From NCBI GenBank assembly GCA_009691145.1, contig SHVG01000002.1, positions 1 to 61,775 on the forward strand: a DNA stretch of 61,775 nt, in the 5' to 3' direction. Below the pieces are notes generated by a model. The model saw only the letters and a program-made list of their open reading frames with translations. It made no database searches and had not been told where the DNA came from. The position numbers and the translations under genes were made by a program. This document shows, in pieces, positions 1 to 61,775 of this stretch; the first letter of the stretch is position 1, and every line of letters starts with the position of its first letter. The DNA comes from Candidatus Planktophila sp. GTDB taxonomy: Bacteria; Actinomycetota; Actinomycetes; Nanopelagicales; Nanopelagicaceae.

Positions 1-896
1 GTACGTACAAAGCGGGCGGCTTTTTCACCAGCTGATGCATCAAGGACACCGGCCAGGTGTGCTGGGTTATTAGCAAGTACTCCAACGGTTGCACCACCTA
101 AGCGGCCAATGATCGTTGTCATATTAGGTGCCCACATTGAGAGAAGCTCGATGTGTTCGCTCTCTTGATCAAGGAGGGCATTAATTAACGGGTGAACTTC
201 ATATGTACGAATCTTGGAATCTGGAACAAATACAGATAGATCTACATCGCTAACATCTGCGCTCATAAAGCCGTGGTTAGCAAAGAGTGCGGTTAAGTCA
301 CGAACATCATCAAAGGCGGCTTGCTCGCTTGGCGCAATAATGTGGGCAAGTCCGCTATTTTTCTTGTGTGCTTCAGGTCCGCCCAGCAACGCCATGTCGA
401 TATCTTCACCAGTAACACTTTTCACAACATCGGGACCGGTGACAAAGATGCGACCTTCAGGTGCAAGTACAACAACGTCGGTAAGGGCCGGTCCATATGC
501 ACCGCCACCTGCAGTTGGTCCAAGAACTAAAGATAACTGCGGGATTCGCCCACTTGCCGAAATCATCGATTGAAATACTTCTCCGAATGCATGAAGGGAT
601 GCAACGCCATCACTTAAACGAGCACCACCTGAGTGCCAGATGCCGATGACGGGTACCTGTGCACCCATTGCAGCTTTATAGGCAGTAACGATTACTTTCG
701 AGCCATCTACACCAAGTGCACCGCTTTTAATCGTGGCATCAGATGCGAAAACTACAACTTTATTACCCTTTACTAATCCAGTTACGGCAATGACTCCACA
801 ATCAGTTCGTGGGATGAGAAACTCAAATTTTCCTCCATCGACTAAGCGCGCAATACGTGTCTCTGGATCGCGTGGATCACCTGTTGGCGTTGGCAT
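1..896 (-). CDS. accD: Acetyl-/propionyl-CoA carboxylase carboxyltransferase beta subunit (partial, C-terminus cut by window edge)
   Basis: This carboxyltransferase subunit transfers CO2 from carboxybiotin to acetyl-CoA to make malonyl-CoA for fatty acid synthesis. It is absent from the ORF track because it runs off the window. Reading the minus strand from ATG at 896 gives a start MPTPTGDPRDPETRI followed by crotonase-fold carboxyltransferase motifs: GIWHSGGARL, GGGAYGPALTDVV and VTGPDVVKSVTGED. About 298 codons are visible. The pattern matches the AccD6-type protein encoded at the end of actinobacterial fab operons. The start codon follows the fabF stop directly (TAG then ATG), so it is the last visible gene of the fab operon and probably translationally coupled. 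Preference for acetyl- or propionyl-CoA cannot be decided here. Confidence 0.9.
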   Translation of the reverse strand, partial: MPTPTGDPRDPETRIARLVDGGKFEFLIPRTDCGVIAVTGLVKGNKVVVFASDATIKSGALGVDGSKVIVTAYKAAMGAQVPVIGIWHSGGARLSDGVASLHAFGEVFQSMISASGRIPQLSLVLGPTAGGGAYGPALTDVVVLAPEGRIFVTGPDVVKSVTGEDIDMALLGGPEAHKKNSGLAHIIAPSEQAAFDDVRDLTALFANHGFMSADVSDVDLSVFVPDSKIRTYEVHPLINALLDQESEHIELLSMWAPNMTTIIGRLGGATVGVLANNPAHLAGVLDASAGEKAARFVR

Positions 897-2132
897 CTAT
901 ATGCTCTTAAAGACCAATACAACGTTGTGGCCGCCAAAACCAAATGAATCATTCAGGGCTGCGATATCACCGGCAGGTAGCGCGCGTGGCTTATCGCGCA
1001 CGACGTCGACTGTAACTGCTGGATCTAAATCATCGATGTTAATGGTTGGGGGAGCAAGACGATCTTGCAACGTCTTAACAATAAATACAGATTCGATAGC
1101 ACCTGCCCCACCGAGTAAGTGGCCTGTCATCGACTTTGTTGCAGAGACTGCAACGTGATCGGTATCGGCGCCAAGGGCTGCGCGCAGTGCATGTGCTTCG
1201 GCAACATCGCCTGCAGGAGTTGATGTGGCATGTGCATTTAAATGAACAATATCTTTAGTTGTGAGGCCCGCATCACGCAGTGCAAATTTAAGTGCACGTT
1301 GTACGCCGGCGCCATCTGGATCTGGAGCTGCGATGTGATAGCCATCAGAGGTCAAGCCCTGCCCAACGATCTCGCAGTAAATCTTGGCTCCACGTGCGCG
1401 TGCATGTTCGTACTCTTCAAGAACTAATACTCCGCCACCTTCGCCCAAGACAAAGCCATCGCGGTTTAAATCATATGGACGAGATGCTCTTGCTGGATCA
1501 TCGTTTCGAGTAGATAAAGCTTTCATCGCAGCAAAGCCCGACATCGGCATTGGGTGGATCGCCGCTTCAACACCGCCACTCACAACAACATCGGCGCGGT
1601 TATTGCGAATCATCTCTAGGCCATAGCCAATTGCTTCGGCCCCCGATGCACATGCACTCACTGGTGTATGAACGCCAGCCTTTGCTTGTAGCTCGAGGCC
1701 AACATTTGCAGCAGGTCCGTTAGGCATCAACATCGGAACAGTGTGTGGACTTACAAGACGTGCACCTTTTTCGTGCAAGATATCGTATTGATCGAGCAGT
1801 GTTGTTACGCCACCGATACCCGATGCGATGACAACGCCTAAGCGCTCCTTATCCATCTCGGGAGATCCTGCATCTTTCCAGGCCTCGCGTGATGCGATAA
1901 TGGCAAACTGCTCAGATCTATCTAAGCGACGCATTTCTACGCGCTCCATCTGCTCACCTGGCTCGACGGCAACGCGCGCGGCAAAGTGCACGGGGATTGT
2001 CTGTGCCCAATCCTCGCTCAGTAAACGGACACCACTTTTTCCAGCTAAAAGCGCCGCCCAGGTTGTGCTTACATCCCCGCCAAGAGGTGTAGTTGCACCA
2101 AGTCCGGTGACGACTACACGACGGGCAGACAT
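897..2132 (-). CDS. fabF: 3-oxoacyl-[acyl-carrier-protein] synthase II
   Basis: Condensing enzyme that elongates acyl-ACP with malonyl-ACP in type II fatty acid synthesis (KasA/FabF family). At 411 aa it has the normal family length. The Cys-His-His triad is visible: Cys161 in SACASGAE, His301 in LNAHATSTP and His338 in MTGHLLGGAGA. The N-terminal VVVTGLGATTPLG and the C-terminal NDSFGFGGHN are also typical. It lies 18 bases after acpP and abuts accD, so it belongs to the fabD-fabH-acpP-fabF-accD operon. In mycobacteria this slot is kasA, but nothing here shows mycolate synthesis, so the general FabF name is safer. Confidence 0.95.
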   Translation of the reverse strand: MSARRVVVTGLGATTPLGGDVSTTWAALLAGKSGVRLLSEDWAQTIPVHFAARVAVEPGEQMERVEMRRLDRSEQFAIIASREAWKDAGSPEMDKERLGVVIASGIGGVTTLLDQYDILHEKGARLVSPHTVPMLMPNGPAANVGLELQAKAGVHTPVSACASGAEAIGYGLEMIRNNRADVVVSGGVEAAIHPMPMSGFAAMKALSTRNDDPARASRPYDLNRDGFVLGEGGGVLVLEEYEHARARGAKIYCEIVGQGLTSDGYHIAAPDPDGAGVQRALKFALRDAGLTTKDIVHLNAHATSTPAGDVAEAHALRAALGADTDHVAVSATKSMTGHLLGGAGAIESVFIVKTLQDRLAPPTINIDDLDPAVTVDVVRDKPRALPAGDIAALNDSFGFGGHNVVLVFKSI

Positions 2133-2150
2133 AAGAAAACTTTCTACTTA

Positions 2151-2399
2151 CTACTTAGCTGCGTTGACGATGAAGTTAACGGCATCGCCAACGGTGACGA
2201 GATCAGTTACCGCTTCATCAGGAATCTTCACACCAAAGCGCTCTTCTGCAGCAACGACAACTTCAACCATGCTCAGTGAGTCAACTTCTAAATCTTCAGT
2301 GAAGTTCTTGTCCATTTCGATCGATGCAGCAGGAATACCAGCTACTTCTTCAACGATCTCTTTTAATCCTGCTAGTACGTCAGCTTGTGCAAGTGCCAT
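2151..2399 (-). CDS. acpP: Acyl carrier protein
   Basis: Small acidic carrier (82 aa) that holds growing acyl chains on a 4'-phosphopantetheine arm. The attachment serine is Ser41 in EVDSLSMVEVV, the canonical DSL site at the start of helix II. The surrounding sequence (NFTEDLEVDSL, ERFGVKIPDEA) is classic. It sits between fabH and fabF in the fatty acid operon. A 111-base gap separates it from fabH and contains a terminator-like hairpin on this strand, so acpP may have its own promoter or be partly attenuated relative to fabDH. Confidence 0.96.
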   Translation of the reverse strand: MALAQADVLAGLKEIVEEVAGIPAASIEMDKNFTEDLEVDSLSMVEVVVAAEERFGVKIPDEAVTDLVTVGDAVNFIVNAAK

Positions 2400-2463
2400 T
2401 TTAATTTATTCCATCCGTTAGCTGGTTTATTTTCTTCTCATCAATAGGCCGTTATTCTCTACG

Positions 2464-2501
2464 AAAAAACACTTACTTACGAGTATCAGGGCGCGTAAGT
2501 G
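2464..2501 (-). terminator. Intrinsic-terminator-like hairpin between fabH and acpP
   Basis: On the minus strand CACTTAC and GTAAGTG form a 7-bp stem with an 18-base loop, followed at once by a run of six T. It lies downstream of fabH inside an operon, which suggests partial termination or attenuation rather than a full stop. Below it there is about 60 bases of AT-rich DNA before acpP with GGATGGAA as a possible ribosome binding site. No convincing -35/-10 pair was found there. Confidence 0.55.
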
Positions 2502-2510
2502 GCCAAAATC

Positions 2511-3530
2511 TCAAGCTTTGGGGGGCAATTGCACTACCTGGGCGGCATAGACAAGGCCGGCTCCATAGCCAATCAACAGCGCCAACGTGCCATGAAGCTC
2601 AGGATGATTTTCCAATAGCACATCCATTGCCAATGGAATCGAAGCCGCGGAAGTATTTCCACTCACACGAATATCATCGGCGATCACAACCTGTGCAGGA
2701 ATTTTGATCTCTTTAGCCATTGATTCGATGATGCGCATATTTGCTTGATGCGGAATAAATGCACCGAGCTCGTCGGGGCGAACACCTGCAGCTTCCAGCG
2801 CTTTGCTTCCAACTTTACTCACGGTAAAAACCGCCCAACGATAAACGGCTTGACCTTGCTGTGCAATATTTGGCCAACCAAGCTCGGCGACTCCCTTATC
2901 TGGTGCGTTTCTGAACTCGGTATATGCGGGGTTTAAGATAATCGCATCACGTGAATCGGCATCCGAGCCCCACGCTGTAGGCCCGATGCGTGGTTGGAGG
3001 CTTTGTCCAATCACAACTGCGCCTGCACCATCGGCAAAGATAAATGCAGTTGCACGATCATCGGGATCTGTAAAATCTGAGAGTTTTTCAACACCAACAA
3101 CTAAGACATTTTTAGATGTTCCTGCGCGAACTAAATCACTGGCCATTGCAACGCCATAACAAAAACCGGCACATGCGGCGCTAATATCAAAGGCGGCCGC
3201 CTTTGGATTGCCTAATACATTAATTAACTCAGTTGCTGCACTAGGTGCTTGAAATGGATAAGAAATCGTTGCCAGAATTAATGTATCGATGTCGGCCATC
3301 GTTAAGTTGGCACGTTTGAGCGCTGATTCGCATGCTGCTTGCGCCATTGTGATCACGGTTTCATCGGGGCCAGCAAAGCGGCGACTCTGGATTCCGGTGC
3401 GCTGCACGACCCATTCATCATTTGATTCGATGCGATCAACGATTTCGCTATTAGGAACAACGCGCTTGGGGCGATAGGAACCAACTGAGAGGATTTGGCT
3501 ATTGACCATAGCTGGAAGTTTTATGCTCAT
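2511..3530 (-). CDS. fabH: 3-oxoacyl-[acyl-carrier-protein] synthase III
   Basis: Starts fatty acid chains by condensing an acyl-CoA primer with malonyl-ACP. The 339-aa protein carries the KAS III triad: Cys120 in ISAACAGFCYG, His261 in FIPHQANMRI and Asn292 in VSGNTSAAS. Length is normal. Its ATG overlaps the last four bases of fabD (ATGA type), indicating translational coupling. A second in-frame Met at residue 8 is possible, but the overlap favours the first. Primer preference (straight or branched) cannot be read from sequence, although the branched-chain amino acid genes elsewhere in the window could supply branched primers. Confidence 0.95.
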   Translation of the reverse strand: MSIKLPAMVNSQILSVGSYRPKRVVPNSEIVDRIESNDEWVVQRTGIQSRRFAGPDETVITMAQAACESALKRANLTMADIDTLILATISYPFQAPSAATELINVLGNPKAAAFDISAACAGFCYGVAMASDLVRAGTSKNVLVVGVEKLSDFTDPDDRATAFIFADGAGAVVIGQSLQPRIGPTAWGSDADSRDAIILNPAYTEFRNAPDKGVAELGWPNIAQQGQAVYRWAVFTVSKVGSKALEAAGVRPDELGAFIPHQANMRIIESMAKEIKIPAQVVIADDIRVSGNTSAASIPLAMDVLLENHPELHGTLALLIGYGAGLVYAAQVVQLPPKA

Positions 3531-4435
3531 GCATGCCTTCCTGCGAACTCACGTGCTGCATCGATATCGGCCGCACTTTTTAGCGCGAAGCTTTCGATTT
3601 CAGGTACCGCGCGCTTGAGCAAGCCAACCAGAGTTCCGGCCGGTGCTAATTCAATGACACCCGTAACTCCCATTGTTTTCAAAGTATCCATGCAGAGATC
3701 CCAGCGCACGGGATTAGCGATCTGATTCACGATTCGCGCCAGGATATCGCCGGCATCACTGAGGGCTGCGCCATCTTTATTAGAGATAAAGGGCAGCCAA
3801 GGCCTACTTAGATCGATACTGGCTGCTAAGTCGGCAAGTGGTGCTACCGCCGATGACATATAAGAGGTGTGAAATGCTCCGGCAATGGCCAATGCCCTAA
3901 CGCGTGCACCAGCTGGTGGATTAGCGGCAAGGGCGGCAAGTGATGTTAAATCTCCAGCGGCAACAATCTGGCCGCCGCCATTCTCATTTGCCGCAACTAA
4001 ATCCAAAGCTTGAATCACAGCGAGTACTTCACTTCGCTGCCCGCCGAGTACTGCCGACATTCCAGTAGGAGATACCGCCGCAGCCTTTGCCATCTCGATT
4101 CCGCGGGCACGTACAAGTTGCAGAGCATCGGTATCGGTGATTGCACCGCACAAGGCAGCGGCAGTTAACTCGCCAACTGAGTGGCCAGATACAACTGCGT
4201 AGCTCTTTAACCCAAGTGCATGATCGGCCAATAAAGATGTAGCCACGATAAGTGGTTGGGCGTTGGCCGTATCTTTTATCTCCTCGGCGGCGGCAGTTGT
4301 GCCAAGGCGCACGAGATCTAAATCAATATCAGTTGACCACTGTTTTAAAAGCTGTCCTAGCGCTGGATCTGTAATCCAAGAGGAGAGCATCCCGGGGCTT
4401 TGTGAACCCTGACCGGGTGCGATGATTGCTAACAT
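3527..4435 (-). CDS. fabD: Malonyl-CoA:ACP transacylase
   Basis: Loads malonyl groups from CoA onto ACP. The 302-aa protein starts with the family motif IIAPGQGSQSPGM, has the nucleophile Ser86 in GHSVGELTAA and the catalytic His189 in GAFHTSYM. First gene of the minus-strand fab operon. There is no Shine-Dalgarno sequence before the ATG; instead a TAATAT box lies nine bases upstream, suggesting a nearly leaderless transcript. In many actinobacteria a PucR-type regulator precedes fabD. Here that place holds only the broken glgX remnant. Confidence 0.95.
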   Translation of the reverse strand: MLAIIAPGQGSQSPGMLSSWITDPALGQLLKQWSTDIDLDLVRLGTTAAAEEIKDTANAQPLIVATSLLADHALGLKSYAVVSGHSVGELTAAALCGAITDTDALQLVRARGIEMAKAAAVSPTGMSAVLGGQRSEVLAVIQALDLVAANENGGGQIVAAGDLTSLAALAANPPAGARVRALAIAGAFHTSYMSSAVAPLADLAASIDLSRPWLPFISNKDGAALSDAGDILARIVNQIANPVRWDLCMDTLKTMGVTGVIELAPAGTLVGLLKRAVPEIESFALKSAADIDAAREFAGRHA

Positions 4436-4444
4436 GATTATGAA

Positions 4445-4450
4445 ATATTA
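4445..4450 (-). promoter_or_regulatory. Possible -10 box of the fabD operon
   Basis: TAATAT on the minus strand, nine bases before the fabD ATG. No recognisable -35 at 17-18 bases. It fits the TANNNT pattern seen before many genes in this window, so initiation within a few bases of the start codon is plausible but unproven. Confidence 0.4.
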
Positions 4451-4471
4451 CTCGTTAAAGGTAATTACTAC

Positions 4472-4988
4472 CTAGTACGTGAAACGAGCCAGATCTGCGC
4501 ACTGTGGGCCGGCACGGAAATCTTTGTACTCCAGTGGGCGCACTAAGTCGCGCGGGCGATGATCGGTAACAATTGAGTATGGAACAAAGCCGGCGCTATC
4601 GCGATCATCTTGCAGCGATAAATTACCAGCGCCTGTTGCATCATCTGCAACGTGTCCATATATCTCGGGGACATATGAGAATGCACCATCTAATAGATGG
4701 GTATACGGATTAATTAATAGTTTAGCTGCGTTAAATCGCACGCCATTTTCAGGAGAGCACGGGCCATAGATGCGATAGCCATATCGCTGCCCCGGTCGAA
4801 CCCCAGCTAAATATCCATGCCAGATTAGGACCGTTGCGATGTGACATCGCAAAACGCGTTTCAACTAAGCCGCCATTGATCTCCTTGAAGAGGTATAACT
4901 CAATGGCATCGGCGGCGTTAGACCAGATAGCAAAGTTGGTTCCGCCATCTGTGACGGTAGCCCCGAGGCTCCGGGGATCTGTAGGCAA
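4472..4988 (-). pseudogene. glgX: Remnant of glycogen debranching enzyme GlgX (N-terminal part, frameshifted and truncated)
   Basis: Two overlapping minus-strand frames together spell the beginning of a GlgX/isoamylase-type debranching enzyme. The first (TTG at 4988) reads SLGATVTDGGTNFAIWS and continues to about ETRFAMSH. The second continues with IWHGYLAGVRPGQRYGYRI, RFNAAKLLINPYTHLLDG and LQDDRDSAGFVPYS. A single indel near 4820-4845 explains the switch. Similarity fades after about VTD and the frame stops, so only the first 150 or so residues of an enzyme of about 700 residues remain and the catalytic barrel is gone. It lies in the divergent gap between fabD and etfB and cannot make a working enzyme. 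Confidence 0.85.
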
Positions 4989-5022
4989 GAGGGCGCAATA
5001 CTGTCCTAAGCGCGCGCCCGCG

Positions 5023-5052
5023 TTGCTCTTTCCTATTACTCATCAGTAACAT
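5023..5052 (+). promoter_or_regulatory. Promoter of etfBA, leaderless type
   Basis: TTGCTC at 5023-5028, an 18-base spacer and TAACAT at 5047-5052. Only seven bases separate the -10 box from the etfB ATG at 5060, and there is no Shine-Dalgarno sequence, so the transcript should begin at or next to the start codon. It is divergent to the fab operon and follows the glgX remnant. Confidence 0.6.
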
Positions 5053-5059
5053 ATCGGCC

Positions 5060-5845
5060 ATGAAGATTGCAGTCTGCATCAAGCAGGTCCCAGATTCTTG
5101 GGCTGAGAAGAAAATGGTCAACGGCCTTCTCGATCGCGTGAATGTCGATGCAGTTCTCAATGATCTCGATGAGTATGCCATTGAAGAGGCGCTGCGAATT
5201 GCCGAAGCCCATGGTGGCAATGAAGAGAGCGGGGCAAACACGGTCACCGTGATCTCAATGGGCCCAGAGCGTGCAAGCGAGGCGGTGCGAAAGGCGCTTT
5301 CGATGGGTGCAAACTCAGCGATTTTAATTAGTGATCCGAGATTAGCTGGCGCCGATGCTCTGACAACATCGAAGGTTTTAGCCAGTGTGATCTCCAAGGG
5401 CGATTTCGACCTTGTTTTCTGCGGAACCGAATCCACGGATGCACGCATGAGTGTTGTGCCGGCGATGATTGCAGAGCGATTGGGCTGTGCTCAACTAACT
5501 TTTGCATCGGCTGTGACAGTTGATCCCACGGCAAAGAGAGTCTCTATCACGCGGGTGACCGAGGCTGGAGTTGATGAGATATTTGGCGAATTTCCAGCGA
5601 TCGTTTCAGTTGTAGAAAAGATTAATGAGCCGCGCTACCCATCCTTTAAGGGGATTATGGCGGCCAAGAAAAAGAGTATCGACGTTATAGATTTAGCTGC
5701 CACTGGAGTTTTGATTGAGAACGCATGGTCAGTTGTGGTAGATGCCGCACCTCGCCCGGCCCGTGCAGCTGGCATCACGATCACCGACGATGGCAGTGGC
5801 GCAGATCAACTTGTTGCATTTTTAGCACAAAAGAAGTTGATATGA
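5060..5845 (+). CDS. etfB: Electron transfer flavoprotein beta subunit
   Basis: Beta subunit of the cytoplasmic heterodimer that collects electrons from acyl-CoA and related dehydrogenases. The 261-aa protein opens with the family signature MKIAVCIKQVPDS and contains DEYAIEEALRIAE and the GTESTDARMSVVPAMIAE region near the nucleotide site. The C-terminus overlaps etfA by four bases (ATGA), as expected for subunits made in equal amounts. Electrons normally pass on to ETF:quinone oxidoreductase, which is not in this window. The order etfB-etfA-cysteine desulfurase-mnmA-ligA is the usual actinobacterial one. Confidence 0.95.
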   Translation: MKIAVCIKQVPDSWAEKKMVNGLLDRVNVDAVLNDLDEYAIEEALRIAEAHGGNEESGANTVTVISMGPERASEAVRKALSMGANSAILISDPRLAGADALTTSKVLASVISKGDFDLVFCGTESTDARMSVVPAMIAERLGCAQLTFASAVTVDPTAKRVSITRVTEAGVDEIFGEFPAIVSVVEKINEPRYPSFKGIMAAKKKSIDVIDLAATGVLIENAWSVVVDAAPRPARAAGITITDDGSGADQLVAFLAQKKLI

Positions 5846-6795
5846 GCAGCGTACTAATCCTCGCCGATTTTATCGGTGGAAAAAATACTAAGACAACGGC
5901 TGAACTTGCTACCGCCGCTGCACATATCGGTGATGTCACCGCAGTTGTGCTTGCACCAGTTGGGCAAGGCGCAGCCTATGCCGCCGCCCTTGTTCAAGCT
6001 CCAATTAGCAATGTATTAGTAGTCGAATCAGATAGCTTTCTAACACATGGTGTGGCCGCAGCTGCCGACGTACTTACCCAGATCATTGCTGCCAAGAATC
6101 CAGCTGCAGTTTTAATTGCATCGCATGCATTTGGTAAAGAGGTTGCGGGCCGAGTCGCAGTCAAAAGCAACTCAGGAATCATTACCGATGCCGTCGATGT
6201 GGCCGCCGATATAACAGCCACCCAGTTGGTCTTTGGCGGTTCTACAACGGTGCACTCAAAGATTTCTCACGGAACACCGATTATTACAGTGCGCCCAAAT
6301 TCAATTACTGCAGATCTAAAATCTGTAAGCCCAACGATTGAAACTCTTTCATTTGATATCGCCGACAATGCAAAGAAGTCGACGGTTACATCTTCCCAAC
6401 CTCCAGTACAAGGTGGACGGCCCGAACTCACTGAGGCCGATATCGTTGTATCAGGTGGTCGTGGTACCAATGGTGATTTCTCAGCCGTTGAAGCCTTTGC
6501 CGATTCATTAGGCGCAGCAGTGGGAGCATCGCGCGCAGCCACCGATGCCGGTTGGTATCCGCATTCACATCAAGTTGGTCAGACTGGAAAAACCGTAAGC
6601 CCACAGTTATATGTCGCCTGCGGAATCTCAGGTGCGATTCAACACCGCGCAGGTATGCAGACAAGTAAAGCCATCCTCGTCATTAACAAAGATCCAGAGG
6701 CGCCTATTTTTGAAATCGCTGATTTTGGCGTCATTGGCGATCTCTTTGCTGTGCTACCAAAGGCCACGGAGGGCGTTAACGCACGCAAGTCCTAG
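5842..6795 (+). CDS. etfA: Electron transfer flavoprotein alpha subunit
   Basis: FAD-binding partner of EtfB. The ORF track begins this frame at 5725, but the protein proper begins at ATG 5842 ([13 protein letters not shown]), overlapping the etfB stop. That gives 317 aa, the normal length. The C-terminal third has the FAD-domain motifs [35 protein letters not shown] and [14 protein letters not shown], with [11 protein letters not shown] after it. The upstream extension is only the shadow of etfB. It ends ten bases before the cysteine desulfurase gene. Confidence 0.95.
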
Positions 6796-6798
6796 GAT
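6793..6798 (+). promoter_or_regulatory. Possible leaderless -10 box before the cysteine desulfurase gene
   Basis: TAGGAT, seven bases before ATG 6806. No clear -35. The AGGA inside it could instead act as a weak ribosome binding site, so the call is ambiguous. Confidence 0.35.
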
Positions 6799-6805
6799 TA
6801 ACCCT

Positions 6806-7951
6806 ATGCCTTCTCTCTACCTCGACCATGCAGCGACAACGCCGATGGTTGAAAGCGCTTTGATTGCGATGACTAATCAATTGGCCGTACTTGGTAATCC
6901 ATCGAGTCTGCATACTCATGGCCGGGCAACACGCAAGACACTTGAAGATTCCCGCGAAGTTTTAGCTAAAGAGGTTGGTTGCCTACCGAGCGAAGTCATT
7001 TTTACCGCATCTGGCACCGAAGCAAATAACATCGCACTCAAAGGCCTGTACTGGGCTGGGCGCGATAACGGGAAAAACATTGTTGTGATTTCGAGTATCG
7101 AACACCATGCGATTTTAGATCCAGCTCACTGGCTTGCAACGCATGAGGGGGCAGAAGTTTTGCAGATTCCAGTTAGTGATGATGGGGTTATTGATTTAGT
7201 TTTTCTAAAAAACTTAGTAGCAAAGCGCGGTAATGAGATTGCAGTCATTTCAGTGATGCATGCAAATAATGAAACTGGAGTAATCCAACCGATCACTGAA
7301 GTAGTCCAGATCGCTGGCCAGATACCCGTACACACAGATGCAGTGCAGAGCTTTAAGAAGCTGCCACTTTCATTTTCACGTTTAGGTGTTACTGCAATGT
7401 CTCTGAGCGCCCACAAAATTGGCGGACCACTAGGAATCGGCGCACTAATTTTAAAACGCACCGTTGAGATTCCATCTTTATTACATGGCGGGGGACAAGA
7501 GCGCGAAATCCGCAGCGGAACTCTCAATGCACCGGGTATCGTTGGCTTTGCGACAGCGGTAACGAGTTCGGATTACAACGCTGGCGCAGTCACAGATTTG
7601 CGTGACCGTTTTATATCATCGGTTCAGGCTTTGATTCCAGATGCGGTAATTAATGGTTTAGCATCTGAGCGATTACCTGGAATTGTGAATGTAACCTTCC
7701 CTGGAACTCAGAGCGATACTCTGTTATTGCTCATGGATGCCCAGCACATCTCATGTTCTACTGGCTCGGCCTGCAGCGCCGGGGTGCACGAGGCTAGCCA
7801 TGTCTTACTTGCAATGGGCCATAGCGAAATCACAGCGCAATCATCACTGCGTTTCTCCTTTGGCGCCACGAGCACGGCCAGTGATTGCGATTTTGTTGTG
7901 TCAGTGCTTCCCGATGTAATTGCCCGTGGAAGGGCGGCAAACCTCACATGA
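6806..7951 (+). CDS. Cysteine desulfurase (IscS/NifS family)
   Basis: PLP enzyme that takes sulfur from cysteine for iron-sulfur clusters and tRNA thiolation. The start at 6806 gives [13 protein letters not shown], the family N-terminus. The upstream part of the 446-aa track ORF is etfA read in another frame. The resulting 381 aa contain the PLP lysine Lys204 in [10 protein letters not shown], the substrate region [11 protein letters not shown] and the persulfide cysteine Cys323 in [11 protein letters not shown]. The short catalytic loop and SACSAG sequence fit the class I (IscS-like) group. Overlap of four bases with mnmA suggests it is the dedicated sulfur donor for MnmA. Confidence 0.93.
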
Positions 7952-9021
7952 AGTTAATTGCAGCGATGAGCGGTGGAGTGGACTCTGCCGTTGCCGCTGC
8001 ACGCGCAGTTGAGGCCGGCCATGAAGTTATTGGCGTGCATTTAGCTCTATCTGCGAACCCGCAGAAATACCGCTCTGGTGCCCGTGGATGTTGCACCATT
8101 GAAGATTCACATGATGCACGTCGGGCCGCCGATGTCATCGGTATTCCTTTCTATATCTGGGACATGGCCGAAGAGTTTCATGATGGTGTAGTCGAAGATT
8201 TCTTAGCTGAATACGCTGCGGGCCGAACTCCCAATCCATGTCTGCGCTGTAATGAAAAAATTAAGTTTGCAGCGGTCTTAGATCGTGCACGCGCCATGGG
8301 TTTTGATGGCGTTGTTACAGGACACTACGCACGCACGCAGATTGGTGAGAATGGAAAGACTTTGCACCGCGCAGTCGATCACTCCAAAGATCAGTCCTAT
8401 GTACTATCTGTTTTAACTATCGAACAGATCGCTGGTGCAATTTTTCCACTAGGAGATACGACCAAGATTGATATTCGGAAAGAGGCCGAGGCACGTGGCT
8501 TAGCCGTTGCACAGAAGCCCGATAGCCACGATATTTGTTTTGTTCCATCAGGGGACAACGCAGGCTGGCTGCGCGATCGATTAGGTAGCGATGTCGGCCC
8601 AATCGTCGATCAAAGCGGTACCAAAATCGGCGAGCATAAGGGCGCATACACATACACAATCGGTCAGCGCAAAGGCTTGGGTCTAACGATTCCAACGGCC
8701 GATGGTTCACCTCGGTTTGTTCTAAAGATTGAGCCAGTTACAAATACCGTTGTCGTTGGCGCACGTGAGGATTTAGCAATCACAATAATGCGCGGTGAGC
8801 GGGCCGTCTGGTGCGGACCATCAGTTGATGCGCGCCATCAAAGCGGCTTTGTACAAATTCGTGCACATGGTGCGGCATTGCCCTGCACATACTTTGTCGA
8901 AAACGATCTGCTCGTCGCCGTACTCGAGGCACCACTGCTTGGACTTGCAACAGGACAGGCGATGGTTATCTATGATGGCGATCGCGTCGTTGGGTCGGCG
9001 ACAATCTGCGAGACCGAATAA
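7948..9021 (+). CDS. mnmA: tRNA-specific 2-thiouridylase
   Basis: Adds sulfur to C2 of the wobble uridine in tRNA-Lys, -Glu and -Gln, using ATP and a persulfide. From ATG 7948 (the track start is earlier, inside the desulfurase gene) the protein is 357 aa. The PP-loop [10 protein letters not shown] lies at residues 8-17. The nucleophile Cys101 is in [12 protein letters not shown], and the second catalytic cysteine, Cys197, is in [11 protein letters not shown]. The ATG overlaps the desulfurase stop (ATGA), and ligA begins directly after its stop codon, so the genes are co-transcribed. Confidence 0.95.
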
Positions 9022-11055
<2,034 letters not shown>

Positions 11056-11061
11056 TAGGAT
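11056..11061 (+). promoter_or_regulatory. Possible leaderless -10 box before the small membrane protein and nadD
   Basis: TAGGAT six bases before ATG 11068, with no -35 identified. It overlaps the end of ligA and could start a separate small ORF-nadD-rsfS transcript. Confidence 0.4.
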
Positions 11062-11067
11062 TTCACT

Positions 11068-11190
11068 ATGACAAACCTTGCCGCCGAAACTCTTCGCGAA
11101 CTTCCAATGCCGGCCGCTGCATATGGCCTCGTAACTTTCGGCATTCTCTCGCTTTTTCTTTACTTAGCACTTCGCTTAGACCGGGATTAA
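11068..11190 (+). CDS. Small conserved single-pass membrane protein upstream of nadD
   Basis: A 40-codon ORF below the track cut-off: MTNLAAETLRELPMPAAAYG, then a hydrophobic segment (LVTFGILSLFLYLALRL) ending in RDRD-like charge (LDRD). One transmembrane helix spans about residues 17-36, with a short amphipathic N-terminus. It begins six bases after a TAGGAT box and ends two bases before the TTG of nadD, so nadD translation probably depends on it. From memory, small proteins with an LRELPMPA-type start and one helix occur in this position in other actinobacteria, which supports a real gene. Its function is unknown to me. Confidence 0.7.
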   Translation: MTNLAAETLRELPMPAAAYGLVTFGILSLFLYLALRLDRD

Positions 11191-11191
11191 T

Positions 11192-11740
11192 TTGTCCCGA
11201 GTAGGTATTTACGGCGGAACATTTGACCCGATTCACAACGGTCATCTGCATGTAATAAGCCAACTCATTGAAAAGAAGATTATCGATCGTTTAATTCTTG
11301 TTCCCGCCGGCCAGCCACTGCTTCGTGAGAATGCACCCATAGCATCGGGGGCCGACCGCCGCACGATGTGCCAGTTAGCGATTTCAACACTACCTCTAGA
11401 TATTGCATCCCATGTTGAGCTCAATCCCATTGAGATTTTGCGCGAGGGGCCCAGCTATGCAATCGACACCGTTGAAGCCGTGCGCAGTACCTACCCCGAC
11501 GATGAGATTTTTCTGATTATGGGCGCCGATGCATATTCAAAGATCGATCAGTGGCACCGCGCCGATGAGCTACATGCAATGGTCTCAATAATCTCTATTA
11601 ACCGCCCAGGCTTTGCCTCACATGGCATCGATATCGCAGCCCTGGATGTATCGGCCACTTCAGTTCGCACAGGTTTGAAGGCGGATGTGCCGGAAATCGT
11701 CGCGGCATTTATACGCGAGAATACGCTCTATGACAATTAG
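11192..11740 (+). CDS. nadD: Nicotinate-nucleotide adenylyltransferase
   Basis: Makes deamido-NAD from nicotinate mononucleotide and ATP. The 182-aa protein starts with TTG and immediately shows the nucleotidyltransferase signature VGIYGGTFDPIHNGHL. It has LIMGADAY in the middle and the C-terminal VSATSVRTGL (ISSTxxR-type) motif. The TTG start is supported because the signature begins at residue 4 and the upstream small ORF ends two bases before it. It overlaps rsfS by 11 bases. The nadD-rsfS-phosphatase run is conserved in actinobacteria. Confidence 0.94.
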   Translation: MSRVGIYGGTFDPIHNGHLHVISQLIEKKIIDRLILVPAGQPLLRENAPIASGADRRTMCQLAISTLPLDIASHVELNPIEILREGPSYAIDTVEAVRSTYPDDEIFLIMGADAYSKIDQWHRADELHAMVSIISINRPGFASHGIDIAALDVSATSVRTGLKADVPEIVAAFIRENTLYDN

Positions 11741-12107
11741 CGCACGCACTCTAGAAATTACCCAAGCGGCAGCGGTTGCAGTAATCGAAAAGATTGGCAC
11801 CGATTTAGTAGCTATCGATTTATCTGATCAGTTAGTGCTGAGCGAGGTTTTTCTTATCGCTACTGGACAAAATGTTGCACAGGTCGATGCAATTGCCGAT
11901 GAGGTTGAGCGTCAATTAATTGCAATCGGTGAAAAACCTGCACGCTGCGAAAAAGGTGCCGAGTGGATTCTGCTTGATTACTCAGATTTAGTTGTTCATA
12001 TTCAAAGTACTGAGCTCCGTAAGTACTACATGCTCGATCGCTTATGGAACGATTGTCCAACGATTGATTTAGATGCCGTGAAAGCCGCCGCAGTACATGG
12101 CCGGTAA
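11730..12107 (+). CDS. rsfS: Ribosomal silencing factor RsfS
   Basis: Binds ribosomal protein L14 and blocks subunit joining when nutrients are scarce. The start at ATG 11730 gives 125 aa (MTISARTLEITQAAA). The 140-aa track version begins inside nadD. Family motifs include the DLSDQLVLSEVFLIATG region, CEKGAEWILLDYSDLVVHI and the RKYYMLDRLW segment. It overlaps nadD at its start and the phosphatase gene at its end by 11 bases each, so the three genes are tightly coupled. Confidence 0.93.
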   Translation: MTISARTLEITQAAAVAVIEKIGTDLVAIDLSDQLVLSEVFLIATGQNVAQVDAIADEVERQLIAIGEKPARCEKGAEWILLDYSDLVVHIQSTELRKYYMLDRLWNDCPTIDLDAVKAAAVHGR

Positions 12108-12747
12108 TCGCGTACTTTTATGGCGTCATGGCCAAACTGATTGGAACATGGTTAACCGTTTTCAAGGTCACTCAGATATTGCACTCAATGATGTAGGTCG
12201 CTATCAAGTGCAACATGCTGCAGAGATTTTGGCGGGCATGAACCCTACGTCGATTATTTCAAGTGATTTAGGCCGTGCGCGCGAAACCGCGCAAGCCTTA
12301 GCAAATCTCGTTGGTCTTAGCGTTACTACTTATGAAAATCTACGCGAGACAAATGGTGGTCTGTGGGAGGGCAAGACTGGGGCTGAAAATCGCGCTGAAG
12401 ATTTTCAAAACTTTATTCGTTGGATTGATGGCGATGACAACCCTGCCGGCACTACTGGTGAAAAGCGCAGCGAAGTCGCCGCACGTGCAGTGGGTGTAAT
12501 CAATAAAGCGTTAGAAGGAAAAACAGATCAACTTTTAGTTGTTGCAACTCATGGCGGTACCGCGCGCTGTGTTTTAGGTCAGCTCTTGCAACTTCCACTT
12601 TCACACTGGGGTGTAATCGGCGGACTTTCAAATGCATCGTGGTCGATTCTCGAACGCAATCCACGTCAATGGAATTTAATCGAACACAACGCAGGTTCTA
12701 TCCCAGAGCCTGTCTATGGCGAAGAAAGCGGCGCGACTACTTCGTAA
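12097..12747 (+). CDS. Histidine phosphatase family protein (glucosyl-3-phosphoglycerate phosphatase/phosphoglycerate mutase-like)
   Basis: The 216-aa protein belongs to the histidine phosphatase superfamily: the RHG motif WRHGQTDWN at residues 7-15, the phosphate-binding SSDLGRARETAQAL and the second catalytic histidine in VVATHGGTARC. Its place directly after rsfS matches mycobacterial GpgP, which dephosphorylates glucosyl-3-phosphoglycerate during methylglucose polysaccharide synthesis. Position alone does not prove that substrate, and cofactor-dependent mutases or other sugar-phosphate phosphatases look similar. It overlaps rsfS by 11 bases. Confidence 0.85.
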   Translation: MAGNRVLLWRHGQTDWNMVNRFQGHSDIALNDVGRYQVQHAAEILAGMNPTSIISSDLGRARETAQALANLVGLSVTTYENLRETNGGLWEGKTGAENRAEDFQNFIRWIDGDDNPAGTTGEKRSEVAARAVGVINKALEGKTDQLLVVATHGGTARCVLGQLLQLPLSHWGVIGGLSNASWSILERNPRQWNLIEHNAGSIPEPVYGEESGATTS

Positions 12748-12782
12748 ATCATGCGGTAAGGTTTGCCTCTTCCCAAGTGATT

Positions 12783-12855
12783 GGGGCTGTGGCGCAGCTG
12801 GTAGCGCACCTGCATGGCATGCAGGGGGTCAGGGGTTCAAATCCCCTCAGCTCCA
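12783..12855 (+). tRNA. tRNA-Ala (GGC anticodon)
   Basis: A full cloverleaf can be drawn: acceptor GGGGCTG with CAGCTCC, D stem GCGC/GCGC, anticodon stem CCTGC/GCAGG with loop ATGGCAT (anticodon GGC), a 5-base variable region GGGTC, T stem AGGGG/CCCCT with loop TTCAAAT, and discriminator A at 12855. CCA is not encoded; the next bases are CGT and then the leuS ATG. The length is 73 bases. The 843-aa version of leuS in the track begins inside this tRNA. A weak TAAGGT box at about 12756 could be its promoter. Confidence 0.95.
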
Positions 12856-12858
12856 CGT

Positions 12859-15345
12859 ATGAATATAGATAGTACAAACGAGGCGCACGCGGCATATGAC
12901 TTCGCCTACGTGCAGGAAAAGTGGCTGCCAGTTTGGGATCAGATTCAACCATTTAAATCAGGTCGCAGTGATGACAAACGCCCTAAGAAATATGTTTTGG
13001 ATATGTTTCCTTATCCATCGGGTGATTTACATATGGGCCATGCCGAGGCCTACGCACTCGGAGATGTAATCGCACGTTATTGGATTCAAAAGGGCTTCAA
13101 CGTTATGCACCCAATCGCTTGGGATGCATTTGGTTTGCCTGCAGAAAATGCTGCGATCAAGCGCAATGAAAATCCAAAGATTTGGACCTACGAGAACATC
13201 GCGGTGCAGAAAGCATCAATGCGCCGCTTTGCATGTTCTTTTGACTGGGATCGCGTCTTTAATACATGCGACCCCGAGTACTACAAATGGAACCAATGGC
13301 TATTTTTGCAGCTATACGAGCGCGGTCTTGCTTATCGCAAAGACTCGGCCGTTAACTGGTGCCCCAGCTGCCAGACTGTTTTAGCTAACGAGCAGGTTAT
13401 TGCAGGCTTATGCGAGCGTTGCGATACCCCAGTAACTAAAAAGAAGTTAAACCAGTGGTATTTCAAGATTACCGATTACGCCGATCGATTATTAGATGAC
13501 ATGGTCCAGCTTGAAGGCAAGTGGCCTGAAAAAGTCTTGATGATGCAGCGCAACTGGATCGGCCGTTCAACTGGTGCCAATGTCTCCTTTGTTTTTGAGG
13601 GGCGCAACCAGCCCGTTACGGTTTACACAACACGTCCCGATACTTTATTTGGCGCAACTTTTATGGTCGTTGCCGCCGATAGCGAGTTAGCTGCTGAGCT
13701 TGCAGTTGGTTCGGGTGTTGAAACTGAATTCGCTGCATACCTTGAAAAGATTAAGGCCGATAGCGATATAGATCGCCTTGCAACGGATCGCCCCAAGAGC
13801 GGCGTGTTTTTAAATCGCTATGCAATCAATCCAGTTAACGGTGCAAAGCTACCGATTTGGGCAAGTGATTATGTTTTAGCCGATTACGGCACTGGTGCGA
13901 TTATGGCCGTGCCAGCACATGATCAGCGCGACTTAGATTTTGCACGAGCAATGAAACTGCCTGTCACAGTGGTCGTTGATACCGGGGAAGAGGATCCAAA
14001 CTCCAGCGGTGTTGCAACCGTTGGCAATGGCGTATTAGTTAACTCTGGCGCCCTCAATGGCATGAACAAGGCCGATGCAATCACTGCGATTAATGCCCAG
14101 CTTGAAGCAGATGGTCTTGGCAAATCTGCACGCAACTATCGTCTGCGCGACTGGCTTGTTTCGCGTCAGCGCTATTGGGGCACGCCGATTCCAATTATTC
14201 ACTGCCCGCAATGCGGTGAGGTCCCAGTGCCTGCAGATCAACTTCCATTAACCCTGCCAAATGCCGAAGGTTTAGATTTAAAACCTAAGGGAACATCACC
14301 GTTAGGGGCTGCAACTGATTGGGTTAATGTTAAATGCCCAAAGTGCAAAGGCGATGCCAAGCGCGATACCGATACGATGGATACCTTCGTCGACTCTTCT
14401 TGGTACTACTTGCGTTATCCATCATCGACTAATCACGCTGAGCCTTTTTCAAAGAAGGATGTAGAAACCTGGTTGCCGGTAGATCAATACGTCGGCGGTG
14501 TAACACATGCAATCTTGCACCTTTTATATAGCCGCTTCTTTACTAAAGTTTTAAACGATATGGGAATGCTCGATTTCAATGAGCCTTTCACATGTCTATT
14601 AAATCAAGGCATGGTCGTTATGGATGGCTCTGTAATGTCGAAGAGCCGTGGAAATCTCGTTCGCTTATCTGATGAGCTCGAACACCACGGCGTCGATGCA
14701 ATCCGTTTATCGATGGTCTTCGCCGGACCTCCTGAAGATGATGTTGATTGGTCAGATGTATCACCATCGGGATCGGTTAAGTTCTTATCGCGTGCTTGGC
14801 GCTTATCGGGTGATGTAACAAGTGCGCCAGGAATTGATTTCTCAACTGGTGATATCTCACTTCGCAAGGCAACACATAAAGCTTTGCACGATGCTGATTT
14901 CGCCGTTGGATCATTTCGTTTTAATGTCGCAGTTGCCCGCGTGATGGAGCTTGTCAATGCAACGCGCAAGGCGATCGATTCGGGCGCTGGAGCTGGCGAT
15001 CCTGCGGTGCGCGAGGCCGTTGAAGCCATCGCAATCATGTTGTCATTAGTTGCACCCTTTACTGCCGAAGAGATGTGGGAGCGCTTAGGCCACAAACCAG
15101 CAGTAGCACTGGCTGGCTGGCCAGCAGTTGATCCACAACTCCTGGTAGCCGATGCCATCACCGCCGTTGTTCAGATTAATGGCAAGATTAAAGATCGACT
15201 CGATGTCGCACCAACTATTAGTGATGCAGACCTTGAGGCTGCCGCCTTAGCGCTGCCAGCGATCGTTGACGCGCTCAAAGGTGCAACTGTCGCCAAGATC
15301 ATTACGCGCGCACCAAAGATCGTAAATATCGTTATCAACAGTTAG
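12859..15345 (+). CDS. leuS: Leucyl-tRNA synthetase
   Basis: Charges tRNA-Leu. The true start is ATG 12859 ([15 protein letters not shown]), three bases after the tRNA-Ala 3' end, giving 828 aa. Class I motifs are [13 protein letters not shown] (HIGH) near residue 58 and VMSKSRGN (KMSKS) near residue 592. The CP1 editing domain shows [13 protein letters not shown] and the [15 protein letters not shown] segment. A zinc-finger-like CPSCQTV and CERC lies near the start of CP1. No ribosome binding site fits in the three-base leader, so translation probably starts on a processed or leaderless mRNA. Confidence 0.96.
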
Positions 15346-15393
15346 TGCGCAGTAAGTAAGAGCAGGTAGGGCCCGCACGCTTGAATCGGGCAC

Positions 15394-16002
15394 ATGACAC
15401 ACTTAACTCAAGCCTTTGAAAGCATCAGCAACTGGTGGTACGAACTCCACTATTCACGCATACAAAAACGCGCACTACTTACTCTTGGTGCACTCATCAT
15501 TGTTGTCTCATCACTCATCGTTGTTCGTGGCAATAGCCACGAAGTTGTTGCACCTCCAATAGTTGCAGTAGAAATCGCTGCCCCCGAAATATTCGTTGAT
15601 GTAACTGGAGCCGTTAATGAGCCTGGTGTTTATACGTTGGCGGCTAACTCACGTGTTATCGATGCGATAAAAGCCGCGGGGGATTGCGCCCCAGGTGCTG
15701 ATCTTTCGACGATTAATCTAGCCCGTGTTTTATCTGATGGCGAACAGATCTATGTCGATGCAACGGTATTAAATAGCTCTGGTGTGCGCGTATCAAAGAC
15801 GGTGCGCAATGGCCCAATCAATCTTAATCGCGCAACTGCGGCCCAGTTAGATTCACTCGATGGTATTGGACCGGTAATCGCTAAGCGAATCATCGAGTAT
15901 CGAAAGGTTAATGGCCCATTTGCCACGATCGAGGATCTTCAAAAAGTGAGTGGAATAGGTGTAGCAAAATTCGCAACGATCAAAAGCAAACTCCGCGTTT
16001 AG
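15394..16002 (+). CDS. comEA: Competence protein ComEA (membrane-anchored DNA-binding protein)
   Basis: Binds incoming DNA at the cell surface during natural transformation. The 202-aa protein has an N-terminal cytoplasmic stretch, a transmembrane helix around residues 26-45 (LLTLGALIIVVSSLIVV) and an SLBB domain (VDVTGAVNEPGVY) from about residue 66. At the C-terminus are two helix-hairpin-helix units, INLNRATAAQLDSLDGIGPV and the VSGIGVAKFATIKSKL end. It precedes comEC, the DNA channel, as usual. A short GC-rich inverted repeat (GCCCG/CGGGC) lies just before the ATG, and there is no obvious ribosome binding site. Confidence 0.93.
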   Translation: MTHLTQAFESISNWWYELHYSRIQKRALLTLGALIIVVSSLIVVRGNSHEVVAPPIVAVEIAAPEIFVDVTGAVNEPGVYTLAANSRVIDAIKAAGDCAPGADLSTINLARVLSDGEQIYVDATVLNSSGVRVSKTVRNGPINLNRATAAQLDSLDGIGPVIAKRIIEYRKVNGPFATIEDLQKVSGIGVAKFATIKSKLRV

Positions 16003-16016
16003 CCGATTATCGGGCG

Positions 16017-18242
16017 ATGGCAGTTGGCGCAGCTATCTGGCTGGGAGCACTGCTCCAAAGTGCAACTGCACCGTGGCGAATCAGTATTTGTGCTCTTGCG
16101 CTAACGCTTTTTTCATTATTTAGTCGTAAGTTTCGCTTTACGGTCATTATCACTGCGCTGCTACTTGGTTCGACGGTAATGTCACTGCGCGAGGCCTCTC
16201 TGGCGCATTCGCAGATCGCCAAGCTATACGGTCAATCGGTAGATGTGATTGCTCAAGTTGTAACCGATCCCAATCAAACAACCTCTGGAAACTACAGTTT
16301 TCTGGCACGAGCTATCTATGTTGCTACGCCAGCTGGTTCGTATGGAATGCGCGTGCCGATCCGTGTGATTACACCTAAGAAAAGCGTGCTCGGGCTGCTA
16401 CCCGGACAAAGCTTTAGGGCTACTGCTCGATTAGTAACGAGTAAAGAGGCACGCGTCGGTGCACTCGTGTTAATCGATGGCGATGTGAGCGTTATTACGC
16501 AGGCATCGCGCTGGGCCAACTCATTGGCGGCGATTAGATATGGACTGCGAGATTTATCGGGTGATGGCGATGCTGGTGCACTAATTCCCGGAATGGTTCT
16601 GGGTGATACCTCCAAGCAGAGCTTAGAGTTTAAAACCGCCATGAAGCGTTCGGGCTTAACACATCTAGTTGCAGTAAGTGGGGCGAATTTTGCAATAGTT
16701 TCAAGTTTTGTCTTATGGTGTATGCAGTTTCTCTTTATGCGCATGAAACTGCGCTTGAGCGCAACGGCAATCGCATTGATTTGTTTTATCGCACTAGTGC
16801 GCCCTTCGCCATCGGTATTACGTGCAGCTGCTATGGCCGCGGTTCTATTAATCGCACAGGGTACACACCGCGGTCGCGATTCTCTGCCAGCGTTAGGTTT
16901 TGCTATCGGCGCAGTTGTCGTTGCTGATCCATGGCAGGCGCGTGATGCTGGCTTTGCCCTCTCTGTTATGGCAACGGCGGGTCTACTCTTATTTGCACCC
17001 CTTGTTGTTGAAAAACTCGCGCGATTCATGCCGGAAAAACTCGCACAAGCTTTAGCCCCACCACTTGCCGCAATTATTTTCTGTTCACCAGTTTTAGTCG
17101 CACTCGCAGGTTATTTATCCCCCATAAGCATTATCGCTAACTTATTAGCGGCCCCAGCCGTTGGCCCCATAACGATTCTGGGCTTCATAGCTGCGCTGAT
17201 TTCACCATTTGCACCGATTATCAGTGCCGTACTGATCTGGCTTATTAGATATCCAGCTGGTTTTATTGCAGCTGTTGCGACCTGGGCTGCGCAGTTTCCG
17301 GTCTTAACTCTGCGCACCGGCAGTATTGGCTTTCTTATCGTTGCGATTTTCACATTAACGCTCTGGCTCTTTAAAAGATATATAAAGGCAGTCTCCATCA
17401 TCGCACTTGTTTTAATTCTTGCGCTGACCTGGCTGCAACGTTGGCCAGCAGGCCAGTGGCAGATAGCAAACTGCGACGTTGGACAAGGCGATTCGATGGT
17501 TATCAACCTTGGTAATCACCGCGCCATTGTTCTAGATGTTGGCCCTGATTCGGTATTGGAGGATCGATGTTTAAGGGCTCTAGGTGTTAATGAGATTCCG
17601 CTTATGATCCTTTCGCACTTTCACACCGACCATGTTGGTGGATTAAGCGGAGCGATTAACAACCGTGTTGTTTCACAGCTTTGGGTTAGCACAAATGCCG
17701 AACCTTTGATGGAGAGCGCACATGTTGCATCTCTTATGAAGGGTGTAGAGATTGTGATGCCGCAACGCCAATTTAGTGCACAAGTTGCACAGTTCACGAT
17801 TAAAGTTTTATGGCCCGCAAGTGGCACACATGTATTTGCATCTATGCCCGGGGATGGTTCGGCAGTTAATAACTCCAGCATCGCCGTACTTATCGCCTCG
17901 AGTGATTTCACTCTATTCGCCGGCGGTGATATAGAGCCAGCTGTCCAACATGAGTTAGTCGGTGATTTCAACGGAGTGGATATTTATAAAGTCTCACACC
18001 ATGGATCCAGATATCAGGACGAGGGGCTCATGGCCGCCCTTGATCCACAGGTCGCCGTAATCAGCGTGGGCGCCAAGAATGCATACGGACACCCGGCGCC
18101 ACAGACCGTAGAGGCGCTGACTAGACTCGGGGCAGAAGTTGTTCGAACCGATATCAGCGGAGCACTAAGCATCACTGCAAAGGCCCATCAGATTAGAGTT
18201 CGTACAAGTAAGGGCCGGTTTAATCTCTTTCGATTGGGGTAG
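16017..18242 (+). CDS. comEC: ComEC/Rec2 family DNA uptake channel
   Basis: Polytopic membrane protein that carries single-stranded DNA into the cytoplasm. The 741-aa length is typical. The order is N-terminal helices, the DUF4131-like region and OB-like segment, and the competence core (SGLTHLVAVSGANFAIV) near residue 220. A block of helices follows, and a C-terminal metallo-beta-lactamase-like domain has SHFHTDHVGG near residue 531 and KVSHHGSRYQD. ATG 16017 follows comEA by 14 bases. No comEB is between them, as in other actinobacteria. Confidence 0.94.
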   Translation: MAVGAAIWLGALLQSATAPWRISICALALTLFSLFSRKFRFTVIITALLLGSTVMSLREASLAHSQIAKLYGQSVDVIAQVVTDPNQTTSGNYSFLARAIYVATPAGSYGMRVPIRVITPKKSVLGLLPGQSFRATARLVTSKEARVGALVLIDGDVSVITQASRWANSLAAIRYGLRDLSGDGDAGALIPGMVLGDTSKQSLEFKTAMKRSGLTHLVAVSGANFAIVSSFVLWCMQFLFMRMKLRLSATAIALICFIALVRPSPSVLRAAAMAAVLLIAQGTHRGRDSLPALGFAIGAVVVADPWQARDAGFALSVMATAGLLLFAPLVVEKLARFMPEKLAQALAPPLAAIIFCSPVLVALAGYLSPISIIANLLAAPAVGPITILGFIAALISPFAPIISAVLIWLIRYPAGFIAAVATWAAQFPVLTLRTGSIGFLIVAIFTLTLWLFKRYIKAVSIIALVLILALTWLQRWPAGQWQIANCDVGQGDSMVINLGNHRAIVLDVGPDSVLEDRCLRALGVNEIPLMILSHFHTDHVGGLSGAINNRVVSQLWVSTNAEPLMESAHVASLMKGVEIVMPQRQFSAQVAQFTIKVLWPASGTHVFASMPGDGSAVNNSSIAVLIASSDFTLFAGGDIEPAVQHELVGDFNGVDIYKVSHHGSRYQDEGLMAALDPQVAVISVGAKNAYGHPAPQTVEALTRLGAEVVRTDISGALSITAKAHQIRVRTSKGRFNLFRLG

Positions 18243-18246
18243 CGAT

Positions 18247-19209
18247 ATGAATGCCTTCTATCTCATCCTTGGCTCAGAGGGCGCGCTCTCAGATCGTGCG
18301 ATTAATAAACTGACTGCGCAGTTCAAAGAGAGCAACTTCGAGATTACAAATCTCTTTGCCGCTGAAACTATCGTGGGCGATATCGCCGATGCCCTTGCGC
18401 CATCTCTATTTTCAGAGCGCCGCGCCTTGATTCTGCGTGATTTACAGGATCTACCCGAAGATAATCGCGAGGAGATAACGAGGTATTTAACTAGCCCCGA
18501 TGAGACAATGACCGTTGTCTTTGTTCATAAAGGTGGCGTTAAAGGTAAAGCCTTACTTGATGCGATTAAGAGAGTTAAACCTGAAATAATTACCTGTGAG
18601 CCGTTAAAGAAAGAGGCTGAGAAGGAGGGCTTTGTTAGGGAGCTCTTTCTAGATATCGGGCGCAAAGCAACCTCTGGCGCTGTCAGTGCCTTAGTGGGTG
18701 CACTCGGCAGTGACATGCGCGAACTTCAAGCCGCTGTTTCGCAGATCGCCGCCGACGCGCCCGCTGGAGTAATCGATGAGGTAATGATCGATAAGTTTCA
18801 TCAAGGTCGGATTGAAACAACTGGATTCGATGTCGCCGATGCAACTCTGGATGGCAACTTATCTGGGGCCTTAGTTGCACTTCGCAGCGCACTTGAAACC
18901 GGAACTGATCCAGTAATGATTACGAGTGCGATCGCTTCGGCGTTGCGCTCTCTTGCAAAGGTATCGGGTGCTAATCGTGGTACTAAATCCTTCGAATTAG
19001 CTGGCCAATTAGGTATGGCGCCATGGCAGATTGATAAGGCCCGTCGCCAACTTCATCGCTGGTCTCCCGCTGCCCTGGCAGATGCAGTGGGGGTTATCGC
19101 CACGGCCGATGCCGAGGTTAAAGGTGCGGCCAGTGATCCGATCTACGCTCTCGAAAAGGCTGTAACTCGCATCGCAACGCTTCAATCAGGGGTCGCGCGC
19201 GCAATTTGA
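18247..19209 (+). CDS. holA: DNA polymerase III delta subunit
   Basis: Part of the clamp loader that opens the sliding clamp. The 320-aa protein begins MNAFYLILGSEGALSDRAI and has the family features LRDLQDLPED, VFVHKGGVKGKALLDAIK and a C-terminal helical domain with QLGMAPWQIDKARRQLHRW. It starts four bases after the comEC stop. The comEA-comEC-holA order is conserved in actinobacteria. Its stop codon overlaps the -35 element proposed for rplU. Confidence 0.93.
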   Translation: MNAFYLILGSEGALSDRAINKLTAQFKESNFEITNLFAAETIVGDIADALAPSLFSERRALILRDLQDLPEDNREEITRYLTSPDETMTVVFVHKGGVKGKALLDAIKRVKPEIITCEPLKKEAEKEGFVRELFLDIGRKATSGAVSALVGALGSDMRELQAAVSQIAADAPAGVIDEVMIDKFHQGRIETTGFDVADATLDGNLSGALVALRSALETGTDPVMITSAIASALRSLAKVSGANRGTKSFELAGQLGMAPWQIDKARRQLHRWSPAALADAVGVIATADAEVKGAASDPIYALEKAVTRIATLQSGVARAI

Positions 19210-19235
19210 CCATAAGGGGCGCCCATCCGTACTCT
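19206..19235 (+). promoter_or_regulatory. Promoter of rplU-rpmA
   Basis: TTGACC at 19206-19211, an 18-base spacer and TACTCT at 19230-19235. Transcription would begin near 19242 and leave a leader of about 46 bases. The -35 overlaps the holA stop codon. Confidence 0.55.
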
Positions 19236-19243
19236 TATCCTCT

Positions 19244-19266
19244 GCCCGCCGGCCATTTGAGCGGGC
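19244..19266 (+). promoter_or_regulatory. Hairpin in the rplU leader
   Basis: GCCCGC and GCGGGC form a 6-bp GC stem around an 11-base loop just upstream of the GGAG ribosome binding site and the GTG start. Known L21 leaders in other phyla regulate this operon. Whether this hairpin binds L21 is inference only. Confidence 0.4.
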
Positions 19267-19287
19267 TTAATTGAACTGGAGTAAGAC

Positions 19288-19602
19288 GTGTACGCAATCG
19301 TTAAAGCTGGCGGGCGCCAGGAAAAAGTCGCAGTTGGCGACACAGTCACCGTCGATCGTATGGACGCTGCTGTTGGTGCAACTGTCTCATTTCCTGCCCT
19401 ATTGCTAGTAGATGGTGCAACTGTTACCACCGATGCAAAGAGCCTTGCCGCAGTGAAGGTAACTGGCGAAGTTCTTGAAGAGACAAAGGGTCCAAAGATC
19501 GACATCCTGCGTTACAAGAACAAGACAGGTCACCGTCGCCGCCAGGGCTTTCGTGCAAAGCTCACACGCGTAAAAATTACCGCCATCAACGGCGCGAAGT
19601 AA
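19288..19602 (+). CDS. rplU: 50S ribosomal protein L21
   Basis: Large-subunit protein that contacts 23S rRNA. The 104-aa protein has the family start [18 protein letters not shown] and the C-terminal basic signature [16 protein letters not shown]. The start is GTG, with TGGAG about nine bases upstream. It is followed by rpmA and then obg, the usual order. The RNase E/G gene that often precedes rplU in actinobacteria is absent; holA lies there instead. Confidence 0.96.
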
Positions 19603-19616
19603 GGGGGGCACAGTAA

Positions 19617-19871
19617 ATGGCAAGTAAGAAGGGTGTCTCCTCGACACGTAACGGTCGCGATTCAAATCCACAGTACCTCGGCATCAAGCGCTTTGCTGGA
19701 CAGGAAGTAGATGCAGGCGAGATCTTGCTCCGCCAGCGCGGAACCCATTTTCACCCAGGCAAGAACGTAGGACGCGGTAAGGATGACACCCTATTTGCAC
19801 TAGCTGCAGGTGCCGTTGAATTCGGCCGCGCTCGCGGACGTCGCGTAGTGAACGTGGTTCCGGCCGCTTAA
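19617..19871 (+). CDS. rpmA: 50S ribosomal protein L27
   Basis: L27 reaches the peptidyl transferase centre with its N-terminal tail. The 84-aa protein begins [20 protein letters not shown] and has the signature [20 protein letters not shown]. There is no cleavable N-terminal extension of the kind known from firmicutes. A strong AAGGGGGG ribosome binding site lies ahead of ATG 19617. An intrinsic terminator follows it, so rplU-rpmA is probably one short transcript. Confidence 0.97.
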
Positions 19872-19887
19872 TTTAGGTTTCTCATAC

Positions 19888-19923
19888 AAAAGAGCGAGCC
19901 GCGAATCGTGGCTCGCTCTTTTA
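19888..19923 (+). terminator. Rho-independent terminator after rpmA
   Basis: Perfect 10-bp stem AGAGCGAGCC/GGCTCGCTCT with a 9-base loop, flanked by AAA and a TTTT tail that extend the pairing. It separates the L21-L27 unit from obg. Confidence 0.9.
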
Positions 19924-19946
19924 TTTGCTAGAAGGGAGTACACACC

Positions 19947-21455
19947 ATGACAACTTTTGTTGATCGTGTAACTCTCTATGCAATCGCAGGCAAAGGCGGC
20001 GATGGCTGCGTCTCTGTTAAGCGCGAAAAATTTAAGCCACTGGGTGGACCAGATGGTGGAAATGGTGGACGCGGCGGAGATGTCGTTTTAGTTGTCGATC
20101 CATCGGTTACTACGCTCCTTGATTTTCACCATTCACCACACCGCAAAGCAACCTCCGGTCATCAAGGTTATGGCGATCGTAAAGATGGCTATCAGGGCGA
20201 GGATTTAATTCTCGGTGTTCCTAATGGAACAGTAATTTTTGATAGCAATGGTGAACAAATTGCAGATTTGATCGGTAACGGCACAGTATTTATCGCCGCC
20301 CAAGGTGGACATGGCGGCCTTGGCAACTTAGCTCTTGCATCATCAAAGCGTCGTGCACCTGGCTTTGCATTACTTGGTGAACCTGGCCAAGAGCGCACAC
20401 TCTTACTCGAATTAAAATCCGTTGCAGATATCGCACTCGTTGGATATCCAAGCGCCGGTAAATCATCATTAATTGCCGCGATCTCAGCGGCGCGTCCAAA
20501 GATTGCGGATTACCCATTTACAACCCTTGTTCCAAACTTAGGTGTTGTTCAAGCAGGAGAGACACGTTTTACAGTCGCCGATGTTCCAGGGCTAATTCCA
20601 GGTGCAAGCCAAGGCAAGGGCTTGGGCCTTGAGTTTTTGCGTCACGTCGAGCGCTGTGTTGCATTAGTACATGTTCTCGATTGCGGAACCTTAGAGACCG
20701 ATCGCAATCCAGTGAACGATCTTGAGATTATTGAAAACGAGCTCGCAATATACGGCGGCCTGGAAGATCGCGTGCGCATCATCGCCTTAAATAAAATCGA
20801 TCTACCCGATGGTCAAGCTATGGCCGACATGGTCGCCGGTGAGCTCCGTGAGAAGGGCTATGAGGTCTATCCAGTATCAGCGGCATCGCGTGCTGGTTTG
20901 CAAGAGCTTACATATGCGATGGCACGTTTGATTCAAAAGGATCGCGCAGCGACCGTTATTGAAGAGCGCACACGAATTGTTCTGCGTCCAGTCGCCGTCG
21001 ATGATTCAGGCTTTGCCGTTAAAGCAAATGCCGATGGCTCATTTACCGTGCGCGGTAAAAAAGTTGAGCGATGGGTTCGTCAAACTAACTTTAAAAACGC
21101 CGAGGCAATTGGCTACTTAGCCGATCGCTTGGCTCAGTTAGGTGTTGAAAAAGATCTCTTTAAAAAGGGTGCAGTCGCCGGCAGCGAGGTTCGAATCGGC
21201 GATGGCACCACTGAAGTTATCTTCGATTGGGAGCCAACGATCGAGGCAGGGGCTGAGCAATTAGCTGGCCATTTGCACCGTCGCGGTGAGGATTCACGTC
21301 TTGAATCAACGTGGACGCAGACTGAGCGCGTTGAAGATGTATTAAGCGATGATGAAATCGCCAAGCAGTGGGAGTACAACGTATCTGACCCTCACTCGCC
21401 TAAACTTTCACCACCGAATATTAATGAAGAGTTAGAGGATGGAGATGCCAAGTGA
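19947..21455 (+). CDS. obgE: GTPase Obg
   Basis: Ribosome-assembly GTPase linked to stringent and growth control. The 502-aa protein has the glycine-rich Obg fold at the N-terminus ([21 protein letters not shown]) and the G domain with P-loop [11 protein letters not shown] near residue 165, [10 protein letters not shown] and NKIDLP. An OCT domain lies at about residues 350-430 ([15 protein letters not shown]), and an acidic tail follows. A GAAGGGAG ribosome binding site precedes ATG 19947. It overlaps the GTG start of proB by four bases. Confidence 0.96.
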
Positions 21456-22567
21456 GCCGAGAGCAGATCACCTCTGCCAAGCGCATCGTCATCAAGATTG
21501 GGTCATCCTCTCTGACAGGTAAAGCCGGATCGCAATTAGATGAATCTGCAGTTGAAAAACTGGTCGCTGTTGTCGCTGCATGCAAAAAGCGTGGCGCCGA
21601 AGTCGTTGTGGTCTCATCGGGTGCGATCGCTGCAGGCCTTGCCCCACTAGGTCTTACTTCACGCCCTAAAGATTTAGCCACGCAACAGGCCGCGGCATCG
21701 GTTGGACAAGGTTTATTGATTGCTCGTTACACACAGAGTTTTGCTGCGTTCTCAATTACCGCATCTCAAGTATTGATTACCACTGAAGATATTGTGCGCC
21801 GTTCGCACTATAAAAATGCCCAGCGCACTCTGTATCGATTGCTGCAGTTAGGTGTTGTCCCAGTAATTAATGAAAATGACACAGTTGGCACGCAAGAGAT
21901 CCGCTTTGGTGATAACGATCGCTTAGCTGCCCTCGTAGCATTACTCATTAGCGCCGATTTATTAGTTCTAGTTTCAGATATTGATGCACTTTATGACGCA
22001 CCACCAAAACAGACCGGTGCAAAGGCGATTCACGAAGTTGCCAATATCGCAGAGATTGAAAATGTCGTACTTGGCGGCGCCGGTACCGCAGGTGTTGGTA
22101 GCGGGGGAATGGTTACTAAAGTCGAAGCTGCACGGATTGCAACCAACGCCGGGATTCCAATGCTATTAACCTCGCTGGCCGATGTTGATAAGACCATGAG
22201 TGGGGCTGAATTAGGTACGCATTTTCACGCACATGCCAACAAAACAACCTCACGGCTTTTGTGGCTAGCCCATGCAACGACAACGCAAGGCAAATTAGTT
22301 TTAGATGCTGGTGCGGTGAAGGCGATACTCGAGCGCGGAGTATCACTCCTGCCTGCAGGTGTTACTGCAGTGCATGGCGATTTCATTGCAGGTGATGCCG
22401 TTGAATTAGTTGGGCCAGATTCCAAGGTAATTGCGCGCGGTCTTGTGGCATTTGATAGCGATGAGATTCCAGTGATGCTTGGTCGATCAACAAAAGAGTT
22501 AGCCCAAGCCCTTGGGCCAGAGTACGAGCGCGAGCTAGTACACCGCGATGATTTGGTATTGATTTAA
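21452..22567 (+). CDS. proB: Glutamate 5-kinase
   Basis: First step of proline synthesis, phosphorylating glutamate. The GTG start at 21452 overlaps the obg stop. The 371-aa protein has an amino acid kinase domain ([42 protein letters not shown]) and a C-terminal PUA domain from about residue 275. Feedback inhibition by proline is usual for PUA-containing enzymes. proA follows with no gap. Confidence 0.96.
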
Positions 22568-23830
22568 ATGAGCGCGCAACTCCTCATCGAGCAGTTAGCC
22601 GATCGTGCGCGCCTGGCCTCACGTACTTTGAGTCTTGCCACCGGGGAAGAGCGCAAGGCGGCATTAATTGCGATCGCCGATGCAGTTGATGCTCGTAGCA
22701 CCGAAATTATTGCTGCAAATGAAAAAGATATGGCGCGCGGGCGTGCCGCTGAATTAAATCCCTCATTATTAGATCGCTTGTTATTGACCCCAGAACGCGT
22801 GAAGGGCATTGCCGATGGTGCGCGTCACGTTGCAGCTTTAGAGGATCCACTCGGTAAGACACTGCGCGAATCGGTTTTGCCAAATGGAATCGAATTGAAA
22901 CAGATCAGTGTTCCATTTGGAGTCATTGGGATGGTCTATGAGGCGCGTCCTAATGTCACCGTCGATGCAGCAGTTATTTTGTTGATGTCTGGAAATGCCG
23001 CACTGCTTCGTGGATCATCGAGTGCTGCCGATAGCAATCAAGTTCTAGTTAGCGTTATGCGTGATGCATTATCAACGACTGCGATTTCACCCGATGTCAT
23101 TCAATTAGTACCTTCCAATGATCGCGAAACAGTAAAAGCTCTACTTCACGCCCGCGGAAAAGTAGATTTAGTTATCCCACGAGGAAGTGCATCACTTATC
23201 CGTATGGTCGTTGACGAGTCCACAGTTCCTACAATTGAAACTGGTGCAGGTGTCTGTCACGTCTATATCGATGAGTTTGCCGATCTTGCAAAGGCGATTC
23301 CAATTATTATTAACTCCAAGGTTCAACGACCAAGTGTGTGTAATGCAGCAGAGACTCTCTTAGTGCACAAAAGTATTGCCGATAAATTCTTACCTATTGC
23401 TATGAAAGCTCTTAATGAGGCGGGTGTGATCTTGCACTGTGATGCCGCCTCACTTGCCTTAGCCTCATCAATTCCAGCTAGCTTGGCTCTAGAGGAAAAT
23501 TGGTCGACGGAGTACGGAGATTTAGAGATGAACGTTGCAATCGTTGATTCAGTCGATGCCGCTAGCGATCACATCGCTACCTACGGCACCAAGCACACCG
23601 AAGCTATCGTGACGGAAAATAAGCTCAATGCTGCACGCTTCATCGCACTCAGTGATTGCGCAGCCGTCATGGTCAATACTTCAACGCGCTTTACCGACGG
23701 TGAGCAGATGGGCTTTGGCGCTGAAATCGGGATTTCAAATCAAAAATTACACGCCCGTGGGCCGATGGGATTAGAGGCAATGACAACAACTACGTGGATT
23801 GTTACAGGAAATGGTCAGATTCGCAGTTAG
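22568..23830 (+). CDS. proA: Gamma-glutamyl phosphate reductase
   Basis: Second step of proline synthesis, reducing glutamyl phosphate with NADPH to the semialdehyde. The 420-aa protein belongs to the aldehyde dehydrogenase fold. The catalytic Cys is near residue 257 in RPSVCNAAETLLV, with VPFGVIGMVYEARPNVT upstream and the family motif TRFTDGEQMGFGAEIGIS near the end. ATG follows the proB stop directly. proC is not in the window. Confidence 0.96.
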   Translation: MSAQLLIEQLADRARLASRTLSLATGEERKAALIAIADAVDARSTEIIAANEKDMARGRAAELNPSLLDRLLLTPERVKGIADGARHVAALEDPLGKTLRESVLPNGIELKQISVPFGVIGMVYEARPNVTVDAAVILLMSGNAALLRGSSSAADSNQVLVSVMRDALSTTAISPDVIQLVPSNDRETVKALLHARGKVDLVIPRGSASLIRMVVDESTVPTIETGAGVCHVYIDEFADLAKAIPIIINSKVQRPSVCNAAETLLVHKSIADKFLPIAMKALNEAGVILHCDAASLALASSIPASLALEENWSTEYGDLEMNVAIVDSVDAASDHIATYGTKHTEAIVTENKLNAARFIALSDCAAVMVNTSTRFTDGEQMGFGAEIGISNQKLHARGPMGLEAMTTTTWIVTGNGQIRS

Positions 23831-23843
23831 TGCGCGGATTAAT

Positions 23844-23849
23844 TAGACT
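23844..23849 (+). promoter_or_regulatory. Possible leaderless -10 box before gatC
   Basis: TAGACT eight bases before ATG 23858. No Shine-Dalgarno sequence and no clear -35. The same hexamer stands at the same distance before ilvD. Confidence 0.4.
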
Positions 23850-23857
23850 CCACTCCC

Positions 23858-24157
23858 ATGAGCAGCCTTTCGAGCGATGATGTCGCAAATCTTGCACGAC
23901 TAGCGCGCATTCAGATGAGCGAAGAAGAGCTCGTAAGCTTTTCTAATGAATTCACCGTGATTCTGAATGCTGTTGCTCGAGTACAAGAAGTTGCTGGCGC
24001 CGACGTTGAACCGACATCACACCCACTACCACTTCGCAATGTTTTTCGCCCCGATGTAGTTGTCCCATCGTTTACTCCCAAAGAGGCACTCTCTGGTGCA
24101 CCTGCGCAAGAGGAGTCACGTTTTCGTGTTCCGCAGATTCTCGGTGAAGAAGCATGA
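23858..24157 (+). CDS. gatC: Aspartyl/glutamyl-tRNA amidotransferase subunit C
   Basis: Small stabilising subunit of GatCAB, which converts Glu-tRNA-Gln and Asp-tRNA-Asn to the correct amides. The 99-aa protein shows [19 protein letters not shown] and the [19 protein letters not shown] motif. Its stop overlaps the gatA start by four bases (ATGA). Presence of the whole complex suggests that glutaminyl- and/or asparaginyl-tRNA synthetase is missing in this organism, which cannot be checked here. Confidence 0.95.
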
Positions 24158-25647
24158 TTCGTTTATCAGCCTCCGAAATGGCAGCAAAGCTTGCAAATGG
24201 TGAAACTACATCAGTTGAGTTAACTCAAGCTCATCTAGATCGCATCGCAGACGTTGATACCGATGTGCATGCATTTCTATTTGTTGATACCGAAGGAGCG
24301 CTTGCGCAAGCCGCAGCCGTTGATGCCAAGCGCGCCGCTGGTGCAAAGTTAGCGCCATTAGCTGGAGTTCCACTTGCATTAAAAGATGTCATGACACAAA
24401 AGGGTGTACCAACAACGGCCGGTTCAAAGATTCTCGAAGGTTGGCGCCCACCCTATGACTCAACGGTTGTTACACATCTAAAAAATAATGACATAGTTAT
24501 TTTAGGTAAAACAAATATGGATGAGTTTGCAATGGGCTCATCAACTGAAAACTCGGCTTATGGTCCAACACATAACCCGTGGGATTTAACGAGAATTCCT
24601 GGTGGCTCCAGCGGCGGATCATCGGCTGCATTGGCAGCCTTTGAAGCACCACTTGCAATCGGTACCGACACAGGTGGATCGATTCGCCAACCGGCGGCCG
24701 TTACCGGGACAGTTGGAGTCAAACCAACATATGGCGGGGTTTCGCGCTTTGGTTTAATCGCATTTTCATCATCTCTTGATCAAGCAGGTCCTTGCGCGCG
24801 CAGCGTCTTAGATGCTGCACTCTTGCACGAGGCTATCGCCGGACATGATCCTAAAGATTCAACGAGTATTAATGCACCTGTGCCACAAGTAGTGGCTGCA
24901 GCAAACTCTGGGGATGTTAAAGGCATGAAGATCGGTGTTGTTAAAGAGCTCAACGGTGATGGTTACCAAAGCGGTGTACGTACTCGCTTTGAAGAATCAT
25001 TAGAGTTACTGGCCGCAGCCGGTGCTGAAATCGTTGAAGTTTCAGCGCCTAACTTTGAGTACGCACTTGCCGCTTATTATTTAATCGCACCATCTGAGTG
25101 CTCATCTAACTTAGCTCGCTTCGATGCGATGCGTTATGGCCTGCGCGTTGGCGATGTCGACGGTGCATCGGCTGAGTCAGTAATGAATCTAACGCGCGAA
25201 GTCGGTTTTGGCCGTGAGGTAAAGCGCAGAATCATCCTAGGTACATATGCGCTCTCATCGGGTTATTACGATGCTTATTACGGCAGTGCGCAAAAAGTCC
25301 GAACGCTTATCACGCAAGATTTCAATAAAGCTTTTGAAAAGTGTGATGTGATGGTCTCACCTACATGTCCAACAACGGCATTTAAAATCGGAGAGAAATC
25401 CAACGATCCCATCGCGATGTATTTAAATGATATCGCAACGATCCCAGTGAATATGGCTGGAATTGGCGGAATGTCATTGCCTTCAGGTTTAGCACCTGAG
25501 GATGGACTGCCCGTCGGCTTCCAGATTATGGCACCGGCGATGGCCGATCAACGGATGTACTTAGTAGGGGCAGCACTTGAGGCCGCCCTTCTAACAAAGT
25601 GGGGCGCACCTTTGCTCTCACAAGCTCCGGTATTGGCTGGCAAATAA
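24154..25647 (+). CDS. gatA: Aspartyl/glutamyl-tRNA amidotransferase subunit A
   Basis: Glutaminase subunit of GatCAB that releases ammonia for transamidation. The 497-aa protein is an amidase-signature enzyme. The catalytic Lys is near residue 75 in PLALKDVMT, the cis-Ser is in [13 protein letters not shown] near residue 150 and the nucleophile Ser is in [11 protein letters not shown] near residue 173. Length is normal. Overlap with gatC and direct contact with gatB indicate an operon with matched expression. Confidence 0.96.
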
Positions 25648-27150
25648 ATGGCGCTTACATACGATGATGTCATTACCAAGTACGAACCAGTCCTTGGATT
25701 AGAAGTTCACGTTGAGTTAAATACTGAGTCAAAGATGTTTTGTGCTTGCAGCACAATATTTGGGGCTGAGCCTAATACACAGACATGTCCAGTGTGTTTG
25801 GCTCTACCGGGGGCGTTACCAACGGTTAATGAAAAGGCGATTGAATCTACAATAAAAATCGGCCTTGCCCTGAACTGCTCTATTGCACCCTTTAGCCGCT
25901 TTGCTCGCAAAAACTATTTCTACCCCGATATGCCCAAAAACTTTCAGATTTCACAGTATGACGAGCCGATCTGTATCAACGGCTATATCGATGTGGAGAT
26001 CGAAACCGATGAAGGCCCAAAGGTTTTTCGCATTGAGATCGAGCGCGTACACATGGAGGAAGACACAGGTAAGTCATTACACGTGGGTGGTGCAACAGGG
26101 CGCATTCATGGCGCTGAATACTCATTGCTCGACTACAACCGTGCAGGGATTCCATTAGTTGAAATCGTCACCAAGATTGTTCCTGGAACAGGCAAATATG
26201 CACCAGAGGTAGCAAAGGCATACGTTGCAGAGCTTCGCGATATTTTGCGCTCACTCGGTGTCAGTGATGTGAAGATGGAGCAGGGCTCGCTGCGCTGCGA
26301 TGCCAACGTCTCACTGCGTTTAATCGGCGCCCAAACTCTCGGTACTCGAAGTGAGACAAAAAACGTTAACTCGCTTCGCTCTGTCGAGCGCGCGATTCGT
26401 GGTGAAATGATTCGCCATGCCGAGCTATTAAATAAGGGAGAACGAGTTGTTCAAGAGACACGTCACTTCCAAGAAGAGACTGGTTTAACTCGCTCTGGCC
26501 GTTCAAAGGAACAAGCTGAGGATTACCGTTATTTCCCAGAACCAGATCTAGTCCCAGTAGCACCGGATGCTGCATGGATTGAAACTCTTCGCGCAGCTCT
26601 GCCAGAGCGTCCTTCGATTCACCGTAAGCGCTTACAACAGGCCTGGGCAGTTCCCGATAAGGAAATGGCGGCGATGATTAACGCCGATGTTTTAAATATA
26701 GTAGAGGCAACGGTTAATTTAGGTGCAGATCCAACTAAGGCACGTAGTTGGTGGCTCGGGGAGATTTCACGCATTGCAAATGATAAAGAGGTGGCAATTG
26801 CAGCTCTGGCAATTACACCGACCGATGTTGCCGAAATCGTGGCCTTAGTCAATGCAGGAGAGCTCACCGATAAGTTAGCGCGTCAAGTAATTGAAGGCGT
26901 CATTGCAGGCGAGGGAAAGCCAGTAGTGGTAATTGCCGCCCGCGGAATTAAAGTTGTTAATGATGATGGCGCACTCATGGCTGCGATTGAAAAGGTATGT
27001 GGCGAGCAACCAGAGACTGCGCAAAAAGTTCGCGATGGTCACCTGCCTGCAGCTGGTGCCTTAATTGGCGCTGTAATGAAAGAGACAAAGGGCCAAGCCG
27101 ATGCCGCGCGTGTGCGAGAGCTTCTACTTGGCCACTTAGGTCAGTTATAA
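25648..27150 (+). CDS. gatB: Aspartyl/glutamyl-tRNA amidotransferase subunit B
   Basis: Kinase/transamidase subunit that binds the misacylated tRNA. The 500-aa protein has [16 protein letters not shown] with the zinc cysteines ([19 protein letters not shown]) near residues 30-50, [18 protein letters not shown], and the C-terminal YqeY-like tail domain ([16 protein letters not shown]). ATG 25648 directly follows the gatA stop. The order gatC-gatA-gatB is standard in actinobacteria. Confidence 0.96.
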
Positions 27151-27153
27151 AGT

Positions 27154-27159
27154 TAGACT
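27154..27159 (+). promoter_or_regulatory. Possible leaderless -10 box before ilvD
   Basis: TAGACT eight bases before ATG 27168 and just after the gatB stop. No Shine-Dalgarno sequence is visible between it and the start codon. Confidence 0.4.
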
Positions 27160-27167
27160 CTGAGCCT

Positions 27168-28841
27168 ATGTCCACGATGAAACCGCGCTCCGGATTAGTT
27201 ACCGATGGAATGGAGCGCGCACCTGCACGCGGAATGTTGCGTGCAGTCGGAATGGGTGACGATGATTGGGTTAAACCACAAATCGGTATCGCATCATCGT
27301 GGAATGAAATCACACCATGTAATTTATCTCTAGACCGTCTAGCTAAAGCATCACGCCAAGGTGTTATCGATGCCGGTGGATTTCCCATGCAGTTCGGCAC
27401 GATTTCAGTCTCTGATGCAATCTCGATGGGCCACGAAGGCATGCACTTCTCACTCGTTTCACGTGAAATTATCGCCGACTCAGTTGAAACGGTCATGCAG
27501 GCCGAACGTCTGGATGGAATGGTTACTTTTGCAGGTTGTGATAAATCACTTCCTGGGATGATGATGGCGGCGGCACGTATCGATGTTGCAAGTGTTTTTG
27601 TTTATGCAGGTTCAACTCTGCCAGGACAAGTTGATGGAAAAGATGTCACGATTATCGATGCATTTGAAGCAGTAGGTGCATGTGCCCGTGGGTTAATTAC
27701 ACAAGAGCGCGTAGATCAAATTGAGCGCGCAATCTGCCCCGGCGAAGGCGCATGTGGTGGAATGTATACGGCTAACACGATGGCAAGCATTGGTGAAGCA
27801 ATTGGTTTATCACTTCCGGGTTCTGCTGCGCCTCCTGCAGTTGATCGCCGGCGCGATGCCTTTGCCGTTCAATCAGGGGCCGCCGTTGTCGAACTCATTC
27901 GTGCAGGAATAACAACGCGCGATATTTTGACTAAGCAAGCATTTGAAAATGCAATCACAATTTTGATGGCACTCGGCGGTTCAACGAATGCGGTTCTGCA
28001 TCTACTTGCGATCGCACATGAGGCCGATGTGGATTTGACACTCAATGACTTCCATCGTATTGGTTCTAAAGTTCCACTACTAGGGGACTTAAAACCATTT
28101 GGCCGATTTGTCATGAGTGACATGGATAAAATCGGTGGAGTCCCAGTTGTTCTTAAAGCTCTACTTGATGCGAAGATGTTGCATGGAGATGTTTTAACAG
28201 TGACTGGAAAGACGATGGCTGAAAACTTAGCCGAGATCAATCCACCCGATCCAGATGGCGAAATCCTGCGCGCATCATCTAAGCCACTTTCTACCGATGT
28301 TGGAATCACAATTTTAGGAGGCTCCCTTGCACCAGAGGGCGCAGTCTGTAAGACGGCAGGAATCGGCATCGAATCATTTGAAGGGCCTGCGCGAGTATTC
28401 GAGCGTGAACAATCGGCGATGGAGGCCCTTGAAAACGGAACGATTCAAGCCGGTGATGTTGTAGTTATTCGCTACGAAGGTCCTAAGGGCGGACCTGGAA
28501 TGCGCGAGATGTTAATGATTACTGGTGCCATCAAAGGTGCAGGTCTTGGTAAGACAACTCTGCTTCTTACCGATGGACGATTCTCAGGTGGATCAACGGG
28601 CCTATGTGTTGGTCACGTTGCACCAGAGGCCGTCGATGGCGGACCAATTGCATTTGTTAAAGATGGCGATATTGTGAGAATCGATATCACTAATCGAACG
28701 ATGGATTTATTAGTCGATGAGGCAGAGCTAGCGGCCCGCAAAGTTGGCTGGAGGCCATTGACCCACAAATACACCCGCGGAGTCCTGCATAAATACTCCA
28801 AGCTGGTGGGCTCGGCATCTAAGGGCGCAGTCTGCGACTAA
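27168..28841 (+). CDS. ilvD: Dihydroxy-acid dehydratase
   Basis: Iron-sulfur enzyme for the fourth common step of valine and isoleucine synthesis, also feeding leucine. The track ORF starts at 26997 inside gatB. The supported start is ATG 27168 ([18 protein letters not shown]), giving 557 aa, the normal length. Cluster cysteines are in [14 protein letters not shown] near residue 124 and [14 protein letters not shown] near residue 194, with the C-terminal [16 protein letters not shown] loop. It lies between gatB and the ilvB leader, probably as its own transcript ending at the terminator near 29011. Confidence 0.95.
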
Positions 28842-28859
28842 ATCTGTTCAAATGATGAG

Positions 28860-28958
28860 ATGGCCATCTCACGCCTTGACTCAAATCAAAAGCTGTTGGA
28901 GAATATGGAGATGTTTACAATGAAGCCAAGCTCATTAATGAAGTCAGTGGTGATTTAA
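28860..28958 (+). CDS. Candidate leader peptide ORF upstream of ilvB
   Basis: A 32-codon frame, ATG 28860 to TAA 28958, ends with the codons for L-M-K-S-V-V-I. Leu, Val, Val and Ile close to the stop, just before two hairpins, is what an attenuation leader for branched-chain synthesis would show. Corynebacterial ilvBNC is known to use such a leader. The rest of the peptide is not informative, no ribosome binding site is evident and I found no clear alternative antiterminator pairing, so this is a candidate only. Confidence 0.3.
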   Translation: MAISRLDSNQKLLENMEMFTMKPSSLMKSVVI

Positions 28959-28959
28959 A

Positions 28960-28990
28960 AGCGCGTGATCTAGCAGTTCGATCGCGCGCT
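28960..28990 (+). promoter_or_regulatory. Long perfect hairpin in the ilvB leader
   Basis: AGCGCGTGATC and GATCGCGCGCT pair over 11 bp (one G-T) around a 9-base loop. It begins two bases after the stop of the candidate leader peptide and directly abuts the terminator hairpin. It could be a pausing or anti-terminator element. If only the end of the ilvD transcript is being marked, it is a second stem of a tandem terminator. Confidence 0.6.
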
Positions 28991-29016
28991 ACCCTCAGTT
29001 AATCTGAGGGTTTTTT
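28991..29016 (+). terminator. Rho-independent terminator or attenuator upstream of ilvB
   Basis: ACCCTCAG and CTGAGGGT form an 8-bp stem with a TTAAT loop followed by a run of T. It lies 150 bases after ilvD and 46 bases before ilvB, so it may end the ilvD transcript, attenuate ilvBNC transcription, or both. Confidence 0.85.
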
Positions 29017-29061
29017 CGTTTAATAGCCACTACCAACTACCGAGAATGGAAGGAGATGGAA

Positions 29062-30798
29062 ATGAGTCAGATGAATGGAGCCAGTGCACTCGTCGCATCG
29101 CTCGAGGCCGCTGGCGTCGATGTGATGTTTGGAATTCCAGGCGGTGCAATCTTGCCGGCTTACGATCCAATCTTCTCTAGCTCAATCCGTCACATTCTTG
29201 TGCGCCATGAGCAAGGCGCAGGACACGCTGCAACTGGCTATGCCCAAGTAACCGGACGTGTAGGTGTCTGCATTGCAACATCTGGCCCAGGGGCTACAAA
29301 TCTTGTTACACCATTAGCCGATGCGGCAATGGACTCTGTTCCAGTCGTAGCGATTACCGGTCAAGTTCCCTCCGTTGCAATTGGGACGGATGCCTTTCAA
29401 GAGGCCGATATCCGTGGCATTACGATGCCATTTGCTAAACATAATTATTTAATCACCGATCCTGCCGATATCCCACGCGCAATCGCCGAAGCTTTCCATA
29501 TCGCCAGCACAGGCCGTCCTGGCCCTGTGTTAGTAGATATCGCCAAAGATGCGCTGCAGAAAATGACAGATTTTAAATATCCCACATCGGTTTCGCTAAA
29601 GGGCTACCAACCTAAAGGTGCTCCAGATGCACAAGCCGTTATCGATGCAGCAGATTTAATCGCACAGTCGAGCAAACCTGTTTTCTATGTCGGCGGCGGC
29701 GCAATTAAGGCAAATGCAAATCGCGAATTACTCGAGCTCGCACAGTTACTAGGCGCACCAGTTGTTACAACGCTTATGGCGCGCGGTGCTTTTCCAGATA
29801 GCCATCCACTTAACCTTGGAATGCCTGGAATGCACGGAACTGTTTCTGCAGTCACGGCGCTTCAAAAGGCCGATTTATTAATAACACTCGGGGCGCGCTT
29901 TGATGATCGCGTAACTGGAAAACTTTCAACATTTGCAGTTAACGCAAAGGTTATTCACGCCGATGTTGATCCAGCAGAAATCGGTAAGAACCGCTTTGCC
30001 GATGTTGCCGTTCTTGGGGATTTACGACTCACGATTGCAGCCTTGATTCCGGTATTAAAGGCAGCTCTTGCTAAAACCCGTCCAGATTTAACTGCCTGGC
30101 TGCACCAAATGAACTCACTTAAGGCGGCATATCCATTGGGTTATGACATGCCTGAAGATGGTTCGCTATCACCACAATATGTAATCGAGCGCTTAGGAAA
30201 AATCTCTGGCCCCGAAACAATTTTTGCAGCAGGTGTTGGTCAACATCAGATGTGGGCCTCACAGTTTGTCTCTTTTGAAAACCCACGCACCTGGTTGAAC
30301 TCTGGTGGCCTTGGCACGATGGGCTATGCAGTCCCTGCTGCAATGGGTGCCAAAGTTGGAGCACCTGATACAACAGTGTGGGCAATCGATGGCGATGGCT
30401 GTTTCCAGATGACTAATCAAGAGTTAGTAACATGTGCGCTCAATAATATTCCAATCAAGGTTGCCATCATTAACAATGAATCACTCGGTATGGTCCGTCA
30501 ATGGCAGACGCTTTTCTATGAGGGTCGTTATTCAAATACCAACCTAGATTCAAAGCGTGTACCAAACTTTCCAATGTTGGCAGAGGCAATGGGCTGTGTA
30601 GGTTTAAGTTGTGATCGCCCAGAAGATGTAGATGCAACAATTGAAAAAGCAATGAGTATTAATGATCAACCCGTGGTAGTTGATTTCCGAGTCAATCGCG
30701 ATGCGATGGTGTGGCCAATGGTCGCAGCTGGAACATCCAATGACAACATCATGATCGCGCGAGAGACCGCGCCCGACTGGGATTCACAGGAGTTATAA
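29062..30798 (+). CDS. ilvB: Acetolactate synthase large subunit
   Basis: TPP-dependent enzyme that makes acetolactate or acetohydroxybutyrate, the first common step of branched-chain synthesis. The track start at 29056 abuts the AAGGAG site; ATG 29062 ([15 protein letters not shown]) gives proper spacing and 578 aa. The catalytic Glu is in [14 protein letters not shown] near residue 50, the FAD/herbicide region is in the middle and the TPP motif [12 protein letters not shown] is near residue 443. It is followed after two bases by ilvN. Expression is likely controlled by the leader and terminator upstream. Confidence 0.95.
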
Positions 30799-30800
30799 AA

Positions 30801-32251
<1,451 letters not shown>

Positions 32252-32252
<1 letters not shown>

Positions 32253-33286
32253 TGAAAACTATTAAATTAGCGGTCATCGCCGGAGATGGAATCGGACCTG
32301 AAGTAGTTAACGAGGGTCTTAAAGTTCTAGATGCTGTTTCAAAAAAGTATGGTGTAACTTTTAGCAAGACGCCCTACGATTTAGGCGCGGGCTTCTGGCA
32401 TCGCACTGGAGAAGTCCTACCTGATGCAACCTTGGCCGAGATTGCAAAGGCAGATGTCATTTTGCTAGGAGCAGTCGGGGATCCAACAGTGCCAAGCGGA
32501 GTTCTAGAGCGCGGACTTTTATTAAAGCTGCGCTTTGCCTTCGATCACTATATTAATTTGCGGCCTGCGCGATTGATGCCAGGGGTTATTGGTCCGCTTG
32601 CAACGAAGGCTCCTATCGATTTTGTTGTTGTGCGTGAAGGCACCGAGGGTCCATACGTTGGAGCTGGCGGAGTTTTAGCTGAAGGCACCGATACCGAAAT
32701 CGCAACGGAGGAGAGTCTTAATACTCGCCGTGGCGCCGAGCGGGTAATCCGTTATGCCTTCGAGCGTGCATTAAAGCGCGATCGCAAGAAGCTAACACTT
32801 GTGCACAAGAATAATGTATTAACTCGAGCTGGTGGATTATGGACGCGTACTTTTAACGAAGTTGCTAAAGAGTATCCAACTGTGACAACTGATTACTTAC
32901 ACGTGGATGCTGCATCGATGTTCTTTGTCACCAACCCAGAGCGCTTTGATGTTGTAGTAACCGACAATTTATTTGGCGACATTTTGACCGATATCGCCGC
33001 TGCAATCTGTGGCGGTATTGGCCTTGCCGCATCTGGCAATATCAATCCAACAGGTAAGTTCCCATCGATGTTTGAACCTGTTCATGGCTCAGCCCCAGAT
33101 ATCGCTGGAAAGAATATCGCCGATCCAACGGCTACTGTCATGTCAGTTGCGATGATGCTCGATCACTTAGGTTTTAGCGATGCTGCCCGCGATATTGAGC
33201 GCGCAGTTGCATCTGATCTATTAGCTCGTGGCGATAAGAAGCGAAGCACAAATGAAATCGGAGATGCGCTCGTCGCAGCGTTATAA
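32252..33286 (+). CDS. leuB: 3-isopropylmalate dehydrogenase
   Basis: NAD-dependent oxidative decarboxylase of leucine synthesis; it can also act on 3-methylmalate in the citramalate route to isoleucine. The 344-aa protein begins [20 protein letters not shown], has the substrate arginine region [34 protein letters not shown] and the metal/NAD region [19 protein letters not shown] with [13 protein letters not shown]. Its ATG overlaps the stop of the serA stub by one base. leuA and leuCD are not in the window. Confidence 0.95.
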
Positions 33287-33289
33287 ACC

Positions 33290-34369
33290 ATGAAAATTAC
33301 TCTCAATCCCAATGCCAAAGATGCTGCTACGCGAGATGCGCTGGTAGCCGAAGGTGGTTTTGGTAAGTACTACACCGACCATATGGTTGTGTGTGAGTGG
33401 AGCGAAAAAGATGGTTGGAGCGAGCCAGAGTTAAAGCCTTATGGTCCAATCTCACTTGATCCAGCAACGGCGGTTTTTCATTACGGACAGGAAATCTTTG
33501 AGGGTTTAAAGGCTTATCGCCAATCTAATGGAGAAATCGCACTTTTTCGCCCCGAGGCAAATGCAAAGCGCTTTGCAAAATCTGCGGCACGTTTAGCTTT
33601 GCCAGAGATGTCGCAGGCTCTCTTTCTTGAAAGTATTGAAACTTTAATTAAACAAGATGCGGCCTGGGTGCCAAATAAAGTTGGCGAGTCTCTTTACTTG
33701 CGACCATTCATGTTTGCAACCGAAGTTGGTTTGGGTGTTCGACCATCAAATAAGGCTACTTACATGCTTATCGCAACACCTGCCGGTGCCTACTTTGATC
33801 CAACTAAGGCCGTCTCTGTATGGATCTCAACTGAATATGTTCGCGCAGCAATCGGTGGAACCGGTGAGGTAAAGTGCGGTGGAAACTACGCAGCTTCCCT
33901 CGTTGCGCAAAAAGCTGCACTTAAAGAGGGCTGTGATCAAGTTGTGTGGATCGATGCCAAAGAGCGTAAATGGGTTGAAGAGATGGGTGGCATGAACCTT
34001 TACTTTGTCAAAGGTAGTGGTGCCAATGCAACTGTAGTTACACCAAAGCTCACTGGAACTTTGCTTCCAGGGATCACCCGTGATTCGATTTTATCTGTGG
34101 CAAGAGACCTCGGTTATAAATCCGAAGAGGTAATGCTCAGCATTGATGATTGGCGCGACGGCGTTGCCAGCGGTGAAATCACGGAAATCTTTGCATGCGG
34201 TACCGCGGCCGTTGTTTCACCAGTGGGCCAAGCAAAGAGCGTTATGGGTACATGGGTAACAGGCGATGGTCAGCCAGGTCCAATCACGATGCAGATTCGC
34301 AATCACTTACTGGGTATGCAGCACGGCACAGTTGTCGATACACATAACTGGATCAAAAAGGTCTGCTAA
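33290..34369 (+). CDS. ilvE: Branched-chain amino acid aminotransferase
   Basis: PLP enzyme for the last step of valine, leucine and isoleucine synthesis. The 359-aa class IV aminotransferase has FHYGQEIFEGLKAYRQ, the PLP lysine in GTGEVKCGGNYAAS-KA-like context near residue 196-215 and the C-terminal EIFACGTAAVVSPVG. Length and motifs fit the larger actinobacterial BCAT type. It begins three bases after leuB and overlaps cimA by one base. Confidence 0.94.
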   Translation: MKITLNPNAKDAATRDALVAEGGFGKYYTDHMVVCEWSEKDGWSEPELKPYGPISLDPATAVFHYGQEIFEGLKAYRQSNGEIALFRPEANAKRFAKSAARLALPEMSQALFLESIETLIKQDAAWVPNKVGESLYLRPFMFATEVGLGVRPSNKATYMLIATPAGAYFDPTKAVSVWISTEYVRAAIGGTGEVKCGGNYAASLVAQKAALKEGCDQVVWIDAKERKWVEEMGGMNLYFVKGSGANATVVTPKLTGTLLPGITRDSILSVARDLGYKSEEVMLSIDDWRDGVASGEITEIFACGTAAVVSPVGQAKSVMGTWVTGDGQPGPITMQIRNHLLGMQHGTVVDTHNWIKKVC

Positions 34370-35958
34370 TGCCAGTATCAGATGCCTTTCATATCTATGA
34401 CACCACCTTGCGCGATGGCGCGCAGCAAGAGGGCCTAAATCTCTCCGTCCATGACAAGTTAGCAATCGCACGACATTTAGATGATCTAGGCGTTGGCTTT
34501 ATTGAAGGTGGTTGGCCAGGGGCAAACCCTAAGGACACTGAGTTCTTTGCCCGCGCTAAGAAAGAGCTTGTTTTAAAGAATGCAACCTTCGTCGCATTCG
34601 GTGCAACACGGCGTCCAAACGTCAAAGCTGCCGATGATCTTCTCCTTGGTGCCCTGCGTGATTCTGGTGCCCCAGCAGTAACTTTGGTAGCTAAAGCATT
34701 TGATCGCCACGTTGATTTAGCGCTTAAAACATCCTTAGATGAAAACCTTGCAATGATCCGTGACTCAGTCACACACTTAATTGCCGAAGGCCAACGTGTA
34801 TTTCTAGATGCCGAGCACTTTTTTGATGGCTATCGCAGCAACCGCGCATACGCCCTCGAGGTCGTACGCGTTGCAGCCGAAGCCGGTGCCGATGTAGTTG
34901 CCTTGTGCGATACCAACGGCGGAATGTTGCCCGATGAGTTATCACAAGTTGTCCACGATGTTCTGGCTTCAAGTTCTGCTCGTTTAGGTATTCACTGCCA
35001 CAATGACACAGGATGCGCCGTTGCAAACTCGATGGCCGCCGTTGCAGCCGGTGTCACACATGTGCAGGGCACACTCAATGGCTATGGCGAACGCACAGGA
35101 AATGCCGATTTAGTCACCATCATCGCCAACTTAGAGTTAAAGAAAAAGCAACTTGTGCTACCAAAGAACGCACTGCAAGAGGCCTTTAGAATCTCCCATG
35201 CCATCGCTGATGTGACAAATGTTTCTTCGAGTGCGCGCCAACCTTACGTTGGCGTATCGGCCTTTGCTCACAAAGCAGGTCTACATGCAAGTGCAATTAA
35301 AGTAGATCCATCTCTGTATCAACATGAAGATCCAGAATCTGTCGGAAACGATATGCGCATGTTGGTGAGCGATATGGCCGGTCGTGCTTCGATTGAGTTA
35401 AAGTCACAAGAGCTTGGAGTTAATCTTGGTGGAGATAAAGCGCTCATTGGGCGCATCGTTGATCGCGTAAAAGATATGGAGTCGCGTGGCTTTACCTTTG
35501 AAGCAGCCGATGCCTCCTTCGAACTATTAGTTCACGAAGAGATGAGTGGAAAGCGTCCCTCCTTCTTTACTATTGAGCACTGGCTAACAACTGTAGAGCG
35601 TGCCGAAGATCAAAGTATTATGACTAAGGCCGAGGTCACCGTAGTTGCAATGGGAAAGAAAATTATCTGCGGCGGCACAGGTAACGGCCCCGTCAACGCC
35701 TTTGATAACGCACTGCGCACAGGATTAAGGCAGTTATACCCAGAGCTTGAGGTTCTAGAGCTCACCGATTACAAAGTGCGCATCCTTGAGGGGCGCTTAG
35801 GTACTGGTGCTATTACACGTGTATTAGTTGAAACAAGTGATGGCAAGGGCGAATGGAACACCGTAGGAGTTCATGAAAACGTTATTGCAGCATCTGCTAT
35901 GGCGCTAGAGGATGCATTGACCTTCGGACTTCTACGTCAGGGACGCAAACCCGAGTAA
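34369..35958 (+). CDS. cimA: (R)-citramalate synthase
   Basis: Condenses pyruvate and acetyl-CoA to citramalate, giving 2-oxobutyrate for isoleucine without threonine. The 529-aa protein has the DRE-TIM start YDTTLRDGAQQEGLNLS near residue 9, FIEGGWPGANPKDTEFF, the metal-binding GIHCHNDTGCAVANS near residue 207 and NGYGERTGNADL. A C-terminal LeuA dimerisation/allosteric domain follows from about residue 400. The GGWPGANPKD signature separates CimA-type enzymes from 2-isopropylmalate synthases. TAATG overlap with ilvE shows coupling. Confidence 0.92.
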   Translation: MPVSDAFHIYDTTLRDGAQQEGLNLSVHDKLAIARHLDDLGVGFIEGGWPGANPKDTEFFARAKKELVLKNATFVAFGATRRPNVKAADDLLLGALRDSGAPAVTLVAKAFDRHVDLALKTSLDENLAMIRDSVTHLIAEGQRVFLDAEHFFDGYRSNRAYALEVVRVAAEAGADVVALCDTNGGMLPDELSQVVHDVLASSSARLGIHCHNDTGCAVANSMAAVAAGVTHVQGTLNGYGERTGNADLVTIIANLELKKKQLVLPKNALQEAFRISHAIADVTNVSSSARQPYVGVSAFAHKAGLHASAIKVDPSLYQHEDPESVGNDMRMLVSDMAGRASIELKSQELGVNLGGDKALIGRIVDRVKDMESRGFTFEAADASFELLVHEEMSGKRPSFFTIEHWLTTVERAEDQSIMTKAEVTVVAMGKKIICGGTGNGPVNAFDNALRTGLRQLYPELEVLELTDYKVRILEGRLGTGAITRVLVETSDGKGEWNTVGVHENVIAASAMALEDALTFGLLRQGRKPE

Positions 35959-35961
35959 AGT
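35956..35961 (+). promoter_or_regulatory. Possible leaderless -10 box before the Xer recombinase gene
   Basis: TAAAGT overlaps the cimA stop and lies seven bases before the GTG at 35969. No Shine-Dalgarno sequence precedes the GTG. Confidence 0.45.
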
Positions 35962-35968
35962 TTCACCC

Positions 35969-36883
35969 GTGAGCGAAAACTTCGAAAAGCTACTGACCGC
36001 TTTTCAACGCCACTTAGAGGTCGAACGCAACCTTTCTGTTCATACAATCCGTGCCTACATGGGGGATTTAACCTCGCTGCTTGAACACCTGGAAAAACTG
36101 GGCTTAAGCGATATCTCTGTACTCGAACTTTCGCATCTGCGCTCCTGGCTGGCCAACCAAGCGGTAAAAGGAGGCGCGCGGACCACGCTTTCGCGCCGGG
36201 CAGTTTCAGTTCGCTTGTTTACTAAGTGGGCCTTAAAAAATAACTACATCGCAAGTGATGTTGGTGCAACTCTTGCAACACCAAAGGGACATCGCACATT
36301 GCCCGATGTATTAGATGTTAATAATGCACAGTTGGCAATGGATTCAATGGCAACTAGGGCGGCAGAGCAGGAAAGCCCAATTTCACTGCGTGATGTTGCG
36401 ATGCTAGAGGTTTTGTATGCAACTGGTGCGCGCGTGGGCGAGCTCTGCGGTTTAGATATTGCCGATATCGATTACAACCGAAACACAATTCGAGTTTTAG
36501 GTAAGGGAAATAAAGAGCGCGTAATACCGATGGGCAAGCCAGCTATTAAAGCCTTGCAGCTCTGGTTGAAGGATGGGCGTGATGGGCTAGTGACTAGCCA
36601 ATCGGCTAACGCTGTCTTTCTCGGTGCGCGGGGTAAGCGCATAGATCAGCGCACTGTGCGTACCGTTGTCTATGAAGCCTTATCTGCGATTGAGGGCATC
36701 GAACGGATGGGCCCACATGCACTACGACATTCGGCGGCAACGCATTTATTAGAAGGTGGTGCCGACCTGCGCACTGTGCAAGAGATCTTGGGCCATGCAT
36801 CCCTTGCTACAACACAAATCTATACGCACGTTTCAACTGCCCGTCTGCAAAAAGTATTCAAACAGGCGCACCCACGCGCATGA
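35969..36883 (+). CDS. xerC: Tyrosine recombinase XerC/XerD family
   Basis: Site-specific recombinase that resolves chromosome dimers at dif. The 304-aa length and the absence of extra domains fit Xer. The SAM-like N-terminal domain (RHLEVERNLSVHTIRAYMGDL) is followed by the catalytic residues: Arg near 152 in YATGARVGELCGL, Lys in VLGKGNKERVIP, His-x-x-Arg in GPHALRHSAATHLL near 250, His in LGHASLATTQ and the Tyr nucleophile near 285 in QIYTHVS. Its location shortly before rpsB matches actinobacterial xerC; XerD is the alternative. It begins with GTG and overlaps the next gene by four bases. No dif site was seen here. Confidence 0.88.
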   Translation: MSENFEKLLTAFQRHLEVERNLSVHTIRAYMGDLTSLLEHLEKLGLSDISVLELSHLRSWLANQAVKGGARTTLSRRAVSVRLFTKWALKNNYIASDVGATLATPKGHRTLPDVLDVNNAQLAMDSMATRAAEQESPISLRDVAMLEVLYATGARVGELCGLDIADIDYNRNTIRVLGKGNKERVIPMGKPAIKALQLWLKDGRDGLVTSQSANAVFLGARGKRIDQRTVRTVVYEALSAIEGIERMGPHALRHSAATHLLEGGADLRTVQEILGHASLATTQIYTHVSTARLQKVFKQAHPRA

Positions 36884-37572
36884 ACTCTTCGATTGTAGTT
36901 ATACCTACTTATAACGAGGTTGAAAGCATTCCTTCGTTGCTAGATGCACTCAAAGTATTGCCGTTAGATATTTTGGTGATCGATGATGGCTCACCCGATG
37001 GCACGGCCAAAGTATGTATAGCCCACGGCGTTGAAGTAATCTCTCGCAGCGGCAAAATGGGATTGGGCAGTGCCTATCGCACCGGTTTTGCGATCGCACT
37101 CGATCGTGGCTATTCCAATGTTATTGAGATGGATGCCGATGGATCTCACCAAGTCAGTGATTTAGTAAGGATGATGGAGTGGATCGGCACAAGTGATCTA
37201 TTAATTGGTTCGCGTTGGGTGGCCGATGGCGCAATTGAAAACTGGAGCAAGTTCCGTGAGTATCTATCCAAAGGCGCTAATGCCTATGCCAATGCGCTCT
37301 TATCCCTTGGTATTGCAGACACAACATCGGGTTTTCGAATCTATAGCGCCGAGCTATTAAAGAAAATGGATATCGCAACGATTAAGAGTGAGGGCTACTG
37401 CTTTCAAATAGAGATGACGCGGCGGGCTATCGCACGCGGGGGATCGCTCGGGGAGATACCTATTACCTTTATCGAGCGCACACATGGGATGAGCAAAATG
37501 TCCTTTCTAATCGCGCTGGAGGCCATCCTTCGCATCACTTCCTGGGGCCTTTTACGCCTAATCGGGCGGTAA
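36880..37572 (+). CDS. Family 2 glycosyltransferase, polyprenol-phosphate mannosyltransferase-like
   Basis: The 230-aa protein is a GT2 enzyme of the dolichol/polyprenol-phosphate mannose synthase type: VVIPTYNEVESIPSLLDAL at the start, VIDDGSPDGT near residue 32, VIEMDADGSHQ near 82 (DxD metal site), LIGSRWV and the C-terminal signature SGFRIYSAELLKK with IPITFIERTHGMSKM. Related Ppm1 proteins make polyprenyl-phosphomannose for cell-envelope lipoglycans or protein mannosylation. There is no fused acyltransferase or C-terminal membrane domain. It is coupled by overlap to the Xer gene, whose function is unrelated. The sugar and acceptor are not proven. Confidence 0.87.
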   Translation: MNSSIVVIPTYNEVESIPSLLDALKVLPLDILVIDDGSPDGTAKVCIAHGVEVISRSGKMGLGSAYRTGFAIALDRGYSNVIEMDADGSHQVSDLVRMMEWIGTSDLLIGSRWVADGAIENWSKFREYLSKGANAYANALLSLGIADTTSGFRIYSAELLKKMDIATIKSEGYCFQIEMTRRAIARGGSLGEIPITFIERTHGMSKMSFLIALEAILRITSWGLLRLIGR

Positions 37573-37593
37573 AGAAGAGCTCATAGCTACAGG

Positions 37594-37789
37594 TAGAATT
37601 TCGCCTGCACCATTGAAGTAATTCAGCGGTGACATCTCAGCACTGCCTTGGCCTAAAAAACCAGGTGAATCATCTCGGTCCGTTTATTCGGTCGATGAAT
37701 CTCAGTGCGACGGGCCCAACAAACGTTAGGCCACAACCGAGCGGGTTTTTTGCGGGTGCGCATTAAATCTATGAAGGAGTAAACCTGCC
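37594..37789 (+). promoter_or_regulatory. rpsB upstream region: possible promoter and structured leader
   Basis: The 217-base gap before rpsB holds no gene. TAGAAT at 37594-37599 may be a -10 box, although no good -35 precedes it, which would leave a leader of about 180 bases. Inside are an imperfect stem GAATCATC/GATGAATC (37667-37701, one mismatch), a weak AACC/GGTT hairpin followed by a run of six T near 37750, and an AAGGAG ribosome binding site close to the ATG. The T-run could be an attenuator for ribosomal protein synthesis. None of this matches a leader family I know. Confidence 0.35.
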
Positions 37790-38611
37790 ATGGCAGTTGT
37801 AACAATGCGAGAGCTCCTCGACAGTGGAGTCCACTTCGGACACCAGACTCGTCGATGGAATCCAAAGATGAAGCGCTTCATTTTCACCGAGCGCAACGGC
37901 ATCTACATTATCGATATCCAGCAATCACTTGCGCTCATTGATAGTGCATATGAGTTCGTAAAGGACACGGTCGCCAAAGGCGGTCACATTTTATTTGTTG
38001 GAACAAAGAAGCAGGCACATGAGCCGATCATGCAGCAGGCTGCACGCGTTGGTATGCCAACCGTCACCGAGCGCTGGTTAGGTGGAATGCTTACTAACTT
38101 CCCAACTGTCTACAAGCGTGTTCAGCGCCTTAAGGAGCTAGAGGCTCTTGAGAACACCAATGATCTTCTTCTGACAAAGAAGGAGCTCTTAATGCTTCGT
38201 CGCGAACGCGAAAAACTATTTAAGAATCTTGATGGCATCCGTCACATGACGAAGTTGCCTTCAGCGATTTGGGTAGTCGATACCAAGAAAGAGCACTTAG
38301 CTGTTCAAGAGGCTAAGAAGCTAGGCATTCCAGTTATTGCCATCTTGGATACAAACTGCGATCCAGATGAAGTTGATTACAAGATTCCAGGTAACGATGA
38401 TGCAATCCGTTCAATCGCTCTGCTGACACGCGTTATCACCGATGCAATTGTTGCCGGTCTTGCCGCACGCTCTGCAAACGTCAAGGAAGAGGCAAAGTCT
38501 GATGCCCCAGCAGAAGTTGCAGCCGGTGAGCCAATGGCTGACTGGGAGAAAGAGATCGCTGCAGTATCCGAGCCATTAGTTGAAACCCCAGCGCCAGTAG
38601 AAGGAGAGTAA
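37790..38611 (+). CDS. rpsB: 30S ribosomal protein S2
   Basis: Small-subunit protein needed for S1 binding and initiation. The 273-aa protein begins [27 protein letters not shown], a textbook S2 start, and has the [15 protein letters not shown] and [14 protein letters not shown] signatures. The second signature [20 protein letters not shown] is also present. A poorly conserved acidic, Ala/Glu/Pro-rich tail begins near residue 235. tsf follows after five bases, the universal pairing of S2 with EF-Ts. Confidence 0.97.
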
Positions 38612-38616
38612 TTACT

Positions 38617-39447
38617 ATGGCTGCATATACAGCTGCCGATGTAAAGAGACTTCGCGAAACAACTGCTGCTGGAATGCTTGATTGCAAGAAGGCACTCGAT
38701 GAAGCAGAGGGCGATTACGACAAGGCCATTGATTTAATCCGTGTTAAGGGGCTCAAAGGAGTCACAAAGCGCGAAGGCCGCCTGACAACTAATGGTGCAG
38801 TTGTTGCAAAGGTTGAGGGCAACCTCGGCGTAATGCTCGAACTTAACTGCGAAACAGATTTCGTTGCCAAGGGCGATCGCTTTGTGGCTCTTGCCGATGA
38901 GCTTTTAGCTCATCTACAAAATGCGCAATCAGATTCAGTCGAAGCATTTCTTGCATCGACTATGGCCAACGCAAGCACTGTTCAATCAGTTGTTGATGAG
39001 GCTAATGCAATGCTGGGAGAGAAGATTGAAGTTCGCCGCATTGCAGTTCTAAAAGACTCACCAGTTGGCATTTACCTACACCGCACAAGTCCAGATTTGC
39101 CACCGCAGGTCGGCGTACTTGTTCAGTTAGCCAAAGAGGCAGGCGAAGTTGGAAAAGATATAGCCCAGCACATTGCAGCCTTTGCACCACAGTTCGTTAA
39201 CCGTGAAGATGTTCCTGCAGATCTGATTGAAAATGAGCGACGCATCGCCCACGAAACTGCGATTGAAGAGGGTAAGCCTGAGGCCTCCCTTCTAAAAATC
39301 GTTGAGGGTCGCGTCACTAGCTTCGTTAAGGAAGTCTCACTTATCGAGCAGTCATTTGCTAAAGATGCCAAGAAGACCGTTAAGCAGATTCTCGATGAGG
39401 CAGGAACGGCCGTTAAGGCCTTCCATCGCTTCCGCGTGGGTCAGTAA
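38617..39447 (+). CDS. tsf: Elongation factor Ts
   Basis: Nucleotide exchange factor that recycles EF-Tu. The 276-aa protein has the N-terminal UBA-like domain (VKRLRETTAAGMLDCKKALDEAEGD) with the EF-Tu-contacting core ELNCETDFVAKGDRF, the dimerisation region and a C-terminal helix with KTVKQILDEAGTAVKAFHRFRVGQ. Length and order after rpsB are standard. AAGGAG lies upstream. A 60-base gap follows before pyrH. Confidence 0.97.
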   Translation: MAAYTAADVKRLRETTAAGMLDCKKALDEAEGDYDKAIDLIRVKGLKGVTKREGRLTTNGAVVAKVEGNLGVMLELNCETDFVAKGDRFVALADELLAHLQNAQSDSVEAFLASTMANASTVQSVVDEANAMLGEKIEVRRIAVLKDSPVGIYLHRTSPDLPPQVGVLVQLAKEAGEVGKDIAQHIAAFAPQFVNREDVPADLIENERRIAHETAIEEGKPEASLLKIVEGRVTSFVKEVSLIEQSFAKDAKKTVKQILDEAGTAVKAFHRFRVGQ

Positions 39448-39507
39448 GCTTCTAGGATCCAACGCCTAAGATTTAACTAACGAACTACTAGTTTAAAAGG
39501 AGTACTC

Positions 39508-40230
39508 ATGCCCGGTACACGAGGAGCATATCGGCGGGTGCTCCTTAAACTCTCTGGTGAAGTCTTTGGTGGCGCTAAAGGCATCGGTGTTGATCCCGAT
39601 GTTGTACAAGATATTGCAAAGCAGATCGCCGACGTTGCGCGTACTGGCGTACAAGTTGCCATAGTTGTCGGTGGCGGTAATTATTTCCGTGGTGCCGAGC
39701 TACAACAGCGGGGAATGGATCGCTCTCGCGCCGATTACATGGGAATGCTTGGAACGGTCATGAACTGTTTAGCACTCCAGGATTTTCTTGAAAAAGAGGG
39801 GATTCAAACCCGCGTACAGACTGCGATCACAATGGGCCAAGTCGCCGAGCCATATGTTCCACTGCGTGCGATCCGCCACCTAGAAAAGGGTCGCGTCGTA
39901 ATCTTTGGTGCAGGTGCTGGAATGCCGTACTTCACGACCGATACGGTTGCCGCCCAGCGCGCACTTGAAATTGGGGCAGAGGCTCTTCTTCTTGCAAAGA
40001 GTGGCGTCGATGGTGTCTACAGCGCAGATCCCAAGAAGGATGCAAAGGCTACTAAGTACGAGAGTATCTCTTACGACGATGTCTTATCGAAATCCCTAGC
40101 CGTGGCCGATGCAGCAGCCTTCGCCTTATGCCGCGAAAACAAACTACCGATAGTTGTCTTTGATTTGATGAAGAATGGAAATATTGGCCGTGCAGTGCGC
40201 GGTGAAATGATCGGAACCTTGGTCGCTTAA
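39508..40230 (+). CDS. pyrH: Uridylate kinase
   Basis: Hexameric amino-acid-kinase-fold enzyme phosphorylating UMP to UDP. The 240-aa protein has [41 protein letters not shown] and a C-terminal [13 protein letters not shown]-type nucleotide motif ([14 protein letters not shown]). It begins after a strong AAAAGGAG site. It lies between tsf and frr as in most bacteria. GTP activation and UTP inhibition are known for the family. Confidence 0.96.
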
Positions 40231-40260
40231 GCGATTAAGGCCGGGAAAAAAGGAGCAACG

Positions 40261-40824
40261 ATGTCGGATGTAGCAAGCGTTCTTAAAGACGCTAATACCA
40301 GGATGAGCAAAGCGGTAGAAGTAGCAAAGGATGATTTTGCATCGATCCGAACCGGCCGTGCCCATCCATCTCTCTTTAATAAGATTATGGTCGACTACTA
40401 CGGCACCTATACAGCGCTCTCACAACTTGCATCCATTCAAGTTCCAGAGGTTCGCATGGCCACTATTGCCCCTTTCGATAAGAGCGCAATGCTCAATATT
40501 GAAAAGGCGATTCGGGACTCAGATCTAGGCGTAAACCCATCCAGTGATGGCTCCCTTATCCGCATCAACTTTCCGCAGCTAACCGAAGAGCGACGCAAGG
40601 AGTACATCAAGGTAGTAAAGAGCAAGGCCGAGGATTCAAAGATTTCTATGCGCAATATCCGCCGTGCAGCTAAAGAGGCGATTGAAAAGATGGAAAAAGA
40701 TGGCGATGTTGGTAAAGACGATGTATCACGCGGTGAAAAAGAGTTAGAGAAAATTACATCTGATCATGTAGCCAAAATCGATGAGATGTTTAAGCACAAG
40801 GAGACTGAACTCCTAGAAATCTAA
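40261..40824 (+). CDS. frr: Ribosome recycling factor
   Basis: With EF-G it splits post-termination ribosomes. The 187-aa protein has the triple-helix-bundle sequences FASIRTGRAHPSLFNKIMVDYYG, the LSQLASIQVPEVRM hinge and the C-terminal EKMEKDGDVGKDDVSRGEKELEKIT. Length is exactly as expected. AAAAAAGGAG precedes the ATG. It ends 14 bases before cdsA. Confidence 0.97.
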   Translation: MSDVASVLKDANTRMSKAVEVAKDDFASIRTGRAHPSLFNKIMVDYYGTYTALSQLASIQVPEVRMATIAPFDKSAMLNIEKAIRDSDLGVNPSSDGSLIRINFPQLTEERRKEYIKVVKSKAEDSKISMRNIRRAAKEAIEKMEKDGDVGKDDVSRGEKELEKITSDHVAKIDEMFKHKETELLEI

Positions 40825-40838
40825 GGAGTTTTAACTCT

Positions 40839-41684
40839 ATGTCTGATATTCATTCGATAAACGAGGCGATCAATAAGCGGGCCGGGCGAAAGCTATTGCC
40901 CTCAATTGCCGTCTCCTTATCTCTAGTTGCCCTAATCTGGTTCGCCCTTGCCTACCACCGCGAAATCTTTGCCGTAGTCGTTGCCGTGGCAGTACTGCTG
41001 GGCATCCGCGAAATCGTGCGCGCCTTTAGTGCCGGCGGTATCTACATCTCGTCTGTGGGCTTAATGATCGCCGCCCTTGCACTCTCATATGCGACATGGA
41101 ACGGTGGGATAGCAGGCTTAGCTGTAGCAACGGCGATTGCGATTCCAGTTCTGCTTATTCAACTTTTGACTAAAGGCCCCGAAGGTTTTGTAGCCAGCGC
41201 AACGGCCACAACCTTTTCACTTCTCTACCTGCCTTTTCTCGGTGGGTTTTTAATTCTTCTAGGACGCACCAGCACTGGTTTAGAGCGTGTAATGACCTTC
41301 GTTGTCCTAGTGGGCTGCAACGACACTTTCGGTTACATCGTCGGCGTCTTAATAGGCAAGCATCCATTGGCACTAAAGATCTCACCTAAAAAGAGCTGGG
41401 AGGGTTTAATCGGCTCGCTCGTTTTCACCGTTATAGGTGGCATCCTGGCATTTAAATACATCATGGGGATGCACTGGTGGATTGGTGCAGTCGTTGGATT
41501 AATAATTGTCTTTACTGCAACATGTGGTGACTTAATTGAGAGCGCGATGAAGCGGGATTTAGCCCTTAAAGATATGGGCTCTCTACTGCCCGGTCATGGT
41601 GGCATGCTCGATCGCTTGGACTCTGTTTTAATCTCGGCACCAGCGCTATGGCTAGTCCTTGAGTTAGTGAAAGCTTGGTTATGA
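40839..41684 (+). CDS. cdsA: Phosphatidate cytidylyltransferase
   Basis: Membrane enzyme making CDP-diacylglycerol from phosphatidic acid and CTP, the branch point for phospholipids. The 281-aa protein has about seven or eight hydrophobic segments and the CDS signature at residues 229-262: [13 protein letters not shown], then [19 protein letters not shown]. Shine-Dalgarno TAAGGAG lies upstream. It overlaps rlmN by four bases. The frr-cdsA-rlmN order is usual in actinobacteria. Confidence 0.95.
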
Positions 41685-42802
41685 GCCTTCCTGAAATTAA
41701 ATTAGTCTTTGACGACCCCGTTCAGCGCAAGAAAGTACCTAAGCATTTAGCGGATTATTCACCCGAAGAGCGTCGTGATGTTGCAAAGGCGTTGGGTTTT
41801 CCGGCATTTAGAGCCACACAAGTTTCGACACATTATTTTGCGCATTTATCTGATGACCCACAGACGTGGAGCGATATCCCAGCGCAGATGCGCCAGAGTA
41901 TCGCCGATCAATTAACTCCAAAACTTATCGAGCTCGTGCGATCGGTCAGCTGTGATGCCGGCACGACTCGCAAAGATTTATGGAAGCTACATGATGGCGT
42001 CTTAGTTGAGAGCGTTTTAATGCGCTACACCGATCGCGTCACGGTATGTATCTCATCGCAAGCCGGCTGCGGCATGAACTGCCCATTCTGTGCAACGGGC
42101 CAAGCTGGATTAACACGTAATTTATCCGCGGGTGAAATTACCGAACAGATAGTTGCAGCAGCTCGTGCCTGCGCCAATGGCGAGTTACCGGGTGGTCCAA
42201 TCAGACTTTCCAACATAGTCTTTATGGGAATGGGTGAACCCCTTGCTAACTACAACGCCGTCATGCGCTCGGTGCGAAACATTACAGATCCAAATCCAGA
42301 TGGATTAGGCATTAGTGCGCGCTCGGTGACTGTTTCCACCGTAGGCCTAGTTAATGGAATTGAAAAACTTACCGAAGAGGGCATCGCAGTTACGTTGGCC
42401 GTCTCACTTCATACCCCCGATGACGAGCTGCGCGATACTTTGGTACCGATTAATTCGCGTTGGAATATTAAAGAGGTCTTGGCCGCAGCCGATGGATATG
42501 AAAAGCGCACGGGCCGGAGATATTCCATTGAATACGCCCTCATCCGCGACATTAATGATCAATCGTGGCGCTCGGATTTATTGGGGCGTCTGCTCAAGAA
42601 CCGTAACGCCCACGTCAACCTGATTCCCCTTAACCCCACCCCAGGATCGAAATGGACGGCATCTCGACGCGAAGATGAGGCCGAATTTGTTCGTATCTTG
42701 GAGAGTTACGGAGTCCCGGTAACGGTTCGAGATACACGTGGCCGCGAAATCGATGGGGCATGTGGCCAGTTAGCGGCGGCGGAAAAAACCAGAATCGACT
42801 AG
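41681..42802 (+). CDS. rlmN: Dual-specificity RNA methyltransferase RlmN
   Basis: Radical SAM enzyme that methylates C2 of A2503 in 23S rRNA and A37 in some tRNAs. The track starts two codons early at a TTG; ATG 41681 overlaps the cdsA stop and gives 373 aa. The CxxxCxxC cluster motif CGMNCPFC is near residue 130, [15 protein letters not shown] follows, and the catalytic cysteines lie near the C-terminus in [16 protein letters not shown] and near residue 130. In many actinobacteria dxr comes soon after; here the polyamine cluster intervenes. Confidence 0.94.
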
Positions 42803-42822
42803 TTAGCTTTTGACTGAGTTGG

Positions 42823-42828
42823 TAGGCT
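42823..42828 (+). promoter_or_regulatory. Possible leaderless -10 box before the aldehyde dehydrogenase gene
   Basis: TAGGCT seven bases before ATG 42836, with no Shine-Dalgarno sequence. It would start transcription of the polyamine cluster. Confidence 0.45.
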
Positions 42829-42835
42829 CAATGCC

Positions 42836-44260
42836 ATGGAAAAGTTAACGAACTTCATAAATGGCAAGGCCGCAGAGAGCACCTCTGGCGAAACAACATC
42901 TCTCATTAATCCATCGACAGGTGCTGCGTATGCAACGGCGCCGAAATCAAATGCCGCCGATGTCGATGCTGCATTTAGCGCAGCAAGTAATGCATCTGCT
43001 GGTTGGCGCGATTCAACTCCATCACAGCGCCAACGCGCATTATTGAAAATCGCCGATGCAATTGAGGATCGCCAAGCACAAGTTATTGAGATTGAATGTC
43101 GCAATACTGGTAAGCCGATTTCATTAACAACCTCTGAAGAAGTTCCACCGATGGTCGATCAGATCCGCTTCTTTGCAGGAGCTGCCCGAAACCTCGAAGG
43201 CAAATCTGCCGGTGAATATATGCCGGGCATGACGTCGATGATTCGCCGCGAACCAATCGGTGTGATCGGGCAAGTTACTCCCTGGAACTATCCAATGATG
43301 ATGGCCGTTTGGAAATGGGCACCTGCAATTGCTGCGGGCAATACCGTTGTCTTAAAGCCAAGTGATACAACACCTGCATCAACTGTATGGATGGCAAAAG
43401 TTATGTCAGAGTTTTTACCGGCCGGTGTTTTCAACGTTGTATGTGGCGAGCGCGAAACAGGCCGCGCAGTTGTTGAACATAAGCGCCCCGACATGGTTTC
43501 AATTACAGGTTCAATTGCTGCCGGTATCCAAGTTGCCCAATCTGCAGCTACTCAGTTAAAGCGCGTTCATCTTGAGCTCGGTGGTAAAGCCCCCGTTGTC
43601 GTATTTGCCGATGCAGATTTGCCGTCCGCCGCTGAAGCTATAGCAGTTGCCGGTTATTTCAACGCCGGCCAAGACTGCACGGCAGCTACCCGCGTCATAG
43701 TCCAAGCGGCCGCCTACGATGATTTCGTAGCGCTTTTAACGGCGCAAGCAAAGGCCGTTGCCATTGGCGCACCCGATGAAGATGTATTCCTTGGCCCGGT
43801 CAATAACGCTAATCAATTAGCGCGCATTGCAGGCTTCTTAGAGCGCGTGCCATCTCATGCAACGGTGATGACGGGCGGGCGCGCCCTTGACCGTCCAGGC
43901 TTCTTCTTCCCGCCCACCGTTGTTGCAGATCTTCTCCAAGAGGATGAAATGATTCAAAGCGAAATCTTTGGTCCCGTAATTACCGTCCAAAAATTTAGCG
44001 ATGAGGCCGATGCCGTTACCAAGGCAAATGGCGTGGACTACGGCCTAGCCTCCAGCGTCTGGACTAAGGATCACGGCCGGGCGATGCGTATGGCCAAGGC
44101 CTTTGACTTCGGTTGCGTCTGGATTAATACTCATATCCCGATCGTTGCCGAAATGCCACATGGTGGCTTTAAACGCTCGGGCTATGGCAAGGATTTATCG
44201 GGCTATGGCTTTGAAGATTACACGCGAATAAAGCACGTCATGACTAATCTTGGGGCATAG
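42836..44260 (+). CDS. Aldehyde dehydrogenase, probable 4-aminobutyraldehyde dehydrogenase
   Basis: NAD(P)-dependent oxidation of an aldehyde to an acid. The 474-aa protein is a canonical ALDH: GQVTPWNYPMMMAVWKWAPA, the active-site Glu near residue 245 in HLELGGKAPVV, the nucleophile Cys near 280 in NAGQDCTAATRV and EIFGPVITV. The C-terminus EMPHGGFKRSGYGKDLSGYG is close to the PatD/aminobutyraldehyde dehydrogenase subgroup. Its place next to polyamine transport, amine oxidase and agmatinase genes supports oxidation of 4-aminobutanal to GABA. Betaine aldehyde or other substrates remain possible. Confidence 0.85.
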   Translation: MEKLTNFINGKAAESTSGETTSLINPSTGAAYATAPKSNAADVDAAFSAASNASAGWRDSTPSQRQRALLKIADAIEDRQAQVIEIECRNTGKPISLTTSEEVPPMVDQIRFFAGAARNLEGKSAGEYMPGMTSMIRREPIGVIGQVTPWNYPMMMAVWKWAPAIAAGNTVVLKPSDTTPASTVWMAKVMSEFLPAGVFNVVCGERETGRAVVEHKRPDMVSITGSIAAGIQVAQSAATQLKRVHLELGGKAPVVVFADADLPSAAEAIAVAGYFNAGQDCTAATRVIVQAAAYDDFVALLTAQAKAVAIGAPDEDVFLGPVNNANQLARIAGFLERVPSHATVMTGGRALDRPGFFFPPTVVADLLQEDEMIQSEIFGPVITVQKFSDEADAVTKANGVDYGLASSVWTKDHGRAMRMAKAFDFGCVWINTHIPIVAEMPHGGFKRSGYGKDLSGYGFEDYTRIKHVMTNLGA

Positions 44261-44299
44261 TATTTGGCATCGACCTAACTACTAGAGGAGCACACCAGT

Positions 44300-45478
44300 A
44301 TGAGCGCACAACGACCACTCTCACCAGAGGCACGTTCAATTCTTAAGGCCGGCATCTCTCGCCGCGCGGTTCTTGCAGGTGCAGGCGGTGTGGGTGCAGC
44401 GGGCTTGCTGGCTGCATGTGGCGGTGGTGGTGGCGACAGTGCGACTGCTGAAAACTCAGTGCGCTGGGGCAACTGGCCGCTGTATTTAGATTTTGATGAA
44501 GAGAGCAAGACATATCCAACTCTTGAAAAGTTCAAGACACAAACTGGAATTGATGCGCAGTATTTTGAAGATTACAACGATAACGATGAATTCTTTGGAA
44601 AAGTTCAAGCTCAGCTAAAGCTCGGTGAAGATATTGGATACGACGTCGTCACACCAACTGACTGGATGGCCGCGCGCTGGATTCGTCTGGGCTATACACA
44701 GAAATTCGATTTAGCAAATATTCCAAACCATGTAAACATTCTCGACTCACTCAAATCTCCATCCTATGATCCAATGCGCGAATCTACGCTGACCTGGCAG
44801 GGCATCATGGCCGGCTTTGGTTGGAACACAGCGAAAAATCCAAAGGGAATTCATACACTCGATGAGCTCTTTGCCCCACAGAACAAGGGCAAGATCGTTG
44901 TCCTAACCGAGATGCGCGACACCATCGGAGTTATTCTCTTATCCCAGGGCGTCGATATTACTAAGGTGACTGAAGATCAATTCATGAACGCTGTTGACTT
45001 TATGGCCAAGAAGATTGCCGATGGCTGGATTCGTGGCGTCAAGGGTAATGAATACGCCGAGGATTTAACCTCGGGCGATGCAGCCGCTGTTATCGGTTGG
45101 TCTGGCGATATGTTCATTCTGGCCAGTGAAAACGAGGGCAAGTTTGACTTTGCAATTCCAGAGTCAGGCGGGACAATTTCAGGTGATAACTTGCTGATTC
45201 CTTCAACGGCGACTCCTGCTGGCAAGGCAAATGGCGAAAAGTTAATTAACTATTACTACGACCCAGTTGTAGCTGCCGAAGTCGCTGCCTACGTTAACTA
45301 TGTCTGCCCAGTAAAGGGTGCACAGGCTGAGATGGAAAAGATTGCACCAGAGCTTGCGACAAGTGAGTACATATTCCCAACCGAGAAGATGGCTTCACGT
45401 CTGCATGTATTCCGCTCGCTTACCCCAGATGAGGAAACTAAGTGGGCAGAGGCCTTCCAGCAGGCACAAGGCAACTAG
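44300..45478 (+). CDS. potD: Spermidine/putrescine ABC transporter substrate-binding lipoprotein (PotD-like)
   Basis: Extracellular solute-binding protein for polyamines. The 392-aa precursor has a twin-arginine motif (SRRAVLAG) at residues 20-27 and a lipobox LLAAC with Cys40, so it is probably exported by Tat and anchored as a lipoprotein. The mature part has WGNWPLYLDFDEE, the PotD-type YFEDYNDNDEFFGKVQ and VTPTDWMAARWIR, and the CPVKGAQAEM region. A GAGGAG ribosome binding site precedes it. It is followed by potA, potB and potC, a complete importer. Ligand range (putrescine, spermidine, others) is not decidable. Confidence 0.92.
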   Translation: MSAQRPLSPEARSILKAGISRRAVLAGAGGVGAAGLLAACGGGGGDSATAENSVRWGNWPLYLDFDEESKTYPTLEKFKTQTGIDAQYFEDYNDNDEFFGKVQAQLKLGEDIGYDVVTPTDWMAARWIRLGYTQKFDLANIPNHVNILDSLKSPSYDPMRESTLTWQGIMAGFGWNTAKNPKGIHTLDELFAPQNKGKIVVLTEMRDTIGVILLSQGVDITKVTEDQFMNAVDFMAKKIADGWIRGVKGNEYAEDLTSGDAAAVIGWSGDMFILASENEGKFDFAIPESGGTISGDNLLIPSTATPAGKANGEKLINYYYDPVVAAEVAAYVNYVCPVKGAQAEMEKIAPELATSEYIFPTEKMASRLHVFRSLTPDEETKWAEAFQQAQGN

Positions 45479-45485
45479 GTAACTA

Positions 45486-46631
45486 GTGGCAATTGACCCA
45501 ATTCTTGCGCGCGGAGATTTACGTTTAACACGAATCACTAAGTCATACGGTGATTTCAAGGCCGTTGATGATTTAACTTTAACGATTCCTAAGGGATCTT
45601 TCTTTGCACTCCTTGGACCATCGGGCTGTGGCAAGACAACAACGCTTCGCATGGTTGCAGGTTTAGAAGAGCCAACCGTTGGCAGCATTCACTTGGGCGA
45701 TACCGACATCACAACAACGCGCCCATATCAACGCCCGATTAATACGGTCTTTCAAAACTATGCACTCTTCCCACACTTAACAATCTTTGAAAATATCGCA
45801 TTCGGCCTGCGCCGTCGCGGAATTAAAGATGTTAAAGAGCAGGTCGATAAAGTCCTTAACCTTGTTGAGCTTCCCCATTTGGCGCAGCGTAAGCCAACGC
45901 AGTTATCGGGTGGTCAACAACAGCGCATCGCACTTGCCCGCGCGATTGTTAATCGCCCCGCACTTCTCTTACTAGATGAGCCACTCGGTGCCCTTGATTT
46001 AAAGCTTCGCCGCCAGATGCAGATCGAACTCAAATGGATCCAGCGTGAAGTCGGGCTCACTTTCGTGCACGTAACCCACGATCAAGAAGAGGCCATGACA
46101 ATGGCCGACACGATCGCCGTTATGAATGAGGGCAAGATCGAGCAGATGGGTACTCCAGCTGATTTATATGATGATCCAGAGACGGCTTTTGTCGCTAACT
46201 TTTTGGGTCAATCAAATCTGATTAAGGGAAAAATCGATGGCAATGATGGCGATAGCGTAGTTATCAATCTCTTTGGCCAGAAGATCTCGATGCCAAAGGC
46301 CCGTAGCCACGCCGTTGATAGCTCGCTCTATGCCGGTATTCGCCCCGAGAAATTCCGTATTACTCGCACTGGTTCGGCCTTTCGTGGCAACACATTAACT
46401 GGCGGGCGCGTTGAAGATGTTTCCTACATCGGCGTGAGTACTCAGTACGTCGTTGCAATGCCATGGGGACAGGAGCTCATGGTCTTCGAGCAAAATGACG
46501 ATGGCGTACCACCATTTAATAAGGGTGAAGAAGTTGTTATCTCATGGGAGCCAAGCTTTACATTTGGCCTTCGCGGAGATGAAGATATCGAGGCCGGTAC
46601 TGAAGTAAATCCAGAGGAAACGCCAGAGTAA
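45486..46631 (+). CDS. potA: Spermidine/putrescine ABC transporter ATP-binding protein
   Basis: Energises polyamine import. The 381-aa protein starts with GTG 45486. Walker A GPSGCGKTT is near residue 45, the signature LSGGQQQRIALARA near 140, Walker B LLLDEPLGALD near 160 and the H-loop THDQEEAMTMAD. A C-terminal TOBE/regulatory domain begins around residue 240. This domain order is typical of the PotA/FbpC group. Its stop overlaps the potB start (TAATG). Confidence 0.94.
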   Translation: MAIDPILARGDLRLTRITKSYGDFKAVDDLTLTIPKGSFFALLGPSGCGKTTTLRMVAGLEEPTVGSIHLGDTDITTTRPYQRPINTVFQNYALFPHLTIFENIAFGLRRRGIKDVKEQVDKVLNLVELPHLAQRKPTQLSGGQQQRIALARAIVNRPALLLLDEPLGALDLKLRRQMQIELKWIQREVGLTFVHVTHDQEEAMTMADTIAVMNEGKIEQMGTPADLYDDPETAFVANFLGQSNLIKGKIDGNDGDSVVINLFGQKISMPKARSHAVDSSLYAGIRPEKFRITRTGSAFRGNTLTGGRVEDVSYIGVSTQYVVAMPWGQELMVFEQNDDGVPPFNKGEEVVISWEPSFTFGLRGDEDIEAGTEVNPEETPE

Positions 46632-47491
46632 TGAGCATTACCGTGCCAAAGGTACGTGTTCCATACCTGTTGTTGTTTCCAGGTTTTGCATTTCTCTTTA
46701 CCTTCTTTATCCTACCCATTGTCAACTTAGCGCAAACCTCCACACAGAGTCCGATAGCTGGAGGAGATACAGGTCAGTACGAACAGAGATTTGCCTTTAG
46801 CAACTATGTCAACGCATTTTTAGAAAACCGCGAACAGTTTGCCCGCTCATTTGTCTATGCAACTCTAGCTACAGTATTTGCACTAGCGATTGCATATCCT
46901 CTGGCCTATGCCATTGCATTTAAATCTGGAAAGTTTAAAAATATTCTTCTCGTCTTAGTTGTTGCACCATTTTTTACCTCGTTTTTGCTGCGTACCATCG
47001 CCTGGAAACAGATCTTGGGCGAAGAAGGCTTTCTCGTTCCAACACTTCGAAACCTGCATTTGTTAGGGCAGCAGACCACAATTACATCGACTTCCATCGC
47101 CGTTGTCGCCGGTATGACCTATAACTTTTTACCCTTTATGACCCTGCCCTTGTATGCATCCCTTGAGCGCATTGATCCACGCACTATTGAGGCATCTGGT
47201 GATTTGTATGCAAATGGTCTAACGACTTTTCGCAGAGTTACTGTGCCGCTATCACTTCCTGGCGTCGTTGCAGGAACTTTGCTTACCTTTATCCCAGCAG
47301 CAGGTGACTATGTCAATGCTGCGATTCTCGGTAGCCCCAATACAAAGATGATCGGAAACGTCATCGAGTCGCGCTACTTTAAAATCGTTGATTATCCAAC
47401 GGCAGCTGCGCTCTCATTTACCTTAATGGCCGCGATTCTCATTCTTGTAACGCTCTATATCCGCAAGGCCGGAACAGAGGAGTTGGTATGA
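46631..47491 (+). CDS. potB: Spermidine/putrescine ABC transporter permease (PotB)
   Basis: Inner-membrane channel half. The 286-aa protein has six predicted helices beginning with LLLFPGFAFLFTFFILPIV near residue 13. The permease EAA-type loop EASGDLYANGLTTFRRVTVPLSLPG near residue 195 contacts PotA. PotB normally pairs with PotC, whose gene overlaps by four bases. It overlaps potA by one base, so the cassette is tightly coupled. Confidence 0.92.
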   Translation: MSITVPKVRVPYLLLFPGFAFLFTFFILPIVNLAQTSTQSPIAGGDTGQYEQRFAFSNYVNAFLENREQFARSFVYATLATVFALAIAYPLAYAIAFKSGKFKNILLVLVVAPFFTSFLLRTIAWKQILGEEGFLVPTLRNLHLLGQQTTITSTSIAVVAGMTYNFLPFMTLPLYASLERIDPRTIEASGDLYANGLTTFRRVTVPLSLPGVVAGTLLTFIPAAGDYVNAAILGSPNTKMIGNVIESRYFKIVDYPTAAALSFTLMAAILILVTLYIRKAGTEELV

Positions 47492-48324
47492 GCACAAAGA
47501 TTAAAGATGCCACCATTCCAACAATCCCATTTAAGGCACGTTTATCCCGCTGGTTTGGTCGCAACCTTCTGCGCATCTACATGATCTTTGGCTTCTCCTA
47601 CCTCTTTATCCCAGTTGCCTACACCTTCGCATTTTCATTTAATGACTCTGGAAAGAGTAACCTCATCTGGAAAGGTTTTACGCTAGATAATTGGCAGAAC
47701 CCGTGTGGCGCCCCACAGATCTGTAACGCCCTTGGAAACTCGATTAAAATCGGTTTACTGGCAACAACTTTTGCAACAATCCTTGGCACAATGATCGCCT
47801 TTGCAATTGGGCGATATCAATTCAAAGGCCGCTCAAGCTCTAACTTACTTATCTTTTTACCTATGGCAACACCAGAGATTGTTCTTGGTGCATCACTGCT
47901 CTCACTCTTTTTAGTTTTTAAAATTAATCCAGGTTTTTGGCCAACGGTTATCGCCCACGTCATGTTCTGTATCTCATTTGTTGTCGTGACCGTTAAGGCC
48001 CGTATCGCAAGTCTTGATCCACGACTAGAACAAGCTGCGATGGATTTGTATGCCAACGAGCTCGAAACTTTTCGCCGCGTAACCTTGCCATTAGTCGCCC
48101 CCGGAATCGCAGGGGCGGCGTTATTGGCCTTCTCACTCTCATTCGATGACTTTATTATTACTAACTTTAATTCTGGAACGTTGATTACTTTTCCGAAGTT
48201 CGTTTATGTGGCCGCTGCACGTGGTATCCCAGCACAGGCAAATGTCATCGGTTCTTCCATGTTTTTCTTGGCTTTAGCCATCGTTATAGCGGGCCAGTTA
48301 GTAAATCGTAAAAAAGCACGCTAA
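47488..48324 (+). CDS. potC: Spermidine/putrescine ABC transporter permease (PotC)
   Basis: Second channel half of the polyamine importer. The 278-aa protein has six helices and the EAA-like loop QAAMDLYANELETFRRVTLPLVAPG near residue 190, with SFDDFIITNFNSG, characteristic of PotC. ATG overlaps the potB stop. A 132-base structured region follows before the FAD oxidase gene. Confidence 0.92.
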   Translation: MSTKIKDATIPTIPFKARLSRWFGRNLLRIYMIFGFSYLFIPVAYTFAFSFNDSGKSNLIWKGFTLDNWQNPCGAPQICNALGNSIKIGLLATTFATILGTMIAFAIGRYQFKGRSSSNLLIFLPMATPEIVLGASLLSLFLVFKINPGFWPTVIAHVMFCISFVVVTVKARIASLDPRLEQAAMDLYANELETFRRVTLPLVAPGIAGAALLAFSLSFDDFIITNFNSGTLITFPKFVYVAAARGIPAQANVIGSSMFFLALAIVIAGQLVNRKKAR

Positions 48325-48337
48325 AGTGCGCTCATAG

Positions 48338-48456
48338 CCATAGCGAACTACAGGTTGTTAAAAGAAAGCCTGCGTTATGGGGTTAGGTTCCGGAGGACCC
48401 GGGCCGACTCATAGTTGTGATTGAAGGGGTGATTCCGGTTAAGGCCGGATAGCACG
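48338..48456 (+). promoter_or_regulatory. Structured 5' leader candidate upstream of the FAD amine oxidase
   Basis: The 132 bases between potC and the oxidase fold into consecutive hairpins. CCATAGCG pairs with CGTTATGG (8 bp, 48338-48345 with 48373-48380), and inside it CAGG pairs with CCTG across a 14-base loop and a 5-base bulge. GGTTC/GGACC forms a second stem (48386-48399). TCCGG/CCGGA (48434-48449) forms a third with TTAAGG in its loop, seven bases before the ATG, so the only AAGG-like ribosome binding site sits inside a hairpin loop. CTCATAG occurs twice (48331 and 48408). It does not match a riboswitch class I can recall. Confidence 0.4.
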
Positions 48457-49869
48457 ATGGCAACCATCGACCCTTCCATTCTCAAACATCTCTCCCATAT
48501 GCAGCCTGCGTTGTACTGGCTCGATGAAGATCCCCTTGAACCTCTGCCACATCCAACGTTGATCGGTGATGCCACGACTGATTTATGCATCGTGGGTGCC
48601 GGCTATACAGGTTTGTGGACTGCCCTCCTAGCTAAAGAGCAAGACCCAGATCGCGAAGTAATCGTGCTCGAACAACGTGAAACGGGTGCAGGTGCATCTG
48701 GGCGCAACGGTGGTTTCTGTAGCTACTCGCTGACCCACGGCTTCATGAATGGATACAGCCGCTTTAAAGATGAGATGGCGATTATCGAGCGCATGGGTCG
48801 CGAAAATCTAGATGGCATCGAAACCACAATTAAGAAGTACGGTATTGACTGCGACTTTGAGTGGAATGGCGAACTCCGTGTTGCCATCGAAGAGTGGCAG
48901 ATGGAGTCGATGGTTGAAGAGGCTCGTCTTCGCAACTCATTCGGTGACAACGTTGAGCTCTTAACATCTGTACAGACTCAAGCACGCGTTAAATCTGCGA
49001 TCTATAAAGGTGCGCTGTGGGATCCAGATGGCACTGCCTTAGTTGATCCAGCACGATTGGTGTGGGGACTTGAGCGGGCCTGTATAAAACTTGGTGTCAA
49101 GATATTTGAAAATACTCACGTTGAATGGTTAGAGTCCACCAACAGCGGCATGATTGTTCACACACCATACGGAAGCGTTTATGCACAGAAAGTTGCCTTA
49201 GCAACCAATGTATTTAAATCTCTTGTCAGAGGCACCCACAAATACGTCATCCCTGTTTATGATTTCCAACTCGTGACCGAGCCTTTAACACCCGAGCAAC
49301 TCGAAGCCATCGGCTGGAAAGAGCGCGAAGGTATATCGGATGCTGGAAACCAGTTCCATTATTATCGAATGACGAAAGATAATGAGATTTTATGGGGTGG
49401 TTACGATGCAATTTACAACTTCCGTGGCAAAGTACGCCAAGAGTACGAATCCGATGCCGAAACATACGCACATTTGGCCGAAGCATTTTTAGAGACTTTC
49501 CCGCAGCTAAAGGGTATTAAGTTCACCCATGGTTGGGGCGGGGCGATCGATACCTGTTCTCGGTTTTCTCCGTTTTGGGGAAAGGCATATCGAGGTCGAG
49601 TTGTCTACGTTATGGGCTACACCGGTTTAGGCGTTGGCTCTACGCGCTTTGGTGCACAAGTAATGCTCGATCTTTTAGATGGCGTGGACAATGAACGAAC
49701 TCGCCTTTCTATGGTTCGGAAAAAGCCGTGGCCTTTTCCACCTGAACCATTTCGCTTTATCTTTATTCGCCTTACTCAATGGTCAATTAATAAGGCCGAT
49801 GAAAAGCAGGGTAAGCGCAATTTATGGCTTCGACTCCTCGATTTATTGGGCTTGGGTTTCGATTCCTAA
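48457..49869 (+). CDS. FAD-dependent amine oxidoreductase (DAO family), probable putrescine or gamma-glutamylputrescine oxidase
   Basis: The 470-aa flavoprotein has the N-terminal dinucleotide fold DLCIVGAGYTGLWTALLAKEQ near residue 46, TGAGASGRNGGFCSYSL, the FAD-contacting VALATNVFKSL and the C-terminal VYVMGYTGLGVGSTRFG. The pattern is that of PuuB-like oxidases, which oxidise putrescine or its glutamyl conjugate to the aldehyde. No gamma-glutamylputrescine synthetase or hydrolase is in the window, so direct oxidation of a free amine is an open possibility. It lies in the polyamine cluster, with the structured leader upstream and the agmatinase gene 23 bases downstream. Confidence 0.82.
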   Translation: MATIDPSILKHLSHMQPALYWLDEDPLEPLPHPTLIGDATTDLCIVGAGYTGLWTALLAKEQDPDREVIVLEQRETGAGASGRNGGFCSYSLTHGFMNGYSRFKDEMAIIERMGRENLDGIETTIKKYGIDCDFEWNGELRVAIEEWQMESMVEEARLRNSFGDNVELLTSVQTQARVKSAIYKGALWDPDGTALVDPARLVWGLERACIKLGVKIFENTHVEWLESTNSGMIVHTPYGSVYAQKVALATNVFKSLVRGTHKYVIPVYDFQLVTEPLTPEQLEAIGWKEREGISDAGNQFHYYRMTKDNEILWGGYDAIYNFRGKVRQEYESDAETYAHLAEAFLETFPQLKGIKFTHGWGGAIDTCSRFSPFWGKAYRGRVVYVMGYTGLGVGSTRFGAQVMLDLLDGVDNERTRLSMVRKKPWPFPPEPFRFIFIRLTQWSINKADEKQGKRNLWLRLLDLLGLGFDS

Positions 49870-49880
49870 AGCTTTGCGCC

Positions 49881-49886
49881 TATTCT
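49881..49886 (+). promoter_or_regulatory. Possible leaderless -10 box before the agmatinase-family gene
   Basis: TATTCT six bases before ATG 49893 and after the oxidase stop. No Shine-Dalgarno sequence is present. Confidence 0.45.
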
Positions 49887-49892
49887 TAAGAC

Positions 49893-50891
49893 ATGACTAA
49901 CCACGGGAATATGTACGGCCCTGACTTTACTTTCCTAGGTATTGAGCGTTGCGATTTAGAAATCGCATCAACATATGCCGATGCTGATGTAGTCATTGTT
50001 GGTGCACCTATTGATAGTGGAACATCACATCGCTCGGGTGCAAAGTTTGGTCCACAAGCAATACGTGGTGGAGATTATCTTCCACACGATGGCCAGCGTC
50101 CGCACCTAGCTCTTCGTATCGATTCACTAAAAGCGATGAAAGTTGTTGATGCCGGAGATTTATTAATGCCTGGCGGAGATTTAATCGCATCTCTTGAAGT
50201 TTTGGCAGTTGCAACTGAAAGGATTTCACGTGCAGGTGCTATCCCAGTAATTCTTGGGGGAGACCACTCGATCGCATCTGCCGATGTCGCAGGAATCGCA
50301 CGTCACCGCGGCCTTGGCAAAATTTCGATGATTCACTTCGATGCCCACCCCGACACAGGTGAGGATCAATTTGGTGCATTAATCGGACACGGCACTCCCA
50401 TGCGCCGTTTAATTGAAACCGGCACCGTGCGTGGTGATCGCTTTTTACAACTTGGATTACGTGGCTACTGGCCAGATGCAAAGACGCTCGACTGGATGCG
50501 CGATAAAGGGATGCGCTCGTATGAGATGACTGAGATTCATCACCGGGGATTAAATACCGTCTTAGATGAGTCCTTTGCAACGTTGACCGATGGCTGCGAT
50601 GGAGTTTTCTTATCTGTTGATATCGATGTTGTAGATCCAGGAATGGCGCCAGGTACTGGCACACCAGAGCCAGGTGGAATGACCAGCCGCGAACTACTTG
50701 AATCTGTGCGCCGCATCTGTCTTGAGCTACCGGTTGTCGGAATCGATGTGGTTGAAGTTGCACCGGCATTTGATAGCGCCGATATCACTGCAATCCTTGC
50801 TAATCGGGTTGTATTAGAGGCGTTAAGTGCAATTGCTAAGCGTCGTTCGGGTGAGAAGTATTCACCAACACAAAACCTACTGGATCGCTAA
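49893..50891 (+). CDS. speB: Agmatinase/guanidino acid hydrolase (ureohydrolase family)
   Basis: Mn-dependent hydrolase that releases urea from a guanidino compound. The 332-aa protein carries all metal ligands: GGDHSIASAD near residue 123, IHFDAHPDTGED near 148 and LSVDIDVVDPGMAPGTGTPEPGG near 240. This pattern fits agmatinase or guanidinobutyrase rather than arginase. Beside polyamine transport and oxidation, agmatine to putrescine is the likeliest reaction, but guanidinobutyrate to GABA would also fit. dxr begins directly after the stop codon, so this gene drives into the isoprenoid block. Confidence 0.85.
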   Translation: MTNHGNMYGPDFTFLGIERCDLEIASTYADADVVIVGAPIDSGTSHRSGAKFGPQAIRGGDYLPHDGQRPHLALRIDSLKAMKVVDAGDLLMPGGDLIASLEVLAVATERISRAGAIPVILGGDHSIASADVAGIARHRGLGKISMIHFDAHPDTGEDQFGALIGHGTPMRRLIETGTVRGDRFLQLGLRGYWPDAKTLDWMRDKGMRSYEMTEIHHRGLNTVLDESFATLTDGCDGVFLSVDIDVVDPGMAPGTGTPEPGGMTSRELLESVRRICLELPVVGIDVVEVAPAFDSADITAILANRVVLEALSAIAKRRSGEKYSPTQNLLDR

Positions 50892-52037
50892 ATGCGTGAA
50901 GTAGTAATTCTTGGCTCTACTGGATCGATTGGCACACAAGCATTAGAAATGATTGCAGCCAACCCAGATAAGTTTCGCGTCGTTGCAATTTCATCTGTCG
51001 GCACTAATCCCGGCCTTGTTATTGATCAGGCTAAGCTATTTAACGTCGCCTTGGTCGGTGTAGTAAAGAATGCCGATGTCATACGGGCCGGGTTACCTGG
51101 AGTCAAAGTTATCGATGGGGCATTAGCATCAACGCAGATTGCATCTATCGAGTGCGATGTTGTTCTCAATGCAATCACTGGTTCGATTGGACTTGGGCCA
51201 ACCCTTGCCGCCCTCGATGCTGGCAATACACTGGCTCTGGCCAATAAAGAGTCCCTTGTTGCAGGTGGCGATTTAGTTATGTCAAAGGCGAGAGCGCACC
51301 AGATAATCCCTGTTGATTCAGAGCACTCGGCAATCTCGCAGTGCGCTTTGGCCGGCAAAAGCGATGAGATTAGCCGATTAGTATTGACTGCAAGTGGTGG
51401 CCCCTTTGTAGATCGCAGTGATTTAAACAATGTCACAGTGGCCGATGCGCTCAAGCACCCGACGTGGAGTATGGGCGCTGTTGTCACAATTAACTCGGCG
51501 ACTTTAGTTAATAAGGGTCTGGAAATAATCGAGGCGCATCACTTGTTTGCGATGCCATACAAGGCAATCGATGCCGTGATTCATCGTCAATCAGTTGTGC
51601 ACTCGATGGTTGAATTTCGCGATGGATCAACGATTGCCCAGGCGAGCCCGCCTAACATGAAGGGCGCAATTGCATATGCACTCAACTTCCCACATCGCCT
51701 GATGCAAGCTAGCGCTGCAATTGATTGGACAACTTCACATAATTGGAGTTTTGAGCCGATTAATTCAGAGAGATTTCCAGCCGTTGCACTTGCTAGACAT
51801 TGTGGAGAGATTGGTGGCGCGATGCCTGCGATCTTTAACGCCGCTAATGAAGTTGCCGTGCAGGCTTTTATAGATAAGAAGATCGGTTTTACTTCGATAG
51901 TTCAACTGGTCGAGGATGTCGTCACCCTTAGCGAAAAATCAGCTCCACGAACGCTGCGTGATTTAGCCGATGTCAGTGCCATCGAAGATGATGCCCGGGT
52001 GCTAGCCCATGAACATCTATTACGATTGGTCCCATAA
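50892..52037 (+). CDS. dxr: 1-deoxy-D-xylulose 5-phosphate reductoisomerase
   Basis: NADPH-dependent second step of the MEP isoprenoid pathway. The 381-aa protein opens with VVILGSTGSIGTQALEMI, has ANKESLVAGG and the metal/substrate residues in IPVDSEHSAISQC near residue 140, and LVLTASGGPFVDR. Start and stop abut or overlap neighbours: ATG follows the agmatinase stop and TAATG joins it to the protease. The dxr-rseP-ispG order is conserved in actinobacteria. Confidence 0.96.
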   Translation: MREVVILGSTGSIGTQALEMIAANPDKFRVVAISSVGTNPGLVIDQAKLFNVALVGVVKNADVIRAGLPGVKVIDGALASTQIASIECDVVLNAITGSIGLGPTLAALDAGNTLALANKESLVAGGDLVMSKARAHQIIPVDSEHSAISQCALAGKSDEISRLVLTASGGPFVDRSDLNNVTVADALKHPTWSMGAVVTINSATLVNKGLEIIEAHHLFAMPYKAIDAVIHRQSVVHSMVEFRDGSTIAQASPPNMKGAIAYALNFPHRLMQASAAIDWTTSHNWSFEPINSERFPAVALARHCGEIGGAMPAIFNAANEVAVQAFIDKKIGFTSIVQLVEDVVTLSEKSAPRTLRDLADVSAIEDDARVLAHEHLLRLVP

Positions 52038-53182
52038 TGCAGATACTTGGAATCCTCGCCTTTGTCGTTGCCCTACTTTTATCGGTAATGATTCATGAGC
52101 TTGGCCATTATTTAACGGCTAAGCGATATGGCATGAAGGTCTCCGAGTTTTTCTTGGGCTTTGGTACGCGTATCTTTTCACGACAGCGCGGTGAAACTGA
52201 GTTTGGAATCAAAGCGATCCCAGCCGGTGGCTATTGCAAAATCGAAGGCATGACGCCAGGGGATGCCATGCCAGCGGGTGAAGAAAACCGCGCCTTCTAC
52301 AAAGCCTCATCGGGACGTAAGTTAATTGTTTTAGGCGCGGGATCATTTTTACACTTTGTTATCGGCTACGTACTTCTCTTTACCCTCTTTGCAGGTATCG
52401 GCACGACACAAGTTCTACCAGTCATTGGTGAAATCATCAAAGGCTCTGCCGCACAATCGGCTGGGATCATGGTCGGTGATGAAATCACATCTATCAACGG
52501 TAAGAAAGTCACCGACTGGTATAAGGATGTCAATGCAATCCGTAACTCGCAGGGCAAAGAGCTAACCCTTGGCATAAAGCGCGCAGGCCAGGATTTAATT
52601 ATTACGGCAACTCCAAGGCTAGAAACTATCGATGGAAAGAAGCGTTTCCTACTTGGAATTATTAATGAGGCCGGACTTAAGCGCACAGGAGTAGTAACCT
52701 CTTTTAAAAACGCCGGAATCGTTACTAAAGAGTTCTTAGTCCTGAGCGTTAAATCATTAATCAAGCTTCCATCGAAAATTCCAGCGTTGTGGGGACAGAC
52801 AGTTAAGGGCGAAACTCGTGATGCAAATGGCTTAGTCGGGGTCGTCGGAGTCGCTCGTGTATCAGGGCAGGCCGTGAGCAGCAACGAACTATCTGCGATG
52901 GAGCGCCTTGCAATATTTATTTTGATCATTGCTAGTTTGAATATCTTTGTGGGTCTCTTTAATCTCTTGCCGATTTTGCCCCTCGATGGCGGACATATGG
53001 CCGTTGCAATCGCCGATGAGATCCGTGCATTTATCGCCGGCTTGCGAGGACGCGCGCGACCAGCCCCGATCGATGTGACGGTGCTGACCCCGATAACAAT
53101 GGTGGTCTTTGTCATCTTAGCCGCGTTAACGCTCATGCTCCTTGTGGCAGATATCGTCAATCCAGTCGTTCTCAATCTTTAG
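52037..53182 (+). CDS. rseP: Site-2 zinc metalloprotease (RseP/Rip1 family)
   Basis: Intramembrane protease that cleaves anti-sigma factors and other membrane proteins. The 381-aa protein has [13 protein letters not shown] near residue 20 in the first helix, a PDZ domain around residues 125-200 ([20 protein letters not shown]) and the second metal motif [13 protein letters not shown] near 311 in a C-terminal helix. It corresponds to mycobacterial Rip1, which lies between dxr and ispG. Targets are unknown here. Confidence 0.95.
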
Positions 53183-53214
53183 CGCATCAGCACTTCTTAC
53201 GGCAGAATAGCACC

Positions 53215-54366
53215 ATGGTTGATTTAGGAATCCCGAGCGCTCCACCACCAAATCTTGCTCCTCGTCGCACAACCAGGCAGATGATGGTCGGCAAAGTTGG
53301 AGTCGGAAGTAACTCACAGGTAAGCGTTCAATCGATGTGCACAACACCGACATCTGATGTCAATGCAACGCTTCAACAGATCGCCGAGTTAACCGCGGCT
53401 GGCTGTCAGATTGTCCGCGTTGCAGTGCCAAGTCAAGATGATGCCGATGCCCTTGCACAGATCGCAAAGAAGTCTCAGATTCCGGTAATCGCCGATATTC
53501 ACTTTCAACCAAAATATATCTTCGCTGCAATCGATGCCGGCTGCGCCGCTGTTCGCGTTAACCCTGGCAATATCAAACAGTTCGATGACAAAGTTAAAGA
53601 GGTTGCAAAGGCGGCAGGTGATGCCGGGATTCCAATTCGTATCGGTGTGAATGCTGGCTCATTAGATCCTCGATTGCTCGCAAAATATGGCAAGGCAACT
53701 CCTGAGGCCTTAGCTGAATCAGCGCTGTGGGAGGCATCTTTATTTGAAGAGCATGGATTTTCAGATATCAAAATCTCAGTCAAGCACCATGATCCAGTAA
53801 CGATGGTTAACGCTTATCGCATTCTGGCGGCCAAGTGTGACTATCCATTACACCTAGGCGTAACCGAGGCCGGACCTATTTTTCAAGGCACGATTAAATC
53901 TGCAACTGCATTTGGAATCCTGTTGGCAGAAGGTATCGGCGACACGATTCGTGTCTCACTATCTGCACCTCCAGTTGAGGAAGTAAAGGTTGGAATCTCA
54001 ATTCTGGAGTCTTTGAATCTTCGCCAACGCAAACTAGAAATCGTTTCATGTCCATCATGCGGCCGTGCGCAGGTCGATGTCTATACCTTGGCTGAAAAAG
54101 TGCAAGCGGGCTTGCAGGGAATGACCGTTCCACTTCGTGTTGCAGTTATGGGCTGTGTTGTAAATGGACCGGGCGAGGCCCGCGAGGCCGATTTAGGCGT
54201 TGCATCTGGCAACGGTAAGGGCCAGATATTTGTAAAGGGTGAAGTCATTAAGACTGTGCCCGAAGCGATGATCGTTGAAACTCTTATTGAGGAAGCTATG
54301 CGTTTGGCCGAAGAAATGGAGGCTGCGGGCGTTGCATCAGGCATGCCTATCGTTGATGTTAGGTAG
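53215..54366 (+). CDS. ispG: 4-hydroxy-3-methylbut-2-enyl diphosphate synthase
   Basis: Iron-sulfur enzyme of the MEP pathway. The 383-aa protein has the TIM-barrel start [43 protein letters not shown] and cluster cysteines in [11 protein letters not shown] near residue 278 and [17 protein letters not shown] near 313. A weak CAGAAT box six bases upstream may be a leaderless -10. It ends just before proS, and its TAG stop is part of the proposed proS -10 box. Confidence 0.96.
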
Positions 54367-54369
54367 GCT
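54364..54369 (+). promoter_or_regulatory. Possible leaderless -10 box before proS
   Basis: TAGGCT, whose TAG is the ispG stop codon, lies six bases before ATG 54376. No Shine-Dalgarno sequence. Confidence 0.4.
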
Positions 54370-54375
54370 CACCTC

Positions 54376-56100
54376 ATGTTGAAGATGTCTACGCTCTTTT
54401 TGCGTACGCTGCGCGATGATCCCGCCGATGCCGAGGTCGCAAGCCACCGTTTACTTGTTCGAGCCGGATATATTCGTCGAATCGCCGCTGGGATTTACTC
54501 ATGGCTGCCTCTTGGTGTCATCACACTTCGCAACGTTGAAAATATTATTCGCCAGGAGATGGATCAAGCCGGCTTTCAAGAGGTGCATTTTCCTGCGCTG
54601 CTGCCTCGCGAGGCATACGAGACCACTAATCGCTGGCAAGATTACGGGCCATCGCTATTTCGCCTGCAAGATCGAAGGGGCGCAGATTACTTACTAGGGC
54701 CAACACACGAAGAGATGTTCACGCTGATGGTTAAGGGCGAATACTCATCGTATAAAGATCTACCACTGTCTATTTATCAGATTCAGAGTAAGTATCGCGA
54801 TGAGGCCCGCCCTCGCAGTGGAATCATCCGTGGTCGCGAGTTTGTCATGAAGGACTCTTACTCATTTGATATCGATGATGCCGGCTTAGATCTCTCGTAT
54901 CAAAGGCACCGGGATGCATATATCAGCTGTTTTAATCGGTTAGGCATGAAGTACAACATCGTGAAGGCAGTATCGGGTGCGATGGGTGGATCAAAGTCTG
55001 AAGAGTTTTTAGCACCATGTGCAACAGGTGAGGACACCTATGTTCTGTGCCCTAAATGTGGCTACGCCGCTAATGTCGAGGCGATGATTACTAAAGTCCC
55101 CGCTGGCGATCCAAAGGGTGTTCCAGCCCTAGAAGAGTTAGATACACCTAATACCCCAACGATTGATTCACTTGTCACCGTCATGAATAAAAACTTTGGT
55201 GGTGGCTACACAGCCGCCGATACTCTCAAAAACATTATGTTAGTTGCCGATGGCAAAGCAATTGCAGTCTTAGCACCTGGAGATCGCGAAGTAGATTTAA
55301 AGCGCTTGCAGGAAAACTTAAGGGGAGTCCACGAGCTGCGTGTATTTGAAGAGGCCGATTTTGCTAAGCATCCAAAGCTGGTTAAGGGATACATCGGCCC
55401 CCAGAATGTGAAAGCACTTGGAATCACGCTCTATGCCGATCCACGTGTTGCACCTGGTACATCATGGATAACTGGTGCTAATAAAAAGAATCGCCATGCG
55501 CGCTTTGTCGTTAACGGTCGCGATTTTACGCCCGATGCATATATTGAAGCGGCCGAAGTTCGCGAAGGGGATTCATGCCCAGAGTGTGCAACAGAGATCA
55601 TTATCGATCGCGCAATTGAGATCGGCCATATCTTTCAATTAGGGCGAAAGTATGCCGATGCACTTAATCTGAGCGTTTTAGATCAGAACGGTAAATCTCA
55701 AGTAGTCACAATGGGCTCATACGGCATCGGTGTTTCGCGCGCAGTTGCGGCAATTGCCGAACAAACAAGTGATGAGATCGGTCTTAACTGGCCAGCTGAA
55801 ATCGCACCTGCCAAGGTGCATATCGTTGCAACTGGTAAAGAGAATTTACCCTTTGATACCGCGCTCACACTTGGCACCGATTTAGAGGCGATTGGAATCT
55901 CAGTCATGCTCGATGATCGCCGCGAGGCAAGTGCAGGCGTAAAATTTAAAGATGCCGAGTTAATAGGTAATCCCATCATCGTTGTAGTGGGTAAGGCCCT
56001 TGCCGATGGCAATGTTGAGGTTCGCGTGCGTGCAACTGGTGACAAGAGTGAGGTATCTCTGGCTAATGCAGTTACCGCTATTGCGGCCCTACTTAAGTAA
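54376..56100 (+). CDS. proS: Prolyl-tRNA synthetase (bacterial type with editing domain)
   Basis: Charges tRNA-Pro. The 574-aa protein is the prokaryote-type enzyme. Class II motif 2 is in [21 protein letters not shown]-like sequence near residue 137 ([15 protein letters not shown]). An INS/YbaK editing insertion spans roughly residues 220-385 with the zinc-like [12 protein letters not shown] before it and CPECATEI after it. Motif 3 ([19 protein letters not shown]) and the C-terminal anticodon domain follow. The position after ispG is conserved. Confidence 0.95.
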
Positions 56101-56111
56101 GGTATTTAACG

Positions 56112-56891
56112 TTGGCTGATTTAACCGTTGCAACTGGCTTATTTCTTCTCTCTGCATCTTTCTTTGCCGGCTTCGTCGATTCAATCGCAGGTGGCGGAGG
56201 CTTAATCCAACTACCTGCGCTCTTAATCGGCCTTCCTAAAACCGAGACGGTCACTGTTCTTGGCACAAATAAACTGGGATCAGTATTTGGAACAACTGTT
56301 GCTGCAGGCCTTTATCGCCGTCAAATAAAACCTGAACCTAAAGTTTTAATTGCGATGGCCTTACCAGCATTTATTGGATCTGCAACGGGTGCATCCCTCG
56401 CATCTCGAATTCCCACATCGAGCCTGCGTCCTATAGTTCTAATTCTCCTAGTTGTGGTTGCAATCTATACCTGGTTTAAACCTGATTTAGGCAAGATCGA
56501 ACTTCTACGCCATCACTCAACCCGCAGAGTTCAGATTGCAGCGCTAGCCGGGGTGGTCATTGGTTTCTATGATGGAATCTTTGGCCCTGGTACTGGTTCA
56601 TTTTTAATGCTCGTCCTAGTTGCATCCCTTGGCTATGCATTTATTACCGCCTCTGCTATTGCAAAGGTCGTCAATGTTTCAACTAATCTCGGTGCAATTC
56701 TGATCTTCGGTATTCACGGCGCCATAATCTGGCAGATCGGTCTGGCCCTTGGCGCGGCCAATGTCACTGGCGCAGTCATCGGCTCTCGTCTGGCGATACG
56801 GGGCGGCTCGACTTTAGTGCGCAGGGTCTTCCTGATTGTGACCGTTGCGCTGATTATCAAAGTAGGAATTGATACTTTCCAATCTTTTTAG
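56112..56891 (+). CDS. TSUP (TauE/SafE) family membrane transporter
   Basis: The 259-aa membrane protein starts with TTG 56112 and has seven or eight helices. Two TSUP half motifs are visible: FAGFVDSIAGGGGLIQLPALL near residue 20 and FYDGIFGPGTGSFLMLVLV near 155. The family includes exporters of sulfite, sulfoacetate and other organic anions. The substrate cannot be inferred from sequence or from its neighbours proS and rimP. A TAAGGT box eight bases before the TTG may be a leaderless -10. Confidence 0.85.
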   Translation: MADLTVATGLFLLSASFFAGFVDSIAGGGGLIQLPALLIGLPKTETVTVLGTNKLGSVFGTTVAAGLYRRQIKPEPKVLIAMALPAFIGSATGASLASRIPTSSLRPIVLILLVVVAIYTWFKPDLGKIELLRHHSTRRVQIAALAGVVIGFYDGIFGPGTGSFLMLVLVASLGYAFITASAIAKVVNVSTNLGAILIFGIHGAIIWQIGLALGAANVTGAVIGSRLAIRGGSTLVRRVFLIVTVALIIKVGIDTFQSF

Positions 56892-56898
56892 TTACAAT
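56869..56898 (+). promoter_or_regulatory. Promoter of the rimP-nusA operon
   Basis: TTGATA at 56869-56874, an 18-base spacer and TACAAT at 56893-56898, close to the sigma-70 consensus. The start would be near 56905, leaving a leader of about 27 bases with AAGAAAG as a weak ribosome binding site before ATG 56932. Confidence 0.7.
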
Positions 56899-56931
56899 CA
56901 CACCTACAACTTAATAAGAAAGTAGCTCCAT

Positions 56932-57402
56932 ATGTCACTAACACAATCCCTTACCGAACTTCTCACACCTGCAGTAGAAAATGCCGGTTTTTTCCTTGAG
57001 GAAGTTCTTGTAACAAACCCTGGCGATCACCGCATTCTTACCTGCGTCGTTGATGGCCCAAAGCCGCTCAACCTCGATGAGGTCACCGTTGTCTCACGTT
57101 TGATATCTGAGCTTTTAGATGAGACGACGCTTATTAACGATGCCTTTACCCTTGAAGTTACATCACCAGGCGTTGATCGGCCACTGACCGAGCGCCGCCA
57201 CTGGGAGAAAAACCTAACGCGCGTCATTGCAATGGTTATGCGTGATGAGAGCACGCTGACTGCGCGCTTAACCGAACTGCGCGATAACGATGCCACCTTT
57301 GTTGAAAACATAAAGGGGCGAATGAAGACACACATCGTTGTCTTGGGCAATATCAAACGGGCACAGGTGCAGGTTGAATTTAGCCGCAAGGATGAGAATT
57401 AA
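56932..57402 (+). CDS. rimP: Ribosome maturation factor RimP
   Basis: Needed for 30S subunit assembly. The 156-aa protein has the N-terminal alpha/beta domain (LTPAVENAGFFLEEVLV, ILTCVVDGPKPLNLDEV) with LEVTSPGVDRPLTERRHWEKN and a C-terminal SH3-like barrel. It opens the conserved rimP-nusA-infB-rbfA-truB block, and the strong promoter lies directly ahead. nusA begins with no gap. Confidence 0.95.
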   Translation: MSLTQSLTELLTPAVENAGFFLEEVLVTNPGDHRILTCVVDGPKPLNLDEVTVVSRLISELLDETTLINDAFTLEVTSPGVDRPLTERRHWEKNLTRVIAMVMRDESTLTARLTELRDNDATFVENIKGRMKTHIVVLGNIKRAQVQVEFSRKDEN

Positions 57403-58374
57403 ATGCATGTCGAGATGAGTGCATTGATGGAGCTAACAACTGAAAAGGGGATTCCACTCGAGCAGTTGATTCAAGCCATTGAGATCGGAGTGCTGACGGC
57501 CTACAACCAGACCGATGAGGCCAAGCGTCACGCCCGAGCACATTTAGATCGCGAGAGCGGTGAGATTTCGATCTTTATTCCACAGTTCAACGAGCTCGGT
57601 GAAAAAATCGGCGATGAGCCAGATATGCCCGATGGATTTTCACGTGTAGCGACATCTACTGCGCGCCAGATTATTAAGTTGAAAATGCGTGAAACAAATG
57701 ATGCATCGATCGTTGGAGAGTTCACCGGCAATGTTGGTGATGTTATTTCAGGAGTTGTTCAGCAAGGTCGCGATCCAAAGATGATCAACGTGAACTTGGG
57801 TCGCACCGAAGGTCGTATACCTCCCCAAGAACAGGTACCGGGGGAGATTTACAACCACGGAGATCGCATTAAATGCTTTGTTGTTGAAGTTAAACAGGGT
57901 TTAAAAGGTCCAGAAATTATGTTATCCCGCAGCCACCCAGCACTTGTTAAACAGTTATTTGCATTTGAAGTTCCCGAAATTAACGATCGCATCGTTGAGA
58001 TCATGGCCGTTGCGCGCGAGGCGGGTCATCGCACTAAGGTCGCCGTTAAATCTCACCGCGCAGGTGTGAGTCCTAAGGGCTCACTGATTGGTCCCATGGG
58101 TTCACGTGCGCGCGCCGTTATGGATGAGCTCCATGGCGAAAAGATCGATATCGTCGATTGGTCTGATGATCCAGCGATCTTCGTTGGCCACGCACTAGCC
58201 CCGGCCAAGGTTGTATCGGTTGAAATCACAGATTTAGCTGGGCGCTGTGCCAAGGTCGTTGTGCCTGACTACCAACTCTCCTTAGCGATTGGTAAAGATG
58301 GACAAAATGCACGCTTAGCCGCGCGCTTAACGGGCTGGCGCATCGATATTCATCCCGATAACCCCATTATGTAA
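57403..58374 (+). CDS. nusA: Transcription termination/antitermination factor NusA
   Basis: Binds RNA polymerase and nascent RNA to modulate pausing and termination. The 323-aa protein has an N-terminal polymerase-binding domain, an S1 domain around residues 105-170 (GDVISGVVQQGRDPKMINVNL) and two KH domains with GPMGSRARAVMDEL and IGKDGQNARLAARLTGWRIDI. It has no C-terminal acidic repeats, as usual for actinobacteria. The ylxR gene that often follows is absent. Confidence 0.95.
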   Translation: MHVEMSALMELTTEKGIPLEQLIQAIEIGVLTAYNQTDEAKRHARAHLDRESGEISIFIPQFNELGEKIGDEPDMPDGFSRVATSTARQIIKLKMRETNDASIVGEFTGNVGDVISGVVQQGRDPKMINVNLGRTEGRIPPQEQVPGEIYNHGDRIKCFVVEVKQGLKGPEIMLSRSHPALVKQLFAFEVPEINDRIVEIMAVAREAGHRTKVAVKSHRAGVSPKGSLIGPMGSRARAVMDELHGEKIDIVDWSDDPAIFVGHALAPAKVVSVEITDLAGRCAKVVVPDYQLSLAIGKDGQNARLAARLTGWRIDIHPDNPIM

Positions 58375-58522
58375 ACCGGGCCACCATTAGATACGATGCT
58401 CTCCTGCACTTCAAATGAAATGGATATGAAAGATATGAAACTCACATGAGCTCGCTAGAACTATGAGGTCGTACAACTAGGGCTTGCATGTGATGTATAT
58501 GCGGGCCAAGACAGGGGAAAAT
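58375..58522 (+). other. 148-base gap between nusA and infB
   Basis: No gene is visible. In many bacteria this position holds ylxR, but no YlxR-like frame or remnant can be read. The stretch contains ATGAAA-rich short repeats (GATATGAAA twice in tandem), a possible -10 TACGAT near 58393 and AGGGGAAAA just before the GTG start of infB. Confidence 0.6.
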
Positions 58523-61195
58523 GTGTCAAAGGTTCGCGTACACGAGTTAGCAAAACAACTCGGTATGGAGAGCAAGGTCGTCCTTGCAAAGCTCCAAGAA
58601 ATGGGCGAATTCGTCCGATCAGCATCATCGACAGTAGAGGCGCCGGTCGTGCGCAAGCTCATCGAGATGTATCCCGATGCAAAACCTGCAGAGGAAAAAA
58701 AGCCTGTCAAGAAAGCAGCTGCAAAGAAGTCGGCCGCTAAACCAAAAGAAGAGGTAACTGCCGAACAGGCCGCCTCGTTGGCCGCCGAACTCGGCGTTGA
58801 TCTAGAGGCGCTCAAAGCCGAACAAGTTCGCGCCGAAATACACAAGGCCGAGCTACACGCAAAGACCCAAGCGGTGCGAGCATCTGAAAATAGAGCAACA
58901 CCCGAGGTTGCAAAGCCGGCGCCCCGTGCAGGAAATAATCCATTCTCATCGGGTACTAGCGCACTACCGCGTCCACCGCGTCCAGGTAACAATCCATTTT
59001 CAACAGCGGGTGGAGCACCGCGTCCACCGCAACGTCCAACTGGTGCACCACGTCCAGGAATGGCGGGGGCTCGTCCGGGCTCAGTGCGTCCAGGTTTTGC
59101 TGCGCGTCCACCGAGTTCGCGCCCAGCAGCGGGTGCAGGTTTTCCTCCACGTACTGGCGGGGCACCAATTACTGGATCTCCCTATAAAAGTAATGCTCCA
59201 TCCGCCGCTCCATCTACTGGTGCACCAACTCGTCCAGGTGGCGGTCGTCCGCCACAACGTGGAGGCGCAGGAGGAGCATTTGGAAAAAATGCAAGTAAGA
59301 AATCAGGTCGCAAAGCTAAGTCGCGTAAAGCACTTCGCGACGAGTTCGACAATATGCAGGCACCGCAACTCGGTGGCGCAGTTGTTCCGCATGGCGATGG
59401 AAAAACTCCCATCCGCATGCGTCGTGGCTCTTCATTAGCAGATTTTGCAGACAAGATTGGCGCCGATCCAGCGGCCTTAGTTGCAGCGCTCTTTCACTTA
59501 GGTGAAATGGTTACGGCAACACAATCAGTGGATGCAGATACTTTTGAAATTCTCGGCGTGCAACTTGGATATGAAATCCAAATTGTTAGCCCAGAAGATG
59601 AAGATCGCGAACTCTTGCAGGGCTTCGATATAGATTTAGCTGACGAAGTTGCAGCCCTTGACCCTGACATGCTCGTTGCCCGTCCACCCGTTGTTACCGT
59701 TATGGGCCACGTCGATCACGGTAAAACATCACTCCTAGATGCCATTCGCAAGAGCGAAGTCATGAAATCTGAGGCCGGCGGAATCACTCAGCACATCGGT
59801 GCTTACCAGATTCACCATGATCACAACGGCCTTAACCGCGCAATTACATTTATCGATACACCAGGTCACGAGGCATTTACCGCCATGCGTGCCCGTGGTG
59901 CGAAGGTAACTGATATCGCAGTGCTCGTTGTCGCAGCCGATGATGGCATCATGCCGCAGACGATTGAGGCGCTTAATCACGCTCAGGCAGCAGATGTTCC
60001 AATCGTTGTGGCCGTTAACAAGATGGATAAAGAGGGCGCTAACGCCGGCAAGGTCCGTCAACAGTTAACCGAGTACAACTTAATTGCTGAAGAGTACGGC
60101 GGAGAAACAATCTTCGTAAACGTATCTGCCAAGACAGGTCAGGGCGTCGATGATTTAATCGAGTCAATTCTCTTGACCGCCGATGCCGCGATCGATCTTC
60201 GCGCAATTGCCGATGACAGTGCTCGAGGTGTTGCAATCGAAGCCCACCTCGACCGCGGTCGTGGTCCAGTTACTACGGTTCTGGTTCAGCGGGGTACCTT
60301 GAAGATTGGAGATGCAATCGTTGCCGGTGGTTCATTTGGTCGCGTACGTGCGATGCTCGATGAAAACGGCGACAACGTTGAAACCGCCGGACCATCTCGT
60401 CCAGTTCAGGTTCTCGGATTCACATCTGTACCAAGTGCTGGAGATACATTCTTAGTTGCCGATGAGGATCGCACCGCACGCCAGATCGCTGAGAAGCGTC
60501 AGGCCGCTGAGCGAAACGCTCAACTCGCTAAGGCGCGCAAGAAGATATCCCTAGAAGACTTTATGGAGCAGTCCAAGGTCTCAACGCTTAACTTAATTCT
60601 CAAGGGTGACGTGAGTGGATCTGTTGAAGCCCTCGAAGAGGCTTTGATGGCCCTCGATGTTGGCGCTGAAGTTGATCTTCGCGTTATTCACCGCGGCGTT
60701 GGTGCAATTACCAAGAGCGATATTACGTTGGCATCGGCATCAACTGCAGTTGTCATCGGCTTTAACGTTAAGCCAGAGCCACAGACTGCAGTCTTTGCCG
60801 ATCAAGAGGGCGTTGAAGTCCGCTTCTACTCCGTTATTTATCAGGCAATCGATGATGTCGAGCTCTCACTCAAGGGTCTGCTCAAGCCGATCTACGAAGA
60901 GTTTGTTGTAGGTAATGCCGAAGTTCGAGAGATCTTCAAATCATCTAAGGCTGGAAACATCGCTGGATCTATCGTTAAGGATGGAATCATCCGACGCAAC
61001 GCAAAAGCGCGTATTTTGCGTGGTGAAAAAGTTCTTGTCGATGATCTAACTATCGATTCACTCAAGCGCTTTAAAGACGATGCAACCGAGGTTAAAGAGG
61101 GCTTCGAATGCGGAATCGGCCTTGGCAATATGAAGGAAATTGCTATCGGCGACATGATTCAAGTATTTGAGATGCGCGAGAAAAAGAGAGTATAA
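58523..61195 (+). CDS. infB: Translation initiation factor IF-2
   Basis: GTPase that brings fMet-tRNA to the 30S subunit. The track starts at 58484, but GTG 58523 is better: it follows AGGGG at proper distance and gives the family start [15 protein letters not shown], 890 aa in all. The order is the N-terminal helical domain, a long low-complexity Pro/Gly/Arg region at about residues 130-260, IF2_N (LADFAAKIGA-like, [19 protein letters not shown]) and the G domain with [14 protein letters not shown] near residue 396. DTPGHEAF and NKMDKEGAN follow, then beta-barrel domains. rbfA follows after three bases. Confidence 0.95.
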
Positions 61196-61198
61196 AAA

Positions 61199-61633
61199 AT
61201 GAGTCCATCACACCGTTCGTTGAAAGTAGCAGACCGTATTAAAGTGGTAGTGGCACAGATTTTAGAGACGAAGATTAGAGATCCCCGTCTTGGCTTTGTC
61301 ACTGTCACCGATGCGCGCGTTAGCGGAGATTTACAGATGGCATCGGTTTTCTATACCGTCCTTGGCGATCTAGATGCGCGTGCATCAACGGCTGCAGCGC
61401 TAGAGAGCGCCAAAGGAGCAATCCGTTCAGCTCTTGGGCGCGAGCTAGGACTGCGCATTACTCCGTCGTTGGAATTCTTCGAAGATGCTCTGCCCGGGAG
61501 CGCTCAAGCCCTCGATACATTGCTTGCAAAAGTACACGAGCAAGATGCTGAGGTCGCAGAGCTACGTAAAAATGCAACCTATGCTGGGGGAGAAGATCCA
61601 TATAAGGCCCCACGCATAATCGAGTCGGAGTAA
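61199..61633 (+). CDS. rbfA: Ribosome-binding factor A
   Basis: Late 30S assembly and cold-adaptation factor. The 144-aa KH-like protein has [49 protein letters not shown] and [25 protein letters not shown]. It follows infB by three bases and its TAA stop overlaps the apparent truB start. Order and length are standard. Confidence 0.95.
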
Positions 61634-61775
61634 TCATCGAGCACGGCTTTCTGGTTGTAGATAAAGAGCCAGGAATGACAAGTCACGACGTGGTTGCAAT
61701 TGCACGTCGCGCACTCGGTACGCGCAAAGTTGGTCACGCTGGCACGTTAGATCCGATGGCTACTGGAGTTTTGGT
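61633..61775 (+). CDS. truB: tRNA pseudouridine synthase B (partial, cut by window edge; start codon appears to be ATC)
   Basis: The frame reads [20 protein letters not shown] and continues with [24 protein letters not shown], the unmistakable TruB N-terminus including the catalytic Asp in GHAGTLDP. It makes pseudouridine 55 in tRNA. In this frame an upstream stop (TAA at 61603) is followed by no ATG, GTG or TTG. The homologous start position falls on ATC at 61633, overlapping the rbfA stop as TAATC, where TAATG would be expected. ATC at 61636 is the alternative. The C-terminal part is outside the window. Confidence 0.9.

Follow-up and report, generated by a model that had tools for sequence, protein, structure and literature searches.

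Among the regulatory RNAs tied to polyamine metabolism, the spermidine riboswitch is a four-stem variant of SAM-I which turns biosynthetic genes off by terminating transcription (Salvail et al., PMC10853860), and the potE and odc1 motifs are candidate leaders of polyamine-related genes (PMC8632094). The yjdF motif is an orphan riboswitch candidate associated with one gene (PMC4793209). In the acI actinobacteria, which outnumber every other group in most lakes, the regulatory RNAs that we found described were vitamin riboswitches, and one earlier study of acI genomes limited its riboswitch search to the thiamine, FMN and cobalamin models (PMC5301498). Predictions of the nitrogen compounds used by these bacteria include polyamines (PMC5574706).

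The leader described here lies in the genome of an acI actinobacterium (Nanopelagicaceae; 58 contigs totalling 1.08 Mb, completeness 79%), within a stretch of 61,775 nucleotides referred to below as the window. The gene order was aminobutyraldehyde dehydrogenase, the PotD-, PotA-, PotB- and PotC-like transporter genes, a FAD-dependent oxidase of the DAO family, an agmatinase-like ureohydrolase and dxr. The close matches to the oxidase included Candidatus Planktophila lacus, and the oxidase scored well under the cut-off of NCBIfam TIGR03329. The gap between potC and the oxidase was confirmed to be 132 nt. A regulatory RNA had been predicted in this gap at positions 48331-48456; the candidate stands, with the functional element now placed at about 48334-48456 (Table 1).

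Table 1. Positions of the leader parts and flanking genes in the window
Feature	Position	Strand	Remarks
PotC-like permease, 5' neighbour in the window's genus	47488..48324	+	potC stop codon 48322-48324
Candidate -10 promoter box TAAAGT, which overlaps the stop codon of potC	48322..48327	+	predicted transcript start ~48334
P1a 5' strand, partner 48373-48380	48338..48345	+	double-sided changes at 6/8 pairs, 83 distinct sequences
P1 bulge AACTA (AA conserved, middle variable, A conserved)	48346..48350	+	alignments A1-A3
P1b 5' strand, partner 48367-48372	48351..48356	+	double-sided changes at 6/6 pairs
3' strands of P1b and P1a	48367..48380	+	covariation in 83 distinct sequences
Linker and P2a 5' side (GUUAGG, partner 48404-48408), bulged UU/ACU	48381..48389	+	clade-dependent P2a type
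P2b core UCCGG-AGGAC-CCGGG	48389..48403	+	diverged members on average 99.7% identical
Putative anti-SD strand CCGGAGGACCC, partner in the alternative fold 48427-48438	48390..48400	+	duplex energy vs shuffles
Shine-Dalgarno (SD) stretch AAGGGGUGAU	48424..48433	+	94% mean identity
P3, hairpin between SD and AUG, UCCGGU-UAAG-GCCGGA	48434..48449	+	inner CCGG/CCGG in 82/83
FAD-dependent oxidoreductase (DAO family), regulated gene	48457..49869	+	Pfam DAO 2e-58; ATG at 48457
Agmatinase/guanidinobutyrase-like ureohydrolase, 3' neighbour in the window	49893..50891	+	

The original prediction described three hairpins, and the fold obtained here is close to that description, with P1 of 8 + 6 bp carrying a GAA-type bulge, P2 of 4 to 5 bp plus an outer part, and P3 of 5 to 6 bp. 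Folding energy was weak evidence that the leader is "highly structured" (z of -1.69 for the single sequence, 12 of 200 shuffles folding as well), but that claim was upheld by conservation and covariation, both of which were present when homologous leaders upstream of the oxidase were collected, a check proposed with the prediction. Homologous loci were gathered via the oxidase, and a covariance model was then built from 28 sequences. When 83 distinct members were aligned by fitting to the structure, 97% of cells were paired, double-sided changes occurred at 15 of 27 pairs, and the covariation score was 0.367 compared to 0.179 for shuffled and at most 0.106 for slid alignments; a MAFFT alignment (A2) led to the same conclusion. 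P1 was the source of most of this signal. The outer part of P2 (P2a) differed in type between clades (GUAGG/CCAAC, GUGG/CCAC, GUGGG/CCCAC or GGGC/GCCC), and the P2 core was 99.7% identical in pairs of members averaging 75% identity in the oxidase and 34% at fourfold-degenerate sites, meaning that the latter sites were randomised between the compared members. In P3, the inner CCGG/CCGG was kept in 82 of the 83 and the adjoining pair varied freely. The leader has a conserved fold with covariation together with invariant unpaired bases, one of the features expected of a riboswitch.

Two sequence details of the prediction fared less well. The AAGG in the loop of P3 (48441-48444) had been taken to be the only one, but a second copy at 48424-48427, 5' of P3, begins the conserved stretch AAGGGGUGAU, which we take to be complementary to the 16S 3' end (the anti-SD sequence); the loop copy was not conserved, and the P3 loops varied among relatives. 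The CTCATAG direct repeat (48331-48337 and 48408-48414) is present in the window but was not conserved in relatives. In members inspected by eye, folding of P3 would leave 5 to 8 nt between SD and AUG.

Of 81 members, 75 had a TANNNT box 8 to 18 nt ahead of P1, compared to 17% in shuffles, a count that is inflated by the overlap of the box with the potC stop codon where potC is upstream. Stand-alone units with enough upstream sequence, which are free of this bias, also had the box. Its position just 5' of P1 suggests that the leader RNA starts its own transcript, P1 being predicted to lie at about the first transcribed base. The leader is thus in the 5' UTR of the gene that it would control, with a predicted -10 box before P1 and the start codon right after P3. 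It had been noted beforehand that a promoter within the structure would mean that no leader is transcribed; the predicted promoter is instead upstream of the structure. Since no run of U was found 3' of P3, control of the oxidase is probably exerted at translation.

One strand of P2, CCGGAGGACCC, is complementary to the SD together with the 5' strand of P3 (GGGU-GA-UUCCGG). The duplex had a mean energy of -13.5 kcal/mol versus -6.7 kcal/mol for shuffles, of which about 1% reached the former value, and in 71 of the 83 members the SD-P3 stretch found its best pairing in the P2 strand. The frozen inner CCGG of P3 fits a sequence that serves two partners, and as CCGG is self-complementary it becomes part of the alternative pairing for free. 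By predicted energies, the alternative fold lies 1.2 kcal/mol above the other in the window, with a median of 3.8 kcal/mol, and is the better one in 8 members, so that the predicted OFF fold is less stable in most members. The alternative pairing is stable and general among members but is without covariation support, as is P2b, because both helices hardly vary. It is plausible that the pairing acts as a translational switch. In such a switch, transcription would start just 5' of P1, and P1 and P2 would form the sensing part. In the ON state, P2 and P3 would both be formed, and AAGGGGUGAU would be single-stranded and brought near the AUG by P3, while in the OFF state CCGGAGGACCC would leave P2 for the SD and the 5' strand of P3, so that P2 and P3 are disrupted and the SD is covered. 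Stabilisation of P1/P2 by a ligand would switch on the catabolic oxidase, whose substrate, an amine or polyamine-derived compound, is the likeliest candidate. We infer the operation of this switch in cells, its ON direction and the existence of any ligand.

At E ≤ 0.1, the model built from 28 sequences detected the leader in 134 of the 296 family genomes; a broader model, at E ≤ 4e-8, detected it in approximately 118 of the 296, covering 10 of 17 genera. It was essentially single copy; a few genomes had a second match, several of these at contig ends. One genome, G314, had two full copies on separate contigs (L157, which is on G314 C8, and G314 C18), and the pair may be a paralogue, a strain mixture or an assembly duplicate. 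The start of the oxidase was directly 3' of the leader in 82 of the 83 distinct members, and in members of the same genus the gap was mostly 132 to 137 nt with the same leader. Among 60 same-genus relatives plus the window's own genome, the full leader was present in 24 of the 31 genomes bearing the oxidase and in none of the 29 that lack the oxidase. The leader and the oxidase stood alone, away from polyamine genes, in several genera, with neighbours that were, from translations read by eye, a phosphate-binding protein and ABC-F, a cysteine-synthase-like protein, or ribosomal L13/S9. The unit is therefore the leader plus the oxidase, and any ligand is expected to be connected with the oxidase and not with the whole cluster.

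No convincing leader was found outside the family in the class and phylum samples, which gave four weak matches (E of 0.03 to 0.05); of these, G391 and G739 were inspected and look like chance, being inside coding sequence and having no leader layout, the other two being G095 and G071. The order-level search added no genomes to the 296 of the family search. The core pattern of the leader was not found in the viral contigs searched, and the weak hit of R3 to an acI chromosome was inside a coding region. In other Actinomycetes sampled, the oxidase was mostly close behind potC, with the leader little developed or absent. Comparison by eye with known riboswitches had earlier given no match, and the Rfam 15 scan likewise gave none reaching the gathering cut-off in any of the 4227 families, for the window and 24 other loci searched at gathering and permissive thresholds; no Rfam SAM family matched the leader up to E = 5. 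A hit to Flavo-1 (RF01705) of 22.2 bits (E of 0.016; gathering score 42) was judged to be chance, and Flavo-1 was not found in 16 other leader members. Conservation of length, covariation, invariant unpaired bases, the upstream promoter, strict linkage to the oxidase and the lack of an Rfam match together give strong support to the prediction of a cis-regulatory structured RNA, and we regard it as almost certain that this is a real class not listed in Rfam.

Divergent members indicate that the leader is modular. P1 and P2 were lost and SD-P3-AUG was kept in eight loci (L011, L014, L017, L019, L036, L042, L161 and L240), natural deletions which argue for separable sensor and initiation modules, and the whole leader was lost in L005, L009 and L049. 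That some close relatives manage without P1/P2 counts against the switch reading. In L059 the PotC frame is apparently continuous into the SD-P3 module, P1/P2 are deleted and one P3 pair is broken, as if the leader had relaxed after loss of the sensor. A further group of loci (L074-L107), mostly from Acidimicrobiia, had oxidase orthologues of about 70% identity, closer than those of the other Actinomycetes sampled, which suggests gene transfer. Their leader (alignment A4) was a different, covarying one of two hairpins with double changes at 13 of 19 pairs; it had an SD-hairpin-AUG module as in Nanopelagicaceae, with a different covarying hairpin in the place of P3. Eight genomes of this type that were searched each had one clear copy. 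This leader is without the complementarity between P2 and SD, which also counts against the switch reading; possibly the enzyme has in it a second switch, unrelated to the first.

If P1 and P2 only capped and protected the 5' end while P3 set the spacing between SD and AUG, with no sensing, the leader would be an unregulated translation or mRNA-stability element, as the persistence of SD-P3-AUG after loss of P1/P2 and the start of P1 at the predicted transcript start would both suggest. However, neither an invariant loop nor an invariant flank is required of a protective stem, and protection would hardly account for a P2 core that is 99.7% identical and complementary to the SD, so that we consider this explanation unlikely. 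The same invariant P2 loop, AGGAC, and its linker might instead be the site for an RNA-binding regulator governing access to the SD, either a protein, possibly the oxidase itself, or a trans-RNA, and the invariant hairpin, conserved loop and linkage to a single gene fit such a target as well. Yet the oxidase, a flavoenzyme of the DAO fold, is not known to bind RNA, the leader-oxidase unit is accompanied by no regulator gene, and a simple protein site would not require a stem as large as P1 with its conserved bulge; a regulator of this kind is again doubtful.

Attenuation through a translated upstream ORF (ATG-GGG-TTA..., from the 3' end of P1) is most improbable. The window does have such a frame of 15 codons, M-GLGSGGPGPTHSCD, but across members its length was 2 codons in 36, 12 to 17 in 34 and 5 in 2, with 11 having no start, and its start letters follow the pairing of P1. 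With no conserved upstream reading frame among members, this candidate was largely contradicted. We favour, with a probability of roughly 0.55, a lineage-specific Nanopelagicaceae RNA that would control translation of the adjacent oxidase, most likely as a metabolite riboswitch of the ON type.

The nature of the ligand is more speculative, and those put forward with the original prediction, namely a polyamine, agmatine or a product, are conjectural. The regulated oxidase probably burns amines. The dehydrogenase in the window (42836-44260) is of the aminobutyraldehyde dehydrogenase type (PRK13473, above cut-off), consistent with the oxidation of putrescine or agmatine to GABA. In L144, L148 and L151, from other genera, reading by eye placed an agmatinase-like gene 3' of the oxidase and a 4-aminobutyrate aminotransferase-like gene nearby, which supports a route towards GABA. 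With a single associated gene the inference of a ligand is weak, and its relation to amine or polyamine catabolism is offered tentatively. It is possible, though we would not presume it, that the leader responds to an amine destined for catabolism (polyamine, agmatine or related) by inducing the breakdown of that amine, by means of an SD hidden by the invariant P2 strand and a conserved hairpin bridging SD and AUG. If true, this would be a natural amine-sensing catabolic riboswitch class in the most abundant freshwater bacteria.

No description of the leader motif was found in the open-licence literature, and it is best read as a new class of orphan, riboswitch-like RNA that probably switches the oxidase on in response to the substrate of that enzyme. 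Being compact, not listed in Rfam, clearly linked to one gene and equipped with an alternative pairing that can be tested, this candidate switch opens a direct way to a new class of ligand and also to the substrate of an uncharacterised oxidase. Its likeness to the Flavo-1 RNA is a weak match over the SD-P3 part in the window. The potE and odc1 motifs belong to other taxa and genes, odc1 bearing a uORF and potE being without covariation (PMC8632094). The leader resembles the yjdF motif as a conserved leader with almost only one linked gene but differs in the gene and the taxon, which are unrelated. With the spermidine riboswitch it shares the character of a cis-regulatory RNA tied to polyamine metabolism; in contrast to it, however, the leader consists of P1, P2 and P3, precedes a catabolic oxidase and likely acts at another level of control, and membership of SAM-I was rejected, the four-stem aptamer being absent and the fold different. 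The candidate switch is like the translational riboswitches with SD sequestration in its proposed leader sensor and in a predicted alternative pairing that would hide the SD, but it has another sequence and fold, and a conserved hairpin between the SD and the AUG.
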